Positions 1-54,037 of a stretch of DNA of 54,037 nucleotides are shown here, in pieces. This DNA comes from a virus. The position numbers and the translations under genes are program-made. Position 1 is the stretch's first letter; each line of letters starts with the position of its first letter. The notes beneath the pieces were generated by a model. The model saw nothing but the letters and a program-made list of their open reading frames with translations, was not told the DNA's origin and did no database searches. Where the stretch lies: positions 1-54,037 of the IMG/VR virus record IMGVR_UViG_3300023297_000011; one strand, 5' to 3'.

Positions 1-161
1 GCCACTGTTTTGGTCGCCACTGTTTTGGTAGCCACTGTTTCGGTCGCCACTGTTTCGGTCGCCACTGTTTCGGTAGCCACTGTTTAGGTCGCCACTGTTT
101 TGGTCGCCACTGTTTTGGTAGCCACTGTTTCGGTCGCCACTGTTTAGGTCGCCACTGTTTC
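1..161. repeat. 15-bp tandem repeat tract, left end
   Basis: Ten full 15-bp units of GCCACTGTTTNGGTM (N = T, C or A; M = C or A) plus a partial eleventh. Only positions 11 and 15 vary, which changes residues 1 and 2 of the encoded pentapeptide. Variants follow a higher-order order of about six units (90 bp), shared with the right-end tract at 53920-54037. Confidence 0.95.
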
Positions 162-480
162 TAATTCCAGAATTACCTCCGCCAGTATTTGCTAATATTA
201 AAAGTTCGTTCCACGTAATTTCTTTAATTATTGTTATTTTAGAACACACACATTTGTCGTCTCCTTTTTTGATATTGCCAAACATCTCAACAAGGGCAAT
301 TTTGTTTTTGGGGTCAAATGAATAATAATTAAAACAATCAGCAATTTTTTCACAAGCATGAAATCCAGAATCACACAAACCTATACCGCCATTGTGTGTA
401 TATGTTTTTCCAATCTTGTACTGAAATTCTCTACATTTCCAATTAGCATTAAAAACTTTATAAGCTGTAATCTTTTTCAT
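1..480 (-). CDS. DUF7666-like pentapeptide-repeat protein, N-terminal part (crosses window edge)
   Basis: The ATG is at 478-480 and the frame stays open to position 1. The N-terminal ~110 residues (starting [10 protein letters not shown], with GFHAC and a CVCSKI stretch) resemble the DUF7666 head domain seen in phage and bacterial proteins. After about residue 105 the chain becomes five-residue repeats of the form (D/Y)(Q/R/L)NSG that run off the window. The matching C-terminal domain lies at 53590-54037, so one gene spans the circle junction. Biochemical role unknown; the family resemblance is from memory, the repeat and the open frame are seen directly. Confidence 0.85.
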
Positions 481-497
481 AGTTTTTATTTATTTAT

Positions 498-2432
498 TTA
501 TTCAATTCTTAAAGTTTTGTCTTTTGCTGATACATAAAGGTTAATAACCTGTGATTTAGTTTTTGGAATAGAGGTAACCGCCTCGGCGTTGTCAATCCAG
601 ATAGGAGCTTCAGTATTGAAGTGTTTTGATATCGCATTAATACAATCAATACCTGCCTGAATGGTCCGGGCGTGGTTTAGATCACTCCAAGGGACACCAT
701 TGTATAATAAAGTGCAATCTTCTTCCTCACCTCCATTGACGAGCTTCTTAAACATCCTGAATTTTACAGTTGTGAACATTGAAGCTATTTTAGATTCTAC
801 TAATTCCATGTAGGCTTTATTGAATTGCTCAATCAGGAATTCATCTTTTTCAGAGTTGGCTAGTTCTTGAGAAAGTGTTTTTCTTTGCTCCATTAATTCC
901 TGAATTCTTGCTGCTGCATCCTTGTTGATTTTTGCTATTTGCAAGTTACTATTAACATTGTTGATTTCCAACTGAATATGTTTTCTAACATCATTAAGTG
1001 CTGAATTATCAGCCTGTTCTGGCACCTTTAATGATTCCTCCTTAGCTTGAATTTCTTTTTTAATAGATTGGTACTCTGTATTTGATTCTAAGAGTAAGTC
1101 AATGTTAATTTCAGGGATTACTTCTTTCTCAACTGGCTCGACTGCTACTGACGGGAATAATCTTTCAATTTCTTTCTTGTTCTCCTCGATTTTACCCAAT
1201 ATATTTTTTTGCCTTTCAGCCATTCGAATTCCTTCAGCCTTAATGTTGTTGATTTTTCGAACTTGATTAGCATTGAAATTCTTTTGCATTTCTGCGCGTT
1301 CTTCTTCGATATCACCAGGTTCTAATTCTCGATTACAAGTAGGGCAAACAAATTTAGATTCATCAATTGTTAATACCTTGTCAGTTTCAGTATCATATTC
1401 CTTTCGTTTCTTGTCAAGGTCAGTATTAAGTGAATCAACCTGAACTAAATATTGTACATTTTCCTTTCCAAGTAAATCAATGGTTTGCTGATTAGACTTA
1501 ACGGTTTGGTCAGCCGATGCCCTTTCTCTTTTTACTTTATCAACTTTCTCGTTTTCATCAAACTCAACCTGGTTTTTAACTCTGTGGAGGTCGCGCTTGA
1601 GTCCTGAAATTACATCCAATTTATCAGTGTAGCCTTTATTTAACGTTTTAAATTGCTCTGCCACCTGGAATATGTCATTGTCAGCAGCCTTCAATTTAAC
1701 CTCTAATTTGACTAATTCACCTTTAAGTAAAGTTTCGTCAATCCCTTCAGTGATATTATTGTTATTTTCATCAATCCGGGGCTGAATAGTGGCAAGTTGT
1801 TCTTTAACCTTTCGTTTCTGAGCGTTTAGTTGGTCCTTATAACCTTTAATTGATTTCTTTTCGATGATCTCAACCAATTCTGCAAACCGGTTATCTGTTG
1901 CGGCTACATCGGCATAAGAAATACTACCGGCCATCTTAATAAGCGAGTCTCTTCGTTCGTTCCATTTTAGAACATCATTGAAATAAAGAGGGGATGTTAT
2001 CAGCTTAAAAGTTGTTTCGTTAATAATTTCGCCAATGATTTTTGAGTATTCCTTGTCAGGTTTTGGCACACCATCAACTGTATAATCGGTTGTGTTACCT
2101 GTAAATACAGCACCTTCCTCACCTCGTTTCTTAACCCACTTCTCTTTTAACGTCCGGGTAAGTACCATTGTTTCCCCATCGACTAATAAAACTCCCTCAA
2201 CTTCGTGTTCAATGTCTGATATCTCAACATTATTTGAGTCAAGGGTTTTAATACCAAAGTCTTTTTTATCCTGAGAATTCTTACCAAACAGGAGCCAGGT
2301 GAAGGCATCGAAGATAGTAGTTTTGAACGTAGCGTTATCGCCATAGATATTAGTGATTCCTGAAAAGTTAACCTCAAGGTTTTTAGCACCCTTAAAGTTT
2401 CTTAGTTTAAGTGATTGTAATTTTACATTCAT
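498..2432 (-). CDS. SbcC/Rad50-like AAA ATPase with zinc hook
   Basis: This 644-residue protein has an ABC/SMC-type head split by coiled coil. The N-terminal P-loop region is GDNATFKTT (residues 31-39), followed by an FDAFTWLLFGK segment typical of phage SbcC-like proteins. A zinc-hook motif CPTC lies near residue 360 with heptad-rich coiled coil on both sides. The C-terminal half has the returning head with VPWSDLNHART and a WIDNAE Walker-B-like stretch. Such proteins act in DNA end processing or recombination, which fits the Bet annealase further along the same transcript. Oddity: the Gly normally before the P-loop Lys is Phe. It ends 17 bp before the DUF7666-like gene. Confidence 0.88.
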   Translation of the reverse strand: MNVKLQSLKLRNFKGAKNLEVNFSGITNIYGDNATFKTTIFDAFTWLLFGKNSQDKKDFGIKTLDSNNVEISDIEHEVEGVLLVDGETMVLTRTLKEKWVKKRGEEGAVFTGNTTDYTVDGVPKPDKEYSKIIGEIINETTFKLITSPLYFNDVLKWNERRDSLIKMAGSISYADVAATDNRFAELVEIIEKKSIKGYKDQLNAQKRKVKEQLATIQPRIDENNNNITEGIDETLLKGELVKLEVKLKAADNDIFQVAEQFKTLNKGYTDKLDVISGLKRDLHRVKNQVEFDENEKVDKVKRERASADQTVKSNQQTIDLLGKENVQYLVQVDSLNTDLDKKRKEYDTETDKVLTIDESKFVCPTCNRELEPGDIEEERAEMQKNFNANQVRKINNIKAEGIRMAERQKNILGKIEENKKEIERLFPSVAVEPVEKEVIPEINIDLLLESNTEYQSIKKEIQAKEESLKVPEQADNSALNDVRKHIQLEINNVNSNLQIAKINKDAAARIQELMEQRKTLSQELANSEKDEFLIEQFNKAYMELVESKIASMFTTVKFRMFKKLVNGGEEEDCTLLYNGVPWSDLNHARTIQAGIDCINAISKHFNTEAPIWIDNAEAVTSIPKTKSQVINLYVSAKDKTLRIE

Positions 2433-2433
2433 T

Positions 2434-2670
2434 TTAGTCGTTGTTTAAAGGTGGATTTACACTTACCATTTTCATTAGCTCGGAATTCGAGTTTTTAAGG
2501 GCTTCAATAGCTTTTTCAGACTTAGTGATAGTTTCCATCCGGTCATTACGGATATTCTGAAACAATGCAGAAATAATCTCATTCTGATTCACGTTAGGGA
2601 ATTTTAGTATTCTACTGGTCGTTTCTTTTATGAGATCAGCTTGCTCATTAATTACTTTATCGTCTTCCAT
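2434..2670 (-). CDS. small acidic protein, unknown
   Basis: A 78-residue, mostly helical, charged protein with no recognised domain. It ends one base before the SbcC-like ATPase start region, so the two are probably translated together. Function unknown. Confidence 0.65.
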   Translation of the reverse strand: MEDDKVINEQADLIKETTSRILKFPNVNQNEIISALFQNIRNDRMETITKSEKAIEALKNSNSELMKMVSVNPPLNND

Positions 2671-2678
2671 TATTATTG

Positions 2679-2861
2679 TTAGTTTATTATTTCTGGTTTT
2701 AGTTTTTTATAGCTCCGCATAAACATTGCAGAGTAGGGTTCTTTCATTTTCTTGAACCTCTTTAATTCGAGTTCGCCAACAAAGCTGCCTGGTGAATACT
2801 CCCCAAAGAAGAACATTGAAAGCCATTTTATTTTTCCTTTTTTAATAATTGGTGCTGCCAT
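2679..2861 (-). CDS. small basic protein, unknown
   Basis: 60 residues, Lys-rich with a hydrophobic aromatic patch (WLSMFFFGEY). It is preceded by the A-rich leader TTAAAAAACTAC that recurs before many genes of this block. Not recognised. Confidence 0.6.
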   Translation of the reverse strand: MAAPIIKKGKIKWLSMFFFGEYSPGSFVGELELKRFKKMKEPYSAMFMRSYKKLKPEIIN

Positions 2862-2880
2862 TGTAGTAGTTTTTTAATAA

Positions 2881-2907
2881 AAGGGTAGGCTCCTTACACC
2901 TACCCTT
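2881..2907 (-). terminator. hairpin, candidate leftward terminator
   Basis: Perfect 9-bp inverted repeat AAGGGTAGG / CCTACCCTT with a 9-nt loop. On the minus strand the stem is followed by TTTATT. It lies between the 40-residue membrane peptide gene and the 2861 gene. Confidence 0.6.
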
Positions 2908-2915
2908 AATAGTAG

Positions 2916-3038
2916 TTAATTGAAAATAATAATTAAGATTACTACGAATACAAAAACTATTAATAAGCCTTTGATTAAATTTTCAGCGTCTTTTTCTGAT
3001 TTTTGTTTCTTCTCTGAATTGTAATAAGGATGTTTCAT
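2916..3038 (-). CDS. small single-pass membrane protein
   Basis: A 40-residue ORF: a charged N-terminus (MKHPYYNSEKKQ) followed by one strongly hydrophobic segment (GLLIVFVFVVILIIIF) and a short tail. It starts about 25 bp past a TATGTTTG box (3063-3070, minus strand) and lies just downstream of the tmRNA. Function unknown. Confidence 0.55.
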   Translation of the reverse strand: MKHPYYNSEKKQKSEKDAENLIKGLLIVFVFVVILIIIFN

Positions 3039-3070
3039 AATATCTTTGTTTTAAATAAACTTCAAACATA

Positions 3071-3090
3071 CCCCCGAATCGCTCCGGGGG
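3071..3090 (-). terminator. GC-rich hairpin at the 3' side of the tmRNA coding piece
   Basis: Perfect CCCCCG / CGGGGG stem with an 8-nt loop, six bases after the tag stop codon. There is no clean U-tract after it (UAUGUUUG), so it may be helix H5 or a processing or stability element of the tmRNA piece rather than a terminator. Confidence 0.5.
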
Positions 3091-3385
3091 CTCCAATTAC
3101 GCTGCTACTTTAGCTTCATAACCGAAAATATTTACTGTTTTGCCTGTTATGGCTGTTAACCCTCCGTTATACTACTTCCCTGCCTGTCAAAAACCAGTCA
3201 GCCCCGGAAGTATAGTTTTGTTTATTGCGCCATGTCCCATACTAATAGAGGAGCTACAAGCAACCTAACTATACTCATTTCTAATCGGCACGACTAAAGG
3301 CGATCACTAATCAATCCTTTAGCTTAATGTGGAGCTGGCGGGATTCGAACCCGCGTCCAAACAGTATTTCAAATAACATCAAAAG
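3091..3385 (-). ncRNA. ssrA: circularly permuted (two-piece) tmRNA
   Basis: Reading the minus strand, the acceptor half comes first. It has a T-arm at 3354-3338 (stem GCGGG/CCCGC, loop TTCGAAT), then acceptor strand CAGCUCC at 3337-3331 and discriminator A at 3330. After a 124-nt spacer comes the 5' half: GGGGCUG at 3205-3199 pairs with CAGCUCC over 7 bp including G3-U70, the alanine identity pair. It continues with GGUUUUUGACA, close to the tmRNA D-loop consensus GGNTTCGACA. The tag frame starts at GGC (3144) and reads GKTVNIFGYEAKVAA followed by UAA (3099-3097). A P2-like pairing AGUAU/AUACU joins 3173-3169 to 3367-3363. CCA is not encoded. tmRNA rescues stalled ribosomes with SmpB; no smpB gene is visible, so host SmpB would be used. 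The acceptor-piece 5' end is not determined. Confidence 0.88.
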
Positions 3386-3390
3386 GTCGT

Positions 3391-3485
3391 ACCGGATAAG
3401 GGATTGAACCTTATTAGCCCATAGGTTTAGGATTTTGCCAGTGTGATTTCTCTCCTGGGACTTATCCTTTCCTACTGCTTCCGGT
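3391..3485 (-). ncRNA. structured T-loop / pseudoknot domain upstream of tmRNA acceptor piece
   Basis: A 95-nt fold closed by ACCGGA (3485-3480) with UCCGGU (3396-3391). Next to that stem is a tRNA-like T-arm, UAAGG/CCUUA with loop UUCAAUC (3413-3397). Inside, AGGAU (3468-3464) pairs with AUCCU (3433-3429), and CCCA (3459-3456) can pair with UGGG (3421-3418), an H-type pseudoknot order. I could not fit a full tRNA: no convincing D- or anticodon arm. It may be part of the tmRNA precursor or acceptor piece, or a separate RNA. Confidence 0.5.
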
Positions 3486-3688
3486 GGGTAATAGAACTAT
3501 AAAAAACAATCTGCCTTGCCAAGGAGTAACTAGATTAGGCTGTCTGTAAAGACCATGACACTAATTTCATTACTAATCCATCTAAACTATCACTTCGGCT
3601 TATGAAATAACCATAAGGTGCTTCGAGAACCCATTAACCCAACTTTATTCGTTACTGTTTAGCTTCATCAGATTGAATCTTCAATATT
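3486..3688 (-). other. non-coding structured stretch
   Basis: About 200 bases without a convincing ORF. It contains a perfect 6-bp hairpin CTTATG/CATAAG with a 7-nt loop (3599-3617) and a CCTT-GGC-AAGG hairpin, suggesting more structured RNA upstream of the tmRNA. No further tRNA could be confirmed. Confidence 0.4.
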
Positions 3689-3925
3689 TTAATGAACTTT
3701 TGCTATCCTTCGTTTTTTAGCCAACCTGTTTTGTTGGGCATAGTTCATTACTGTGTGCTTTCTTGGTACAAATTCAGGATTGCCGCCACCCATAAATACT
3801 TGATGTGTTGCCATGCCATTTGCAGATTCTGCATTCATTCCTCCGACCATAAACATAGCCATTAACATTTTAAATAATCCTAATTTAGGATTTCCTGTTT
3901 GTTTTTTAATATTACCTGATTTCAT
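3689..3925 (-). CDS. small Met/Gly-rich protein, unknown
   Basis: 78 residues with a basic N-terminus, a short Met-rich hydrophobic stretch (LFKMLMAMFMVGGM) and a basic C-terminus (RLAKKRRIAKVH). It is the first gene after the terminator at 3959-3988 and is directly upstream of the structured RNA/tmRNA region. Function unknown. Confidence 0.6.
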   Translation of the reverse strand: MKSGNIKKQTGNPKLGLFKMLMAMFMVGGMNAESANGMATHQVFMGGGNPEFVPRKHTVMNYAQQNRLAKKRRIAKVH

Positions 3926-3958
3926 TTTATTATAAATTTACATTAATAATTTCTTTTT

Positions 3959-3988
3959 AAAAGGGAGGTTATAGTTTTCCTCCCTTTT
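3959..3988. terminator. bidirectional-type intrinsic terminator
   Basis: AAAAGGGAGG / CCTCCCTTTT, a perfect 10-bp stem with a 10-nt loop. It gives a U-run on either strand and lies 36 bp after the stop of the KilA-N gene, so it probably ends the early leftward operon before the tmRNA region. Confidence 0.8.
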
Positions 3989-4024
3989 TAGGCTTAATCA
4001 ACTACTTGGCTCTTCTCTCTACTT

Positions 4025-4891
4025 TTAAGCCCTTTTTTTATCTTGCAAAAATTGCCTCCAATTATTTTTTATAAAATACCTACCCTTACGTTCGACTAAA
4101 ACACCCCTTTTGATTGCTTCATTAAAAGTTGTCACAATCATAGCCCTACCTTTCTCTGTCCATCGCAAGGTTATTTTAGTGCCTGTTTCTCCTGTATTGG
4201 TATCTTTTATGTAGGTATGAGTATGTGGTTTTGCGTAACCATGCCCCTGAAATTGTGCAGTTAATGAATATTCTTCGCCTGTTTTACGAATGATTTTAAG
4301 CTCTTTTAGTAGCCTATTTAAAATAACGGCAGACATATTAAGTTGGGATGCAATTGTAGTTACTGTATGTTCAGAATTGGCCTGCAATACACTTTCGCAG
4401 TATTCAGCCTTAGGTGAAAGTTCGGCGATTGCTGTTTTATCAATTTGTGTTTGAACTAAAAGCCTTTCATTTTCTGCCCTCTCTTTTTTTAGATTTGTGG
4501 CAATCTCAATTAATAAATCAGGATTATTGGCGATATTTTCTAAAGTATCAGTAGTGGCAGTCAATCCGTGTTTTAATAATTCTTTGACATGGTTGTTGCA
4601 CCATAAATAAAATTCAGGAGATAACCATTGTGCAAATAAAAGCATGGCATCTTCTTGCATCCATGTGCCGGGATTATTGCCGCCATTCACAACTCTCACA
4701 ATATCAGCCAATAGGCATTTTTGCCCACTGGCAATTGCATGAATCAATGTATCTGACTGCTCAGTTCTTAACCAATCTTTAGGTGTTTTGCCGAATGATT
4801 TAGCCATTTCGGTAGCATTAGCCATTACCTTACCATCATTATTGATAAAGGTAACAAATGAATTATTAAATTTATAGGCTATTTGTTTCAT
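4025..4891 (-). CDS. KilA-N domain / phage antirepressor
   Basis: 288 residues in two parts. The N-terminal ~110 residues carry a KilA-N-type DNA-binding domain (NATEMAKSFGKTPKDWLR, then TWMQEDAMLLFAQWLSPEF). After a helical linker the C-terminal half resembles the phage antirepressor KilAC/ANT domain (LSPKAEYCESVL, TIASQLNMSAVILNRLLKEL). Known relatives interfere with repressors or control early genes. It overlaps the upstream 75-residue gene by 4 bp and lies in one operon with the XRE gene at 5189-5383, which suggests a regulatory module. It is terminated at 3959-3988. Confidence 0.88.
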   Translation of the reverse strand: MKQIAYKFNNSFVTFINNDGKVMANATEMAKSFGKTPKDWLRTEQSDTLIHAIASGQKCLLADIVRVVNGGNNPGTWMQEDAMLLFAQWLSPEFYLWCNNHVKELLKHGLTATTDTLENIANNPDLLIEIATNLKKERAENERLLVQTQIDKTAIAELSPKAEYCESVLQANSEHTVTTIASQLNMSAVILNRLLKELKIIRKTGEEYSLTAQFQGHGYAKPHTHTYIKDTNTGETGTKITLRWTEKGRAMIVTTFNEAIKRGVLVERKGRYFIKNNWRQFLQDKKRA

Positions 4892-5115
4892 GGCAATGTG
4901 ATTTTTTTAGTTTTAACAGGGAATAATTCTTGTGCCGACCGTCCAGGTATAATACTTGCAATTACCTTGCGCTTTATGACAGGCACTTGTCGCCAATCCG
5001 AAACATAATGAGCTGCCCTGTTTTCAGATACAAGGCACCTTTCTTTAACCCTTGCGCGAAACCATCCTTTAGTATTAGCATCCGGCAGTTTTTTATAATA
5101 TTCAGTTAAATTCAT
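4888..5115 (-). CDS. small basic protein, possibly DNA-binding
   Basis: 75 residues, rich in Arg and Lys, predicted mostly helical (FRARVKERCLVSENRAAHY). It overlaps the KilA-N gene by 4 bp (ATGA), implying coupled translation. No family recognised; position between two regulators suggests a DNA-binding or regulatory role, which is inference. Confidence 0.6.
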   Translation of the reverse strand: MNLTEYYKKLPDANTKGWFRARVKERCLVSENRAAHYVSDWRQVPVIKRKVIASIIPGRSAQELFPVKTKKITLP

Positions 5116-5188
5116 GTTGTTTTTTTAAATGTTATTTTGACACAAATTAAGCATAAAAATTCCACTAATACAAGCGTTTTTATGTGTT

Positions 5189-5383
5189 TTATAACACTTT
5201 TACTGTACCTGACAAGAAATTCAAGAGTTTTTCTAGTGTGCCGACCTGAATATCTGTCTTCCCATTAAGGAACTGAGATATTGCAGCTTCCCGGACACCG
5301 GTTTCTTGTGACATTTTTTTGTTTGTAACATTAGCCCGTTTTTTAGCGGCCGCAAGTTGTTCCCTGAAGTTTATTTTATTCAT
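5189..5383 (-). CDS. XRE-family helix-turn-helix regulator
   Basis: 64 residues forming a minimal HTH_3/XRE domain: helix 1 REQLAAAKKRANVTNKKMSQETG, then the recognition helix region REAAISQFLNGK and IQVGTLEKLLNFL. The length fits a Cro-like single-domain repressor. It is two bases from the start-side neighbour at 5386. Candidate operators are the dyads at 8777-8790 and 8848-8865, but that link is inference. Confidence 0.85.
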   Translation of the reverse strand: MNKINFREQLAAAKKRANVTNKKMSQETGVREAAISQFLNGKTDIQVGTLEKLLNFLSGTVKVL

Positions 5384-5385
5384 GT

Positions 5386-5760
5386 TTAGTTTTTTATAAT
5401 TGTTATGTTTTCAAATTTATCAATGTAGTCGTTTTCTCCAACCAGGAAATCTATTTTGCGATTCCACCGGCGATTCATTAAATCATTCACAACCCATTTG
5501 CCGTCGTATATGCCTCTTTTAGTTCCTGAGACGATTAATGTGTCACCAAAAGCATAGAACTCTTTCAAATCCCTTGAAATCGCTATCCAGCGATGTTTTA
5601 ACGGGTCGTTTTCATCTATTTTTTTACAACTGGCTGTAATTAGCGGCGTATCGTCGCACTGGTTTTCAACTGGATGGTAGCATGTGCCCGTTACATTTAT
5701 TTCATCCTTGTTTTTTACTGTTGAAAAACTAAGGAATAGTATTAGTAGTTTTGTGTTCAT
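5386..5760 (-). CDS. 3D/RlpA-like double-psi beta-barrel protein
   Basis: 124 residues with a short hydrophobic N-terminus (LLILFLSFS), probably an export signal. The body has GTCYHP and then GIYDGKWVVNDLMNRRWNRKIDFLV, which matches the 3D/RlpA double-psi pattern (YxGxWxVxDxMNxRxxxxID). Known relatives bind or cleave peptidoglycan. An exported early protein acting on the envelope is an inference. It ends two bases before the XRE start. Confidence 0.6.
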   Translation of the reverse strand: MNTKLLILFLSFSTVKNKDEINVTGTCYHPVENQCDDTPLITASCKKIDENDPLKHRWIAISRDLKEFYAFGDTLIVSGTKRGIYDGKWVVNDLMNRRWNRKIDFLVGENDYIDKFENITIIKN

Positions 5761-5796
5761 TTTTTTTATGGGCTCAATTGAGTTTTTTACAAAACA

Positions 5797-5982
5797 TTAT
5801 GCTTCCATTAATTCAACTATTTTTTCACCTATGAAAGTAAGCATTTGATTTGCTGTTTCAGTATCTCCCGAATCATGGGCTAAACTACATTCAGTCAATT
5901 TTGGCTCAAGGCAGTTATATAATTTCCCTCCCATTCCTTCTACGAATAGGTAAACTAATTTAAATTGTGTTTCGAATTTCAT
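5797..5982 (-). CDS. small hypothetical protein
   Basis: 61 residues, helical, acidic C-terminus. Preceded by the recurring leader CCATAAAAAATAAAG. Not recognised. Confidence 0.6.
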   Translation of the reverse strand: MKFETQFKLVYLFVEGMGGKLYNCLEPKLTECSLAHDSGDTETANQMLTFIGEKIVELMEA

Positions 5983-5986
5983 ATCT

Positions 5987-6226
5987 TTATTTTTTATGGT
6001 TAGCTGTTTTCATCCAGAACATATCAACATTATAGAATAACAATCCGGCTTTGTTTAACTGATTCACAACCAACTTAGTCATGTTTAACAATTTCTTTTG
6101 GCTCGTGCCATTGTCCTTGGCTAAAATTAAAACATCCAACATTTTTTTACTTTGTTTTGATTTTGAGGACCAGTCATTTTTATCAACGGCCATTCCAATT
6201 TCTAATAATACGTCAGATAGTAACAT
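5987..6226 (-). CDS. small hypothetical protein
   Basis: 79 residues, amphipathic helical pattern, Lys-rich, last residues NHKK. It starts after a CCATAAAAAATAAAAAAC leader and ends four bases before the next gene. Not recognised. Confidence 0.6.
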   Translation of the reverse strand: MLLSDVLLEIGMAVDKNDWSSKSKQSKKMLDVLILAKDNGTSQKKLLNMTKLVVNQLNKAGLLFYNVDMFWMKTANHKK

Positions 6227-6312
6227 GTTTTTTATTTTTTATGGTTAATACACAGCCATTTAAAGCCGTGTTTCATTCATTTAGAAATCGTCAGTTAACC
6301 TGTTTTTTAGCG

Positions 6313-6591
6313 TTAAAGAAGTTCGAAAATGTGTTCACCTGTTGAGTTATCAAAGTAATATTGATTTTTATCAACAGTCAAATAAAATATATTAGTTGCT
6401 GATTCAGAAACATACTGAATTTTTACATTTGCATATTCTTTGCTAGGGATAACAATTTTAGATTCTATTTGATTAACTGTTGTTTGTTTGCTAAAGTCAC
6501 AAAAACTAACTGCAACCTCTTTTGCTTCTTGGAAGTTTGCAACCTCTATTATTGTAACGTAATTTCCGTTAATAATTAAAAATCTTTTCAT
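6313..6591 (-). CDS. small hypothetical protein
   Basis: 92 residues, alternating beta-like pattern (RFLIINGNYVTIIEV, FYLTVDKNQYYFD). It starts four bases after the stop of the 57-residue gene upstream. Not recognised. Confidence 0.65.
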   Translation of the reverse strand: MKRFLIINGNYVTIIEVANFQEAKEVAVSFCDFSKQTTVNQIESKIVIPSKEYANVKIQYVSESATNIFYLTVDKNQYYFDNSTGEHIFELL

Positions 6592-6595
6592 TTTA

Positions 6596-6769
6596 TTAGT
6601 TTTTTATAGTTGTTTTTTTACCGTTCGGTTCTGTTAAAATAAGACTGTTTTCTAATTGTTCAACTTCAATATTATTCAACTGAATGAATGTACTAAATAC
6701 GGTCTGGTGCCATTCTGTTAATGGATTTGCCGATTCAATAAAGCTCTTTAATTCTGAAACTGTTTTCAT
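6596..6769 (-). CDS. 57-residue hypothetical protein
   Basis: Short ORF starting MKTVSELKSFIES at 6769 and ending TTIKN at 6596. Start and stop both sit in the recurring leader context (TATAAAAAACTAAT), and it is packed tightly between neighbours. Not recognised. Confidence 0.6.
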   Translation of the reverse strand: MKTVSELKSFIESANPLTEWHQTVFSTFIQLNNIEVEQLENSLILTEPNGKKTTIKN

Positions 6770-6787
6770 TTGATTAGTTTTTTATGG

Positions 6788-6940
6788 TTAAATAAATATC
6801 TTAAACCAGGACCCGCCGAAAGTCTGAATAAACCAGCCGGAAAAGGTTAAATTATCGTCGTAAAATGAAATTTGAATTTTAATGTTTTTAGAATCAAAAT
6901 TTATATTTTGCTCTAAATCTGTTAAGTATATTTCTGGCAT
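6788..6940 (-). CDS. 50-residue hypothetical protein
   Basis: Short ORF starting MPEIYLTDLEQN at 6940, ending WFKIFI at 6788. It begins after the leader CCTTAAAAAATAATATT and is followed by another copy of the leader. Not recognised. Confidence 0.6.
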   Translation of the reverse strand: MPEIYLTDLEQNINFDSKNIKIQISFYDDNLTFSGWFIQTFGGSWFKIFI

Positions 6941-7021
6941 AATATTATTTTTTAAGGTTTGAACTGGAGGGCTGAAATAAATCCAACCCCGCCGGGCTTC
7001 TCGGCTTAATCCCTTAGCACC

Positions 7022-7249
7022 TTAATTTTTATTAATAGTTTCGTAAACTGAATTTACAAACTCTTTTTTTGTGTCTCCTAATCCGCAAAAAGTGCCAAAT
7101 CCCTTGCTATTAAATTCCATTGCGCCAGGTAAATTTGGGGTTGCTTCGAACTTTCTACCATCAAAGTCAAAATTAAAACTGAATGAATTACCATACAATC
7201 TTTTAACTCTTGTTTCTTTTTTGATTTGTTTTCTGGTTAAAGTTTTCAT
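7022..7249 (-). CDS. small hypothetical protein
   Basis: 75 residues with a basic start (MKTLTRKQIKKETRVKR) and a beta-rich centre. Leader CCTAAAAAAAAGACAAA precedes the ATG. Not recognised. Confidence 0.6.
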   Translation of the reverse strand: MKTLTRKQIKKETRVKRLYGNSFSFNFDFDGRKFEATPNLPGAMEFNSKGFGTFCGLGDTKKEFVNSVYETINKN

Positions 7250-7384
7250 TTTGTCTTTTTTTTAGGTTGATAATTAATAAATTTCACTTTGATTGTTTTT
7301 TAATTCACTAACCTAGTTTTTTATAGCTAATGAATGATATTTAACACATTATTTTTACATTTCATTTATCAGGTTTTTTAAAAA

Positions 7385-7413
7385 CAGGGGCAAATGACCA
7401 ATTTAAACCCCTG
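7385..7413 (-). terminator. intrinsic terminator (leftward)
   Basis: On the minus strand CAGGGG pairs with CCCCTG around a 17-nt loop and is followed directly by UUUUU. It sits 22 bp after the stop of the Cys-rich gene at 7435-7611. The remaining 7250-7434 stretch holds one more copy of the leader motif (TATAAAAAACTAGG) but no ORF longer than 13 codons. Confidence 0.65.
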
Positions 7414-7434
7414 AAACAAAAATGAAAACCTATA

Positions 7435-7611
7435 TTATAGTCTTTTAAATTCCTTGCAATGGTTTTTTTCTCCTGTCATCCTTAATTCAATATATGGCTT
7501 ACTAATTCCATAAGTAAATTTTGTCATTTCATCAATAAATGCGCCACACGATTCGTTTGTTCCGCACAATGAAATTGAATATTTTTTACATCTGTCACAA
7601 ATAGTTTTCAT
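7435..7611 (-). CDS. Cys-rich small protein, possible zinc binder
   Basis: 58 residues. CDRC (residues 5-8) with further cysteines at 16, 22 and 52 suggests a small zinc-binding fold. It starts at 7611 after a CATTAAAAAATTAAGC leader and is followed by the terminator at 7385-7413. Function unknown. Confidence 0.6.
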   Translation of the reverse strand: MKTICDRCKKYSISLCGTNESCGAFIDEMTKFTYGISKPYIELRMTGEKNHCKEFKRL

Positions 7612-7659
7612 GGCTTAATTTTTTAATGTTTTAAGTTGTTAACCGTTGGGGTTTTATAA

Positions 7660-7908
7660 TTACATTTTTATGTAATACGTATCGTTTGAAAAGGTTACTT
7701 TTTTTATAACTGCCTTTCGATGTTCAAGCGGATTTTCTGATATTAATATTTGAAACCCGTTTTTATTATCTGTCATAAAAATACACTTAAACCAATTTTC
7801 AAAACACGGGCCCAGATTGTGTCCTTTTTTTTGTGCTAATATTCGAACAAATTTCTCTTTTTCGAGCATTCTTTTTTCGCTAATATCTTTTAAATTAACT
7901 GTTTTCAT
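7660..7908 (-). CDS. small hypothetical protein
   Basis: 82 residues, basic, with leader CCTAAAAAATAATATT before the ATG. Not recognised. Confidence 0.6.
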   Translation of the reverse strand: MKTVNLKDISEKRMLEKEKFVRILAQKKGHNLGPCFENWFKCIFMTDNKNGFQILISENPLEHRKAVIKKVTFSNDTYYIKM

Positions 7909-8031
7909 AATATTATTTTTTAGGTTTAATAAATTTTATTACAATTCTTACATATAATAACAAAACACCAACCAAAGGGCAAAATATAAAGTTACGATCC
8001 CGACATAGTTCTATATTTACAAGGAATGAAA

Positions 8032-8442
8032 TTAATAAATTACCAAATAATCTTTATTTAATAATTTATCATTTTTTTGATTATAAAATCCGGTTGGATG
8101 GATTAAATTACGCTTGCCATTACAATCAAAATATTTTATCATACCGTTTGGGCAAATTTTAACAATAGGTTTTTTATTAATTCCAACGTTATTAAAAACA
8201 CTCTGAAGGTGTGAAGCATCCCCGAAATGTGAACTACTGGCGCCACTGTCTTTGTAAGATATAGAATAAAAATAGACATTGCCAGTATTAATACTTTTAG
8301 CTTGGATAAAAAACCAGCTACGGTTGGTATCAAATATATTTAAAATTTTATTATATTTTTCATTTACATAATCAAGTAAAAAACTTTTACCATCCTTATT
8401 AGCTTTATTATAAGCAAATTCATGTAATTTTAAATTTTCCAT
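8032..8442 (-). CDS. hypothetical protein
   Basis: 136 residues, mixed alpha/beta, rich in aromatic and Asn residues (DTNRSWFFIQAKSINTG). It begins after the leader CCTAAAAAACTAAATAAG. No domain recognised; early gene by position. Confidence 0.65.
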   Translation of the reverse strand: MENLKLHEFAYNKANKDGKSFLLDYVNEKYNKILNIFDTNRSWFFIQAKSINTGNVYFYSISYKDSGASSSHFGDASHLQSVFNNVGINKKPIVKICPNGMIKYFDCNGKRNLIHPTGFYNQKNDKLLNKDYLVIY

Positions 8443-8535
8443 CTTATTTAGTTTTTTAGGTTTAAAATTTAGTACCCTGTTAAATAGTCAATATTTACAT
8501 CACTTTATTTTCAAGTAATTAAACAGGGTGAAAGG

Positions 8536-8634
8536 TTATATTGCCAACATGAATAACAAGCCGATAGCAGCGCAAATAATCCCAGATAAAACACATATTG
8601 CAATTTCTTTAAAATTTAGTTTCTCGGTTTTCAT
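8536..8634 (-). CDS. 32-residue membrane peptide
   Basis: Starts MKTEKLNFKE at 8634 and continues as one hydrophobic segment (IAICVLSGIICAAIGLLFML). It is the first supported gene of the leftward transcript. Function unknown. Confidence 0.5.
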   Translation of the reverse strand: MKTEKLNFKEIAICVLSGIICAAIGLLFMLAI

Positions 8635-8918
8635 CTTATTTAGTTTTAATTATTAAACATCTTATACTAACAAATTCCCGGCAAACATCTAATAGATTTG
8701 TTACGGTTATGCGGTTGTTTGTCTTCTGATTGCCGCTAAACAGGTGGATAATTACCCTTATTTCAATACTTAAAAGTACTATATTTAGTAATAACCTACA
8801 ACTATTTAGCCAACTATTTTCACCCGGAACCGGTCCTAATTGTATGTTTAACAACACATTGTTAATAAATCAAGACTATGAAAATATTATTCTCGATAGA
8901 TTTTAACTATATTGCAAT
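8635..8918. promoter_or_regulatory. divergent control region with operator-like dyads
   Basis: About 280 bases with no convincing gene. It contains three inverted repeats: AACAAAT/ATTTGTT (8669-8702), TACTA-TATT-TAGTA (8777-8790) and TTAACAA-CACA-TTGTTAA (8848-8865, perfect 7 bp). Between leftward early genes and rightward genes, these are natural candidates for repressor operators; binding is inference. Confidence 0.5.
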
Positions 8919-9017
8919 ATGAAAATGGTTCTTACAAATGTTCCTAATTGGCTGGTTTGGCTTATTTTAACCGGAATTGCGTTAACTGTTTTCTGGTATA
9001 TTATAAAATTGTGGTGA
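8919..9017 (+). CDS. 32-residue membrane peptide
   Basis: ATG at 8919; peptide starts MKMVLTNVPNWLVW and is mostly hydrophobic with a single membrane span. Its TGA overlaps a GTG start of the next short ORF (GTGA). Function unknown. Confidence 0.45.
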   Translation: MKMVLTNVPNWLVWLILTGIALTVFWYIIKLW

Positions 9018-9133
9018 AAATAAAAAATAAAATATCGGTTAATGAGAACGTCTTGAGAACATCAGGATTATTCAATATTAGCCAAGGAATAAAGGTAGAT
9101 TTATTTGAATTTAAAAAATTTGCACAAAATTAA
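9014..9133 (+). CDS. 39-residue hypothetical protein
   Basis: GTG start at 9014 overlapping the upstream stop by four bases; contains NVLRTSGLFNISQGI. Overlap suggests translational coupling. Not recognised; a TTG start further upstream would give a longer version but is less likely. Confidence 0.4.
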   Translation: MKIKNKISVNENVLRTSGLFNISQGIKVDLFEFKKFAQN

Positions 9134-9154
9134 GATACAAAGAACACTAACAAA
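9125..9154 (-). promoter_or_regulatory. Bacteroidota-type promoter, leftward
   Basis: On the minus strand TTTG (9154-9151), an 18-bp gap and TAATTTTG (9132-9125), matching the TTTG / TAnnTTTG consensus. It would drive the leftward early genes. Confidence 0.5.
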
Positions 9155-9160
9155 GTAAAG

Positions 9161-9191
9161 GGCAGGCACGCTATAGCATATAAGCCCTGCC
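9161..9191. promoter_or_regulatory. inverted repeat upstream of rightward genes
   Basis: GGCAGG (9161-9166) and CCTGCC (9186-9191) enclose the palindrome GCTATAGC. It lies just before the 9214 ATG; possible operator or leader hairpin. Confidence 0.35.
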
Positions 9192-9213
9192 AAGTTCTTC
9201 AAATCAAATTACA

Positions 9214-9417
9214 ATGGCACAGAGTAAAGAGTTCAGTTTAAAAAATAATATTAGTTTAATTATTTCCATTGCCAGTATTGCGGGTTGGATATTCGCCGCC
9301 GGCATATTCTACAGCGAAGTGAAGCAAACAAAGAAGATTGCAGAACAAAATCACCAGCTTTTAATGGACCAACAACAATTGAACGGCAAAATTATTCAAT
9401 TTATAAAAGACAAATAA
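9214..9417 (+). CDS. small membrane protein with coiled-coil tail
   Basis: 67 residues: polar N-terminus, one membrane segment (ISLIISIASIAGWIFAAGIF) and a Gln/Lys-rich helical tail. It is five bases from the next gene, which encodes an exported protein. Function unknown. Confidence 0.65.
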   Translation: MAQSKEFSLKNNISLIISIASIAGWIFAAGIFYSEVKQTKKIAEQNHQLLMDQQQLNGKIIQFIKDK

Positions 9418-9421
9418 AGAA

Positions 9422-9892
9422 ATGAAAATTTTTGCAACCATATTAATTTTATTATTCGCCTTCACTGCCAATGTTCAGCAGGATACAACAAAGGCAAAGG
9501 AACCCATAAAGAAAATTACTCCGGAACAGTTAATGAAAATACATTCTAATCAAATGGACTCTTTATTAAACAAGTCAAAGGAAAACAAAAAATCTATGCC
9601 ACAAAAAGAAGATACTCAAACCAAGCACCAGGACCAGGCAGCACAGAAATTTAAAAACTTTCAACGTGCATACAATGCCCGCATAGCATACGAAAAGAAT
9701 TGTTTGTTAAAATACGACTTTCCCCACTGGATGAATAAGAACAGTAGTCCGCCCAAACCAGGCGAAACAATGAAAGATTATGCTATCAAGTACAAAACCA
9801 CAGTTAGGGAGATGAAAGATTGCGAAACAGCCGCAAACAAGACACTACAGATAATCGAACTATCCAATCAATCAAATATAATTAATTCATAA
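9422..9892 (+). CDS. exported Lys-rich protein
   Basis: 156 residues. Residues 1-18 (MKIFATILILLFAFTANV) form a signal peptide; the rest is a charged, helical chain rich in Lys and Gln. Paired with the preceding membrane protein. Not recognised. Confidence 0.65.
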   Translation: MKIFATILILLFAFTANVQQDTTKAKEPIKKITPEQLMKIHSNQMDSLLNKSKENKKSMPQKEDTQTKHQDQAAQKFKNFQRAYNARIAYEKNCLLKYDFPHWMNKNSSPPKPGETMKDYAIKYKTTVREMKDCETAANKTLQIIELSNQSNIINS

Positions 9893-9913
9893 AGCCTAGT
9901 AAAATTTAAAGAT

Positions 9914-10435
9914 ATGGTAGCAAAGAAAGGCGATAAGCACCCTAACCACGTAGGAAATCAATGTTGGAAGATGCGTACCAAATCAGGAAGGGATAAACTG
10001 TTTTCATCTACCCCTGAAGGAACACAAGCCTTTTTGGACTTATGTAATGAGTACTTCCAAAAACCCCGCCCGCAATGGGTTAAAAAGGAATTCATTAAAT
10101 CAGGACCAGGAGCCGGAACAATTATCGACATAGAAATAGATGCACCTTATACGATAGAAGAACTATGTCAACATTTACAGATTGATTCAAGGACTTTTCG
10201 CAACTATAGAGGGGACGAAGCGTATAAAGAATTTTTTCCAATCTTCACGTATGTGGACGACATAATTCGCATAAATCATACTCAAGGAGGATTGTTGAAT
10301 TTACTTAATCCTATGTTGGTTAGTAGAATACAGGGATACAAGGACCAACAGGATATTACAAGCGACGGCAAACAGATCACCCCAATAATCAATGTGTCAA
10401 ATCCAGACATTAGCAACATATTGAATAAAGGATAG
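9914..10435 (+). CDS. gp3-like DNA-packaging protein (small terminase type)
   Basis: 173 residues. The central part (YTIEELCQHLQIDSRTFRNY) is the helix-turn-helix pattern of P22 gp3-like packaging proteins, preceded by a conserved-looking PRPQWVKKEF and followed by a helical oligomerisation region. Such proteins recognise phage DNA for packaging. It is 5 kb away from TerL, which has its own adjacent Sf6-like small subunit, so its role here is uncertain. It ends at a strong terminator (10469-10498). Confidence 0.65.
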   Translation: MVAKKGDKHPNHVGNQCWKMRTKSGRDKLFSSTPEGTQAFLDLCNEYFQKPRPQWVKKEFIKSGPGAGTIIDIEIDAPYTIEELCQHLQIDSRTFRNYRGDEAYKEFFPIFTYVDDIIRINHTQGGLLNLLNPMLVSRIQGYKDQQDITSDGKQITPIINVSNPDISNILNKG

Positions 10436-10468
10436 TTTTTTTTCATAGGTTTAGTTTATAGGTTAGAG

Positions 10469-10498
10469 CCCTGGTTATTCATTTAATCAGGGTTTTTT
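10469..10498 (+). terminator. intrinsic terminator
   Basis: CCCTG(G)TTA / TAAT)CAGGG stem with short loop followed by TTTTTT (10493-10498). Confidence 0.85.
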
Positions 10499-10727
10499 GT
10501 TGCTTATTGCCTATCTGGTTAACAATAACATGAAAATAGCGTTATTTCAATAATGGCTTATTATCAGTCGGTTAGTATCATTCCTGCACGGGGTAAACAA
10601 ACTATCTATTTAACATTTACACATAGTCAGTAAACACACGAATACAGTATCATTATGCTATATTATGTCACCTCAAAAATAGGCCTGACATAGTGACAAT
10701 TTATGTGTGGCCCGCATAAGGGCTCAT

Positions 10728-10759
10728 GTTGTGTAATTAAATTATTATACTTACATTTG
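10728..10759 (+). promoter_or_regulatory. Bacteroidota-type promoter
   Basis: TTG (10729-10731), 20-bp gap, TACATTTG (10752-10759): a good TAnnTTTG -7 box. It lies about 150 bp before the GIY-YIG gene and after the terminator. The rest of 10499-10908 has no ORF; it holds a perfect 9-bp inverted repeat (10825-10860). Confidence 0.6.
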
Positions 10760-10824
10760 CAGATAGGACAATTATAATTAAAGCACACCTCCGCAACGTG
10801 CTGATAACGACATATGATGCGCCT

Positions 10825-10860
10825 ATTGTGTTTGTTCTACTTAACAATATTAAACACAAT
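10825..10860. repeat. inverted repeat in GIY-YIG leader
   Basis: ATTGTGTTT (10825-10833) and AAACACAAT (10852-10860), perfect 9 bp, between the promoter and the nuclease start; candidate operator or leader stem. Confidence 0.45.
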
Positions 10861-10908
10861 GTATATTATAAGACAAACAAACTATATGATAATTTAAGTA
10901 ATTGAGAC

Positions 10909-11271
10909 ATGATGTATATTGAGCTAGTGCCGGGGGATATAACTGTTAAACTGAAGGAATTGAAAGGAATCTATTTTGTTTATTCACTGATACACAATAA
11001 AGAAGTGGTTTATGTTGGCTGCTCCAGGAATATATATAAACGATTCAAAGCGCATCGATACCATAAACCTTTCGATAAGATAGATATGTTTTCAATGGCT
11101 ACACAGAAGCAGGCCAAGATAAAAGAAAGGGAACTAATCGTTAAACATATGCCGCGACTCAATGGTAATGGTAAGCATTCAAAATGTACCGTTATTCTAA
11201 ACAGTGAGCGATACAGATCAGTGTCTTCATTAGAACTAAAGTACGTTCACTCATCTATACTCAATAGGTAA
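10909..11271 (+). CDS. GIY-YIG nuclease
   Basis: 120 residues. The GIY-YIG core is visible: KGIYFVYSL (about residues 21-29), then VVYVGCSRNIYKRFKAHR, with the usual Arg and a later KERE stretch carrying the metal-binding Glu. The length is that of a catalytic domain with little extra. Related enzymes are homing or repair endonucleases. It is a solitary gene with its own promoter and terminator-bounded upstream side, flanked by two unusual non-coding stretches, which suggests an insertion between packaging genes. Confidence 0.8.
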   Translation: MMYIELVPGDITVKLKELKGIYFVYSLIHNKEVVYVGCSRNIYKRFKAHRYHKPFDKIDMFSMATQKQAKIKERELIVKHMPRLNGNGKHSKCTVILNSERYRSVSSLELKYVHSSILNR

Positions 11272-11732
11272 GCCGTACCATAGCACCACTACCCCCCCCC
11301 ACCCCTAAAAATAATAGCTTTTATTCCTATGCCTGGGTATTATATAATTGTCAAAAGGTAATTCGACTACACAGCCAAACCCAATTTCACCCCCATGGGC
11401 TTCATCCCGCAACCCCCTATATCCTCCCCTTGATTTCCGGCACCGTTCTACCTTTTCTCATACTTATCTCACCTACGGGGCTAATTCGACCTCCTTTAGA
11501 ATGTTTGATAACATTTATTTGGTATTATTGGGATTGGGAATAATTTAAATGAGTGCATGTATTTCCCTGGAACATGTTTGTTTGAAATTTGCCGCCGACG
11601 GCTCTGCCGTGTATTGGTTTACTGAGTGGGGCGGGAATATTTTTTCTTAAAGTATTGGAATTGGTTTAAATATATTGTAGTTTTACGGGGTAATGCAACA
11701 AAAGACTATGGATAAGCACAAGAAAATAAAGA
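11272..11732. other. gene-poor stretch with C-rich tract
   Basis: About 460 bases. 11290-11480 is strongly pyrimidine-rich on the plus strand, with a run of nine C near 11292-11300, unlike the rest of the window. A small hairpin ACGGC-TCT-GCCGT sits at 11598-11610. An ORF at 11348-11548 exists but looks spurious (Pro/Ser/Thr-rich from the C-rich bias). No promoter box was recognised. Confidence 0.45.
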
Positions 11733-11750
11733 TTGGCATTATCGGAAGCC

Positions 11751-11933
11751 ATGCCTGAGATACTCGAATACATGGAATCAATATTTAAGGAAACAAGGTG
11801 GCCCTTCTTCTCCTTAATAAAACTCCGCGCGAAATTTGGAGAGGGAACCGTTCAGGAATTGGATAGCCTTTTGAAAAAGGAGATTGTTCGAAGGAGGGAA
11901 GGGTGTAATTGCGTATTAGTTGAATTAACTTAA
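11751..11933 (+). CDS. small hypothetical protein, possible winged helix
   Basis: 60 residues from the ATG at 11751 (a TTG at 11733 would add six). Helical start, then FFSLIKLRAKFGEGTVQELDSLLKKEIVRR, reminiscent of a small DNA-binding winged helix, but not assigned. It is five bases before the next gene. Confidence 0.5.
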   Translation: MPEILEYMESIFKETRWPFFSLIKLRAKFGEGTVQELDSLLKKEIVRRREGCNCVLVELT

Positions 11934-11937
11934 TGCT

Positions 11938-12237
11938 ATGAAAATACTACTATTTGTACTATTCTTACTCGTAAGCATAAGTATTAAAGCACAATATGAC
12001 TCTGTTGCCTACCTTGTGGTAACAGAAAACCCACGTACCATCCGTTCAGATACACTACATAGTATCGATTCGGTTAATTACCTAGTCGAATACATATTTG
12101 GGGTGCCAGGAGTTGGGAATATACTTCATTATTCAGACTATTTTGAGTTAAGAAGCTGTGGTGTTGTTATTTATTGCGAGAAGAAAAGGGTTGTTTATAA
12201 TAGGAGGGGCAGGATTAAACTAAAACGAATAAAATGA
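11938..12237 (+). CDS. exported protein, paralogue of the 13700 gene
   Basis: 99 residues: signal peptide (MKILLFVLFLLVSISIKA), then a beta-rich domain. It shares the layout and several stretches with the product of 13700-13993: SDYFEL, VIYCE/IVYCE, YNRRG and the C-terminus KLKRIK. Function unknown. It overlaps the GH16-like gene by 4 bp. Confidence 0.7.
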   Translation: MKILLFVLFLLVSISIKAQYDSVAYLVVTENPRTIRSDTLHSIDSVNYLVEYIFGVPGVGNILHYSDYFELRSCGVVIYCEKKRVVYNRRGRIKLKRIK

Positions 12238-12950
12238 ATAAGTTCAAAAATTGGTTACTCGCTATTAGGTATAGGTATTTTAGGTTATTTGCTAGTAGGA
12301 AGAATTTTTCCGGCAAATTGCTTTATGAAAATAATTTTGATTCATTGTGGGGGCTCAAAGTTCACCACAACGAGTTCTACAACCATAACGATGTTTGGTT
12401 TGATTCAAGGTATGCCTATATCAGTAAAAATGGGTTAAATATAGAATGTGTTCATAATCCTGTAACTCATTCGAACTGGCAGTTTACCAATAAAAAAGTT
12501 AATTTTAAGTCCTGTATGGTTGAAACTGTATTCTCAATGATTTATGGAATATGGGAAATAGAGGCAAGACTTTGCGATTCATGGCCCGCAATATGGCTGC
12601 TTCGAAAAGGCGGCATTATTATTCCTGAAGTGGACATTATGGAGGTTATGCACGGTTATTTCAAGCCGGCAATCCATTACTGTACTCCTGATAATAAAGA
12701 TGGCCATGCAAAACACCAAGCAGCTAGTAAAGTGTGCAAGTACGATGAAAAACTTCATAAATTCGCCTGTGAATTACTGCCAGGAGGTTACAGGATTTAC
12801 ATAGACCGGATTTTGGTTGTGGATTTCAAAGATAAACATCCTGAGTTCACTTCCCCTGAACCCTGCTATCTGTTATTGAACAATGCAGATACAGGCGGTA
12901 ATAATAACACCAAAATGGTTATTGAATCAGTTAAAGCATATAAAAACTAA
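12234..12950 (+). CDS. GH16-like glycoside hydrolase
   Basis: 238 residues with the concanavalin A-like GH16 pattern: GIWEIEARLCDSWPAIWLL followed by EVDIME at 132-137, the ExDxxE catalytic motif (nucleophile Glu132, acid/base Glu137). GH16 enzymes cut beta-1,3/1,4-glucans and marine galactans; the substrate here is unknown. There is no clear signal peptide, only a basic N-terminus with aromatic residues. Flanked by genes for exported proteins; possibly a capsule or exopolysaccharide depolymerase, though its position outside the tail genes is unusual. Confidence 0.75.
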   Translation: MNKFKNWLLAIRYRYFRLFASRKNFSGKLLYENNFDSLWGLKVHHNEFYNHNDVWFDSRYAYISKNGLNIECVHNPVTHSNWQFTNKKVNFKSCMVETVFSMIYGIWEIEARLCDSWPAIWLLRKGGIIIPEVDIMEVMHGYFKPAIHYCTPDNKDGHAKHQAASKVCKYDEKLHKFACELLPGGYRIYIDRILVVDFKDKHPEFTSPEPCYLLLNNADTGGNNNTKMVIESVKAYKN

Positions 12951-12953
12951 ATT

Positions 12954-13445
12954 ATGAAAAAACTACTATTTATTATTGCAGCGTTGTTAATCACAATGAT
13001 TACTCCTGCACAGACAAAACAAGATTACAAAAATTACATTGAGTATTGTAACACTGAAACGCCGGACACTGTTTGGCAAGTTGGTAACGTTAAAACAAAA
13101 CTGATTCCGGTTTATTCTGATTCAGGAGAGTTGATTAAATATTCTTACGGGAATACTTCCGACACGGTTTGGGTAGATGTTGAATGTAAAAGCCATTTGG
13201 TAGATCATGGAACATACAATTATACTTCAACTGGTATTATTTTCAACGATTGGGGTAATTCATCGCTTACATATGATACGATTAGTAACTGGCGTCCTGG
13301 TCCTATACTCAGTAGTATGATTGACAACCAACATCAAACAGATATTAAATACGAAGTTAAGCGTAAATATGTATGCTCAGTAAAGAACGAAAAGCCAAGC
13401 CGTGAAGGATTTTATATTTGGAAATGGGAACAAATAAGTAAATAA
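12954..13445 (+). CDS. exported hypothetical protein
   Basis: 163 residues with a signal peptide (MKKLLFIIAALLITMITPAQ) and a beta-rich body (DTVWQVGN, GNTSDTVWVDVECK). Four bases after the GH16-like gene. Not recognised. Confidence 0.7.
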   Translation: MKKLLFIIAALLITMITPAQTKQDYKNYIEYCNTETPDTVWQVGNVKTKLIPVYSDSGELIKYSYGNTSDTVWVDVECKSHLVDHGTYNYTSTGIIFNDWGNSSLTYDTISNWRPGPILSSMIDNQHQTDIKYEVKRKYVCSVKNEKPSREGFYIWKWEQISK

Positions 13446-13446
13446 G

Positions 13447-13668
13447 ATGATAACAGTAATTCTCGAAAAGAAAGGCAAGAAGAAGATAATCGGAAACCCG
13501 GTTACAACTTGTGAATTACTAGGTGTTTGTCCCGAGACTATCAGGAGATGGTACCGGGCCCGCAAACTGGTAGTAATTAATGGATATAATGTATCTTTTG
13601 ATGTCGTATTCCTGAATAACTGCAAACAATCTGAAAATCAGGATGAAGAAAGTTCACCAGAAGTGTAG
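13447..13668 (+). CDS. small MerR/excisionase-like DNA-binding protein
   Basis: 73 residues; TTCELLGVCPETIRRWYRARKL is the HTH_17/MerR-like recognition region followed by a short wing. It starts one base after the upstream stop. Could regulate local genes; no integrase partner is present. Confidence 0.6.
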   Translation: MITVILEKKGKKKIIGNPVTTCELLGVCPETIRRWYRARKLVVINGYNVSFDVVFLNNCKQSENQDEESSPEV

Positions 13669-13699
13669 TGAAATGCTAGTAAAAGTAATACAAAACAAG

Positions 13700-13993
13700 A
13701 TGAGTAAATTATTATTATTGTCATTATTGTTCATTAGTTTAAATTCAATAGCTGATTCAATTGCTTATTATATTGTAATTGAAACACCGCATTTTATTTG
13801 TACAGATACTATGTACAGTATAGAATCAGTTGATTATTTTGTAGATAGGATAACCGGAATATCGGGAATAAGTTGTATCTTTAATCATTCAGACTATTTT
13901 GAGTTAAAAGTTTATGGAATGATTGTTTATTGTGAAATGAAAAAGATAACATACAATAGGCGTGGGATAATGAAGTTAAAACGGATAAAATGA
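13700..13993 (+). CDS. exported protein, paralogue of the 11938 gene
   Basis: 97 residues from ATG 13700 (chosen because a signal peptide, MSKLLLLSLLFISLNSIA, begins there). It matches the 11938 product over its length (SDYFEL, YCE, YNRRG, KLKRIK). The two copies bracket the GH16-like gene, suggesting duplication. Confidence 0.7.
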   Translation: MSKLLLLSLLFISLNSIADSIAYYIVIETPHFICTDTMYSIESVDYFVDRITGISGISCIFNHSDYFELKVYGMIVYCEMKKITYNRRGIMKLKRIK

Positions 13994-14082
13994 CATACGA
14001 CACTTGTATTCAGTACTTATTTGCCCTGGCATTTATCCACATATTAATTTACATGACTACATTAGACAATAAAAGAAAATAA
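13990..14082 (+). CDS. 30-residue membrane peptide
   Basis: ATGA overlap with the upstream stop; peptide MTYDTCIQYLFALAF... with one membrane span and a basic tail (DNKRK). Coupled translation likely. Confidence 0.45.
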   Translation: MTYDTCIQYLFALAFIHILIYMTTLDNKRK

Positions 14083-14331
14083 TAATACAAAACAACTCTT
14101 TCTACTTTTAAAAGCAATGACAGATAAAAAGAGGGGAGGTGATGAAGGGGTTGTTTTATTAAATTGTCAGTTAATCGTTAAATGATTGAATCGGGGTATA
14201 TTCTGCCCACCATAGCGGGCCCCGATTATATAAACTATTAAATTTGTATTTTAAATAAAGATTTAATAACTTGCAACTTATGATACTTGTTTTAATTATA
14301 TCAACAGTATAAACTTAATAAATTAAACAAA
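14083..14331 (+). promoter_or_regulatory. intergenic region with hairpin and TAAATTTG box
   Basis: AATCGGGG (14189-14196) pairs with CCCCGATT (14220-14227), perfect 8 bp, without a T-run. TAAATTTG (14239-14246) fits the -7 consensus but has no TTTG at the right distance. A Shine-Dalgarno-like GGGAGGTGATG near 14138 precedes a 6-codon ORF; probably chance. Confidence 0.4.
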
Positions 14332-14892
14332 ATGAACTGGGATAAAATAAAACGAAAATACCCAAAGGCTTTTGAGCTATTTAAGAAATCGTATCAGCTT
14401 CGTGAGGTGGTAATAGGTACAACCATTGTTTTATTTATAGAAAACAGTGCTGACAGGCTAGAATCAATTGATAAGACAATAATAAATGAATTTGTATTCA
14501 TAAATAAAATACGGGAAACCGGAAAACATAAGTACAGGAAGGCATTCAAGGCTATTAATGACAGTTTGGAAAATCAAGAAAGAATATTAAATCAACTAAT
14601 AAGGGCTGCAAGTACTGCACAAGGAACGCTTGAATCGTTTTATTCTAATTTTTTCGGAAGGGATAAAATCACAGTAAATAATTTAAACATAACCGGAATA
14701 GACATAAGTGTTCCAAATCTAAATGTGCCTAAATTACAAGAAGGAGTAACGTTCATCGAATTTATAGAAATGTTTGGATTAAGGGATAAATATATAACAC
14801 TAGACTCAATGTCCTCAAATACAAGCCACAACAGGCAACCGAACGGATTAATGAAGGGTACTATTGAAAATGTTAATTTGAAAATACATTAA
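14332..14892 (+). CDS. hypothetical helical protein
   Basis: 186 residues; N-terminal half predicted long helices (KYRKAFKAINDSLENQERILNQL), C-terminal half beta-like with repeated Asn (NNLNITGIDISVPNLNV). Precedes the packaging genes. Not recognised. Confidence 0.65.
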   Translation: MNWDKIKRKYPKAFELFKKSYQLREVVIGTTIVLFIENSADRLESIDKTIINEFVFINKIRETGKHKYRKAFKAINDSLENQERILNQLIRAASTAQGTLESFYSNFFGRDKITVNNLNITGIDISVPNLNVPKLQEGVTFIEFIEMFGLRDKYITLDSMSSNTSHNRQPNGLMKGTIENVNLKIH

Positions 14893-14896
14893 GCAA

Positions 14897-15100
14897 ATGG
14901 AAAGCAATGTGGACGTAATAAAACAAAATAAAGATAAATTGGAAAAGGATATAAAAGCCCTTTTAGAACAATTTATAGAATACAATGGAATGTGTGATAT
15001 TAATATATCTTCACAGTTATCGTATAATCACCCACCCCACGTTAAAAAGAAAATATTAACCGGAATTGAAGTAGAAGTAATTATATCCATATATCAATAG
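14897..15100 (+). CDS. small hypothetical protein
   Basis: 67 residues, helical N-terminal half (VIKQNKDKLEKDIKALLEQ). Four bases from its neighbour. Not recognised. Confidence 0.55.
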   Translation: MESNVDVIKQNKDKLEKDIKALLEQFIEYNGMCDINISSQLSYNHPPHVKKKILTGIEVEVIISIYQ

Positions 15101-15111
15101 TATGTAGCGTA

Positions 15112-15264
15112 ATGAAATTACCGTGTATCCCTGACTTTGTAGGCTGCGATGGTGAGCATTGGAGTGATGACTTTTTAAAAGTACATTTAGATATGGCTAT
15201 CAAGGAAGAAAGGTATGAATATTGCGCTAATATAAGGGATGAAATAAAAAGAAGGGAAAAATAA
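15112..15264 (+). CDS. 50-residue protein with UVR-like motif
   Basis: ATG at 15112, stop overlapping the TerS start (TAATG). The C-terminal half, HLDMAIKEERYEYCANIRDE, matches the UVR helical-hairpin pattern of UvrB/UvrC/ClpC (hydrophobic-x-x-A-x-x-E-x-Y-E-x-A-x-x-I-R-D-E). Only the motif is present. A protein-protein contact role is inference. Confidence 0.55.
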   Translation: MKLPCIPDFVGCDGEHWSDDFLKVHLDMAIKEERYEYCANIRDEIKRREK

Positions 15265-15731
15265 TGGCATCTTATACAGAGAAACAAAAGACTAAATTAG
15301 TAAACACTATATGTAAAGAGGTGGCTGGTGGTCGTTCTCTTAGGTCTGTATTGAGAGATGAGAACATGCCGTCTAATCCTACGTTTAGTAAATGGATGAA
15401 GGATAGCAAACAAAGACTTTTACAGTACACATGTGCGCGTGAGGATAGAGCAGATTTCATATTTGAGCAGATACTTGACATCTCAGACAGCCAAGAGGGT
15501 GACATGATAACACTGGAGGACGGTAGGGAGGTTGTTAACCACGATGTAATACAACGGGCTAGATTAAGGGTTGACTCTCGTAAATGGATGCTTGGTAAAA
15601 TGCAGCCTGCAAAATATGGTGAAAGATTAGACGTACAAAGTTCAGATGGTTCAATGTCGCCAAACACAGGACTGGAGGGCAAAACATTTGAAGAGCTATA
15701 CCAATTAAAGTATGGCAAAAAACCAGAATGA
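15264..15731 (+). CDS. terS: terminase small subunit (Sf6-like)
   Basis: 155 residues. The N-terminal HTH (GRSLRSVLRDENMPSNPTFSKWM) and the following helical segment (EQILDISDS, then RARLRVDSRKWMLGKMQPAKYGER) match Sf6 gp1-type small terminases. It recognises DNA and stimulates TerL. It overlaps terL by 4 bp. Confidence 0.85.
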   Translation: MASYTEKQKTKLVNTICKEVAGGRSLRSVLRDENMPSNPTFSKWMKDSKQRLLQYTCAREDRADFIFEQILDISDSQEGDMITLEDGREVVNHDVIQRARLRVDSRKWMLGKMQPAKYGERLDVQSSDGSMSPNTGLEGKTFEELYQLKYGKKPE

Positions 15732-17170
15732 TTTTCGATTCAATATTAAACATAGAATTATCAAGAAGGAATTTTTGGGAGTTCTGCAATACGCTTGAAC
15801 CCGATTTCTACAAACCCGACAGAAAACATTTAATAACCCTATGTAATATCCTAGAATTATTTTACTACAAAAAACTACTAAAGCCAGACGGTGACGCATT
15901 CACTAAGCTAATGGTAAGGATGCCACCACAGCACGGTAAGAGCCGTACGCTTGTAAATTTTACTAAATGGATACTTGGCAAGAACGTTAACGAACGCATA
16001 GTTACAGCGTCCAATACAGATTCACAAGCAACAGACTTTTCAAGGTTTACCCGTGACGGCATAATGGGCATTAAAAACCTGCCAGAACAAATAGTTTATT
16101 CGGATATATTCCCAAATACAAAATTAAAGAAAGGTGATTCAGCAGTACAGAAATGGGCCCTACAGGGTCAACACTTTAATTATTTGGGAGTAGGTGTAAA
16201 TGGTTTAGTTACTGGCAAGGGTGCAACGCTTAGAATAATGGATGACATTGTTAAGGGTGCGGATCAGGCGTTAAGTGACACCGCAATGGATAAGTTATGG
16301 ATTTGGTTAACAGGAACATTTTCTAGTAGGAATGCCGCTGAAGAAGAAGAAGTAAGGGAAATATTTTGCGCTACACTTTGGGGTGAACGTGATCCACAAT
16401 ACAGGCTACAGGAAACTGAAGGTGATGAATGGTACATATTATCAATGCCAGTTTATGATTCTGAATTAGATGAAATGTTATGCGAAGACCTTTTGTCAAA
16501 AAAAGCATTTGTAAAGCTAAAGGCTAGGATGCTGGTTGACTCAAGGACAAAGGGTATATTCTATGCTAATTACATGTGCGAAGCTATTGACGACAATGAA
16601 GCCAAGGCATTCCCTCGAAGTTCGTTAAAGTTCTACAAATACCTACCAACCAAAACAATAAACGAAAACGGAACCGAAAAAGAAATACCGCAAGGATGGT
16701 TGTTTTCCTTTATAGACACAGCCGATGAAGGAATGGATAACTTCGCAATGCCTATATTTAGGGTAATAGGCGACCTTGTGTATTTAGTAGACTGTATATT
16801 TGACCAAGAAAACCTAACAATACAATTAAGTCAGGTAGCTAGCAAGCTAAAAGAGCATGGGCGGTTTGGTGAAATAGTAGTCGAAACAAACTCAGCGGGG
16901 GCGTTTTTTAAGCGTACACTAGAAGATAACCACCCAGACACACCTTTCTTTGGGCAGTGGTCAAAGGCTAACAAAATGGCTCGTATACTTAGTTATGCGG
17001 GTATTATTAAACTATACTACCGTTTCCCTGAAAATCCAAACCCAAATGTTGAGCGATTTATGAAGCAGGTTTACCGATTATTAAAGACTTCGAAGAAAGA
17101 AGATGACGCTCCAGATTCTTTGGCTGGTTCTGCCATGCACTTAGAGGCACAATATGAGATGTTTAAATGA
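15728..17170 (+). CDS. terL: terminase large subunit
   Basis: 480 residues. ATPase part: Walker-A-like MPPQHGKSR (65-73) and Walker B LRIMDD (168-173). C-terminal RNase H-like nuclease part: FIDTADEG with the catalytic Asp, a second acidic site in VVETNSAG and late Asp (DDAPDSLAG). It powers packaging into the prohead. Overlaps terS. Confidence 0.93.
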   Translation: MIFDSILNIELSRRNFWEFCNTLEPDFYKPDRKHLITLCNILELFYYKKLLKPDGDAFTKLMVRMPPQHGKSRTLVNFTKWILGKNVNERIVTASNTDSQATDFSRFTRDGIMGIKNLPEQIVYSDIFPNTKLKKGDSAVQKWALQGQHFNYLGVGVNGLVTGKGATLRIMDDIVKGADQALSDTAMDKLWIWLTGTFSSRNAAEEEEVREIFCATLWGERDPQYRLQETEGDEWYILSMPVYDSELDEMLCEDLLSKKAFVKLKARMLVDSRTKGIFYANYMCEAIDDNEAKAFPRSSLKFYKYLPTKTINENGTEKEIPQGWLFSFIDTADEGMDNFAMPIFRVIGDLVYLVDCIFDQENLTIQLSQVASKLKEHGRFGEIVVETNSAGAFFKRTLEDNHPDTPFFGQWSKANKMARILSYAGIIKLYYRFPENPNPNVERFMKQVYRLLKTSKKEDDAPDSLAGSAMHLEAQYEMFK

Positions 17171-17173
17171 TAA

Positions 17174-17313
17174 ATTGTGTCAAAATGTGCAAATAATATT
17201 AAATAATACGGGGTTATAGTTAAAATTATTGTGTCAAAATATGCAAGCAATAAAATAAAAAACATGATTAATGTCATTTTTATTTGAAATGTTGTTTTTT
17301 TAAAATATCTTTG
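17174..17313 (+). promoter_or_regulatory. promoter and direct-repeat operator before portal gene
   Basis: TTTG (17283-17286), 19-bp gap, TATCTTTG (17306-17313): a near-ideal Bacteroidota promoter. Upstream are two 19-bp direct repeats, ATTGTGTCAAAATRTGCAA, at 17174-17192 and 17228-17246 (one mismatch, 54 bp apart), and a short dyad ACAT/ATGT at 17262-17274. This suggests regulated transcription of the head and tail operon. Confidence 0.75.
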
Positions 17314-17331
17314 TACAAACATGTTTAGATT

Positions 17332-18669
17332 ATGGCTAATTGGTCATTTAGGAGTTTATTTACAAAGTCTGGTATAAATTTGAGTAAGCAGGGGTCTATG
17401 TCTGCTCAACTCTTAGTTGATAAGCCAGCATGGTTAAAGCTATCCAACGCAGCCGATCTAAGGGAAGCAGTGGAGAGCAACCCTGTACTATACGGTACGA
17501 CAATGATTATCTCACAGTCTGCTGCTAACGGTAAGAAGTACCTAGTAGACAACAAGGGCAACGAGGTATCGTGGGATTCAAACAAGGCGGCAGTTAAGGC
17601 AGCACGTCAATTATTCGTTGACAATCCAAATCCAATACAATCACAGTCAGAATACACGGCAGAACGCTATTATATGCTGCCTACATTTGGAAATAATTAT
17701 GTTCAGATGTTAAACGGGTCCAGTTTTGACACAGATATTCTCACCACTAAAACGTTAATGAATCTTAATAGTGAGTTTGTTGAACCAAAACAAACAGGAA
17801 AGATATTCGACCAGATAAGTTTGGAGGGTATTGTATCTGAATATGCGCTCACTAATTATAATCCCGTTAAAATATTCGAAACAAGAAACATAATTCATTT
17901 TAATGAGTTAAATGTGTCCGGTGTTGGTAATTCAATAATGGGTACATCGAGACACACATCATTATCCCTGCCAATTGAAAACGTTCAGAAGGACTTTGAA
18001 GCAATGAACGTTATCCTGAAGTCAAAGGGCATGCAGGGTATAATAAAGACCAGCTCAAAAGATGGGATGGGTACACAAACGCCTGTTAAGCCCGCAATAA
18101 AGAACGAAATAGATACAAAGTTTGCCAACGAATATGGATTACTAAGTGGGCAAAAGCAATTTTTAATAGTAAATGCAGATATTGAATTTATAAAAACCAT
18201 ACTTAATCCTGAAGAAATGGGTATTTATAAAGATATGGTTGCAAACGCAATGATAATTTGTAATGTCGTTGGTGTTCCATATGATTTATTTAAGCTAAAT
18301 GCAGAAGGAACTACTTTCGAAAATCAAATTCAGGCAGAAAGAAGGATGTATCAGAGTCGTATAATTCCGATGGTCAATAATGATGACCAAATATATACAC
18401 AAAGATTAAAACTAAGGAACTACGGGCTAGAATTAAGAACATCATTCGATCATATTGCGTGCCTACAGGAAAATTTCAAAGAAGAGGCTATGGCTCTCAA
18501 TATGAATGTTAGGAGTGCAGAGGCTTCATATAATAATAATATCATTACATGGAATGAGTATCTGGGCATAATGGATAAAGACCCTGTTTCTGGTGGTGAT
18601 ATTTACAAATACGAAAGGGATAAATCAATAAATCCAAAACAAGATGAAAACACAGAAGAAGTTAACTAA
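17332..18669 (+). CDS. portal protein (HK97/SPP1-like)
   Basis: 445 residues with the HK97-type portal pattern: ESNPVLYGTTMIISQSAA near the N-terminus, IIHFNELN, and the C-terminal TFENQIQAERRMYQSRIIPMVN stretch. Forms the dodecameric DNA entry ring. It is the first gene after the promoter at 17283-17313; the ATG lacks a Shine-Dalgarno sequence. Confidence 0.9.
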   Translation: MANWSFRSLFTKSGINLSKQGSMSAQLLVDKPAWLKLSNAADLREAVESNPVLYGTTMIISQSAANGKKYLVDNKGNEVSWDSNKAAVKAARQLFVDNPNPIQSQSEYTAERYYMLPTFGNNYVQMLNGSSFDTDILTTKTLMNLNSEFVEPKQTGKIFDQISLEGIVSEYALTNYNPVKIFETRNIIHFNELNVSGVGNSIMGTSRHTSLSLPIENVQKDFEAMNVILKSKGMQGIIKTSSKDGMGTQTPVKPAIKNEIDTKFANEYGLLSGQKQFLIVNADIEFIKTILNPEEMGIYKDMVANAMIICNVVGVPYDLFKLNAEGTTFENQIQAERRMYQSRIIPMVNNDDQIYTQRLKLRNYGLELRTSFDHIACLQENFKEEAMALNMNVRSAEASYNNNIITWNEYLGIMDKDPVSGGDIYKYERDKSINPKQDENTEEVN

Positions 18670-18739
18670 GGAAGAAATTAAGAAGTTTAGAAAGTTTAAG
18701 CAAAAACAATTTGATAATAAGGAATTGATTAAAAAGTAG
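18644..18739 (+). CDS. 31-residue Lys-rich protein
   Basis: ATG at 18644 inside the end of the portal gene in another frame; MKTQKKLTKEEIKKFRKFKQ..., nearly all charged, ends four bases before the next ATG. Plausible but unproven. Confidence 0.4.
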   Translation: MKTQKKLTKEEIKKFRKFKQKQFDNKELIKK

Positions 18740-18743
18740 GGTT

Positions 18744-19004
18744 ATGAATTTAGGAATAATTAATATATCAGATACGTTGATGCACCAGCTTCGATTGAAC
18801 AAAGATATTGATATGTTCAGGGTATTGTATTATGAGTTTTTTCCATGTGCAATTAATTACAATCAATTCGATAGGATGTATGAGGTTTTGGGATATTGTA
18901 ATGAATTTAAATCAGTAATAGAAGGAGAGGTTTATCCAGTATATGAAGCAGTATTTACTGAAAAGGATGGAATAGTTACGGTTAAATTTAAAATGATATT
19001 ATAA
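18744..19004 (+). CDS. hypothetical protein
   Basis: 86 residues between portal and protease; mixed alpha/beta. Its stop overlaps the protease ATG (TAATG). Not recognised. Confidence 0.65.
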   Translation: MNLGIINISDTLMHQLRLNKDIDMFRVLYYEFFPCAINYNQFDRMYEVLGYCNEFKSVIEGEVYPVYEAVFTEKDGIVTVKFKMIL

Positions 19005-19825
19005 TGGAATATATTATAAAACAGTTTCCAGATAAAAAATTCAGTACAAAAATGGATCAAACACGATTCATTAAGGAGAATTTTGATACCATGAAGCAAA
19101 TCAAAATGACTGAATACAAGACGAATTCGCATGGTATAATTGAATCTATTAACAAAAAAGAATTTGAACCCGAAATTGAAGACATAACTTCTGATATTAT
19201 TTTAGTTAAGGCTGTTATTAATTCAACTAACATTATAGATAGCCATTTAGATTTACATATGGCTAAAATATGGAATAAGACAATAAAAGATAATCCATTT
19301 TCATATCACTTAAAACAACATGAAGCAAAGTTTGAGAGCGTAATATCAAACAAAGCAAAAAGCTATAACGAGAAGTCGAATTTTAACAAATTGGGCTTAG
19401 ATATTGACTTTGAAACAGTCGCAAATATAAATGAGTTTACATTATCAAAAGATAAAATGCCATTTATGTTTGATTCATACGTTAACGGAGATGTTACTCA
19501 GCATTCAGTAGGTATGATGTATGTTAATATAGACATGGCTTATTATGATGAAGATAGTGAAAAACAAATGGACTTCTTTAATGAAATGAAAGCCAATGCA
19601 GTTAATCCAGATGTGGCAGATGAATATGGTTATTTTTGGGTAGTATATGAAGCGAAAAAAAGAGAGGGTAGTGCTGTTGTATTTGGAAGCAATAGTGTAA
19701 CGCCAACATTGTATGTTAAAAATTATGAGCCGCCCAAAAGCACTCAGAAAGCAATAGAGCCGTCAGAGGACACTCAAAAACGTGAAATTTATATTAATTA
19801 TTTAAAAAATTTTAAAAATGGATAA
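19004..19825 (+). CDS. prohead protease-like protein
   Basis: 273 residues between portal and capsid. An HSVGM motif (TQHSVGMM) and a nearby STNIIDSHLDLH region resemble the His and Ser parts of the prohead serine protease fold; the C-terminus is charged. Probably matures the capsid or acts as scaffold; assignment rests on motif and synteny. It overlaps the capsid gene by 8 bp. Confidence 0.7.
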   Translation: MEYIIKQFPDKKFSTKMDQTRFIKENFDTMKQIKMTEYKTNSHGIIESINKKEFEPEIEDITSDIILVKAVINSTNIIDSHLDLHMAKIWNKTIKDNPFSYHLKQHEAKFESVISNKAKSYNEKSNFNKLGLDIDFETVANINEFTLSKDKMPFMFDSYVNGDVTQHSVGMMYVNIDMAYYDEDSEKQMDFFNEMKANAVNPDVADEYGYFWVVYEAKKREGSAVVFGSNSVTPTLYVKNYEPPKSTQKAIEPSEDTQKREIYINYLKNFKNG

Positions 19826-21230
19826 AATTTGGATGAAAGACGGCAAATTTACAGAATTGTCCGAAGATCAAATTAAAGGTCTTACAAACGAACAATTACC
19901 TGTTTACATGGCCGATCAAACAAAAAGCGAATTGAAAGCGATTGAAACCCGTATCACTAAGCTTGTGCATGACTCAGAAAAAGGTGTATCACAAAAAACA
20001 CTTGAAAATGAAGTCGCTGGTATTAATAAAGCTATTGCCGATAAGCTCGACAATGCAGGTATGGCTACACTCAAAGAAAGTGTAGATAAATTAGTTGTTG
20101 CTGCTTCTGATAATGCAACGGCAATTAAGGCATTAAACGAAAAAGGTGTTGCTCAAAAATCAGACGCCCCTAAAACATTCCGTAAGGCTATAGAAGATGC
20201 CATTATGGAAAAGAAAGATATATTAACCGAGAAAAATGACGACAACGGTAAACGTTTATCGTTAAAAGACTACTTTACAGAGAAGGGAAATAAAAGTACA
20301 CCTATTTTTACAACAAAAGCAGTTGATTTTCTTGAAAGTAATATAGTACAAAGTGAAGTTAGTTTAGTTAGACTAACAGAACTTGATCCAAACAGGGTTA
20401 GTATTCCTTTGACAATTTATCCACATGTAATGGAATGGATGCCATCAAAAGGTATTACACGCCCCTACATGTCTGTATTGGTTGTTTATGATTACACCGA
20501 TGGTGCAGGAACTAAAACAGAAGGATCAGCTCCTGGTCAATCAAGTTTCTTACTTAAGACTGTTGAATTTAAGGCATTTTACATTGCTACTTACGGAACT
20601 TTATCTGATGAAACACTAGACGACCTTCCAGAGGTATTAGATGAAATATCAATTGTTTTCCCCGATAAGATTTTGGATAACATTGATGGTCAGATTTTAG
20701 GTACCGCTGGTGATGATTCAAGTGCATTGGCTGGTTTGTTTACAGCAAACAAACATACTGATTATAGTGGTGCTTCATATGCCGCTTCGATTAAGGGTGC
20801 TAATATGATTGACCTTATCGGAACAATGGTACAGCAAGCCGAAACAAACAAATATCCGCCTGATGCTATTATAATGAATCCAGCAGAAATAAAAATTCTC
20901 ATGGAATTAAAGGATTTATTGAATAATTCAATAAGTGACCGTAGAATTTCATTTGATACATTTGGACGTCCAGTATTTGTGCAAGGGTTAAGGATTTTTA
21001 AATCAACCGCAATTACCGCTAATACAATGGCAGTTGTTGATTCTAAACAATTAATAATTGGTAAGCGAAAAGAGATGACAATGGAAATTGCCTATAATGG
21101 AACTGATTTAACAGAAGGACAGAAAACAGTTGTTGTTAAAGTCCGTGTTGCTTTTGCTGTAAGGGATAAAGCGGGTGTTATTTATTCAGATGACGTGGAT
21201 ACAGACTGGAACGCTTTAGTTGCTGTATAA
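19818..21230 (+). CDS. major capsid protein with N-terminal scaffold-like domain
   Basis: 470 residues. Residues 1 to about 130 are helical and charged (delta/scaffold-like), followed by an HK97-fold capsid body with FLESNIVQSEVSLVRL, EFKAFYIATYGTLSDETLDDLPEV, PPDAIIMNPAE and VAFAVRDKAGV. The helical part is presumably removed by the upstream protease. Synteny supports it. Confidence 0.88.
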   Translation: MDKIWMKDGKFTELSEDQIKGLTNEQLPVYMADQTKSELKAIETRITKLVHDSEKGVSQKTLENEVAGINKAIADKLDNAGMATLKESVDKLVVAASDNATAIKALNEKGVAQKSDAPKTFRKAIEDAIMEKKDILTEKNDDNGKRLSLKDYFTEKGNKSTPIFTTKAVDFLESNIVQSEVSLVRLTELDPNRVSIPLTIYPHVMEWMPSKGITRPYMSVLVVYDYTDGAGTKTEGSAPGQSSFLLKTVEFKAFYIATYGTLSDETLDDLPEVLDEISIVFPDKILDNIDGQILGTAGDDSSALAGLFTANKHTDYSGASYAASIKGANMIDLIGTMVQQAETNKYPPDAIIMNPAEIKILMELKDLLNNSISDRRISFDTFGRPVFVQGLRIFKSTAITANTMAVVDSKQLIIGKRKEMTMEIAYNGTDLTEGQKTVVVKVRVAFAVRDKAGVIYSDDVDTDWNALVAV

Positions 21231-22720
21231 TGAAGAGGTATATATTATTATTCATATTGATTGTTGGAGCAATGATCAATATGGCCGCAGATAGAGATAA
21301 CCTTAGAATCAGTACGGGATATACAATGTTAACAAGACCATTGGTATTAGATGCAAGTGATACTATTAATGCGAGTGACACTATAATTTTTACTGTCACT
21401 AATTTACAAAAGTATTCACAAACGCAAGTCGTTACCGTTGGGTTGACTGATGTTTCTGGTACTCCAGATGTAGAGGTATCTTTTTATGGTAGAGTGACAG
21501 CCACAAGTGATTGGACAGAAATTGGAACAGCTATTGACTGGACAACTACCGCTAATGATGGTAGTATTACGGCAACAACTCCGATTAACTACAATTACTT
21601 AAAGGTTGAATTTATCGCAACCGGTACTACTCAACAAACGAAGATAACAACCTTTGAGGTAAAAACTGCCAATGCTTATGATATTCCTGCAAATTCAGGA
21701 ACATTAACTATTGCAAGGAAAACGGCTGGTGCTGTTACTATCACATCAAAAGACAATGATGCAAATGCAGCCACTACTTATAGGGCAGGAGGAACAGGAG
21801 CATTAACTATTGGTGCAGGCACAGGAACAACCGCAATTACATCTAGCGATTGGGCAATTGACGCAACTGGTGCAATGACAGGAATTGGAGCTATTACGGC
21901 TGATGGACTTGTTACTGCTGATAAATTTAAATTCGAACATGTAACTAGTACTGATGTGACTGCATTACCAGCATATTTTACTGAAACATTAAGTGGCACA
22001 TTTGGGGCCGCTGGCCCCGGATATGGCATGACTGTTTATTCAAAAATCGTAGGTGCAAATTTAACTGCTTCTGATTCTTATGAGGCGGCAATTACTGGAG
22101 TATATGCGATTACTGGCACAAATGCAAGCACATATCCAAAGGCTAGTGTATTAGGATGGATCTTAGATAATACAACTACTGCCGATGGTGCCTTTGTGGC
22201 TTTAATTGATGGAGATACACAGGTAACACAGGCTGGTGCCGCCTATGCGGTTAGGCATCTGAATAGCACTCCTACAAGTGGATTCGGTTATGGACTGGAT
22301 TTATATGGTGCTGCAATCGGAGCCTATGATGCTGTTTCATATAGGACTGCTGATATTCGTTTAGTAAATCAGGAAACAATTACTAATGAAACTGATGGAT
22401 ATATAAGTATGGGGACAGCAAATGTTACTGCTGCTACATATAACTTTGTAACGGCTGCTCAATTAACCGAGACAGTAACTGATTCACTTGTTATTGTTAA
22501 TGCTTCAATCCCAGCCCTAGTTGCAGGATTAGAATTAACATTTGTAGCTGAAGCTACCGTAGCTGGCGCCACAACACTTACATTAAATGGTGTTGTTAAG
22601 GCAGTTTTTGAGGCTTCTGATATTTCTGAATTAGATTCAGCAGATATTAGAGATACGCAAGTTGTAAGAGTTGTTTATGATGGTACACAATGGCAACAAA
22701 TATCTCAATCTGGTAACTAA
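21230..22720 (+). CDS. secreted-type structural/adhesin-like protein
   Basis: 496 residues in the head operon, yet it starts with a signal-peptide-like segment (MKRYILLFILIVGAMINMAA). The body is beta-rich and Thr/Ala-rich; the C-terminus (TTLTLNGVVKAVFEASDI ... YDGTQWQQISQSGN) is the type seen at ends of phage fibre or head-fibre proteins. Possible head decoration/fibre. Overlaps both neighbours by one base. Confidence 0.65.
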   Translation: MKRYILLFILIVGAMINMAADRDNLRISTGYTMLTRPLVLDASDTINASDTIIFTVTNLQKYSQTQVVTVGLTDVSGTPDVEVSFYGRVTATSDWTEIGTAIDWTTTANDGSITATTPINYNYLKVEFIATGTTQQTKITTFEVKTANAYDIPANSGTLTIARKTAGAVTITSKDNDANAATTYRAGGTGALTIGAGTGTTAITSSDWAIDATGAMTGIGAITADGLVTADKFKFEHVTSTDVTALPAYFTETLSGTFGAAGPGYGMTVYSKIVGANLTASDSYEAAITGVYAITGTNASTYPKASVLGWILDNTTTADGAFVALIDGDTQVTQAGAAYAVRHLNSTPTSGFGYGLDLYGAAIGAYDAVSYRTADIRLVNQETITNETDGYISMGTANVTAATYNFVTAAQLTETVTDSLVIVNASIPALVAGLELTFVAEATVAGATTLTLNGVVKAVFEASDISELDSADIRDTQVVRVVYDGTQWQQISQSGN

Positions 22721-22962
22721 TGGGAGCAATTATAACAAGAACAGGGGTTAATGTTTCAGGGGAACAAGCAAAGGTTTGTGTTAATATTGGTATTGCTAAA
22801 TGGGAACAAGACATTGAAGAGATACTAGTTTTAACAGCAAAGAAAATCGCCGAAAGGATTAATACTTGTAAAACTGTTGAAGAATTGCAAGTATATAAAT
22901 CAGATAAAAGGCAAGTAGCCAAATTGGCTTATGGTAAAAAGTTAAAAGAACTTAAACAATGA
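22720..22962 (+). CDS. small hypothetical protein
   Basis: 80 residues; C-terminal half helical and basic. Overlaps the connector gene by 4 bp. Not recognised. Confidence 0.6.
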   Translation: MGAIITRTGVNVSGEQAKVCVNIGIAKWEQDIEEILVLTAKKIAERINTCKTVEELQVYKSDKRQVAKLAYGKKLKELKQ

Positions 22963-23534
22963 GTTTAATTGATTCAACATATTTTATAGGTCGAATAGCT
23001 TTACCAATAAAGAAGTATGATTTGATTGCCGATTATATTACACGGTATGAGAATCAGATTATTTATAAGCTATTTGGATACACATTAGGAAATCTTATAA
23101 TCGCTTATAATATTTCAACATCTCCACAGAGGATTAAGGACATTGTGGAGGGCAAGGAATATACAATTACTGATTATTCTGGTGTTTATATGCCAACGTT
23201 TGGCGATGTAACTATAAAATGGAATGGATTAAAAAACACTCAGCTAGTTTCTTTAATTGCATATTGGGTATTCTATAACTATTGTTTAGAAAATCAAACA
23301 AACATAACAGCAGCCGGAGGCATTGTGCCTCAAGTTGAAGATGCTATTAATGTTGGATTTGCTGAAAAAGCAGTATTTGCATATAGAGAATTGACACTGT
23401 TATATGGTTATCGAGGACAATTATCAATAGAACCTAGTTGCTTTAATTTTATGTATGAGAATTATGAGACTTATCCAGAATGGATATTTGAAAGTATTGG
23501 AGTACCAGGCGATGTTAATATTTTTGGGATATGA
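22959..23534 (+). CDS. head-tail connector protein (gp6-like/DUF6712 type)
   Basis: 191 residues after capsid genes. The helical N-terminal part (LIADYITRYENQIIYKLFGYTLG) and the central QLVSLIAYWVFYNYCLENQT resemble Bacteroidota phage connector proteins. Placement by synteny; moderate certainty. Confidence 0.6.
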   Translation: MSLIDSTYFIGRIALPIKKYDLIADYITRYENQIIYKLFGYTLGNLIIAYNISTSPQRIKDIVEGKEYTITDYSGVYMPTFGDVTIKWNGLKNTQLVSLIAYWVFYNYCLENQTNITAAGGIVPQVEDAINVGFAEKAVFAYRELTLLYGYRGQLSIEPSCFNFMYENYETYPEWIFESIGVPGDVNIFGI

Positions 23535-24046
23535 CAGTAGCAAATAAAAGGATATTTACGGATGTGTTTGGGGACATTATCACAAATGTTCGTGCGGAAT
23601 ATGATATAGTGAATACTCCGAAAGCTACGCCGTATTATTTATTTGGTCAATCATTAGCTATTAAGAATGAGATTATTGAAAAAAAAATAACAGATCGTTA
23701 TCCTTTAATAATTTTAGGAATTGATAGTGATTATATTGAAAGGGATATTAACAGAAGGCAGTATGAGGTATCTTTTAATTGCTGGATAGTTGATGAAACA
23801 AAAAAAGAATGGTACACATCGGATCGGTTTGAACAGGTTTATGCGACAATTTTATTTCCAATTTATAAACTACTAAAGGAGAAAATCGAAACTTCTGAGT
23901 ATGTTGATGATTTTGGAATACAGGATTTTCAACCCGAAGTGAGGCTTTTCCCTTACTGGGGTAGTTCTAATGAACAGGTTTTATCCGATCCGTTGGATGC
24001 TTTAGGAATTAAAATAAATAATTTATTAATAAAAAACAATTGTTAA
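23531..24046 (+). CDS. neck / tail-terminator-like protein
   Basis: 171 residues between connector and tail-tube protein, the usual position of head-completion or tail-terminator genes. Beta-rich; no clear motif. It overlaps the upstream gene by 4 bp. Confidence 0.5.
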   Translation: MTVANKRIFTDVFGDIITNVRAEYDIVNTPKATPYYLFGQSLAIKNEIIEKKITDRYPLIILGIDSDYIERDINRRQYEVSFNCWIVDETKKEWYTSDRFEQVYATILFPIYKLLKEKIETSEYVDDFGIQDFQPEVRLFPYWGSSNEQVLSDPLDALGIKINNLLIKNNC

Positions 24047-24047
24047 A

Positions 24048-24965
24048 ATGAGTTGTAAACCGAAATATTACGTAGGAGCTGGAGGATGCAAGGCACTTCC
24101 TGACTCTATAGAAGGGTTGCTGTTGCTCGATAAGGGGCATGCGACATTAACAAAAGTAAATGCAAAATTAAACACAGGGCTTACGGGGCTTAAATTACTT
24201 GTCGCCCCTGCTACTGTAGGAGCTATTGAGGGTTGTGTTTTGGATTGCCGAAATGGTGTTGAGCCAAGCGGTGGTGAGAATGAAATAACACAATCTAATC
24301 TTAATTATCCAAAACTAACAAATGTTTCGGCTATAGTTTTAGATGTGTATGCCGATATGAGTTGGAACGACTATGTCAATTATTTCGCTTTTGCAGATCA
24401 AACTATGGAAATAGGATTAATTGATGCAAAAGGTAATTTAACAGGCACAAATGCAAGTGCATTAAATTTTACCGGATTTAGGGGTAAATTATACCTTGAT
24501 AAAAAGATAGCTCCAATTGGTGCGGATAAGATTAAATCGTATCATTTTCAAGTTATTTTCACAGACATGGAACAATTTGGGTCTAATACTGAAATACTTA
24601 CAACTTCTTACGGGGTTGCAGAGGTACTTGAAGATATTAACCCAGTCGGGGTTGACATTTCTGTTAAAACTGCAACTTCTGTTGCTGGATTAACAGTTGT
24701 TAAAGCGGTGTTAAGAAATACAACTACACCATATGCTGGATTTACAACTGCTGATGAATGGAATGTATTAAGTGCAGAAGAAGATGTTGGTGTTACCGTT
24801 GTTGTAACAAGTTTCGCAAATGCTGCTTTAGGTGAATATAGTTTAACCTTGGCAGATGGTGCCGCTGCTGTATGTGGAGGCGATGTTATTATTCAAGGAT
24901 CAAAAGTATCAACTACTATGACGTATTTGTCTCAGCCATTAACCATACCACATTACTCTGCATAA
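24048..24965 (+). CDS. major tail (tube) protein
   Basis: 305 residues, beta-rich, located before the tail chaperone-like pair and tape measure. The C-terminal third (VDISVKTATSVAGLTVVKAV...) looks like an added Ig/Big-like domain. Called from synteny and fold pattern. Confidence 0.65.
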   Translation: MSCKPKYYVGAGGCKALPDSIEGLLLLDKGHATLTKVNAKLNTGLTGLKLLVAPATVGAIEGCVLDCRNGVEPSGGENEITQSNLNYPKLTNVSAIVLDVYADMSWNDYVNYFAFADQTMEIGLIDAKGNLTGTNASALNFTGFRGKLYLDKKIAPIGADKIKSYHFQVIFTDMEQFGSNTEILTTSYGVAEVLEDINPVGVDISVKTATSVAGLTVVKAVLRNTTTPYAGFTTADEWNVLSAEEDVGVTVVVTSFANAALGEYSLTLADGAAAVCGGDVIIQGSKVSTTMTYLSQPLTIPHYSA

Positions 24966-25144
24966 TGAGAGTTGAGGGAATGGATATACCTAAAAGTCTC
25001 GGGGAAAAAGACTTTAAGTGGTTTAAAAAGTTCTATAAAAATTTTATGGAAATTCATGTAACTACACCAGTTGAAGATGTGTATGTTATGTTGGGAGGCG
25101 TATTGCCAAAGAAAAAAGAACCGAAAGGGAAAAATCCTGAATAA
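24965..25144 (+). CDS. tail assembly chaperone-like, part 1
   Basis: 59 residues starting MRVEGMDIPKSL at an ATG overlapping the tail-tube stop. It ends in a Lys-rich tail just before a strong hairpin. Position between tail tube and tape measure is that of gpG-type chaperones. Confidence 0.5.
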   Translation: MRVEGMDIPKSLGEKDFKWFKKFYKNFMEIHVTTPVEDVYVMLGGVLPKKKEPKGKNPE

Positions 25145-25146
25145 AC

Positions 25147-25172
25147 AAAAGGGGTGGTTTTATGCCCCTTTT
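25147..25172 (+). terminator. hairpin after tail chaperone part 1
   Basis: AAAAGGGG / CCCCTTTT, perfect 8 bp, loop of 10, directly after the 25144 stop. It could be an attenuating terminator or a stimulator of frameshifting; the downstream frame is open through it. Confidence 0.55.
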
Positions 25173-25187
25173 ATAAAAACTAAACAA

Positions 25188-25544
25188 ATGGATAATATTG
25201 TAGCACGAATTGAAAAAGACTTAATAACTGAAAGGTTTAAGTATTTAATGACAATGCCAAGTCCTTTGAGGTTACAATTAAAAAGAATAGAAGACAAAGT
25301 GTTCAAGTTATGGAAACTGGACACTGTTTATGTAGGGCAAATAAGGATTGATTGCTTCGATGCTTGTGCTAATAGCAGGTTAACACTTAATCAGTTGGAG
25401 GATGTTATTTTAAAGGAAGGCGAGAAATTAACTAAATACCCTTTCGATAAGGCATTGAAAAAGATAGTTAGATCAGCAAATAGGGCTAACAGAAAATCAG
25501 CATTTAAAACAATTGGCAAATTAATTAATGGTAAGGCTTCATGA
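25188..25544 (+). CDS. tail assembly chaperone-like, part 2
   Basis: 118 residues from ATG 25188 (MDNIVARIEKDL). The frame is open upstream to 25071 and overlaps part 1 in another frame, so a fused product by frameshift is possible. Helical; 17-bp overlap with the next gene. Confidence 0.5.
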   Translation: MDNIVARIEKDLITERFKYLMTMPSPLRLQLKRIEDKVFKLWKLDTVYVGQIRIDCFDACANSRLTLNQLEDVILKEGEKLTKYPFDKALKKIVRSANRANRKSAFKTIGKLINGKAS

Positions 25545-25965
25545 CATACGGATAAAATCAAATACTTTTGTGGCGAACATGAATGTTAATATCGCTTTAT
25601 CTATCCAGTCGGTAGAAAAAGAATTAGTTGACGAGAATAGAAAGCAAATGTTACAATCAAAAGATTCTGAATTTAATCCATTAATGCACGGAGGCACCGG
25701 AAGCGAACTATTAAGCCCGGCATATGCTAAAAGGACAAGGAAACGAACGCCAAATTTATATTTATCAGGTGATTTTCAAAAGGCAATGTTCCTGGATGTA
25801 AATGAGAATAATTTAACATGGTTTATAAACAGCGAAGACGACAAGGCAAATCAATTAGTAATCAATTACCGGAATATATTCGGGATTTACAATAAAGATT
25901 ACGCAAAGACAATAACGGGATTAGCATTTAGGCGAAGATATAGAAGATTAGTATTAGGAAAATGA
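25528..25965 (+). CDS. minor tail / HK97 gp10-like protein
   Basis: 145 residues with LYLSGDFQKAMFLDVNENN and a later NIFGIYNKDYA stretch, resembling tail-completion proteins. Position before the tape measure supports a tail role. Confidence 0.5.
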   Translation: MVRLHDIRIKSNTFVANMNVNIALSIQSVEKELVDENRKQMLQSKDSEFNPLMHGGTGSELLSPAYAKRTRKRTPNLYLSGDFQKAMFLDVNENNLTWFINSEDDKANQLVINYRNIFGIYNKDYAKTITGLAFRRRYRRLVLGK

Positions 25966-26609
25966 TAAAAAAATACTGGGAAATAAAAATTAGGGAATAC
26001 AATATCATGGAAAAGACTGGTATTGTAAGTCAATTTCGTAAATGGTATAATCCTTTCCCGGTTAAATATTTCACAAAACAGATAGATAGGGAATTAAAAC
26101 TTTTAAGTGAAAAAATAAACTCAACATTTGGTGATAATGAAAAAATGAAATTTGAATCTTTATTATGGCAGGTTAAAAGTCTTAATTTAATAAATGCAAT
26201 AAGATCAAATATTCTAGGAATATCAAATATTTTAGGATTAGGGACAAAATTAAAAGTATTAACAGAAAATCATAAAAGGCGTTTAAAACGAAAATTAAAG
26301 TTTAAAAACACAAACCTTTCAACATATATTAAAAACATAAAAAAGCTAACTGGAATTGAAATAAAAGAATTAGTTGATATTGATTTAGCTAATGAATATT
26401 TACAATATAAAATTGACAAGTATAATGAAATGATGCATAAACAACAAAAAAATGATTCAGTTAAGAAAGTTTACTTGATGAATGTTGTTGTTAGCATATT
26501 CACATATCTAAATCAAACTGCAAATGTAGAATTAACAGTATTGGAGTTTATTGATTTTCGCAATAGTGCAGTTGAAAAAAGCAAAAAAGAAAAAGTAGAT
26601 AATGGCTGA
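25962..26609 (+). CDS. hypothetical tail-region protein
   Basis: 215 residues, strongly basic and helical (RRLKRKLKFKNTNLSTYIKNIKKL). Overlaps both neighbours by 4 and 8 bp. Not recognised. Confidence 0.6.
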   Translation: MIKKYWEIKIREYNIMEKTGIVSQFRKWYNPFPVKYFTKQIDRELKLLSEKINSTFGDNEKMKFESLLWQVKSLNLINAIRSNILGISNILGLGTKLKVLTENHKRRLKRKLKFKNTNLSTYIKNIKKLTGIEIKELVDIDLANEYLQYKIDKYNEMMHKQQKNDSVKKVYLMNVVVSIFTYLNQTANVELTVLEFIDFRNSAVEKSKKEKVDNG

Positions 26610-29577
26610 AATTGCTCAAATATTTAATACTAATGAACCGAAAAAGATAATTGCGGTAGATAATGCTTTGATTAAGACTGATAATTCTGTACTTAAAATA
26701 ACTGAAGATTTAAACAACTTAATAAAAACTCTTTCTAACAATAAAATTGGATTAGAAGCTTTAAATAAGGCTTATGAAAACTCAAAACAAAAGGTAATAG
26801 AAATAGACAAAGTTTCAAACAAACAAATAGAAATAGGGAAACAGCTAACAAGGATCGAACAGGAGCGGATAAAATTAAGAAAACAGCAGCAACAAACCCT
26901 TACAAAAAGTTTAGTTGTAGAAGAAAGAAGCAATGTAATACTTCAAAAAGGTAAATTACTTTTACAACAACAAACAAAAGAATTAAAACTATTATTAGTA
27001 GCTAAAAGGGCACAGCAAGGCAGCACACAGCAGTTAAATGCCGTTGTTGCAATATTAAACAATAGATTATCAAAGGTTAATCAAACAACGCTAGACGGCA
27101 AAAAGAAGGCTGATTTATTGCGATCTTCAATTGATAGGTTGAATAGTAGGATAACAGCTCAGGGAACTGCAATGTCGAAGCAGAAGCGCAATATAGGAAA
27201 TTATACGTCTGCGTTGGCTGGGGTTGGTACTAAAGCAAAAATGGTTGCTATGCAATTTGCCGGAGCTTTAGGATTAACAAGTGTTGTATTTCTTTTTGTA
27301 AATGTATTGAAAAATGCCTTTGGCACAATTAGGGGTTTTACAAAAGAGAATGCAGTATTAGCTGGGGTTTTAGGTAAAACACGAAAAGAAGTAGAACAAT
27401 TAACAGAACAGGCAGTTAATTTAGGTAGTGTTTATCCTATATTAGCTTCTGAGGTAACCAAATTACAAGTTTCTTATGCCAGATTAGGTTTTACTCAATC
27501 CGATATAATAAATTTAACAGAAGCCACTATTTTAGGTTCTATAGCATTAAATTCAGAACTGGATAAAACGGCGACACTTGTTGGTGCAGTTGTTAAGGCT
27601 TACCAAGATCTTGGTACTGCAGATGCAAGTAAAATTATAGATCAACTCACAAGAGCTACTCAAATATCAAGTCAGAGTTTTGTTACACTTGAAACAGCAT
27701 TGCCTAAAGTTGCTGGGGCAGCAAATGCTTTAAATGTACCACTTTCTAAAACATTGTCATTGTTGGGTATAGCTCAAGATGCAACACTTGATGCTTCTAT
27801 TGCAGGAACTTCATTGAGAAATATATTTTTAGAAATAGCCAAGAAGGGAATAACACTGGAGCAGGCTTTAGGACAAATAAGAACAAGTTCCAATAGACTT
27901 GTGACTTCATATGATTTATTTGGCAAAAGGGCTGCTATTGTTGGGTTGGCACTTGCTAATAATATTGAATTAATAGATACTTTCGATACCTCATTGCAGA
28001 ATGCAGGAGGAACAGCAGAAAAAGTTGCTAAAGAACAAATGGAAACACTTGATGGCTCTATATTAAGTGTTGCTAGTTCGTGGGAAAAATTAATCCTTGG
28101 GTTTAGAGAGAGTGAGGGATTTTTAAGTGCATTTTTTAAAAGCCTAGCATTGTCTCTTGATATAGCTTCAGATAAATATCTAAATACTATTCAAAAAGTT
28201 ATAGCTGGCACTGGTGTAGAGGAATTATGGGGCGCTCCAATTAAAAAACAACTAGCATTTCAAAAATGGGCATTGACTAAAATTCAGAGCCTTGATGAAG
28301 AGAGTATTCAGATGCTTATTGATAAAAATAAAAAATATATAGAGAAAGACAAGGAATTTGAAAAAGATTTTATGTCTGCTGTTGATTTTAGAATAAAACA
28401 AATTGAAAAAAATGAAATAGAATCAGAAAAACGTAAGAAATTAGCAAAACAACAGGCTGAACTTGAGAAAATTGCACTTGAAAAAGAAGCAATTGCAAAG
28501 CGTGAAAATGAATTGGAAATTGCAGCAAAAAAGGAAGCTGATATTGAGAAAAAATTATCTATTGAGAAAGAAAAACTAATATTAAAAGAACGTAAACTAA
28601 GGCTTGAAAACGCAGAAGAACGTATTGATTTAGATCAAGAAATATTTGACGAAGCTGAAAAGTTTATTGATGACGAATTAAAACTAATTGAAGATGCTGC
28701 TCTTGAAGAAATAGACATAGAAAAAAATAAAAACCAAAAAATATTAGATAATGTAAAGGAATTTGCTGAAAAAGAAAAAGAAGTTGATAAAGAATTATTA
28801 GATGCTAAAAAGGAAACAGCCATTGATGGCGTGAATACTCTTTTTGCATTAGCCGAGGGTTCTTTTAATAAAAAACTAGAACGATTAGAACAGGAAAAAC
28901 AAATTGAGCTATCAAATGACCAATTAACAACAGAACAGAGGGAAAAACTTGATGCTGATTATGAAATAAGAAGGCAAAAAATACAACAGGAAAAAAAGAA
29001 CGCTGATAAAATACAGGCTATTGCTGAAATAGGAATAAATACGGCAAAAACGGTAGGTGCTATTAAATTGAAAGTATTAGAAATGAAAGCTGCAGCCGCA
29101 TTGAATCCGCTATTATTACCACTTATTCCTATTGTTGCTGCTCAGATACCTTTTGCTATAATAAGCGGTGCATTATCAGCAGCAGCAGTGGCAGCATACG
29201 AAGATGGGACAACAAACGCACCGTCTGATTTTGTTGCGGGTGAAACAAAAAATGGAGGATCAAAACGTGAATTGGTTGCAACAAGGTCAGGACAGGTTTA
29301 TTTAGCCGAAAAGCCAACTAGGTTTAAAGGAAATCAATTTAAAGGCGCAACTGTATTTAAAAATGAAGATACTGAAAAAATAATGTCACAAACCGATCAT
29401 TCAGGATTTGGTCAAAGGACAATGACAGACGAACGTATTTTAAACGGGCTTAGCTCGGTTGAGAAAGCAATTAAAAACAAACCTATTCAAATAGTTGACA
29501 AAGATTACAGAACAATAGGATTACAACAAAATAATCATAGAGAAATTTATTTAAATAGATTAAGATACGGTAAATGA
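26602..29577 (+). CDS. tape measure protein
   Basis: 991 residues. Coiled coil at 40-200, then a TP901-type core (about 210-480) with ASEVTKLQVSYARLGFTQSD and GAANALNVPLSKTLSLLGIAQDA. Charged coiled coil at 590-770 and a second hydrophobic segment near 840 (AALNPLLLPLIPIVAAQIPF). It sets tail length; about 990 residues predicts a siphovirus tail of moderate length. No sheath gene accompanies it. Confidence 0.9.
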   Translation: MAEIAQIFNTNEPKKIIAVDNALIKTDNSVLKITEDLNNLIKTLSNNKIGLEALNKAYENSKQKVIEIDKVSNKQIEIGKQLTRIEQERIKLRKQQQQTLTKSLVVEERSNVILQKGKLLLQQQTKELKLLLVAKRAQQGSTQQLNAVVAILNNRLSKVNQTTLDGKKKADLLRSSIDRLNSRITAQGTAMSKQKRNIGNYTSALAGVGTKAKMVAMQFAGALGLTSVVFLFVNVLKNAFGTIRGFTKENAVLAGVLGKTRKEVEQLTEQAVNLGSVYPILASEVTKLQVSYARLGFTQSDIINLTEATILGSIALNSELDKTATLVGAVVKAYQDLGTADASKIIDQLTRATQISSQSFVTLETALPKVAGAANALNVPLSKTLSLLGIAQDATLDASIAGTSLRNIFLEIAKKGITLEQALGQIRTSSNRLVTSYDLFGKRAAIVGLALANNIELIDTFDTSLQNAGGTAEKVAKEQMETLDGSILSVASSWEKLILGFRESEGFLSAFFKSLALSLDIASDKYLNTIQKVIAGTGVEELWGAPIKKQLAFQKWALTKIQSLDEESIQMLIDKNKKYIEKDKEFEKDFMSAVDFRIKQIEKNEIESEKRKKLAKQQAELEKIALEKEAIAKRENELEIAAKKEADIEKKLSIEKEKLILKERKLRLENAEERIDLDQEIFDEAEKFIDDELKLIEDAALEEIDIEKNKNQKILDNVKEFAEKEKEVDKELLDAKKETAIDGVNTLFALAEGSFNKKLERLEQEKQIELSNDQLTTEQREKLDADYEIRRQKIQQEKKNADKIQAIAEIGINTAKTVGAIKLKVLEMKAAAALNPLLLPLIPIVAAQIPFAIISGALSAAAVAAYEDGTTNAPSDFVAGETKNGGSKRELVATRSGQVYLAEKPTRFKGNQFKGATVFKNEDTEKIMSQTDHSGFGQRTMTDERILNGLSSVEKAIKNKPIQIVDKDYRTIGLQQNNHREIYLNRLRYGK

Positions 29578-31781
29578 GTGAGTGGTTAAATAGCAAAGAG
29601 TCGAATACATATCCTCCGTACAGGTTTAAATTAGTTAATCCTGAGACCGCTCAATTCGTAAATCTTGGAGTTGATAGCGAACCTTTAGAATGGGCTAGTG
29701 GTATCATCGAGCTTAACCGTAGGATTAAAGTAGGTGGTGTATTTACATCCTTTGCGGTTAGTTCATTAACGTTTATAAAAGAAGGTGCTAACTTTGTCCG
29801 GTCAATCTGGACAGAAAAAGAATTTAATGGTAAATGCGATCTTCATGTATATTGGTTTAAAAATTCAACCCGTGACTATGTGGAGTTTCCGAGCAGCTTT
29901 GCCCTCAACTTTGCAACATGTAAACCTAAAAAGAAAATAGGTAAAAATGCAATTGGTTTAAATATAGAAGCAATTAATAGTGACGTGTTAACGAAATTAG
30001 ATAATCGTAGCGATACTGATGTAGACGTAACCAAAACCACAACAATAGGAGGCGTTGACATAATTGATTACGGAGAGTCAGGAGCCGGGTTTACATATCA
30101 GGATTTACGAAAGAATATAAACTTTCCTGCCTATACAATTATCAATTCAACTCAATCAAGATTGCCAAGTTCTGCTGATGGTTCAACGCTTCCAAGATTG
30201 TCTGGGCAAATATCTTATTGTTCTGTTCCAGTAAGAACCGTATTATCTGACTTTGATGAAATTGGCGATGTTGTACATGTGACAAGAAAAACAAGTTTAG
30301 CTGATGTAAATTCTATTTTTGATACTGCTTTAGTTGATTATAGTTTTACTTTTTCGTATTCAGTTACGGTAAACGTTACCGATAAACATTCAGTAAACCC
30401 ATGGACTTTGAAATTAATAGAAACCGATTCTTTGGGTGCTATTGTTAACGAAAACGTGTTTGATTCATTTGGAACCATTAAGCAAAATTACTTTTTATCT
30501 GGAAGCAGTACTGTAACTATATCTGCTGGCAATTCATTTAAGTTTGTTATTGAGGTTGGAGATTATGCGGATATTGCCGCCGAACTTGTTTATTATCAAA
30601 CGCAACTTTCACCATTTACTGAATATTATACAGAGGCATTTTTTAAACAAACTGTAGCAAATTCGGACGCAGCAACAACCGAATCATTTCCTTTGTACGA
30701 GGCTTTTGAAAGGGTATTACAACATAACCTAGACGTTCAATTTCCTTTCTATTCTGAATATTTAGGCCGTCCAGAATGTGTTTATAATTTGGATGGTGAT
30801 ACCTATGCAACCGAAAGCCAATTAAGGCACTTTAATGTAATGTCTGGTCTAAATGTAAGGGGTTTAGCTTTAAGCAATAATGACAATCCTTTAGCAATAA
30901 ATTTTGATAAACTTTATGATTCTTCAAGTTCAATACTGAATTTAGGAATGGCAATTGAAGTTATTGATGACTTTACCAGGGTGCGGGTTGAAGAATACGC
31001 TCACTTTTTTGATGATACTGAAGTATTGGATATCTCCGCCAGAATATCAACATACGATATTGAAAGCGAAGCAATGCCAGAACTTGCTTATTTTAAGGTT
31101 AAATCAGGATTTAAAGATTTTGATTACGAAGAAATAAACGGGCGGGGTGAGTATAACACCGAAGCTTTGCATACTACTATTATTGAAACAGACACTGAAT
31201 TTGATAATGTTTGCGATTTAAGAGGTGATACAAAAGAGTTTATAGATCTTCTTACTAGTCCAATAATTCAGGACGGTACAAAAGATGAAAAATCAGATAA
31301 TGATATTTTTATTCTTAAAACTCAGGAAGACGGCGATGACTGGAAACCGGAAACAGATGAAAATATAGCTATTAATAATGATACCTCAATATTCGGTGTT
31401 AATTCAATGAATTTATATATTACTCCTTTACGTAATTTAATAAGGAATAGTTGTAAAATAAAAGCATCATTAACAAAATTCCTAGCTAGCTATGTGCGTT
31501 TTCAAACCTCTAAAAAATTACAAACACTTGAAACAACAGGAGAGGGTGAAACGTGGACAGAGAATCAAAATGTACTGGTTGATGATTTAAACGACCCAAT
31601 TTACAAACCGATAAAACATACAGTAGAATGCAAATTTACTTATGATGATTTTGTTTTAATTCAGGCTAATATGTTCGGTTTGATTCGTTTTTCATCTACG
31701 TTAACCGGATATTTATTGAACCTGAAGAAAAAGAACAATGAAGACAAAGCAATAATAACAATAATTGAAAAATATAGCTAA
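29574..31781 (+). CDS. tail tip / distal tail protein
   Basis: 735 residues directly after the tape measure, the position of Dit/Tal proteins. Beta-rich N-terminal third; a later segment has LDVQFPFYSEYLGRPE. Function by synteny only. Confidence 0.6.
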   Translation: MSEWLNSKESNTYPPYRFKLVNPETAQFVNLGVDSEPLEWASGIIELNRRIKVGGVFTSFAVSSLTFIKEGANFVRSIWTEKEFNGKCDLHVYWFKNSTRDYVEFPSSFALNFATCKPKKKIGKNAIGLNIEAINSDVLTKLDNRSDTDVDVTKTTTIGGVDIIDYGESGAGFTYQDLRKNINFPAYTIINSTQSRLPSSADGSTLPRLSGQISYCSVPVRTVLSDFDEIGDVVHVTRKTSLADVNSIFDTALVDYSFTFSYSVTVNVTDKHSVNPWTLKLIETDSLGAIVNENVFDSFGTIKQNYFLSGSSTVTISAGNSFKFVIEVGDYADIAAELVYYQTQLSPFTEYYTEAFFKQTVANSDAATTESFPLYEAFERVLQHNLDVQFPFYSEYLGRPECVYNLDGDTYATESQLRHFNVMSGLNVRGLALSNNDNPLAINFDKLYDSSSSILNLGMAIEVIDDFTRVRVEEYAHFFDDTEVLDISARISTYDIESEAMPELAYFKVKSGFKDFDYEEINGRGEYNTEALHTTIIETDTEFDNVCDLRGDTKEFIDLLTSPIIQDGTKDEKSDNDIFILKTQEDGDDWKPETDENIAINNDTSIFGVNSMNLYITPLRNLIRNSCKIKASLTKFLASYVRFQTSKKLQTLETTGEGETWTENQNVLVDDLNDPIYKPIKHTVECKFTYDDFVLIQANMFGLIRFSSTLTGYLLNLKKKNNEDKAIITIIEKYS

Positions 31782-32962
31782 TGTTTACAAGCTCTAAAAT
31801 AAATAGCGTCACTTTTAAAAACCTCGATGGTGGGTATCCTAACAAGTGGAATACTTTACACGCTGACAGGAAACAGGCTGGATATACTATTATAGAATAT
31901 TGCCAGCAGTTTAATTATGGCGATATTATTTATCTTCAGTTTACTTCTGATGTGGCAACATTACCAACTTTAAATATTTTTATTCCTGAAATACAAACAC
32001 CAATAACCGGAACTTTAGTAAGTAGTTATACTGGTTTAGATAACAGGTATTTCTTTGATTTTGAGGTTACTCTAGGCGCAACGTATTACGACAAGAAAAT
32101 AACATTTACGTGTGTTCAGGGGGCTAATACATTAACCAGTGAGCCTATTTATTGCCGTGACTTAACAGAGGATATTGCAGACGGTAAAATAAGGCGTTTG
32201 AAATATACCAATTTAGATAGGAACGAAAGCGATTTATCAGATTATTGGATTGACTGGTCTGAAGTAGCCTTTATGTATTTCTATGTTGAAGCGGTTGATT
32301 TGGACCCGAATGACTCAGATTCTATTGAAATATTGGAAGGATCACAAAGCAAAACTATTATTTCAGCTAACTATTATAGCGGGTTGACATTTAATACAGG
32401 GGGTATTCCTGATTATCTAGCTACAAAAATAGGAATAATAAGCGATTTAGATGTATTTGAAATGAACGGGCTGCAATACATCAAAGAAGGAGAAATCGAA
32501 CAGGAACGATATGGTCAGAGTACATCTATTCAATGTTCTTTAAAATTAACTCAAAAAAATGAGGTTGGTTTAAATGTTGATGATTTAGGAATAACAAATA
32601 CAGATACAACTATGGCAATAGTACCAATTCGAAATACAGGAGTAACAACAGCCGGGGCGGTAATAGAAAACCCTGAAGGTTATATGTTACATTCAATATT
32701 TATACGACACGCATTAACGAGCGCAGCAGCTACGGCGGTAGTAACAATTGGAACTACCTTGGCTGGTACTGATTTGATTGACGCAATGCAAGGAAGCATA
32801 ACGCTAGCCTCTTATCCCTCAACCGGAAAGTTTAAGGGATATTCAAGGCACTTTTTAAAGAATCCAGATGCTGCAAGCAACGTTTATATAGCTGTTTCGG
32901 GAACCGGTGCAGTAATGGACATAATTATAAACTTCGATACTGTTATCGATACAACATCTTAA
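31781..32962 (+). CDS. tail tip-associated protein
   Basis: 393 residues, beta-rich, no signal peptide; begins at the stop of the distal tail gene. Likely baseplate or receptor-binding component, by position. Confidence 0.55.
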   Translation: MFTSSKINSVTFKNLDGGYPNKWNTLHADRKQAGYTIIEYCQQFNYGDIIYLQFTSDVATLPTLNIFIPEIQTPITGTLVSSYTGLDNRYFFDFEVTLGATYYDKKITFTCVQGANTLTSEPIYCRDLTEDIADGKIRRLKYTNLDRNESDLSDYWIDWSEVAFMYFYVEAVDLDPNDSDSIEILEGSQSKTIISANYYSGLTFNTGGIPDYLATKIGIISDLDVFEMNGLQYIKEGEIEQERYGQSTSIQCSLKLTQKNEVGLNVDDLGITNTDTTMAIVPIRNTGVTTAGAVIENPEGYMLHSIFIRHALTSAAATAVVTIGTTLAGTDLIDAMQGSITLASYPSTGKFKGYSRHFLKNPDAASNVYIAVSGTGAVMDIIINFDTVIDTTS

Positions 32963-32964
32963 AC

Positions 32965-35900
32965 ATGAAAAAGATACTAACATTAATATTGATTTTGTTT
33001 TCATTTATAGTTTATTCTCAGGAAGAAGGGGAAAACATAAATGTTGATTTAATGAAACTTAATAATGCTATTTATGGAAATAAATCAGGTGGCATTGATA
33101 CCGTAATTGTGGTTAATGCCGATTCAACAGGGCAGTTTAAGTATAAGAACATGTCTGACCCCGCCGTTGATTTGGATGGTATAAATTTACGTACACTGGT
33201 TGCTTATATTGCAACGGATGGAGGTTGGGATTCAGTTGTATTCAACTCCTCAGACGGTTATTTGCGAGCCTATTTAAGCGGTTCTGTTGTTGATTCTACG
33301 AGTATTGATGATAGGTATTTATTATTAAGTGCAGCCGGAGATACCGTAAGAGCAAATCTTCCTGATATTATTGTTTCAGACGGAACAATACTAGACAAAT
33401 CAATAAGTATATTCAAGGGAACGTCTGGAGATACCATTGAATCTTCGAATATGTTAATTGATGGTATTGGAAATATTTTGCCAACTATTGCAGATTCATT
33501 TGAATTAGGTAGCGCTACTAAGCCTTTTAAGGATGCACATTTTAGAGATGTAAATGGTGTTCCTTTTACTGCAAGGCAACTATCCAGGTTGCACCGAGAT
33601 TATTCGGAAGAGGCAGCAATATTACCTTATACTATATCAGAAAGTACTTCTGGAGGTGTATGGACAATTACATTAACGGAGGTAGAAAGTAATGGTTTTT
33701 TAGCATTTGTGTTAGATGATAAAACCTTATTCAGCATAGGTTCTACTATGAGTGTTAATGCAACAGCTGTGGCTGGAACGGATGCAAGCCCTAATACTGT
33801 GTATGTGTATGTTCAAAATGATGGTAGTGATAATCCTGAATTAGTTGCAACGAATACTAGTCCCGAAGGAGTTGTTATACATGCTCATGTGTCTAACTAT
33901 AAGGTTGGTTCGGTTTCAACAAGTTCTACTAAAATTTATGGTAAATCTGATGCTGTAATTGAAATGTATAAATTAGCCTCTAATATTTATCATAGAACAT
34001 TTTATCAAGGTCCTATATATTTTTCAGGATTGACACAAGTTGTAACTTCTACAGATTTAACTATTGGTGTAGGTTCTTATGAATCCATTTTTGAAACAAT
34101 AACAACAACACAGAAGCAAGTAACAGTTGATAGTTTATTTTTTGTTAAAAATGATGGGACTTATTCTACTTTAAACGATTTTTCTTTTGATGTAGAATAT
34201 TCAGATGGTGTGGCTATTGCTGATGGTAAATTCTTTAATGTTGTATTGGGGGTAATGGAAAATGGAAATACAAACATAATGGCATTAGTTCAGAGTGGTG
34301 GTTCCGAAGAATATAAGGATTTTAATAAGGCTTTTGAAGATAAAAAAAATCAAACAATATATAGGCCAACGGATGCTTTTTTAAAGAACTTATTCGTATC
34401 TGTATGTCGAATAATAGTTAAGAGAGATGGTGTTAATTATGTATTACAACAATTTGATGATGGGAATTATTTTTACGATTTAAGAAATGAGTCTGGTTCT
34501 GGTGGAGGTTCTAGTTCAGCAGCAAATATAGCTGACGGGACAGTTGATGACCAGTTAACTACATGGAATAATACAACTGGAGAATGGGAACCTATTTCCA
34601 GAAGTGCAATACTATTAACTGGATTCGATTCAACAGGATTTGAAGTAAGCCAAAGCCAAGTAGTAGGATTAACCGATAGTTTAGATTTAAAGCTAGATAA
34701 AGATGCGGTGGGGGATTCAATAACCAATAATCCTACTGTAATAGCTAATTCGGGGTTAACTTTAGACGATGTAACCACAAATGGAGATGTTACTAGTAAT
34801 GGGATAGACGTAGGTAGTGTTTCTATATCAGGAGCAAATATTAACACAGGAGGAACATTAGGCAATGTGGCTTATTTAGATAATGCAAATGCGTTTACTG
34901 CCACTGGGACTACTAGTTTTTTGGGGCGAATTAGTCCATTGAGCATTGTGACAGGCAATCAGATAGTGTCCACCGCATCAGGATTAAATGTTGCGAATGT
35001 GTTTAATGCTACAGCCAATAATGGGGCAGGAAATCAATGGGGTACGCTTCAGTCTATAATGAATACGGAATCGGGTCAATCAACAGTTAACGAGCTTGAT
35101 GGCATATTGACTTTGCTAAATCATTATTCTGGATTTACATTACCGACATGGAGAGGCGTTGAAACAGGGGGTGCTTTTGTTGATGGTGTTGGTTCCATTG
35201 TTAATTATGCATATGGTCTGGATGCAAATTTACCAACAGTAACCAATAGTGGAAGTGTAGGAGTAGCAGCAGCAATACATATTGCATCACAATCGACATC
35301 TGGAATAACTTCACCGTATGCGATATTGAGCCAACAAACAGCACCATCATTATTCTCAGGTAATTTATATCTAACAAACAATACTGGGAATAATTCATCA
35401 TTTGGGACAACAAATGATTATACGAGTATTACTGCATCTACAAACGGATTTCAATTAAAAACAAATAGAGATACAACCGTAATATATACCGATAGTTTAG
35501 GTGTTACTACAATCGGCAATACAGAAACTCATGGACTCAGCTTGACTCCCAGTCTAATTATTAATGGAATGGGATTAGATAACGGATCATCGGAATCTGG
35601 TAATTATGGTGGATTGCTATTAAATGCCAATAGTAATTATTCCGGTAGTGCAAGAAAATATTTAATAACAAATGCTTATGCGATTAATAAGTTTGCTATA
35701 ATAAGAAGTGCGGATGCTTCGACCTACCCTGCACTCGGAGTCGGTGGAGCAATATCTTCGGGAACAGTTGATTTTGTAATAGACAATACCGGCAAAATAG
35801 GACTCGGTACAATCGCCCCGACAGCCAAAGTCCACATAGCAGCAGGAACAGCCACAGCTTCAACAGCACCTTTTAAATTCACAAGTGGAACAAACCTCAC

Positions 35901-36231
35901 AACAGCAGAGGCAGGGGCATTTGAATACGATGGAGCAAAACTATACTTCACACCAAGCGGAACGACAAGGGAAACTGTGGCTTATGTAAGTGATATAACA
36001 GCAGCCACCCACACCCATGTATTTAATGAAACGCCCTCTGGAACTATTAACGGTTCAAATACAACATTTACTTGCACGCAAACATTTACTGCAAATTCAA
36101 GTCAGGTGTATTTAAATGGGCAAAGACAAGTATTAGGATTAATGTACACCGAAAGCACGAATACAATCGTTTTCGAGGCGGCTTACATTCCGATTACGGA
36201 CGATATTTTGAGAATTGACTTCATATATTAA
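32965..36231 (+). CDS. large fibre protein with signal-peptide-like N-terminus
   Basis: 1088 residues. N-terminus MKKILTLILILFSFIVYSQ looks like a Sec signal. The body is Ser/Thr/Gly-rich and beta-repetitive (fibre-like). A GKIGLGTIAPTAKVHIAAG stretch, as in fibre or chaperone-type domains, and a compact C-terminus (SSQVYLNGQRQVLGL) follow. Likely host-binding fibre. Confidence 0.7.
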   Translation: MKKILTLILILFSFIVYSQEEGENINVDLMKLNNAIYGNKSGGIDTVIVVNADSTGQFKYKNMSDPAVDLDGINLRTLVAYIATDGGWDSVVFNSSDGYLRAYLSGSVVDSTSIDDRYLLLSAAGDTVRANLPDIIVSDGTILDKSISIFKGTSGDTIESSNMLIDGIGNILPTIADSFELGSATKPFKDAHFRDVNGVPFTARQLSRLHRDYSEEAAILPYTISESTSGGVWTITLTEVESNGFLAFVLDDKTLFSIGSTMSVNATAVAGTDASPNTVYVYVQNDGSDNPELVATNTSPEGVVIHAHVSNYKVGSVSTSSTKIYGKSDAVIEMYKLASNIYHRTFYQGPIYFSGLTQVVTSTDLTIGVGSYESIFETITTTQKQVTVDSLFFVKNDGTYSTLNDFSFDVEYSDGVAIADGKFFNVVLGVMENGNTNIMALVQSGGSEEYKDFNKAFEDKKNQTIYRPTDAFLKNLFVSVCRIIVKRDGVNYVLQQFDDGNYFYDLRNESGSGGGSSSAANIADGTVDDQLTTWNNTTGEWEPISRSAILLTGFDSTGFEVSQSQVVGLTDSLDLKLDKDAVGDSITNNPTVIANSGLTLDDVTTNGDVTSNGIDVGSVSISGANINTGGTLGNVAYLDNANAFTATGTTSFLGRISPLSIVTGNQIVSTASGLNVANVFNATANNGAGNQWGTLQSIMNTESGQSTVNELDGILTLLNHYSGFTLPTWRGVETGGAFVDGVGSIVNYAYGLDANLPTVTNSGSVGVAAAIHIASQSTSGITSPYAILSQQTAPSLFSGNLYLTNNTGNNSSFGTTNDYTSITASTNGFQLKTNRDTTVIYTDSLGVTTIGNTETHGLSLTPSLIINGMGLDNGSSESGNYGGLLLNANSNYSGSARKYLITNAYAINKFAIIRSADASTYPALGVGGAISSGTVDFVIDNTGKIGLGTIAPTAKVHIAAGTATASTAPFKFTSGTNLTTAEAGAFEYDGAKLYFTPSGTTRETVAYVSDITAATHTHVFNETPSGTINGSNTTFTCTQTFTANSSQVYLNGQRQVLGLMYTESTNTIVFEAAYIPITDDILRIDFIY

Positions 36232-36246
36232 TAAAAACATAGGAAA

Positions 36247-36660
36247 ATGAAAACATTATTAATTACAATAGCAATACTTTTTAGCCTAGGGCTTAACGCT
36301 CAGGAAAACTACAAAATTTCTCGTTACGAACAAACAGGAGAACAGTTATTTATTTGCATTAACTCAACCGAAGTTCCTGTTTACATCGAACACTTTTTTA
36401 CAGAAGGAGAAAAGTCAACTCCTGATTCAATTAAGGTAACAATTGAGGGGTTATTAGCTGAATTGGAAATTAAGGCAGATGCTTATGTAGCACCTGAGCC
36501 TTTGCAAAACAAGATAGTTGAAACTAAGAAATTTTCTTTTTCTAAAAGGAATGTTGCCACAAAAAAGGCAAAGAAGATAAAAGAAAAACTAGCTAAGAAT
36601 ATAAAAGAAAACCCCATTAAAGAGGTTAAAAAAAATAACAAAAAAAGCAATAAAAAATGA
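36247..36660 (+). CDS. exported Lys-rich protein
   Basis: 137 residues: signal peptide (MKTLLITIAILFSLGLNAQ), beta-like middle, then a very Lys-rich tail after residue 100. Overlaps the next gene by 4 bp. Not recognised. Confidence 0.65.
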   Translation: MKTLLITIAILFSLGLNAQENYKISRYEQTGEQLFICINSTEVPVYIEHFFTEGEKSTPDSIKVTIEGLLAELEIKADAYVAPEPLQNKIVETKKFSFSKRNVATKKAKKIKEKLAKNIKENPIKEVKKNNKKSNKK

Positions 36661-37970
36661 AAAAATTAATCACGATATTATTTTTATTGATTTCGGTTTA
36701 TGGGTTTGGTCAAGCAGACGGGAAACCTCGCTACGACCAATTAAAACCTATTCCGGCGAGTCACGTAACGGAATTTCAAGATTCCGTAAATACAAATGCA
36801 AATGTAGTAGCTAATACGGCAGCAAGGCACGTTGCTGTAACAACCGCTGATGTCAATAACATAACAGTTACTGGGCAGGAACTAAATACAGGGAGCAATG
36901 TGCCTTTATTGAAATCTAAAAATACCTTCGTTGATGACAATACTTTTGGAGTTCCAGATACCGCAATAAGACCATTAGAACCACAAGAATTAACGATAGC
37001 TACTGGTTTTTATCAAACAGGTAATATATTCAAACCCTTGGCGGATGGTCAGGTTTCTAAACTTGGCGTATATCCATCGTCTGGAGCATCTCACACAATT
37101 AACTTATATAATCAGGCAACAGAAGTAAAAATAGCAACAACAACAATAAGTTCTGCCACATCTGACGAGTGGAACTATCAAGCTATTACTCCGGTTAATA
37201 TATACAAAGATTCGATATATATTGTTGCTGCTGAAATTGCAGGGAATTCAGCGAAAGGAGGTTATGCTAATTTAGATATAGGTGATTTAATACACGTATT
37301 TTATGGTGTATATGGGAACGATGGTTCGATGCCAACTATTTCTGGTGGCGGTTCTAGTATTTATGGAGCAGATATTGAATTTACAGCAGATATAATAACA
37401 ACCACCATAAAAGGGATACTTGCTGATTCAGACGGCGATGCAGGAATACCTGGACAAATATTTTCAAGCACTATAGATGGAACTAATTGGATTGATAATG
37501 AGCTTGGCGATGTTACTGCTGCATCTGCATTTGGCACTGACAATAGAATGATAATAAGTGACGGAACAGGGAAAGGCGTACAAGCAACAGGAATAGAAAT
37601 TGATGCTAACGATAATGTTTCTGGTATTTCTGAAATTGAAGCAGATAATGTAATACAAACACACCAGACATTAACAGAAACAGCAGGAGCATCTACTATG
37701 GATTATACTTCTGGAAGCGATGCAACAATAGTTATAGATGAGGGAACCACATTAGCTATTACTAATACAACCACAGGAAGCACTGGTCAAATAATAGTTA
37801 TCCAAGACGATGCTGATGATGATGATATTATAATTACGGTGTCTGGTGTTTCTGTAGAATGGAAGGGCGGTTTAAAGGAATTAACAGATACCAATGCAGC
37901 GGTAGATATAATAACATATAAAAGAATTGGTTTTTATATGTATTTAACACTTGATTTAGATTACAAATAA
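36657..37970 (+). CDS. fibre-like protein with signal-peptide-like N-terminus
   Basis: 437 residues: signal-like start (MKKLITILFLLISVYGFGQ), then fibre-like beta-rich sequence and a C-terminal knob (ATIVIDEGTTLAITNTTTGS ... VEWKGGLKELTD). Likely accessory fibre. Confidence 0.65.
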   Translation: MKKLITILFLLISVYGFGQADGKPRYDQLKPIPASHVTEFQDSVNTNANVVANTAARHVAVTTADVNNITVTGQELNTGSNVPLLKSKNTFVDDNTFGVPDTAIRPLEPQELTIATGFYQTGNIFKPLADGQVSKLGVYPSSGASHTINLYNQATEVKIATTTISSATSDEWNYQAITPVNIYKDSIYIVAAEIAGNSAKGGYANLDIGDLIHVFYGVYGNDGSMPTISGGGSSIYGADIEFTADIITTTIKGILADSDGDAGIPGQIFSSTIDGTNWIDNELGDVTAASAFGTDNRMIISDGTGKGVQATGIEIDANDNVSGISEIEADNVIQTHQTLTETAGASTMDYTSGSDATIVIDEGTTLAITNTTTGSTGQIIVIQDDADDDDIIITVSGVSVEWKGGLKELTDTNAAVDIITYKRIGFYMYLTLDLDYK

Positions 37971-37983
37971 AAATAGCAGGATA

Positions 37984-38199
37984 ATGAAAATATTAATAAT
38001 AGCAGGAATACTAATTGCGATAATCGCCGCAACTTATGTAAGTGTTAAGTTGTACCCATTTAGGAGTTGGGTTTTTGAGAATATTATAGATTGGTTTGCA
38101 AAGAATAAATTAATAACAGCCGCAACGACAGTTATATTATTTGCCGTTGTGTCATTTATATTTTTTATGTATGGATTATATTCACATTGCATTTTATAA
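37984..38199 (+). CDS. two-span membrane protein (holin candidate)
   Basis: 71 residues with membrane segments at about 2-20 and 45-66. Position after fibres and before lysozyme fits lysis genes. Not assigned to a holin family. Confidence 0.55.
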   Translation: MKILIIAGILIAIIAATYVSVKLYPFRSWVFENIIDWFAKNKLITAATTVILFAVVSFIFFMYGLYSHCIL

Positions 38200-38239
38200 T
38201 AAAAAGTTATAATTTAGTAATAATTTAAAATTTAGAGTT

Positions 38240-38344
38240 ATGCCAAGACCAGATGATCCGCCGGGAGGCTTCGAAGAACCAAAAGAAGAATCAGCAACAG
38301 CATCAGAAACAAAAAAAACCAAAAAGGAGAAGAAGAAAAAGTGA
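38240..38344 (+). CDS. 34-residue charged protein
   Basis: ATG at 38240; MPRPDDPPGGFEEPKEE then a Lys-rich tail. Its TGA overlaps the next GTG start (GTGA), suggesting coupling. Confidence 0.5.
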   Translation: MPRPDDPPGGFEEPKEESATASETKKTKKEKKKK

Positions 38345-38694
38345 TTAACGCACGAAACATATTTGGGCTAGTTCTAATTGTTCTTTTTGTGATATATGAT
38401 TTGTTTCATATTCACGGGAATAGCTTTTGGGCTAGTTATTATTATGTGACGTGGAATTTAATTGGAATTTATGCATTTAGATATATTTTAAAATCAAGTA
38501 AAGATAAATTATTAAGGGTAATAATGAAGATATTTATGGGGGTAACTGTCTTCGAATTAATTTTAAATACATACTCATTTTTTAATATTGAACGATTTAG
38601 GGAATTGAATCATACAAAAGAATTAGGATGTGCAGTTGTATGTTGCGTAATAATATTTTTAATATACTCACGGCATGAAAGAATGGTTAGATAA
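38341..38694 (+). CDS. multi-span membrane protein (lysis region)
   Basis: 117 residues with about four membrane segments (GLVLIVLFVIYDLF, YVTWNLIGIYAF, MGVTVFELIL, AVVCCVIIFLIY). GTG start chosen because of the overlap. Possible holin or antiholin. Confidence 0.55.
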   Translation: MINARNIFGLVLIVLFVIYDLFHIHGNSFWASYYYVTWNLIGIYAFRYILKSSKDKLLRVIMKIFMGVTVFELILNTYSFFNIERFRELNHTKELGCAVVCCVIIFLIYSRHERMVR

Positions 38695-38947
38695 TACGCC
38701 CGCTTTAAAGTGGCTGTTAAACTTGGTGTCAACTTTATTGGTAGCACTAATAATATTTTGGGCATACGGAATGCGTGGGTCTAAAAAAGAGCTGAACGAT
38801 AAGATTGAAAAAAAAGCAGATGTTTGCTATGTAGATAGTCAGAATACGAAACAGGATAAAAGAATATCCGAAAAGGCTGATAAATCCCTCGTTGAAAGCA
38901 TGGACTCAAAACTTGATTTAATTTTAGACAAGTTACAGAATAAATAA
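38675..38947 (+). CDS. single-span membrane protein with coiled coil (holin/spanin-like)
   Basis: 90 residues: one membrane segment (LLNLVSTLLVALIIFWAYG), then a helical periplasmic-type tail (KKELNDKIEKKADV). Overlaps both neighbours; adjacent to lysozyme. An inner-membrane spanin or holin are both possible. Confidence 0.55.
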   Translation: MKEWLDNTPALKWLLNLVSTLLVALIIFWAYGMRGSKKELNDKIEKKADVCYVDSQNTKQDKRISEKADKSLVESMDSKLDLILDKLQNK

Positions 38948-39372
38948 TGGGCGACCTAAGAGACAGTTTAAGGCACGATTTAAAGAAAGGTGAAGGATTA
39001 CGTCTGTTTCCATACAGATGTACGTCAGGAAAGCTAACAATAGGATACGGAAGGAATTTACAAGAACGTGGGATAACAGAATACGAAGCAGATTACTTGT
39101 TGAGTAATGATATTGACGAATGTATTGAATCCATGAATGTAGTATTAAGCTACTTCTATGATTTGCCGGACAATGTAAAATTAGTTCTTTTGAATATGCG
39201 GTTTAATTTAGGATTAAATGGATTATTGAAATTCAAGAAAACATTATCATTAATCGAAATCGGTAACTACAAAGAAGCCGCTAAGGAAATGCTAAACAGT
39301 AAATGGGCAAAGCAGGTAGGCATAAGGGCAATTGAATTAAGTAAGGTATTGTCAAAAGAATCAGATAAATGA
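38947..39372 (+). CDS. endolysin, GH24 phage lysozyme
   Basis: 141 residues, T4-lysozyme-like. Catalytic pattern E16-8aa-C25-5aa-T31 (GEGLRLFPYRCTSGKLT), where Cys stands in the place of the common Asp. IGYGRN follows. No signal peptide, so it needs a holin. Confidence 0.9.
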   Translation: MGDLRDSLRHDLKKGEGLRLFPYRCTSGKLTIGYGRNLQERGITEYEADYLLSNDIDECIESMNVVLSYFYDLPDNVKLVLLNMRFNLGLNGLLKFKKTLSLIEIGNYKEAAKEMLNSKWAKQVGIRAIELSKVLSKESDK

Positions 39373-39524
39373 AGTTTATTACAGATATATTGCGATTATA
39401 CTGGAGGAATAGAAAAATTACCATACCAGCAACAATTGATGCTGCAAGGTGGGTTTATGGTAAAAGATTCTGGTTTAAAAAAAAGTGGAATGCAATCTTT
39501 AAAAAGAAAATTAAACAGCAGTGA
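39369..39524 (+). CDS. 51-residue basic protein
   Basis: ATGA overlap with lysozyme stop. MKFITDILRLYWRNRK...; basic and aromatic (GKRFWFKKKWNAIF). Small accessory protein by position; not recognised. Confidence 0.5.
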   Translation: MKFITDILRLYWRNRKITIPATIDAARWVYGKRFWFKKKWNAIFKKKIKQQ

Positions 39525-39595
39525 AAATTATATTGATAGCACACTATTGCTTAAGTGCAAGAAAAGCATTAACTTTAAGGCAATTAGAAAATTAA
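39521..39595 (+). CDS. 24-residue ORF, doubtful
   Basis: GTG start overlapping the upstream TGA by four bases; MKIILIAHYCLSARKALTLR. Coupling makes it possible; otherwise no support. Confidence 0.25.
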   Translation: MKIILIAHYCLSARKALTLRQLEN

Positions 39596-39622
39596 TTAAT
39601 AATTTATTTAAAAACAAAAATC

Positions 39623-39982
39623 ATGGCAGGAAAAGAAGGAACAGACCAGTTAAAAAAATTAGTTAAAAATGCAGTAGACTATGCACTGCAAGTAAAAAAG
39701 GCAAAATCAGATGATGGTAAAATATCCAAAGCTGAATATCTAGGATTTGTGGATGAGGCAATTTCTACATTAACAATTGTTTCTGGGTTTGGAAAACTAA
39801 AGGCAGAGATACTTGATTTTTCAACAGAAGACGGCAAAGAGTTATTGAACTACACTATCGGGCTTGGTGTAATTGGAGATAAGGCAGAGATTGTTATCAT
39901 AAATGCAGTTGAGGCAGTAGAAACCATGATTGGTGTGTATAATAATAATATAGTGCCAATAATAAACGTATTTAAAGACTAG
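39623..39982 (+). CDS. hypothetical protein, end of rightward operon
   Basis: 119 residues, helical, two hydrophobic helices (YTIGLGVIGDKAEIVIINAV). Last gene before the terminator at 40009-40039. Not recognised. Confidence 0.65.
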   Translation: MAGKEGTDQLKKLVKNAVDYALQVKKAKSDDGKISKAEYLGFVDEAISTLTIVSGFGKLKAEILDFSTEDGKELLNYTIGLGVIGDKAEIVIINAVEAVETMIGVYNNNIVPIINVFKD

Positions 39983-40008
39983 GTTTTTGTTTTAGTTTAG
40001 TTTTCATC

Positions 40009-40039
40009 GGGAAGGTTTTTAAACTTTCCCTTTGTTTTT
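40009..40039 (+). terminator. terminator between converging operons
   Basis: GGGAAGG / CTTTCCC stem (40009-40030) followed by TTTGTTTTT. It ends the rightward operon, and lies next to the stop of the leftward 40038 gene. Confidence 0.75.
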
Positions 40040-40337
40040 ATAGTAGATACTTTTTATAATCCAGCGGCAACCTAAACATTTCATCAACTATATATTTCAT
40101 TTTGGTAAGCTGGACAAATGAAACATTCGATTTCTTATAATTTATTGCTTTCCTATTTCCATTTTTGTAAATTTTAAGTTGCTTGAAATTAGTCGTTCTT
40201 TTTTCATTAAAATGTGGTAGTATAAAAAGATTACCATATTTATCTGCAACTATATTTTTTAATAAAGTATATCTCACATAAATTATTAAATAACTAACAA
40301 TACTTAAATTTTCCTGTATATTCACTATGTCAACCAT
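40038..40337 (-). CDS. hypothetical protein at array edge
   Basis: 99 residues, beta-like with basic patches (FKQLKIYKNGNRKAINYKK). Last leftward gene; it lies outside the first attC-like core at 40367. Not recognised. Confidence 0.55.
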   Translation of the reverse strand: MVDIVNIQENLSIVSYLIIYVRYTLLKNIVADKYGNLFILPHFNEKRTTNFKQLKIYKNGNRKAINYKKSNVSFVQLTKMKYIVDEMFRLPLDYKKYLL

Positions 40338-40374
40338 TTTGAGTAATTAAGGGAATTTAGAAAGACGTTAGCAA

Positions 40375-40617
40375 TCATATTGCCTTATCATTGTGGTGAT
40401 ATTCACAATTGGGGCAATATCCGTCACATTCGTTCTGTCTGTAATCTTTTCCAGCATGGCAATACGCCACTTCGTTATTGCTAACAAGGTGCATAGAAAA
40501 TAATTTTACTATCCTATATGCAGTATCAGCCCATAGTTCTTTATGCAAAAACTCACCTTGTTCTGCATTTTTACTCATCTCTTCCATTATTATTGTAACC
40601 ATTTCTTCTTTTGTCAT
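40375..40617 (-). CDS. cassette ORF A, Cys-rich small protein
   Basis: 80 residues from MTKEEMVTIIMEEM at 40617 (a start at 40665 would lie in the attC arm). Helical first half with RIVKLFSMHLV encoded by the attC L''/R'' arms; C-terminal CPNCEYHH, possible zinc site with Cys54, Cys65 and Cys69. Its TGA touches the core GTTAGCAAT. Function unknown. Confidence 0.6.
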   Translation of the reverse strand: MTKEEMVTIIMEEMSKNAEQGEFLHKELWADTAYRIVKLFSMHLVSNNEVAYCHAGKDYRQNECDGYCPNCEYHHNDKAI

Positions 40618-40675
40618 TGTATTTAATTTTAGTATTTCAATTCCGTAAAATAAAATTCTATGCACAGACCGTTAG
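40477..40675 (+). repeat. attC-like site A
   Basis: R'' ATTGCTAAC (40477-40485) is a perfect complement of the unit's own core GTTAGCAAT (40367-40375). L'' GTGCATAGAA (40489-40498) is a perfect complement of L' TTCTATGCAC (40656-40665), ahead of the next core at 40671. The ORF start lies in the loop. Confidence 0.8.
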
Positions 40676-40914
40676 CGAGCATACTTGAAGAATATATCAC
40701 CATAACATTTTTTACATACCGTGCCATGTTTCTTTTTGTGGTGTAATGAAGCAGTATTAGCGCAAGTACATTCGCTAACAAAGTCTATATTTAAAAGTTT
40801 AACTACCCTCTTAGCACCATCTATAAATGCTTTTTCTATTTGGTAGCTATTCCTTTCAATTTTGTTTTCTTCAATATACTGCTCTGCTTCTTTCTTAATT
40901 CTTTTAATATTCAT
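40672..40914 (-). CDS. cassette ORF B, Cys-rich small protein
   Basis: 80 residues from MNIKRIKKEAEQYI at 40914. RVVKLLNIDFVSE is encoded by the attC arms; the C-terminal part has CTC and CKKC, a likely zinc site. The stop TAA is formed by the core CGTTAGCG. Confidence 0.6.
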   Translation of the reverse strand: MNIKRIKKEAEQYIEENKIERNSYQIEKAFIDGAKRVVKLLNIDFVSECTCANTASLHHKKKHGTVCKKCYGDIFFKYAR

Positions 40915-40967
40915 TGTCTTATCATTTAATCCGTTAAACTTCAAAACATAGACAGAACGTTACATGC
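40771..40967 (+). repeat. attC-like site B
   Basis: Core GTTAGCGAGCATACTTG (from 40671) matches the complement of the R'' region ending at 40779 at 14 of 17 positions. L'' 40783-40803 and L' 40933-40953 are complementary at 18 of 21. Next core at 40959. Confidence 0.8.
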
Positions 40968-41006
40968 AATTTAATATTTAATAATTGCCTGCGCACTTTT
41001 GCTTTT

Positions 41007-41717
41007 TCAAAGCAATTTATATTTAAAAAGCTTTTCCCTATTAACCTTTTTTACATTGCCATTAGCTACGTTTAGCCCATTCCTTAAGTCTCCTTCCCAA
41101 ACACATTCAAAATCATCAGGTGCGTTATATTCGCTCACAAAAACTTTATGTCCTCTATCGCTCATTTCTCTACACCATTCCCAAAAGTCAGCATGGTCAA
41201 AATCATTTTTATATTTAGTCGTCCCTTCATATGGTGGGTCGCAATAAATTAAAGCTTTGTCTGTATTTAATGGCAATTCTCGATAACTGTAGTTTAACAA
41301 CTTAACATCTTTTATTTTATCACTTTGCTTTAATGCGTTCCTATACGCTTCGTTTATATAATCTCTTTTGCCCATCTTATCTCTTCTCCACCCACCTAAC
41401 CATTTTCCACCATAACTAAATGCAAATCCAGCATATCCTTTATGTTTATAATCGTCACTTTTTCTTAATCCTTTATATTCAGCTTCGGTAAATTCTGTTT
41501 TGTCTTTAGGTAGCTCATTTACACAATCTCTAATCGTAATTAAAGCATCAATAATATGCGGGTTTATATCTGCACCTATCCTTTTACCTTCTACTTTATC
41601 AATCATATTTCCACCGCCTACCATTGGCTCAACCCAAGTCATTTCAGGTGCTCTATGTTCAAGCATTATAGGCAGTATATACTTTGCAATCCTATTCTTA
41701 CTTCCCATATATTTCAT
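41007..41717 (-). CDS. DNA adenine methyltransferase (Dam/DpnII class)
   Basis: 236 residues. Class alpha: KYMGSKNRIAKYILPIM at the N-terminus, motif I WVEPMVGGGNM (28-38), motif IV DPPY (160-163), and VFVSEYNAPDDF near the end, as in D12-class Dam enzymes. Target site not predictable. It would protect phage DNA from host nucleases. An AGGGAGG-type ribosome site (41724-41731) lies seven bases before the ATG, unusual for this genome and a sign of different origin. It is the only cassette unit with no R''. Confidence 0.9.
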   Translation of the reverse strand: MKYMGSKNRIAKYILPIMLEHRAPEMTWVEPMVGGGNMIDKVEGKRIGADINPHIIDALITIRDCVNELPKDKTEFTEAEYKGLRKSDDYKHKGYAGFAFSYGGKWLGGWRRDKMGKRDYINEAYRNALKQSDKIKDVKLLNYSYRELPLNTDKALIYCDPPYEGTTKYKNDFDHADFWEWCREMSDRGHKVFVSEYNAPDDFECVWEGDLRNGLNVANGNVKKVNREKLFKYKLL

Positions 41718-41805
41718 AAAAAACCCTCCCTATTTTTAATTTTTTAGTTACGTTCATTTAATTATCTTTTGTGCTTATTGTCGCTACGTTTCATACAACC
41801 ATACG

Positions 41806-42045
41806 TTATAAACAACATTGCTCACAATAAATGCAATTAACTTCCTCTTGTGGTGTATTGTCGCCTATAAGTATTTTCCCTGTCCCTGCACAGTGTTCGC
41901 AATGCAGATTTATAACACAAGGTATATTTAATGCTTGCATTATCTTTTCATAACAGTCTGTCAAATTGCAGTTGCTCTGTTGTAATCCTTTTTCGTAAAC
42001 TTCAAACAATATATTTTCAATAATCTTTCTCTCAGGTCTTTTCAT
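41806..42045 (-). CDS. cassette ORF D, zinc-finger-like small protein
   Basis: 79 residues. KIMQALNIPCVIN comes from the attC arms; C-terminal CEHCAGTG and CIYCEQCC form two Cys pairs as in DnaJ-like zinc sites. Stop formed by the core CGTTATAAAC. Confidence 0.6.
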   Translation of the reverse strand: MKRPERKIIENILFEVYEKGLQQSNCNLTDCYEKIMQALNIPCVINLHCEHCAGTGKILIGDNTPQEEVNCIYCEQCCL

Positions 42046-42100
42046 TTAATCAAATTTTTTCGGTTAATTGCCACTATTCTTACACGAGCCGTTATAGCAA
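41909..42100 (+). repeat. attC-like site D
   Basis: R'' TTTATAAC (41909-41916) complements core GTTATAAAC (41805), and both sides continue to a shared CATTGC. L''/L' pairing is weaker than in the other sites. Next core at 42091. Confidence 0.65.
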
Positions 42101-42433
42101 ATGGAAGCTATCACTTAGTGCATTTGTTTCCTTTAGTTTTTCAAACAACGTCTCTGCAATTTCTACTCTTTGATAATGTTCCGCACAAGTTAGCGAAGCC
42201 GCAGCACCTATCATAAAGTGCTTAATGCGTTCAGCTTTTCCACTTGCAATAACATTTTGTAAATTGCAGTTGCTATCGCTTTTTTCAGTACCGTTCACTT
42301 GCTCCTGCTCTCTTAGGAAAAGCTCAGCTTTATTCTCAACTCTTATTCTAATGTTGTGGTCATAATCATTTTCAACCATCCACATATAAAAGTCAGTTAT
42401 TAATTTACGTTCTTTTTTGAAAGGACTTTTCAT
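42092..42433 (-). CDS. cassette ORF E, hypothetical
   Basis: 113 residues; NCNLQNVIASGKAERI from the attC arms; AERIKHFMIGAAASL follows. No cysteine finger. Stop TAA in core CGTTATAGC. Confidence 0.6.
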   Translation of the reverse strand: MKSPFKKERKLITDFYMWMVENDYDHNIRIRVENKAELFLREQEQVNGTEKSDSNCNLQNVIASGKAERIKHFMIGAAASLTCAEHYQRVEIAETLFEKLKETNALSDSFHLL

Positions 42434-42525
42434 GATTTCGTTTTCTATTTTGGTTATTCAACTTTATTTGTTCTAATCAAATTCATCGGTTAATTAGCAA
42501 CGCAACATACGCCAACGTTACCACA
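42244..42525 (+). repeat. attC-like site E
   Basis: Core GTTATAGCAAATGGAA (42091) complements the R'' region ending TTGCAATAAC (42244-42253) with two mismatches over 16. L'' 42259-42275 pairs with L' TAGCAACGCAACATAC (42495-42510). Next core 42517. Confidence 0.75.
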
Positions 42526-42533
42526 TCAGTTTA

Positions 42534-42824
42534 CTACAGGTACTGCCTACATACACCACATTGCAGTCTATTATTGTAACTTAACCGCCTTTGCGAGTGT
42601 GGGTGCTTGCAAACCGTCACTTCGCTATGGGTAACACGTTGTATATTCAAGCTGCTTGCGCTCTCAGGAGAACCCTTCTCCGCCCACTCTTTTATAATAA
42701 CATCTTTTGCGTCTGACAGTATTCTAATATCATCTAATACCGAACACACTTCTTCGAATAATTCACAGCCTATTTTATCTTCGAGCATAGTCTGTATTGT
42801 TTCTACTCTTAAATTAATTCCCAT
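42534..42824 (-). CDS. cassette ORF F, Cys/His small protein
   Basis: 96 residues from the ATG at 42824 (MGINLRVETIQ). SSLNIQRVTHSE is attC-encoded; C-terminal CKHPHSQ...CGVCRQYL suggests a zinc site. Stop just after core 42517. Confidence 0.6.
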   Translation of the reverse strand: MGINLRVETIQTMLEDKIGCELFEEVCSVLDDIRILSDAKDVIIKEWAEKGSPESASSLNIQRVTHSEVTVCKHPHSQRRLSYNNRLQCGVCRQYL

Positions 42825-42907
42825 CACACTTGTATTTGATTTATATTCTCGTTTCTAATTTATCGGTAATCCATCAGCGGTCAAAACAAACACAGGTCGT
42901 TGGAGCT
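42628..42907 (+). repeat. attC-like site F
   Basis: R'' TGGGTAAC (42628-42635) against core GTTACCACA (42517): six pairs. L''/L' is imperfect. Next core CGTTGG at 42899. Confidence 0.6.
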
Positions 42908-42927
42908 AATTGCGCTCGCATCATAAA

Positions 42928-43170
42928 TCATTTTGGCTCCTTTTGAAGTCCGCATATATCACAACTACCATTCGGTGCGTAAGCCGCCAATATTCCACAT
43001 CTACAAAATGATTTACTGGCTCCCTTTTCGGTATTTACATTATAAACCTTTTTTAGCTTCGCCTCTAATTCTTTTACTCTTTTTTGTAGGCTATCAAATT
43101 CATCAGAAGTTGAGCCAGTATCAAAATACTTATTACCAATTTTTCCAAATAATCTACCGTGATATTCCAT
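42928..43170 (-). CDS. cassette ORF G2, zinc-finger small protein
   Basis: 80 residues: coiled-coil middle (EFDSLQKRVKELEAKLKKV) and C-terminal CRCGILAAYAPNGSCDICG, a four-Cys site. Shares a unit with the 43189 gene. Confidence 0.6.
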   Translation of the reverse strand: MEYHGRLFGKIGNKYFDTGSTSDEFDSLQKRVKELEAKLKKVYNVNTEKGASKSFCRCGILAAYAPNGSCDICGLQKEPK

Positions 43171-43188
43171 TGTATTAGTTTAAAAAGT

Positions 43189-43356
43189 TTATAATTCCCA
43201 ATCCCGACAATTAGCTCCAGGTATATTTAAAATTTTTAACTGCTGTTTTAAACTTTCATTTTCTTTGTATAAATTGGAGCAAAACTTCTTTAGATTTTCT
43301 ATTTGCTCATCTTTTGTTAGTGGTTTATTACCTCCGCCTGTTGTTACTTGTACCAT
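43189..43356 (-). CDS. cassette ORF G1, 55-residue coiled-coil protein
   Basis: ATG at 43356; MVQVTTGGGNKPLTKDEQIE, then a coiled coil and the ending LNIPGANCRDWEL encoded by attC arms. Too short for most gene finders. Confidence 0.55.
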   Translation of the reverse strand: MVQVTTGGGNKPLTKDEQIENLKKFCSNLYKENESLKQQLKILNIPGANCRDWEL

Positions 43357-43414
43357 AATATTCGTTCATTTAATCCGTTAAAAATTCAAAACATACCTGC
43401 GGCCGTTACAACCC
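43208..43414 (+). repeat. attC-like site G (R'' lacks AAC)
   Basis: CAATTAGCTCCA (43208-43219) is a perfect 12-bp complement of the bases after core GTTGGAGC (42899), but the AAC of R'' has become AGG. L'' (43221-43240) and L' (43377-43396) are complementary at most positions. Next core 43405. Confidence 0.7.
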
Positions 43415-43417
43415 ATA

Positions 43418-43789
43418 CTAATCAGCTTTTATCATAGATTCATGGAAGTGGGTTGACCAGTCATTTGTGCCGCATAAATAATATTTAGGATCTTCGTGGT
43501 AATCTTCAACTTCTGCTTTTTGCCAAACACAACCCACTAGTACTCTTACTTTTTGACCTTTTGTAAAAGTACGGGTTGTAACACGTGCTATATTCAAGCT
43601 ACCGCTTTCTTCATCATTGGGCTTGCTTTCACACGTTCTCAATAACTTTATTTCTTCCATTATTTGCATCATTTCTAAATTTGCAGCATTCTGAATTGAT
43701 ATACTGCTTCCATGTGAATAATTATAAGAAGCAGTATTTAATTTTTGCTGTAATTCATTTAATATACTTTCCCTCTCTTCGTTTTCCAT
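43418..43789 (-). CDS. cassette ORF I, hypothetical
   Basis: 123 residues: helical first part, GSLNIARVTTRTF from attC arms, then a small beta domain (GQKVRVLVGCVWQKAEVEDY) like a KOW/Tudor-type barrel, tentative. Confidence 0.6.
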   Translation of the reverse strand: MENEERESILNELQQKLNTASYNYSHGSSISIQNAANLEMMQIMEEIKLLRTCESKPNDEESGSLNIARVTTRTFTKGQKVRVLVGCVWQKAEVEDYHEDPKYYLCGTNDWSTHFHESMIKAD

Positions 43790-43862
43790 TGTATTTTATT
43801 CTAATAAATTTATGTATAAGTTTTGATTAGTAGTCTGAACATAGCACAACACCGTTATGGCT
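43573..43862 (+). repeat. attC-like site I
   Basis: Core GTTACAACCCATAC (43405) complements the R'' region (GGGTTGTAAC, 43573-43582) at 13 of 14. L'' GTGCTATATTCA (43585-43596) complements L' TGAACATAGCAC (43836-43847) at 11 of 12. Next core 43854. Confidence 0.85.
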
Positions 43863-44163
43863 AATTGCCAATAACCTTTTTCAGCATATAGTGCTTAACC
43901 CATTTTACTCCTGCTCTTACTCCTTCTGGCATCCATACACCTTCTGCTATAGATGACATAGAATTATCATAACTACTTGCTTCTGCTTCAATTTCCTTAT
44001 CAGAAGGCAACATAGCCATAACATCAGCTATATTTAAAAGTTTAACTGTCACCCTTACAGCTTCTTCTACTAATCTCAAATCTTTTCCTATAAGTTCATT
44101 CCCTGCATTTATGAACTCAGTTTTTACATTATTTTCTAATTGTTTTAATTCTGATTTTCTCAT
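43861..44163 (-). CDS. cassette ORF J, hypothetical
   Basis: 100 residues; VTVKLLNIADVMAM encoded by the attC arms; C-terminal GVRAGVKWVKHYMLKKV resembles small phage accessory proteins. Function unknown. Confidence 0.6.
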   Translation of the reverse strand: MRKSELKQLENNVKTEFINAGNELIGKDLRLVEEAVRVTVKLLNIADVMAMLPSDKEIEAEASSYDNSMSSIAEGVWMPEGVRAGVKWVKHYMLKKVIGN

Positions 44164-44217
44164 AATATTGTAGTTATTAATCCGTTAAACTTCAAAACAT
44201 ACCTAAACGTTAGGCAC
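44014..44217 (+). repeat. attC-like site J
   Basis: R'' AGCCATAAC (44014-44022) complements core GTTATGGCT (43854) perfectly. L'' (44027-44046) pairs with L' (44184-44203) at most positions. Next core 44209. Confidence 0.8.
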
Positions 44218-44226
44218 AATATTTTA

Positions 44227-45093
44227 TTAATTTTGCCCTCGCTCTTTGGTTTTTTCAAAACCATTTAGAAAAATATCATCGTCAAACTGTTTTAATCTTT
44301 CGTGTGTTATTTCACAATATTCAGCACTTAATTCACTACCAATCCACTTTCGTTTGTTTAGTATAGCCATTTTAGCAGTCGTTCCACTACCCATAAAACA
44401 ATCATAAACTAAATTTCCCTCATTGCTCCAACTTATTATATGGTCGTTTGCAAGTTGTTCAGGAAATATTGCAGGGTGTTTAAATGCAATCTTGTCTTTT
44501 GTGCTATTTTGGTTTCCTCTTGGCAATTCCCAAACATTACTCTTTACTCTTGTGTTGTCTTTTCTTGCTCGTTCCTTTCTTGTAAATCCATTTGTATTGT
44601 CAATTCTTTTTAAGCTGCCATCAACTTGTCTTTCTCCACCAACACCAGTTTTATTTTTTTGTCTTTTTAATGTTCCTTCTGTCTTAGGTTGTCTTAATAA
44701 ATTTACGGTTTTTGGTTTTCCTTTGCTAAACACAAACATATATTCAAAATCTTGGTAATATCTAACAACATCAGGGAAAGCACAAGTTCTTTTATAAATC
44801 ATTGTATCGTGCAAATTAAATCCTGCATCTTCTACAAACAATATTGCAGTTTTAAAACTTGTTAGGCTTTCACAATAGTTTTTAGTCTTATCATTTACAA
44901 CCCAAACAACAATTCCACCTTCTTTTGTAACTCTATAAAGTTCTTTTGCTATTTCTTTTAATGGTAGCGTAAACCCTTTGTATGTTCTGACATCGTCATA
45001 CGGTGGAGATGTTACTGTCAAATCAACAAAATTATCAGGCATTTTTGCCATCGTTTGTAAATTACTCTCGTTATATAAATAATTTGTTTTCAT
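44227..45093 (-). CDS. N4/N6 DNA methyltransferase (beta class)
   Basis: 288 residues. Motif IV TSPPY (28-32) precedes motif I VYDCFMGSGTTAKMA (about 230-245), the beta-class order; IGSELSAEYCEITHERL follows as usual. Modifies amino groups of C or A; target not predictable. It is the second methyltransferase of the array. Confidence 0.9.
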   Translation of the reverse strand: MKTNYLYNESNLQTMAKMPDNFVDLTVTSPPYDDVRTYKGFTLPLKEIAKELYRVTKEGGIVVWVVNDKTKNYCESLTSFKTAILFVEDAGFNLHDTMIYKRTCAFPDVVRYYQDFEYMFVFSKGKPKTVNLLRQPKTEGTLKRQKNKTGVGGERQVDGSLKRIDNTNGFTRKERARKDNTRVKSNVWELPRGNQNSTKDKIAFKHPAIFPEQLANDHIISWSNEGNLVYDCFMGSGTTAKMAILNKRKWIGSELSAEYCEITHERLKQFDDDIFLNGFEKTKERGQN

Positions 45094-45140
45094 ATAATTA
45101 AAATTTAAAAAATTCCTCCCTAAAAAATTAAAAAATACAG

Positions 45141-45208
45141 ATGCCTAACACTGCGTCATACGTAAGTTTGTGAAAAACAAACCAACGCATACACTTCACG
45201 TTATAAAC
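45141..45208 (+). repeat. attC-like site K (compact, fully intergenic)
   Basis: R'' ATGCCTAAC (45141-45149) complements core GTTAGGCA (44209). Arms TGCGT/ACGCA (45152-45156, 45185-45189) and GTTTGT/ACAAAC (45166-45171, 45177-45182) form a hairpin before core 45200. At about 66 bp it has the canonical attC size. Confidence 0.85.
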
Positions 45209-45530
45209 AAGGTGGCTTAATTCCTGCCCAATGTGTAATACCTAGTCTTTGTTTACCGTAGGGCTCATCCCACCAACATTTTTTTGCATAGTAGCATATC
45301 CTAGGTTCTTTATTATATCCGTAACAATAGTATGGTTTGTTTTTTGGTGGTGTCTCATCTTTGTCCGCCACCCAGTTAATAACAACAGGTAAATTTAATT
45401 TTTCAACCTCACTTATGTGGTATATATTGGCAAATGCTATTAAGTCGAAGTATGTATATATTCTTCGCTCTTTTGGTAATTTACTGCTAGTTAAAAACTC
45501 TTGCTCATTAAAGAAATCTTTTGCTTCCAT
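45201..45530 (-). CDS. cassette ORF L, hypothetical
   Basis: 109 residues from MEAKDFFNEQEF at 45530. KLNLPVVINWVADKDE comes from the attC arms; Tyr/Trp/Cys-rich C-terminus. Stop in core CGTTATAAAC. Confidence 0.6.
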   Translation of the reverse strand: MEAKDFFNEQEFLTSSKLPKERRIYTYFDLIAFANIYHISEVEKLNLPVVINWVADKDETPPKNKPYYCYGYNKEPRICYYAKKCWWDEPYGKQRLGITHWAGIKPPCL

Positions 45531-45585
45531 ATTGTAGTTATTAAATCGGTTAAAAATCAAAACTTACCAAAGTGCGTTGTGAATC
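45375..45585 (+). repeat. attC-like site L
   Basis: Core GTTATAAACAAGGTGGC (45200) complements the R'' region ending GTTAATAAC (45375-45383) at 14 of 17. L'' 45388-45408 pairs with L' 45548-45568 at most positions. Last core CGTTG at 45576. Confidence 0.8.
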
Positions 45586-45657
45586 AATTACCTCAGCTAC
45601 GCCAAAAGGCTTGCTAATTAATATCTATCTTACTAACCTCCATTTTTAAAACGTTTT

Positions 45658-46332
45658 TTATCTTCTAAAGCTTTCGCCTTTGAACTCAATAAAGTTGAAC
45701 ATCTCATTAAATCTATCAAGTAAAGCATTGTCAAAACATTTCAATTCTGAAGGATGAAAATTACTGGTAGCATGAGTAATGACTTTTTTCTCCTGGAACA
45801 TCTCATATCTCACCATTATCATTGAGTTAACTACATTTTGAATATTAGTACCGTAGTACTTTTCATCAAGTTCTTTTCCGAATTCGTTTATACATAAATG
45901 GAAAGGCTTTTTGTCTTCTTTATTCCTTCCGTATTTAGCCAAGTTGCCGTTATCTTTATAATGTTCTGCCAGTTTTTCAATAGATGTTATTCCGTACCCA
46001 TTTGGGCTAAATGGAAAGCATCTTGCTAAAAACTTACTAAATATTTGCATTGTAATAGTTTTTCCTACCCCGTACACCCCGTAAAGGTATATTCCTTTAT
46101 TTAAATCCAATACGTGTTCATTCCCGGTGAAATACATAAACAGATTATTGAAAATAGCTTTTAAATCTTTTGTCAATTCAAAATCATTCACAAGGTTATT
46201 TGCAATTTCCAAAGTTTTTTGTTTTAAACTAATAGATGTTACTGGATCAGGTTTCCAAATTTGGCTTTGCATAAATGTCAACTGTTTTGAAATCTGGTTT
46301 TTGTCCTGTATTATCTCCGATATTTTTTTCAT
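45658..46332 (-). CDS. DnaC-like helicase loader ATPase
   Basis: 224 residues, AAA+ fold: Walker A GVYGVGKT (85-92), then FLARCFPFSPNG, and LLDRFNEMFNF near the end with the sensor/arginine region. Loads replicative helicase. It overlaps the upstream primosomal gene, the usual initiator-loader pair. Confidence 0.85.
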   Translation of the reverse strand: MKKISEIIQDKNQISKQLTFMQSQIWKPDPVTSISLKQKTLEIANNLVNDFELTKDLKAIFNNLFMYFTGNEHVLDLNKGIYLYGVYGVGKTITMQIFSKFLARCFPFSPNGYGITSIEKLAEHYKDNGNLAKYGRNKEDKKPFHLCINEFGKELDEKYYGTNIQNVVNSMIMVRYEMFQEKKVITHATSNFHPSELKCFDNALLDRFNEMFNFIEFKGESFRR

Positions 46333-46966
46333 CTTCTTTATTTTCGTATTTTCCTTCTAATATTTTTAAGAAATTCGTAGGGTTAAAAATCCAATCAAAA
46401 TCAGATTTCCATTTTCTATCATTATCACCGCAAAGAAATTTAGATTCTCCAGCTTTTTTAAATACTTTTATTATTGTTTCTAAATCAAATTCTTTAAACC
46501 TTGCATTAATATGTTTTTTTCTTTCATCTGAAAGTTTTTTAATTTTGCTTAATTTGTCACAATAAAAATGAAAGTGATCTACTACTTCTTTGTAGTTTAT
46601 TATGTTTTCATTAACAGTTACATTATCATTATCATTATCACTATCATGTTTTTTTCGCTTTTGTTCGGTTTCTAATAAACCCATTGGGTTATTTTGCTTT
46701 TGTTCGGTTTTCTTTGGTCTACCACCCTTTGCTCCGTTTGTCCTATTTGTATCAACCTGATTTTTATATTTATCTAAATCCCTATTTAGCGTGTCTTTTA
46801 TATTGGCGAAAACTGCATTTATTAAAATATCTTCAGTGATTGGATCCTCATCGTTAACGTATGAAAAGATGTGTTTTATTAATTGCCCAGCCTTATCGTT
46901 TGGCAGTGCATCGAATGTGCTTTTCCAATTAACGTAAGCAATAAATGATTTTTTGTCTTTTGCCAT
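46247..46966 (-). CDS. DUF6291/primosomal-type replication protein
   Basis: 239 residues. N-terminal ~70 residues match DUF6291 (SFIAYVNWKSTFDALPNDKAG, LNRDLDKYKNQV). A GAKGGRPKK linker and an acidic repeat follow, then a DnaD/phage O-like C-terminal domain (WKSDFDWIFNPTNFLKILEGKY). Replication initiation; 86-bp overlap with the loader gene. Confidence 0.8.
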   Translation of the reverse strand: MAKDKKSFIAYVNWKSTFDALPNDKAGQLIKHIFSYVNDEDPITEDILINAVFANIKDTLNRDLDKYKNQVDTNRTNGAKGGRPKKTEQKQNNPMGLLETEQKRKKHDSDNDNDNVTVNENIINYKEVVDHFHFYCDKLSKIKKLSDERKKHINARFKEFDLETIIKVFKKAGESKFLCGDNDRKWKSDFDWIFNPTNFLKILEGKYENKEDEKNIGDNTGQKPDFKTVDIYAKPNLET

Positions 46967-46968
46967 AA

Positions 46969-47640
46969 CTAATCAAGTGAAAAACTTATTTTATCAGTAT
47001 CATCATTAAATTGCATCGGCATAATTAAAATATCAACATCACTTATGGTAAAATTACTGCCATGTGCCGCTGATTCCTGATAAGTTAATTCTATTGTGTC
47101 TGATTTAAGTATTTCACAAATGCGTATAAGGGGCTCTATCTTATCAAAATAAAATGTACTATTCCCTATTTTAATTATAGATTTTGGATCAGTAATTAAT
47201 TTTCCAGTTGGAACTTCTCTGGATTCTGATTCCAATCCACTCCCGTCACATACTGGACATTTGGCTTCAATATAATAATTCTTACCATTGTAACTATAAT
47301 CCAATTCAATTTCACATTCACCACAACACGCCCCGCAATCTAAATCCTCTCCAATTGTTTCATCTATCTTGTCTAATTTAGATATTTTGGTCACAAAATT
47401 TTTAACATTTATTGATAAAATTGATTTTGTTTTTTGTGGTATGATAATGACAACATTTTGTGGATCGTATTCTGTCAATATATGAATATCACCAACTTTG
47501 TCTTTATTAATATAGCACATTCTATACGCATCTGTTCCTATGGCATAGCTATTGGCTAAAAATGGTCTATTCATCCAGTCCCTAATTTCATTATCTGCAT
47601 CAGCAAATAGTCTTAATATTTTTTCATACTTATTTTCCAT
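46969..47640 (-). CDS. zinc-containing protein, possibly sliding-clamp-like
   Basis: 223 residues. The N-terminal ANSYAIGTDAYRMCYIN resembles the beta-clamp ATDGHRL motif, and the C-terminal DILIMPM resembles the clamp's VMPM ending. A DnaJ-like zinc insert (CGACCGEC ... CPVCDGSG) sits between. A clamp fold is inference; length is about 60% of a bacterial clamp. It lies two bases upstream of the primosomal gene. Confidence 0.5.
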   Translation of the reverse strand: MENKYEKILRLFADADNEIRDWMNRPFLANSYAIGTDAYRMCYINKDKVGDIHILTEYDPQNVVIIIPQKTKSILSINVKNFVTKISKLDKIDETIGEDLDCGACCGECEIELDYSYNGKNYYIEAKCPVCDGSGLESESREVPTGKLITDPKSIIKIGNSTFYFDKIEPLIRICEILKSDTIELTYQESAAHGSNFTISDVDILIMPMQFNDDTDKISFSLD

Positions 47641-47677
47641 AATACAATTATTTTGTAAATTATTAATAAATAAAAAA

Positions 47678-47824
47678 TTACACCTTTATAAGTGTGGTGC
47701 TTAAAACTTTTTTAATTCTTTCTTTCGGTATCTTCCCAGATGAAATATGATTATAAACCGTTTTTAGGTTCATACCATGTTTTTCCGAATATTCCTTTAC
47801 TGTTATGTATTTTACTTCAATCAA
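47678..47824 (-). CDS. small excisionase/HTH_17-like protein
   Basis: 48 residues from a TTG start at 47824: KYITVKEYSEKHGMNLKTVYNHISSGKI, a typical winged helix of MerR/Xis type. An upstream ATG (47911) would run through a terminator hairpin. Confidence 0.55.
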   Translation of the reverse strand: MIEVKYITVKEYSEKHGMNLKTVYNHISSGKIPKERIKKVLSTTLIKV

Positions 47825-47850
47825 AATGTAAATTTTAAAAGTTAAATAAA

Positions 47851-47867
47851 CCGGGTTAACAGCCCGG
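47851..47867 (-). terminator. hairpin terminator after NinG-like gene
   Basis: CCGGG / CCCGG with 7-nt loop, followed on the minus strand by UUUAUUU. Confidence 0.6.
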
Positions 47868-47928
47868 TCTAAAATAGGTGTAAAAATGGTGAACAATTTT
47901 CGCTGCATCAAATATAAATAATAATTAT

Positions 47929-48621
47929 TTAATTTGTTGCTATTTCATTTTTATATTCATCAAATTCACTTTGATCGAATACCCAAACCCTCTTTTTTAG
48001 TAGGTATTTAAACGTCTTACCAATCAGCAGAAGATTAAACCTGTCGAATTTATACCCATTTTGCTTGTACAAACCTTCAGCTTTATCTAGGTCATCAATA
48101 TACTGCTGGCCGTGACGGTTAATTAAACCTTTACGATAATTCAATAGATCACCTGATTTAAAATGATTACTAGAAGTACTTTGTCCATGAATATTACTTA
48201 CCCAAAACCGCATTCCATTATGTGTACTTGTAGGAAAGAAATGCCCGGCATCATGTATAGAGCCATTATCACTGATTGATTTTCCATTAAAACATTCATT
48301 ATCCCTTTGTCTGATATATGGATTACAAAGATCGTCTTGGATGTGTTTAATCATTCCGCTAACATCTTTGTCCTCCCACTTCGTATAAGCCCGTTTCCCG
48401 CCTTTTGTATTTTTAGTGGCATACTTGCCTGTTTTGAATGACGTTGATTCCTTTTTGGTGTACATGGTACTCTGTGCGAGCAATTTTTTATTATTCTTGA
48501 TACGCAAACAATCAGGATGCAGTTTTGACTTAATAATTTTAGTCCTAAAATCTCTTATAGGGGTGAATTTCTTTCCACATCCACAACTACAAGTTATTTG
48601 GCCTTCTATAGATTTTTTCAT
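47929..48621 (-). CDS. NinG-like recombination protein
   Basis: 230 residues from MKKSIEGQITC at 48621. Zinc CSCGCGKKF at the N-terminus; HDAGHFFPTSTHNGMRFW, VSNIHGQSTSSNHFKSGDLLNYRKGLI is the NinG/Rap HNH-like core. Rap/NinG resolves recombination junctions; fits the Bet gene of the same block. Overlaps the DnaA-like gene by 35 bp. Confidence 0.85.
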   Translation of the reverse strand: MKKSIEGQITCSCGCGKKFTPIRDFRTKIIKSKLHPDCLRIKNNKKLLAQSTMYTKKESTSFKTGKYATKNTKGGKRAYTKWEDKDVSGMIKHIQDDLCNPYIRQRDNECFNGKSISDNGSIHDAGHFFPTSTHNGMRFWVSNIHGQSTSSNHFKSGDLLNYRKGLINRHGQQYIDDLDKAEGLYKQNGYKFDRFNLLLIGKTFKYLLKKRVWVFDQSEFDEYKNEIATN

Positions 48622-49135
48622 GTTTAATGGTTTTATCAAAAATAGACATTATAAAATATTCTTCGAACAAAGGGGTGAATTTTTCCCTGAATGGCCTATT
48701 TGTATTAAAAATATTAATAACTGTCTTGCAGGAGTGCAAAATAGTAGCATGGTCTTTGTTGCCAATTTGTGCGCCGATTTGTGAAAGGCTTAATGTAGTT
48801 GTGTGCCTAGCAATTGCCTGCGCTATCTGCCTGGCTACTACAATTTCTCTTTTATTTGTTTTTTCTCCTATTTTATCCTCTGGAACTTTTGTGTAATAAG
48901 ATACTCTTTCCAATATGTCAGCAATAGTTATTTCTTTCGTACCATTCTTAATTTCAATTTTAGCGAGCCTTTCTTCAATATCGGGTATAAGGCTTCCACA
49001 TTCTTCCTCATTATTTGATTCAAAGGATTTTATGCACCCTAAACACATTGGCCCAAGTTCATAATTTAGCGAAGTTTCTTTACCACATATTATGCAGTTA
49101 AGAATAAGTTTAGTTTCTACTGTTTGTATTTCCAT
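48587..49135 (-). CDS. zinc finger + DnaA domain IV protein
   Basis: 182 residues from the ATG at 49135. Four cysteines (14, 17, 31, 34) form an N-terminal zinc finger. Residues 70-145 match the DnaA DNA-binding domain (REIVVARQIAQAIARH, SLSQIGAQIGNKDHATILHS, the DnaA signature). There is no AAA+ domain. It may mark the phage origin or hijack DnaA boxes. Confidence 0.85.
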   Translation of the reverse strand: MEIQTVETKLILNCIICGKETSLNYELGPMCLGCIKSFESNNEEECGSLIPDIEERLAKIEIKNGTKEITIADILERVSYYTKVPEDKIGEKTNKREIVVARQIAQAIARHTTTLSLSQIGAQIGNKDHATILHSCKTVINIFNTNRPFREKFTPLFEEYFIMSIFDKTIKHEKIYRRPNNL

Positions 49136-49159
49136 TGGTATCTTATTAGTTTTAATTTG

Positions 49160-49204
49160 TACCCTGCCAGAGAATCGAACTCCGGCTTGTACCATTTACA
49201 GGGT
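49160..49204 (-). other. mini-tRNA-like fold (acceptor + T-arm only)
   Basis: ACCCUGU (49204-49198) pairs with GCAGGGU (49167-49161) over 7 bp. A 5-bp T-stem CGGAG/CUCUG with loop UUCGAUU (49184-49168) abuts it; discriminator A at 49160. Only 13 nt replace the D- and anticodon arms. It overlaps the upstream stop codon. It may be a relic tRNA, a tRNA mimic or an att core. Confidence 0.55.
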
Positions 49205-49962
49205 TATTGTTCGATTATTACCAATTCAGGCGCAAGTTTCTGAATATCTTTTTTCTGCTCATCAATAATAGTGTCTCGGACATCTGAAATAATGTCGTTA
49301 GCTTCCGGGGAAACAAGTGTAACAGAGTAATCTGAAGGACTAACGTACACTTCTACTTCGATTTCAACTTTTTTCTGCCCTTTAAATACAGGCATATTGA
49401 GTTTAAAATCAGCAGGTACATTACTTGCAATTACCCTCTGAGCAACCAACTGCCGGAAATTACCTTTGTTGTCATCGGCTTTTTCAATTTCTGTTTCAGC
49501 CTTAATCTTAACATTTGCCAATTCCGATGAAAGTTTCATTGCAATTTCCTTGTCTGAAAAACAACTCCGGTTCATTTTAATAAATTCCGAAAGAGCTTTA
49601 TGTCCCCAACATTCGCCAGTGTTTATTTTCCACTTCAAAAAATCAGGATGTTTTTCCAATTTTCCTGTTACATGCCCTTTTAAAAACGGGTCTGTTTCAT
49701 TAAAGACTAAACTAACAGTCATTTTGTCCCTGTCGATTAATACATGGGCTTTTCTTTGTTCTACATTATTACCAGGAATATTTGCAATACTGAGATCAAA
49801 ATTTGTTTGGATGGTCCTTATTTTTAACCAATTTAAAGCAGAATCAATGTTGCCATCAATTTTGATAGGATTTGGTGCCTTTGCGTTCAATCCATTTTTA
49901 TGGATAATAGTAACTACACCATCTATGTTACTCACAATATTAAAAACTTCTTGATTTTCCAT
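49204..49962 (-). CDS. DUF2303-like hypothetical protein
   Basis: 252 residues; KAHVLIDRDKMTVSLVFNE and KWKINTGECWGHKALSEFI resemble DUF2303 (YfdQ) proteins found beside phage recombination genes. Function unknown. Confidence 0.55.
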   Translation of the reverse strand: MENQEVFNIVSNIDGVVTIIHKNGLNAKAPNPIKIDGNIDSALNWLKIRTIQTNFDLSIANIPGNNVEQRKAHVLIDRDKMTVSLVFNETDPFLKGHVTGKLEKHPDFLKWKINTGECWGHKALSEFIKMNRSCFSDKEIAMKLSSELANVKIKAETEIEKADDNKGNFRQLVAQRVIASNVPADFKLNMPVFKGQKKVEIEVEVYVSPSDYSVTLVSPEANDIISDVRDTIIDEQKKDIQKLAPELVIIEQ

Positions 49963-49964
49963 AG

Positions 49965-50393
49965 TTAATTGTCTGTTCCGGTTTTGATAGCCATGTGAAT
50001 AGTTGGGTTTTGAATTTCCTCAACATTTGCAGGGCGGGTTTTAGTTTCAATCAATTCGCCTTTGTTGTTGTAGAAATAAGCCATGTTATTCTCAATGTAT
50101 TTATAAAGGGTTCCTTCGATTTCAATAAAACCCTGGCGCACTTGCGAAGAAAGTTCTGAATGAATTCCCTCAAGAGGTTTTAATTGCTCTTTAAATTGGG
50201 ACATTACGTCTTTCTTCTGTTCAATAATATCGTCCATTTTCAGGCGATTAGAGGTAAACTCGGCTCTTGCATTACCAAGTTCTTTTTCAGATAATTTCTC
50301 GTAGTATTTTTCTTTCACTACGCTGTCCGCTGTATTCTTCAGGTATTCCAACCTCTTTTCAGGCGATTCATTTGGCATTAAAAATTTATCCAT
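49965..50393 (-). CDS. helical hypothetical protein
   Basis: 142 residues, coiled coil in the first two thirds (YYEKLSEKELGNARAEF). Two bases from its downstream neighbour. Not recognised. Confidence 0.6.
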   Translation of the reverse strand: MDKFLMPNESPEKRLEYLKNTADSVVKEKYYEKLSEKELGNARAEFTSNRLKMDDIIEQKKDVMSQFKEQLKPLEGIHSELSSQVRQGFIEIEGTLYKYIENNMAYFYNNKGELIETKTRPANVEEIQNPTIHMAIKTGTDN

Positions 50394-50417
50394 TGTTTTA
50401 ATTAAAATATTAAGTGA

Positions 50418-50837
50418 TTATTTATAGTGCAATTTTATTTCTTCTTTATAACGCGACAATAAGCTCCTGTACCAGTCTAATTTGTGAGTACACGAACGAT
50501 TTAATCTCTCTGCCATATCAACCAGCCATGTTTCGTAAACACAAGCTGACCTTATGAATTCTTTTTGAACGGAAGCCGACAAAAAAGTACCTTTCATTTG
50601 TTCAATTAACGTCACAAGAATATCAGATTGTAACTTTTCATTGAGGTGGTATTTTGCATCGGCCAATAAGGTGCCAGCCCTTGATAAATATGTTTCGGTA
50701 ATATTTCCTATTGCCTCGATTTCATCACCGTGGGCCTGTAAATCGGACGGTGAAGTGCTTAATGTTGTTTGAAGGTAAGAATCTATTACAAGTAGTTCTT
50801 TTTCGATCTTATGCTTTGGTGTGATAAAGTCATGCAT
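50418..50837 (-). CDS. helical hypothetical protein
   Basis: 139 residues, helical (HNKE-type, LLADAKYHLNEKLQSDIL). In the recombination block. Not recognised. Confidence 0.6.
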   Translation of the reverse strand: MHDFITPKHKIEKELLVIDSYLQTTLSTSPSDLQAHGDEIEAIGNITETYLSRAGTLLADAKYHLNEKLQSDILVTLIEQMKGTFLSASVQKEFIRSACVYETWLVDMAERLNRSCTHKLDWYRSLLSRYKEEIKLHYK

Positions 50838-50850
50838 AGTTATAGTTTAA

Positions 50851-51111
50851 TTATCCAACCGAACTTACATAAGCCAGGTTATAAACATTATATTTTTTAC
50901 CGGTAATAGCGAACATAAAATCAATCTCTGATTTGTTTGATGAAGGAACAAAAATAATTGGTAGTTTGTATTCTTCAATTGCATGTTCTTCAACAGTTTC
51001 GTTCTTCTTAAAATAATCATTGAGGGACTTGATTAAAATATTAAGATAATCCTGGCCCAGTTTGTAGATTATCTTGGGCTTGTTGCGTAGTGAGTACCTG
51101 AATTTATTCAT
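50851..51111 (-). CDS. small hypothetical protein
   Basis: 86 residues, basic N-terminus, beta-like end (DFMFAITGKKYNVYNLAYV). Overlaps the 51104 gene by 8 bp. Not recognised. Confidence 0.55.
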   Translation of the reverse strand: MNKFRYSLRNKPKIIYKLGQDYLNILIKSLNDYFKKNETVEEHAIEEYKLPIIFVPSSNKSEIDFMFAITGKKYNVYNLAYVSSVG

Positions 51112-51454
51112 TTGTCAAATGGTATTTACAGACAAAATCTAATTGTTCTAAGAAATCAAAATCTAATTGTTCTAAGAAATCAGGTAGTTCGGCATCATTA
51201 TTTAACTCTCCGAATTCATCTTTTATATACTCCCTAAAATCTTCTTCTCCTAATCCATCGCCACAACAATCATCAAACATTTTTAATTTACTAGCGATTT
51301 CTGCACATCTCGTATGATTCTTCCACACATAAATTGCACCATCATTTTTCAGAAAAGATCTGTCATATAACTCTTTAATCCTAATAATTCCCCCACACCA
51401 ATCACATTTATGCTCTTTTTTAGCTTTAGGGTTTGTCTTTGATATTACTTCCAT
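51104..51454 (-). CDS. zinc-finger protein with recent internal duplication
   Basis: 116 residues. N-terminal CDWCGG plus NHTRC and CC form a zinc site. Near the C-terminus an 8-residue segment is duplicated (FLEQLDFDFLEQLDF), from a 24-bp exact tandem repeat at 51135-51182. Confidence 0.7.
   Translation of the reverse strand: MEVISKTNPKAKKEHKCDWCGGIIRIKELYDRSFLKNDGAIYVWKNHTRCAEIASKLKMFDDCCGDGLGEEDFREYIKDEFGELNNDAELPDFLEQLDFDFLEQLDFVCKYHLTNE
51135..51182. repeat. 24-bp perfect tandem duplication
   Basis: Two identical 24-bp copies (51135-51158 and 51159-51182), in frame; no divergence, so recent. Confidence 0.95.
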
Positions 51455-51456
51455 TT

Positions 51457-52188
51457 TTAAAAAGGTTTTAAATCAATATTAACTTCCAGCCCCTTTTCGG
51501 CAATAAATACCTGTTTACCTGTATGGGCTATTATTTCTTGTTTAAATTGCCTGGCGTTGCTGTTGGAATCGCTTAAATGAATCAAAATAATGTTCCTTAC
51601 TTTAGAAAGGTCGTTTGCTGATAAAAGTTCCTTACAAGTGCTGATACTCATGTGGTTCGTAATTATCCTCCTTCTTACTGAAGGGTGGAGGGTTTTATTC
51701 TCAGCTAGGATATGCTCACAATAATTTGCTTCAATTATTAATGTGTTTAGTCCTGGAAATTTAAACTCAGAGTAAAAAGTATCAGTTAAAAAAAGCACTT
51801 TTCCACATTCAGGATGTTGAATTAAGAAACCCAAAGGCTGCGCGGCATCGTGTTCGATTTTAAATGGCATTATTGTAAATCCTCCAAGCTTAAACTGTTT
51901 TCCATGTTCACATAAATAAGGACTAGAATAAGAGGAAATATTCAAAGCCTTTATTGTTCCTTCGGATGCGTAACAGTCAATTCCTTCGTTTAAATACTGA
52001 TTGATGTGCTTGGAATGGTCCCCGTGTTCGTGAGTAAAAATTAACCCAACAATTTTACTTACATCAAAATCCAAGGCTTTCTTAACATCCTTAAACCTGA
52101 TTCCGGCCTCGATAATGAGACATTCACTGTCAGATTCAAGAATGTAAGAATTCCCCTTTGAACTACTACCTTGGACTTTTAATTTCAT
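51457..52188 (-). CDS. metallo-beta-lactamase-fold protein (exonuclease candidate)
   Basis: 243 residues from MKLKVQGSSS at 52188 (one base after the Bet stop). Metal motif HEHGDH (53-58), further His/Asp in LFLTDTFYSE and IIEANYCEH, and ITNHMSIS. YycJ/WalJ-like fold. Beside a Bet annealase it may supply the exonuclease partner; inference. Confidence 0.8.
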   Translation of the reverse strand: MKLKVQGSSSKGNSYILESDSECLIIEAGIRFKDVKKALDFDVSKIVGLIFTHEHGDHSKHINQYLNEGIDCYASEGTIKALNISSYSSPYLCEHGKQFKLGGFTIMPFKIEHDAAQPLGFLIQHPECGKVLFLTDTFYSEFKFPGLNTLIIEANYCEHILAENKTLHPSVRRRIITNHMSISTCKELLSANDLSKVRNIILIHLSDSNSNARQFKQEIIAHTGKQVFIAEKGLEVNIDLKPF

Positions 52189-52189
52189 C

Positions 52190-53059
52190 TTAAAATCCCC
52201 TGTCCTTTTTTTCAATTACAATCTTCATACCTTCCTTGGCGGCAAATTCATGTACTTTTGCGCCCAATAAATCACTGCGAGGAATATTAAATGTTTCAGA
52301 GATAAAATCCCTGGCTTTGTCAAGAGTTTCGAATTTTGATTCCTGTAGTTCTGTTTCTATTTTAGTCTCAGGAGCTTTAGCGGGCTCCGGATTACTGGCT
52401 TCGGGCTCTTTTTCAATATCAATTGTGGTTTTATTTGCATTTTCCTTTTTTAGTTCCTCAAAAGCAACATCTTCAATCTGCCTTTCATCTGCCGTGTACA
52501 TGGCTCCAAGTTGTGAAGGGAAAGCTTCTCTGAGTGCCTGAACTTTTGCAACCTTAGAAATCATTGTGCTTTTTTTATCGTTCCAAGTGGATTGTTTTTT
52601 GTCGTATTCATCGAGTGAAACTCTTGAAACTACAGGGAATTTACGGTCTGAACGATATACTTTCGCCCATCCTCCTACAAGCTTGTCACCTTCTAGCTTA
52701 AAACAACCCTCCAGTTCTACAACTTCCCCTTCACGAACAATAATAATACCTCCCTGAATGCCATCGTACTTGTCACAAGCTTCAGCCCGTTTCATTAAGG
52801 CCTCCTTGCTTACAATCATTTGTGCCGGAGCAGTCCCAAATTTTACCAAATAGGCTTCATTCAAGAATGGGTTAAGCTGATTGTATTTACAAATTGAAAT
52901 AAATTGGGTTAAGTCCTGGTCAGTTACTTTCCCCGTACCTTTTGTAAGAAAATTCCTTACAATTTTATACGATAATGTAACTTCCTGTCCTGCGACAGCA
53001 TAAGTAACTTTTGCTCTACTTTCTTCCGAAGTTACGGCCGGTGTGTTTTGATTTGCCAT
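52190..53059 (-). CDS. bet: Bet/RecT-family ssDNA annealing protein
   Basis: 289 residues. The Bet core is clear: TDQDLTQFISICKYNQLNP, EAYLVKFGTAPAQMIVSKEAL, GGWAKVYRSDRKFPV and TMISKVAKVQALREAFP. A charged linker leads to a short C-terminal domain. It anneals ssDNA during phage recombination. Confidence 0.92.
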   Translation of the reverse strand: MANQNTPAVTSEESRAKVTYAVAGQEVTLSYKIVRNFLTKGTGKVTDQDLTQFISICKYNQLNPFLNEAYLVKFGTAPAQMIVSKEALMKRAEACDKYDGIQGGIIIVREGEVVELEGCFKLEGDKLVGGWAKVYRSDRKFPVVSRVSLDEYDKKQSTWNDKKSTMISKVAKVQALREAFPSQLGAMYTADERQIEDVAFEELKKENANKTTIDIEKEPEASNPEPAKAPETKIETELQESKFETLDKARDFISETFNIPRSDLLGAKVHEFAAKEGMKIVIEKKDRGF

Positions 53060-53061
53060 GA

Positions 53062-53346
53062 TTAATGAGTTGATGGGTGAGTTACTTTATATTCATATTT
53101 ATTATCTGCTATTTTAGCAAAGCGGGTAAAACCATGGGCAAAGTGTCCTCCAAACCCATTTTTTTCAATGTATTTAGCTCTGTCTTTTTCATCAATAGCT
53201 TTATCCAGATATTCGGTGCAAAACTTTTTAACATCGAATTTGCTGTTTTCACTTTCAATTATGTAATGGTAATATCCATCACCATAAGCCCTTCTTTGCC
53301 CGGCTTCCTTTGTTTCTACTTCAAATTGATAATTCTTTTTTGCCAT
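53062..53346 (-). CDS. small hypothetical protein
   Basis: 94 residues, charged, GFGGHFAHGFTRFA in the second half. Two bases upstream of bet. Not recognised. Confidence 0.6.
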   Translation of the reverse strand: MAKKNYQFEVETKEAGQRRAYGDGYYHYIIESENSKFDVKKFCTEYLDKAIDEKDRAKYIEKNGFGGHFAHGFTRFAKIADNKYEYKVTHPSTH

Positions 53347-53348
53347 GA

Positions 53349-53558
53349 TTATTTTGAATTAGTATTTATTACTGTGTATAATTGCTTGGTTTCAATAAGG
53401 TTAACAATAATCCTAAACTGCATTGAAAGAAGAATTGCAAAGGGTTTAATTCCCCAATTTTTTGTATAAAACGAGCGTCTTTCAAGAGCTAATCTTACAA
53501 TATCATTTGGATTTGTTATGAGTTCTCCTTTTATGCAATTTTTTGATAGTTTTTTCAT
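53349..53558 (-). CDS. small hypothetical protein
   Basis: 69 residues, basic, ends two bases before the 53346 gene. Not recognised. Confidence 0.55.
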   Translation of the reverse strand: MKKLSKNCIKGELITNPNDIVRLALERRSFYTKNWGIKPFAILLSMQFRIIVNLIETKQLYTVINTNSK

Positions 53559-53589
53559 AATTCAATCCTTCCATTCTTTAGTGTGGGCA

Positions 53590-54037
53590 TTAAAACTTTA
53601 TTCCGGTTATATTTTTAAATACTTTTGAATTAAAATTTGGAAGATTTTTAAACAGATCCTTTTGTTTATCTTCAAGAGTTTCCCAAAGATTAGCCCATGC
53701 CTCTTTATAATCAAATACCTTAATATACCCTTCGGTTACAAATGCTTTTGGATTTTCTTTCTTCTCTGCGTCTGTCATATTGTTCCATAAAATCCATTTT
53801 GTTACATTAAGGTTTTGCGAAAGATAATACACATCTGAGTTTTCCCATTCGGCCCATGTAATGTCTGATTTTTTATTGAATATCAGAATTGTATCTTCTC
53901 TTTGCTTATTGCAGAATACGCCACTGTTTAGGTAGCCACTGTTTAGGTCGCCACTGTTTTGGTCGCCACTGTTTTGGTAGCCACTGTTTCGGTCGCCACT
54001 GTTTCGGTCGCCACTGTTTCTGTAGCCACTGTTTCGG
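53590..54037 (-). CDS. DUF7666-like pentapeptide-repeat protein, C-terminal part
   Basis: Frame open from 54037: pentapeptides (D/Y)(Q/R/L)NSG, then VFCNKQREDTILIFNKKSDI, TWAEWENSD and a C-terminal domain (NMTDAEKKENPKAF ... PNFNSKVFKNITGIKF) as in DUF7666-type proteins. Together with 1-480 it makes one gene; the edge of the window cuts it. A GTG at 53832 should not be taken as the start. Confidence 0.85.
   Translation of the reverse strand, partial: RNSGYRNSGDRNSGDRNSGYQNSGDQNSGDLNSGYLNSGVFCNKQREDTILIFNKKSDITWAEWENSDVYYLSQNLNVTKWILWNNMTDAEKKENPKAFVTEGYIKVFDYKEAWANLWETLEDKQKDLFKNLPNFNSKVFKNITGIKF
53920..54037. repeat. 15-bp tandem repeat tract, right end
   Basis: Seven full 15-bp units plus 13 bases of an eighth, same unit as the left-end tract and the same variant order (units 3-7 match left units 1-5 with one change). 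Joining the ends directly drops two bases of the period. Confidence 0.95.

Follow-up and report, generated by a model that had tools for sequence, protein, structure and literature searches.

Integrons are regarded as rare in Bacteroidota. In the IntegronFinder 2.0 data for Bacteroidetes proper, a single complete integron is reported (from Salinibacter), all other elements being of the In0 type. Integron cassette arrays without an integrase (CALINs) have already been published from phages. Polaribacter phage P12002L is an example (Qi et al. 2023, PMC9892861), for which few attC sites with divergent directions were described (PMC9892861). In an E. coli assay, IntI1 recombined the bottom strand of one P12002L site (PMC9892861); no other test of an enzyme on a related site has been published, and the enzyme chosen was IntI1 rather than a XerA-like one. 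As analysed here, the P12002 phages possess 6-8 consistent units each, unlike the few sites published.

The window, that is, the whole stretch of 54,037 nucleotides of the viral record IMGVR_UViG_3300023297_000011, contains a cassette array at 40367..45584, with its sites on the plus strand and its genes on the minus strand. Like the CALIN of P12002L and its sister P12002S, it is found in a Bacteroidota phage, lacks an integrase, carries methyltransferase cassettes and antisense genes, and has sites built in the same way, among them long ones overlapped by genes; it differs in having eleven units and in belonging to a different phage. The initial annotation considered a phage-borne array of this size unusual; phage CALINs are, however, already published, and include that of the Polaribacter phage that gives the nearest DNA hit to unit 3. 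All twelve C-GTTR cores it had reported, dividing the region into eleven units, were located (40367, 40671, 40959, 41805, 42091, 42517, 42899, 43405, 43854, 44209, 45200, and 45576). Each unit runs from a GTTR core (R′) to the next core and comprises one gene and one site in the order R″-L″-spacer-L′-R′. GTT cores, R and L arms, and gene-plus-site units are shared with IntI/attC integrons such as the Vibrio integron of phage Va_90-11-286_p16.

Inverted R copies had been claimed for ten units, which is generous, since exact copies of at least 8 nt (GTT included) occur in six (units 1, 2, 4, 8, 9, and 10), that of unit 5 has one mismatch, and only shorter copies occur in units 6 and 11; unit 7 has kept the arm ATTAGCTCC but lost AAC, and a search of unit 3 found none. 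The R arms vary between units, yet pair inside a unit. The second arm pair (L″/L′) was confirmed as four pairs of 21-23 bp lying about 130 nt apart (40489/40645, 40783/40933, 43218/43377, and 44026/44184), one of which is GTGCATAGAA/TTCTATGCAC. The L arms of several units resemble one another.

Unit 1 (40367..40670) has R′ at 40367, R″ at 40477-40485, L″ at 40489-40509, and L′ at 40645-40665, giving a site of 199 nt; its gene, like all that follow, is on the minus strand and is a small Cys-pair ORF (40375-40665). In unit 2 (40671..40958; ORF, 40672-40944) R″ ends at 40779 and the L arms lie at 40783-40803 and 40933-40953 (site, 193 nt). Unit 3 (40959..41804) encodes a D12-class adenine methyltransferase (41007-41717). 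Unit 4 (41805..42090; Cys-pair ORF, 41806-42045) possesses R″ at 41909-41916 and a weak L pair, while R″ of unit 5 (42091..42516; ORF, 42092-42433) ends at 42253 in a site of 277 nt. A short R″ ending at 42635 and a weak L pair are found in unit 6 (42517..42898; Cys-pair ORF, 42534-42827), and a damaged R″ (at 43210) with a strong L pair (43218-43240/43377-43399) in unit 7 (42899..43404; ORF, 42928-43170). Unit 8 (43405..43853; ORF, 43418-43789) has R″ at 43573-43582 and a 285-nt site; unit 9 (43854..44208; ORF, 43861-44163) has R″ at 44013-44022, L″ at 44026-44046, and L′ at 44184-44204, for a site of 200 nt. Unit 10 (44209..45199) contains an N6_N4 DNA methyltransferase gene (44227-45093) and, outside it, a compact 64-nt site with R″ at 45142-45149. 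R″ of unit 11 (45200..45575; ORF, 45201-45560) ends at 45383, and its 206-nt site ends at the last core, 45576.

The R plus L pairing score of each unit was compared with those of 200 dinucleotide-preserving shuffles. Pairing exceeds chance in units 1, 2, 5, 8, 9, 10, and 11, whose scores were matched by none of the 200 shuffles, but not in units 3 and 7, whose scores were often reached; the score of unit 4 was reached by six shuffles and that of unit 6 by 24. Units 3, 6, and 7 have weak or damaged arms. With a stricter scanner, which replaced an earlier, looser one dropped as too permissive, the two complete stretches of the array gave chain scores of 20.5 and 26, whereas the best of 400 shuffles reached 5.5, and 5.4-kb pieces taken from this genome clear of the array scored at most 5.0. 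The cassette array is thus genuine. An Rfam search of the array found no attC-like family. CALINs are recognized by at least two attC sites with R and L arms and no integrase nearby; our own scanner finds seven such units here, and no match to the tyrosine recombinase family PF00589 is present in the whole record, as the initial annotation had stated. The array behaves like a CALIN.

In the long sites the gene passes through R″ and L″ and has its start inside the site, enclosed by the stem. Compact sites lie outside genes, and chromosomal sites come after sense genes. Most sites span approximately 190-285 nt; attC sites are mostly shorter. The signature of these sites consists of short, unequal spacers (2-3/5-6 nt) and two A-C stem mismatches, which are T-G wobbles on the bottom strand; spacers, mismatches, and lengths up to about 285 nt all differ from the IntI/attC integron. 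The mismatches are polar (169 versus 7 reversed) and common to this array, P12002, other phages, and chromosomes. The bottom strand is the more stable in all 13 P12002 sites, as in the IntI/attC system, and the sites of this array show the same tendency (five of seven, p 0.08).

Both methyltransferases noted earlier in the cargo were verified with Pfam (D12 class in unit 3, 3e-14; N6_N4 in unit 10, 3e-42), and the nearest DNA hit of the former lies in Polaribacter phage P12002L, in its methylase cassette (67% DNA identity). The small proteins described as zinc-type do show Cys pairs on direct reading in units 1, 2, 4, 6, and 7, but match no Pfam family at cut-off. In a canonical integron the genes are sense to attC, whereas in this array they are antisense to their site in 7/7 cases. 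In a wider count, the gene opposes the site in 48 of 52 phage cassettes and follows it in 58 of 60 chromosomal Bacteroidota cassettes, a split between phage and chromosome that appears to be new. It speaks against cassettes passing freely between phages and host integrons, and the earlier suggestion of gene capture from that source is accordingly not supported; a unit moved between phage and chromosome would oppose local transcription.

Related phages provide evidence of unit turnover. The difference between P12002L and P12002S consists of entire units, which end at, or within 10 nt of, GTT cores, and in the phage pair L020/L021 a clean 277-bp unit is inserted at a core; the junctions in both pairs fall at or next to the 3-base cores with little flanking homology. 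Phages L025 and L026 share a 97% identical methyltransferase unit, ending at a core, in different surroundings. Not all exchange ends fall at R′; some are found at R″ or within the stem. Gain and loss of cassettes at G|TT, characteristic of canonical integrons, is therefore seen in P12002L/S and L020/L021, and the refutation test set in advance by the initial annotation, namely, indels in related phages that avoid the cores, was passed. A unit definition running from R″ to R″, under which the phage genes would be sense, was ruled out by these junctions at or next to R′ cores. A search for close relatives of the present phage via its DnaC-like gene returned one 31% locus only, and no exact match to the L′ motif CCGTTAAACTTCAAAACATA turned up among the viral contigs searched; with no close relative found, unit exchange is known from related phages and not from this very array.

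In Bacteroidota chromosomes, arrays of this site type occur within 3.5 kb of XerA-like recombinases at 24 of 42 loci, compared with 0 of 20 controls; the remaining 18 loci had no array. Relative to the recombinase match, the first core mostly lies either 94-130 bp before it or 45-117 bp after it. Complete arrays in relatives thus carry a recombinase at one end, as in IntI/attC integrons, with an attI-like first core, an arrangement not found in this phage. The recurrence of the site signature beside XerA-like recombinases appears to be new. Contig G001 and phages Danklef_1 and Freya_1 tie such enzymes to phage arrays, and on the phage side they are carried by Freya_1 and by a 169-kb contig with an array of about 38 kb; that some phages encode a XerA-like recombinase also appears to be new. 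The best family for the G001 and Freya_1 enzymes is the archaeal-type XerA (NCBIfam NF040815) at 206 and 146 bits, below the family cut-off of 220, and the best solved relative of the G001 recombinase is PDB 4a8e; unlike XerA, the array-linked enzymes are tied to hairpin cassette sites and not to a dif site. Peptide patterns of the G001 recombinase had no match among genome contigs; a later six-frame search of 395 Bacteroidota genomes was successful. Contig G001 was not accepted as a proven virus: tail-fibre-like, RtcB, and HNH genes are present, but phrog_38 (terminase) gave no match. The aligned recombinases from chromosomes, contig G001, and Freya_1 all lack the IntI-specific insert near patch III expected of a canonical integron, contrary to the IntI system implied initially.

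We consider it probable that the locus belongs to an integron-like Bacteroidota system, as an array of mobile gene cassettes in a Bacteroidota phage that has no recombinase of its own. Ordinary cassettes taken from host integrons and moved by the host's classical IntI would also account for the R and L arms, G|TT cores, and attC-like bottom-strand bias, and IntI1 did recombine a P12002L site in E. coli (PMC9892861). That origin is nonetheless unlikely, given the antisense phage genes against sense chromosomal ones, neighbours that are XerA-like with no IntI carrying the insert seen beside arrays of this site type, and the near absence of complete integrons from the IntegronFinder 2.0 data for Bacteroidetes proper. 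Weak or lost arms in units 3, 6, and 7, the recombinase-free record, and the gene-overlapped long sites might instead mark a formerly mobile array that has decayed and become fixed in this phage; seven units with arms well beyond chance, and the same long, overlapped sites in the P12002 array, whose units were exchanged, make such a relic quite improbable.

Stem-loops at gene starts could alternatively control translation or termination, with ordinary homologous recombination between repeats shuffling the order of the genes, as the stems enclosing gene starts and the similar L arms of several units might suggest. Unit-specific R arms that nevertheless pair within the unit, the P12002L/S and L020/L021 junctions at or next to 3-base cores with little flanking homology, compact sites outside genes, and chromosomal sites that follow sense genes render this very improbable. 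Under the preferred reading of a mobile cassette array, the bottom strand of single-stranded DNA would fold into the R/L hairpin, and a XerA-type tyrosine recombinase without the IntI-specific insert would cut at G|TT and join the unit to another site. Lacking a recombinase, this phage would need to have the enzyme supplied by its host or a co-infecting phage. Units would spread from phage to phage, and the array would serve as a store from which small genes and DNA methyltransferases can be exchanged, the methyltransferases probably countering host restriction.

More broadly, we lean slightly towards a second integron lineage in Bacteroidota and their phages, with XerA-like enzymes lacking the IntI insert and wobble-marked bottom-strand hairpins missed by standard tools, together with a separate phage pool of inverted cassettes that are read with phage transcription and would be silent in host arrays. 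The orientation split suggests that phages and hosts hold separate gene pools with the same kind of site. Lytic phages may thereby possess a route for unit-by-unit swapping of methyltransferases and small genes. If the linkage to XerA-like recombinases reflects function, a widespread cassette system would exist in Bacteroidota, invisible to detectors seeking the IntI insert and typical attC, and the insert would be dispensable for integron-type recombination, which bears on the origins of integrons.

The window, which at 54,037 bases is the entire IMG/VR record, is a tailed-phage genome, with genes for the large terminase, portal, tape measure, RecT, DnaA-C, NinG, and lysozyme. The host is most likely a member of the Bacteroidota, since relatives of the portal belong to phages of Polaribacter and Tenacibaculum and to four unassigned ones, and those of a DUF2303-like protein mostly to phages of Bacteroides, Phocaeicola, Cellulophaga, and Flavobacterium. 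A permuted tmRNA gene is present on the minus strand of this phage genome at 3006-3419 (ARAGORN call, tag GKTVNIFGYEAKVAA; Rfam RF04321, 73 bits).

The cassette array (40367-45584) has the lysozyme module on one side and the replication genes on the other. It consists of twelve C-GTTR cores and eleven units of 286-991 bp, with all genes on the minus strand. On the plus strand each unit opens with R′ (GTTRNNN), followed by the 3′-end of a minus-strand gene and then by R″ (NNNYAAC). After 2-5 nt of spacer comes L″, which a variable middle separates from L′, and a further spacer of 4-7 nt leads to the R′ of the next unit. The R arms represent the sequence following the core and its inverted repeat inside the same unit; the L arms are approximately 21 bp each, the pair being separated by some 130 nt. 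In the long sites (approximately 190-285 nt) the gene crosses R″ and L″ and has its start within the site; the unit with the N6_N4 methyltransferase possesses a compact site of 64 nt outside the gene. Site lengths over all arrays cluster near 64, 94-97, 130-133, and 193-207 nt, in steps of roughly 33-66 nt.

The R and L arms proposed in the initial annotation are real and present as inverted pairs, but the ten paired units counted there reduce to seven clear ones and one or two likely ones, because of the outcome for each unit when its combined R and L pairing score was compared with 200 dinucleotide-preserving shuffles. The score was reached in none of the shuffles for units 1, 2, 5, 8, 9, 10, and 11, in six for unit 4, and in 24 for unit 6. 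By this test pairing in units 3 and 7 is not above chance, although the L pair of unit 7 is strong; its R″ is damaged. The two complete stretches of the array gave chain scores of 20.5 and 26, against maxima of 5.5 in shuffles of the region (n = 400) and 5.0 in pieces of the genome not reaching the array. The scanner used was tuned on these arrays, the safeguards being shuffles, other genome pieces, and other chromosomal loci. It detects a Vibrio array but is unable to orient it; the Bacteroidota-type orientation is based upon spacer asymmetry and the junctions in P12002L/S and L020/L021 described below.

Unit 3 has its nearest DNA match in the Polaribacter phage P12002L, in the methylase cassette. 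For this phage a CALIN (a cluster of attC sites lacking an integron integrase) has been published, and one of its attC sites was shown to undergo bottom-strand recombination with IntI1 (PMC9892861). Where they align, P12002L and its sister P12002S share 97.6-100% identity, yet cassettes have been exchanged. The junctions between P12002L (L004) and P12002S (L086) are L004:5071/L086:2472, L004:7050/L086:4861, and L004:7515 versus L086:5325 and 6419, at the last of which P12002S has three extra units. Two fall at the core, and at the third one-sided identity stops 6-10 nt before it. An independent case is the 99% identical IMG/VR contig pair L020 and L021, where a 277-bp unit is inserted at an AAC/GTT core. 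The gain and loss of units at GTT cores expected in related phages is thus seen in both pairs. In a further contig pair, L025 and L026, a methyltransferase unit with 97% identity lies in different surroundings and ends at a core. Among the exchanges as a whole, some end at R″ or within the stem. Two methyltransferase units, near 500-620 of L025 and 6870-6990 of L026, are 97% identical in the gene and have a common outer site stem, but the inner stems and middles are unrelated, as though only the tip of the hairpin had been replaced.

Among the IMG/VR loci retrieved with the methyltransferases, scanning for this anatomy revealed arrays in 13 (reported chains score at least 8; across 168 strand-loci, shuffles scored 7.5 at best). 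L108, a phage from the bin of a Bacteroidota MAG, carries a further array, with the terminase adjoining it. The 169-kb contig 3300043411_001575 (G001) also contains approximately 38 kb of array (about 77-115.7 kb; loci L093-L095 and L087) with roughly 40 sites. Stem mismatches are polar: summed over the arrays of the window, P12002, other phages, and chromosomes, Vibrio excluded, A in L″ faces C in L′ 169 times versus 7 reversed, and these mismatches are T-G wobbles on the bottom strand. Folding with DNA parameters found the bottom strand more stable in 13/13 P12002, 40/41 G001, and 20/21 chromosomal sites; the window figure, 5/7, is alone not significant (p 0.08).

The G001 array terminates at the start of a gene for a XerA-like tyrosine recombinase, the closest family of which is XerA (NF040815; 206 bits, under the cut-off of 220) and the nearest solved chain 4a8e. 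The IntI-marking insert is absent from this enzyme and from those chromosomal relatives that were aligned with a Vibrio IntI. Relatives at E <1e-45 occur in 105 of 395 Bacteroidota genomes. Arrays (chain score of at least 6 within 3.5 kb of the recombinase) accompany 24 of 42 such loci examined versus none of 20 other loci of the same genomes (p 4e-6). Most array-linked loci have their first core either 94-130 bp ahead of the recombinase match or 45-117 bp beyond it. The layout with the array downstream is clustered on the recombinase tree (0/500 shuffles as low). Some of the chromosomal array-linked recombinases (L156, L157, and L169) have an N-terminal extension, and their array is downstream rather than divergent. 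The L100 recombinase, 79% identical to that of G001, has a similar upstream stretch but another neighboring unit right from the core.

In the cultivated Polaribacter phage Danklef_1 such an array adjoins a XerA-like recombinase that is truncated (L212, 35300-41500); in the closely related Freya_1 the recombinase is intact, at 271 aa, and no array lies at that place. The left junction between these two coincides with the GTT of an R″ box instead of R′, a position not accounted for by simple integron recombination. XerA-like enzymes are candidates for acting on the sites. Such a recombinase is absent from the window phage, in agreement with the array having been described as lacking an integrase, and from P12002L/S, so that for these phages it would presumably act in trans.

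By its anatomy and by unit exchange in relatives, the window array works like a CALIN. It differs from the canonical integron in two respects: recombinases associated with such arrays have no IntI insert, and the phage cassette genes are antisense to the site. For the Bacteroidetes proper, IntegronFinder 2.0 reported nothing beyond In0 elements and a single complete integron, that of Salinibacter. A search of the open-access literature turned up no description of inverted phage cassettes or, in Bacteroidota, of integron platforms of the XerA type; priority for both is uncertain, because preprints and most subscription papers were outside the search.

Site polarity was defined identically for both groups, and genes of 100 aa or longer were counted: in chromosomal arrays 58 of 60 run sense to their site, and in phage arrays 48 of 52 run antisense (Fisher p 2e-24). 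In the window 7/7 are antisense. Most of the four phage exceptions belong to chains that were read on the other strand from the main array. A chromosomal cassette that entered a phage array would be oriented opposite to phage transcription, and vice versa. This opposite orientation argues against the simple capture of genes from host integrons that had been suggested, and for a phage cassette pool separate from that of the host.
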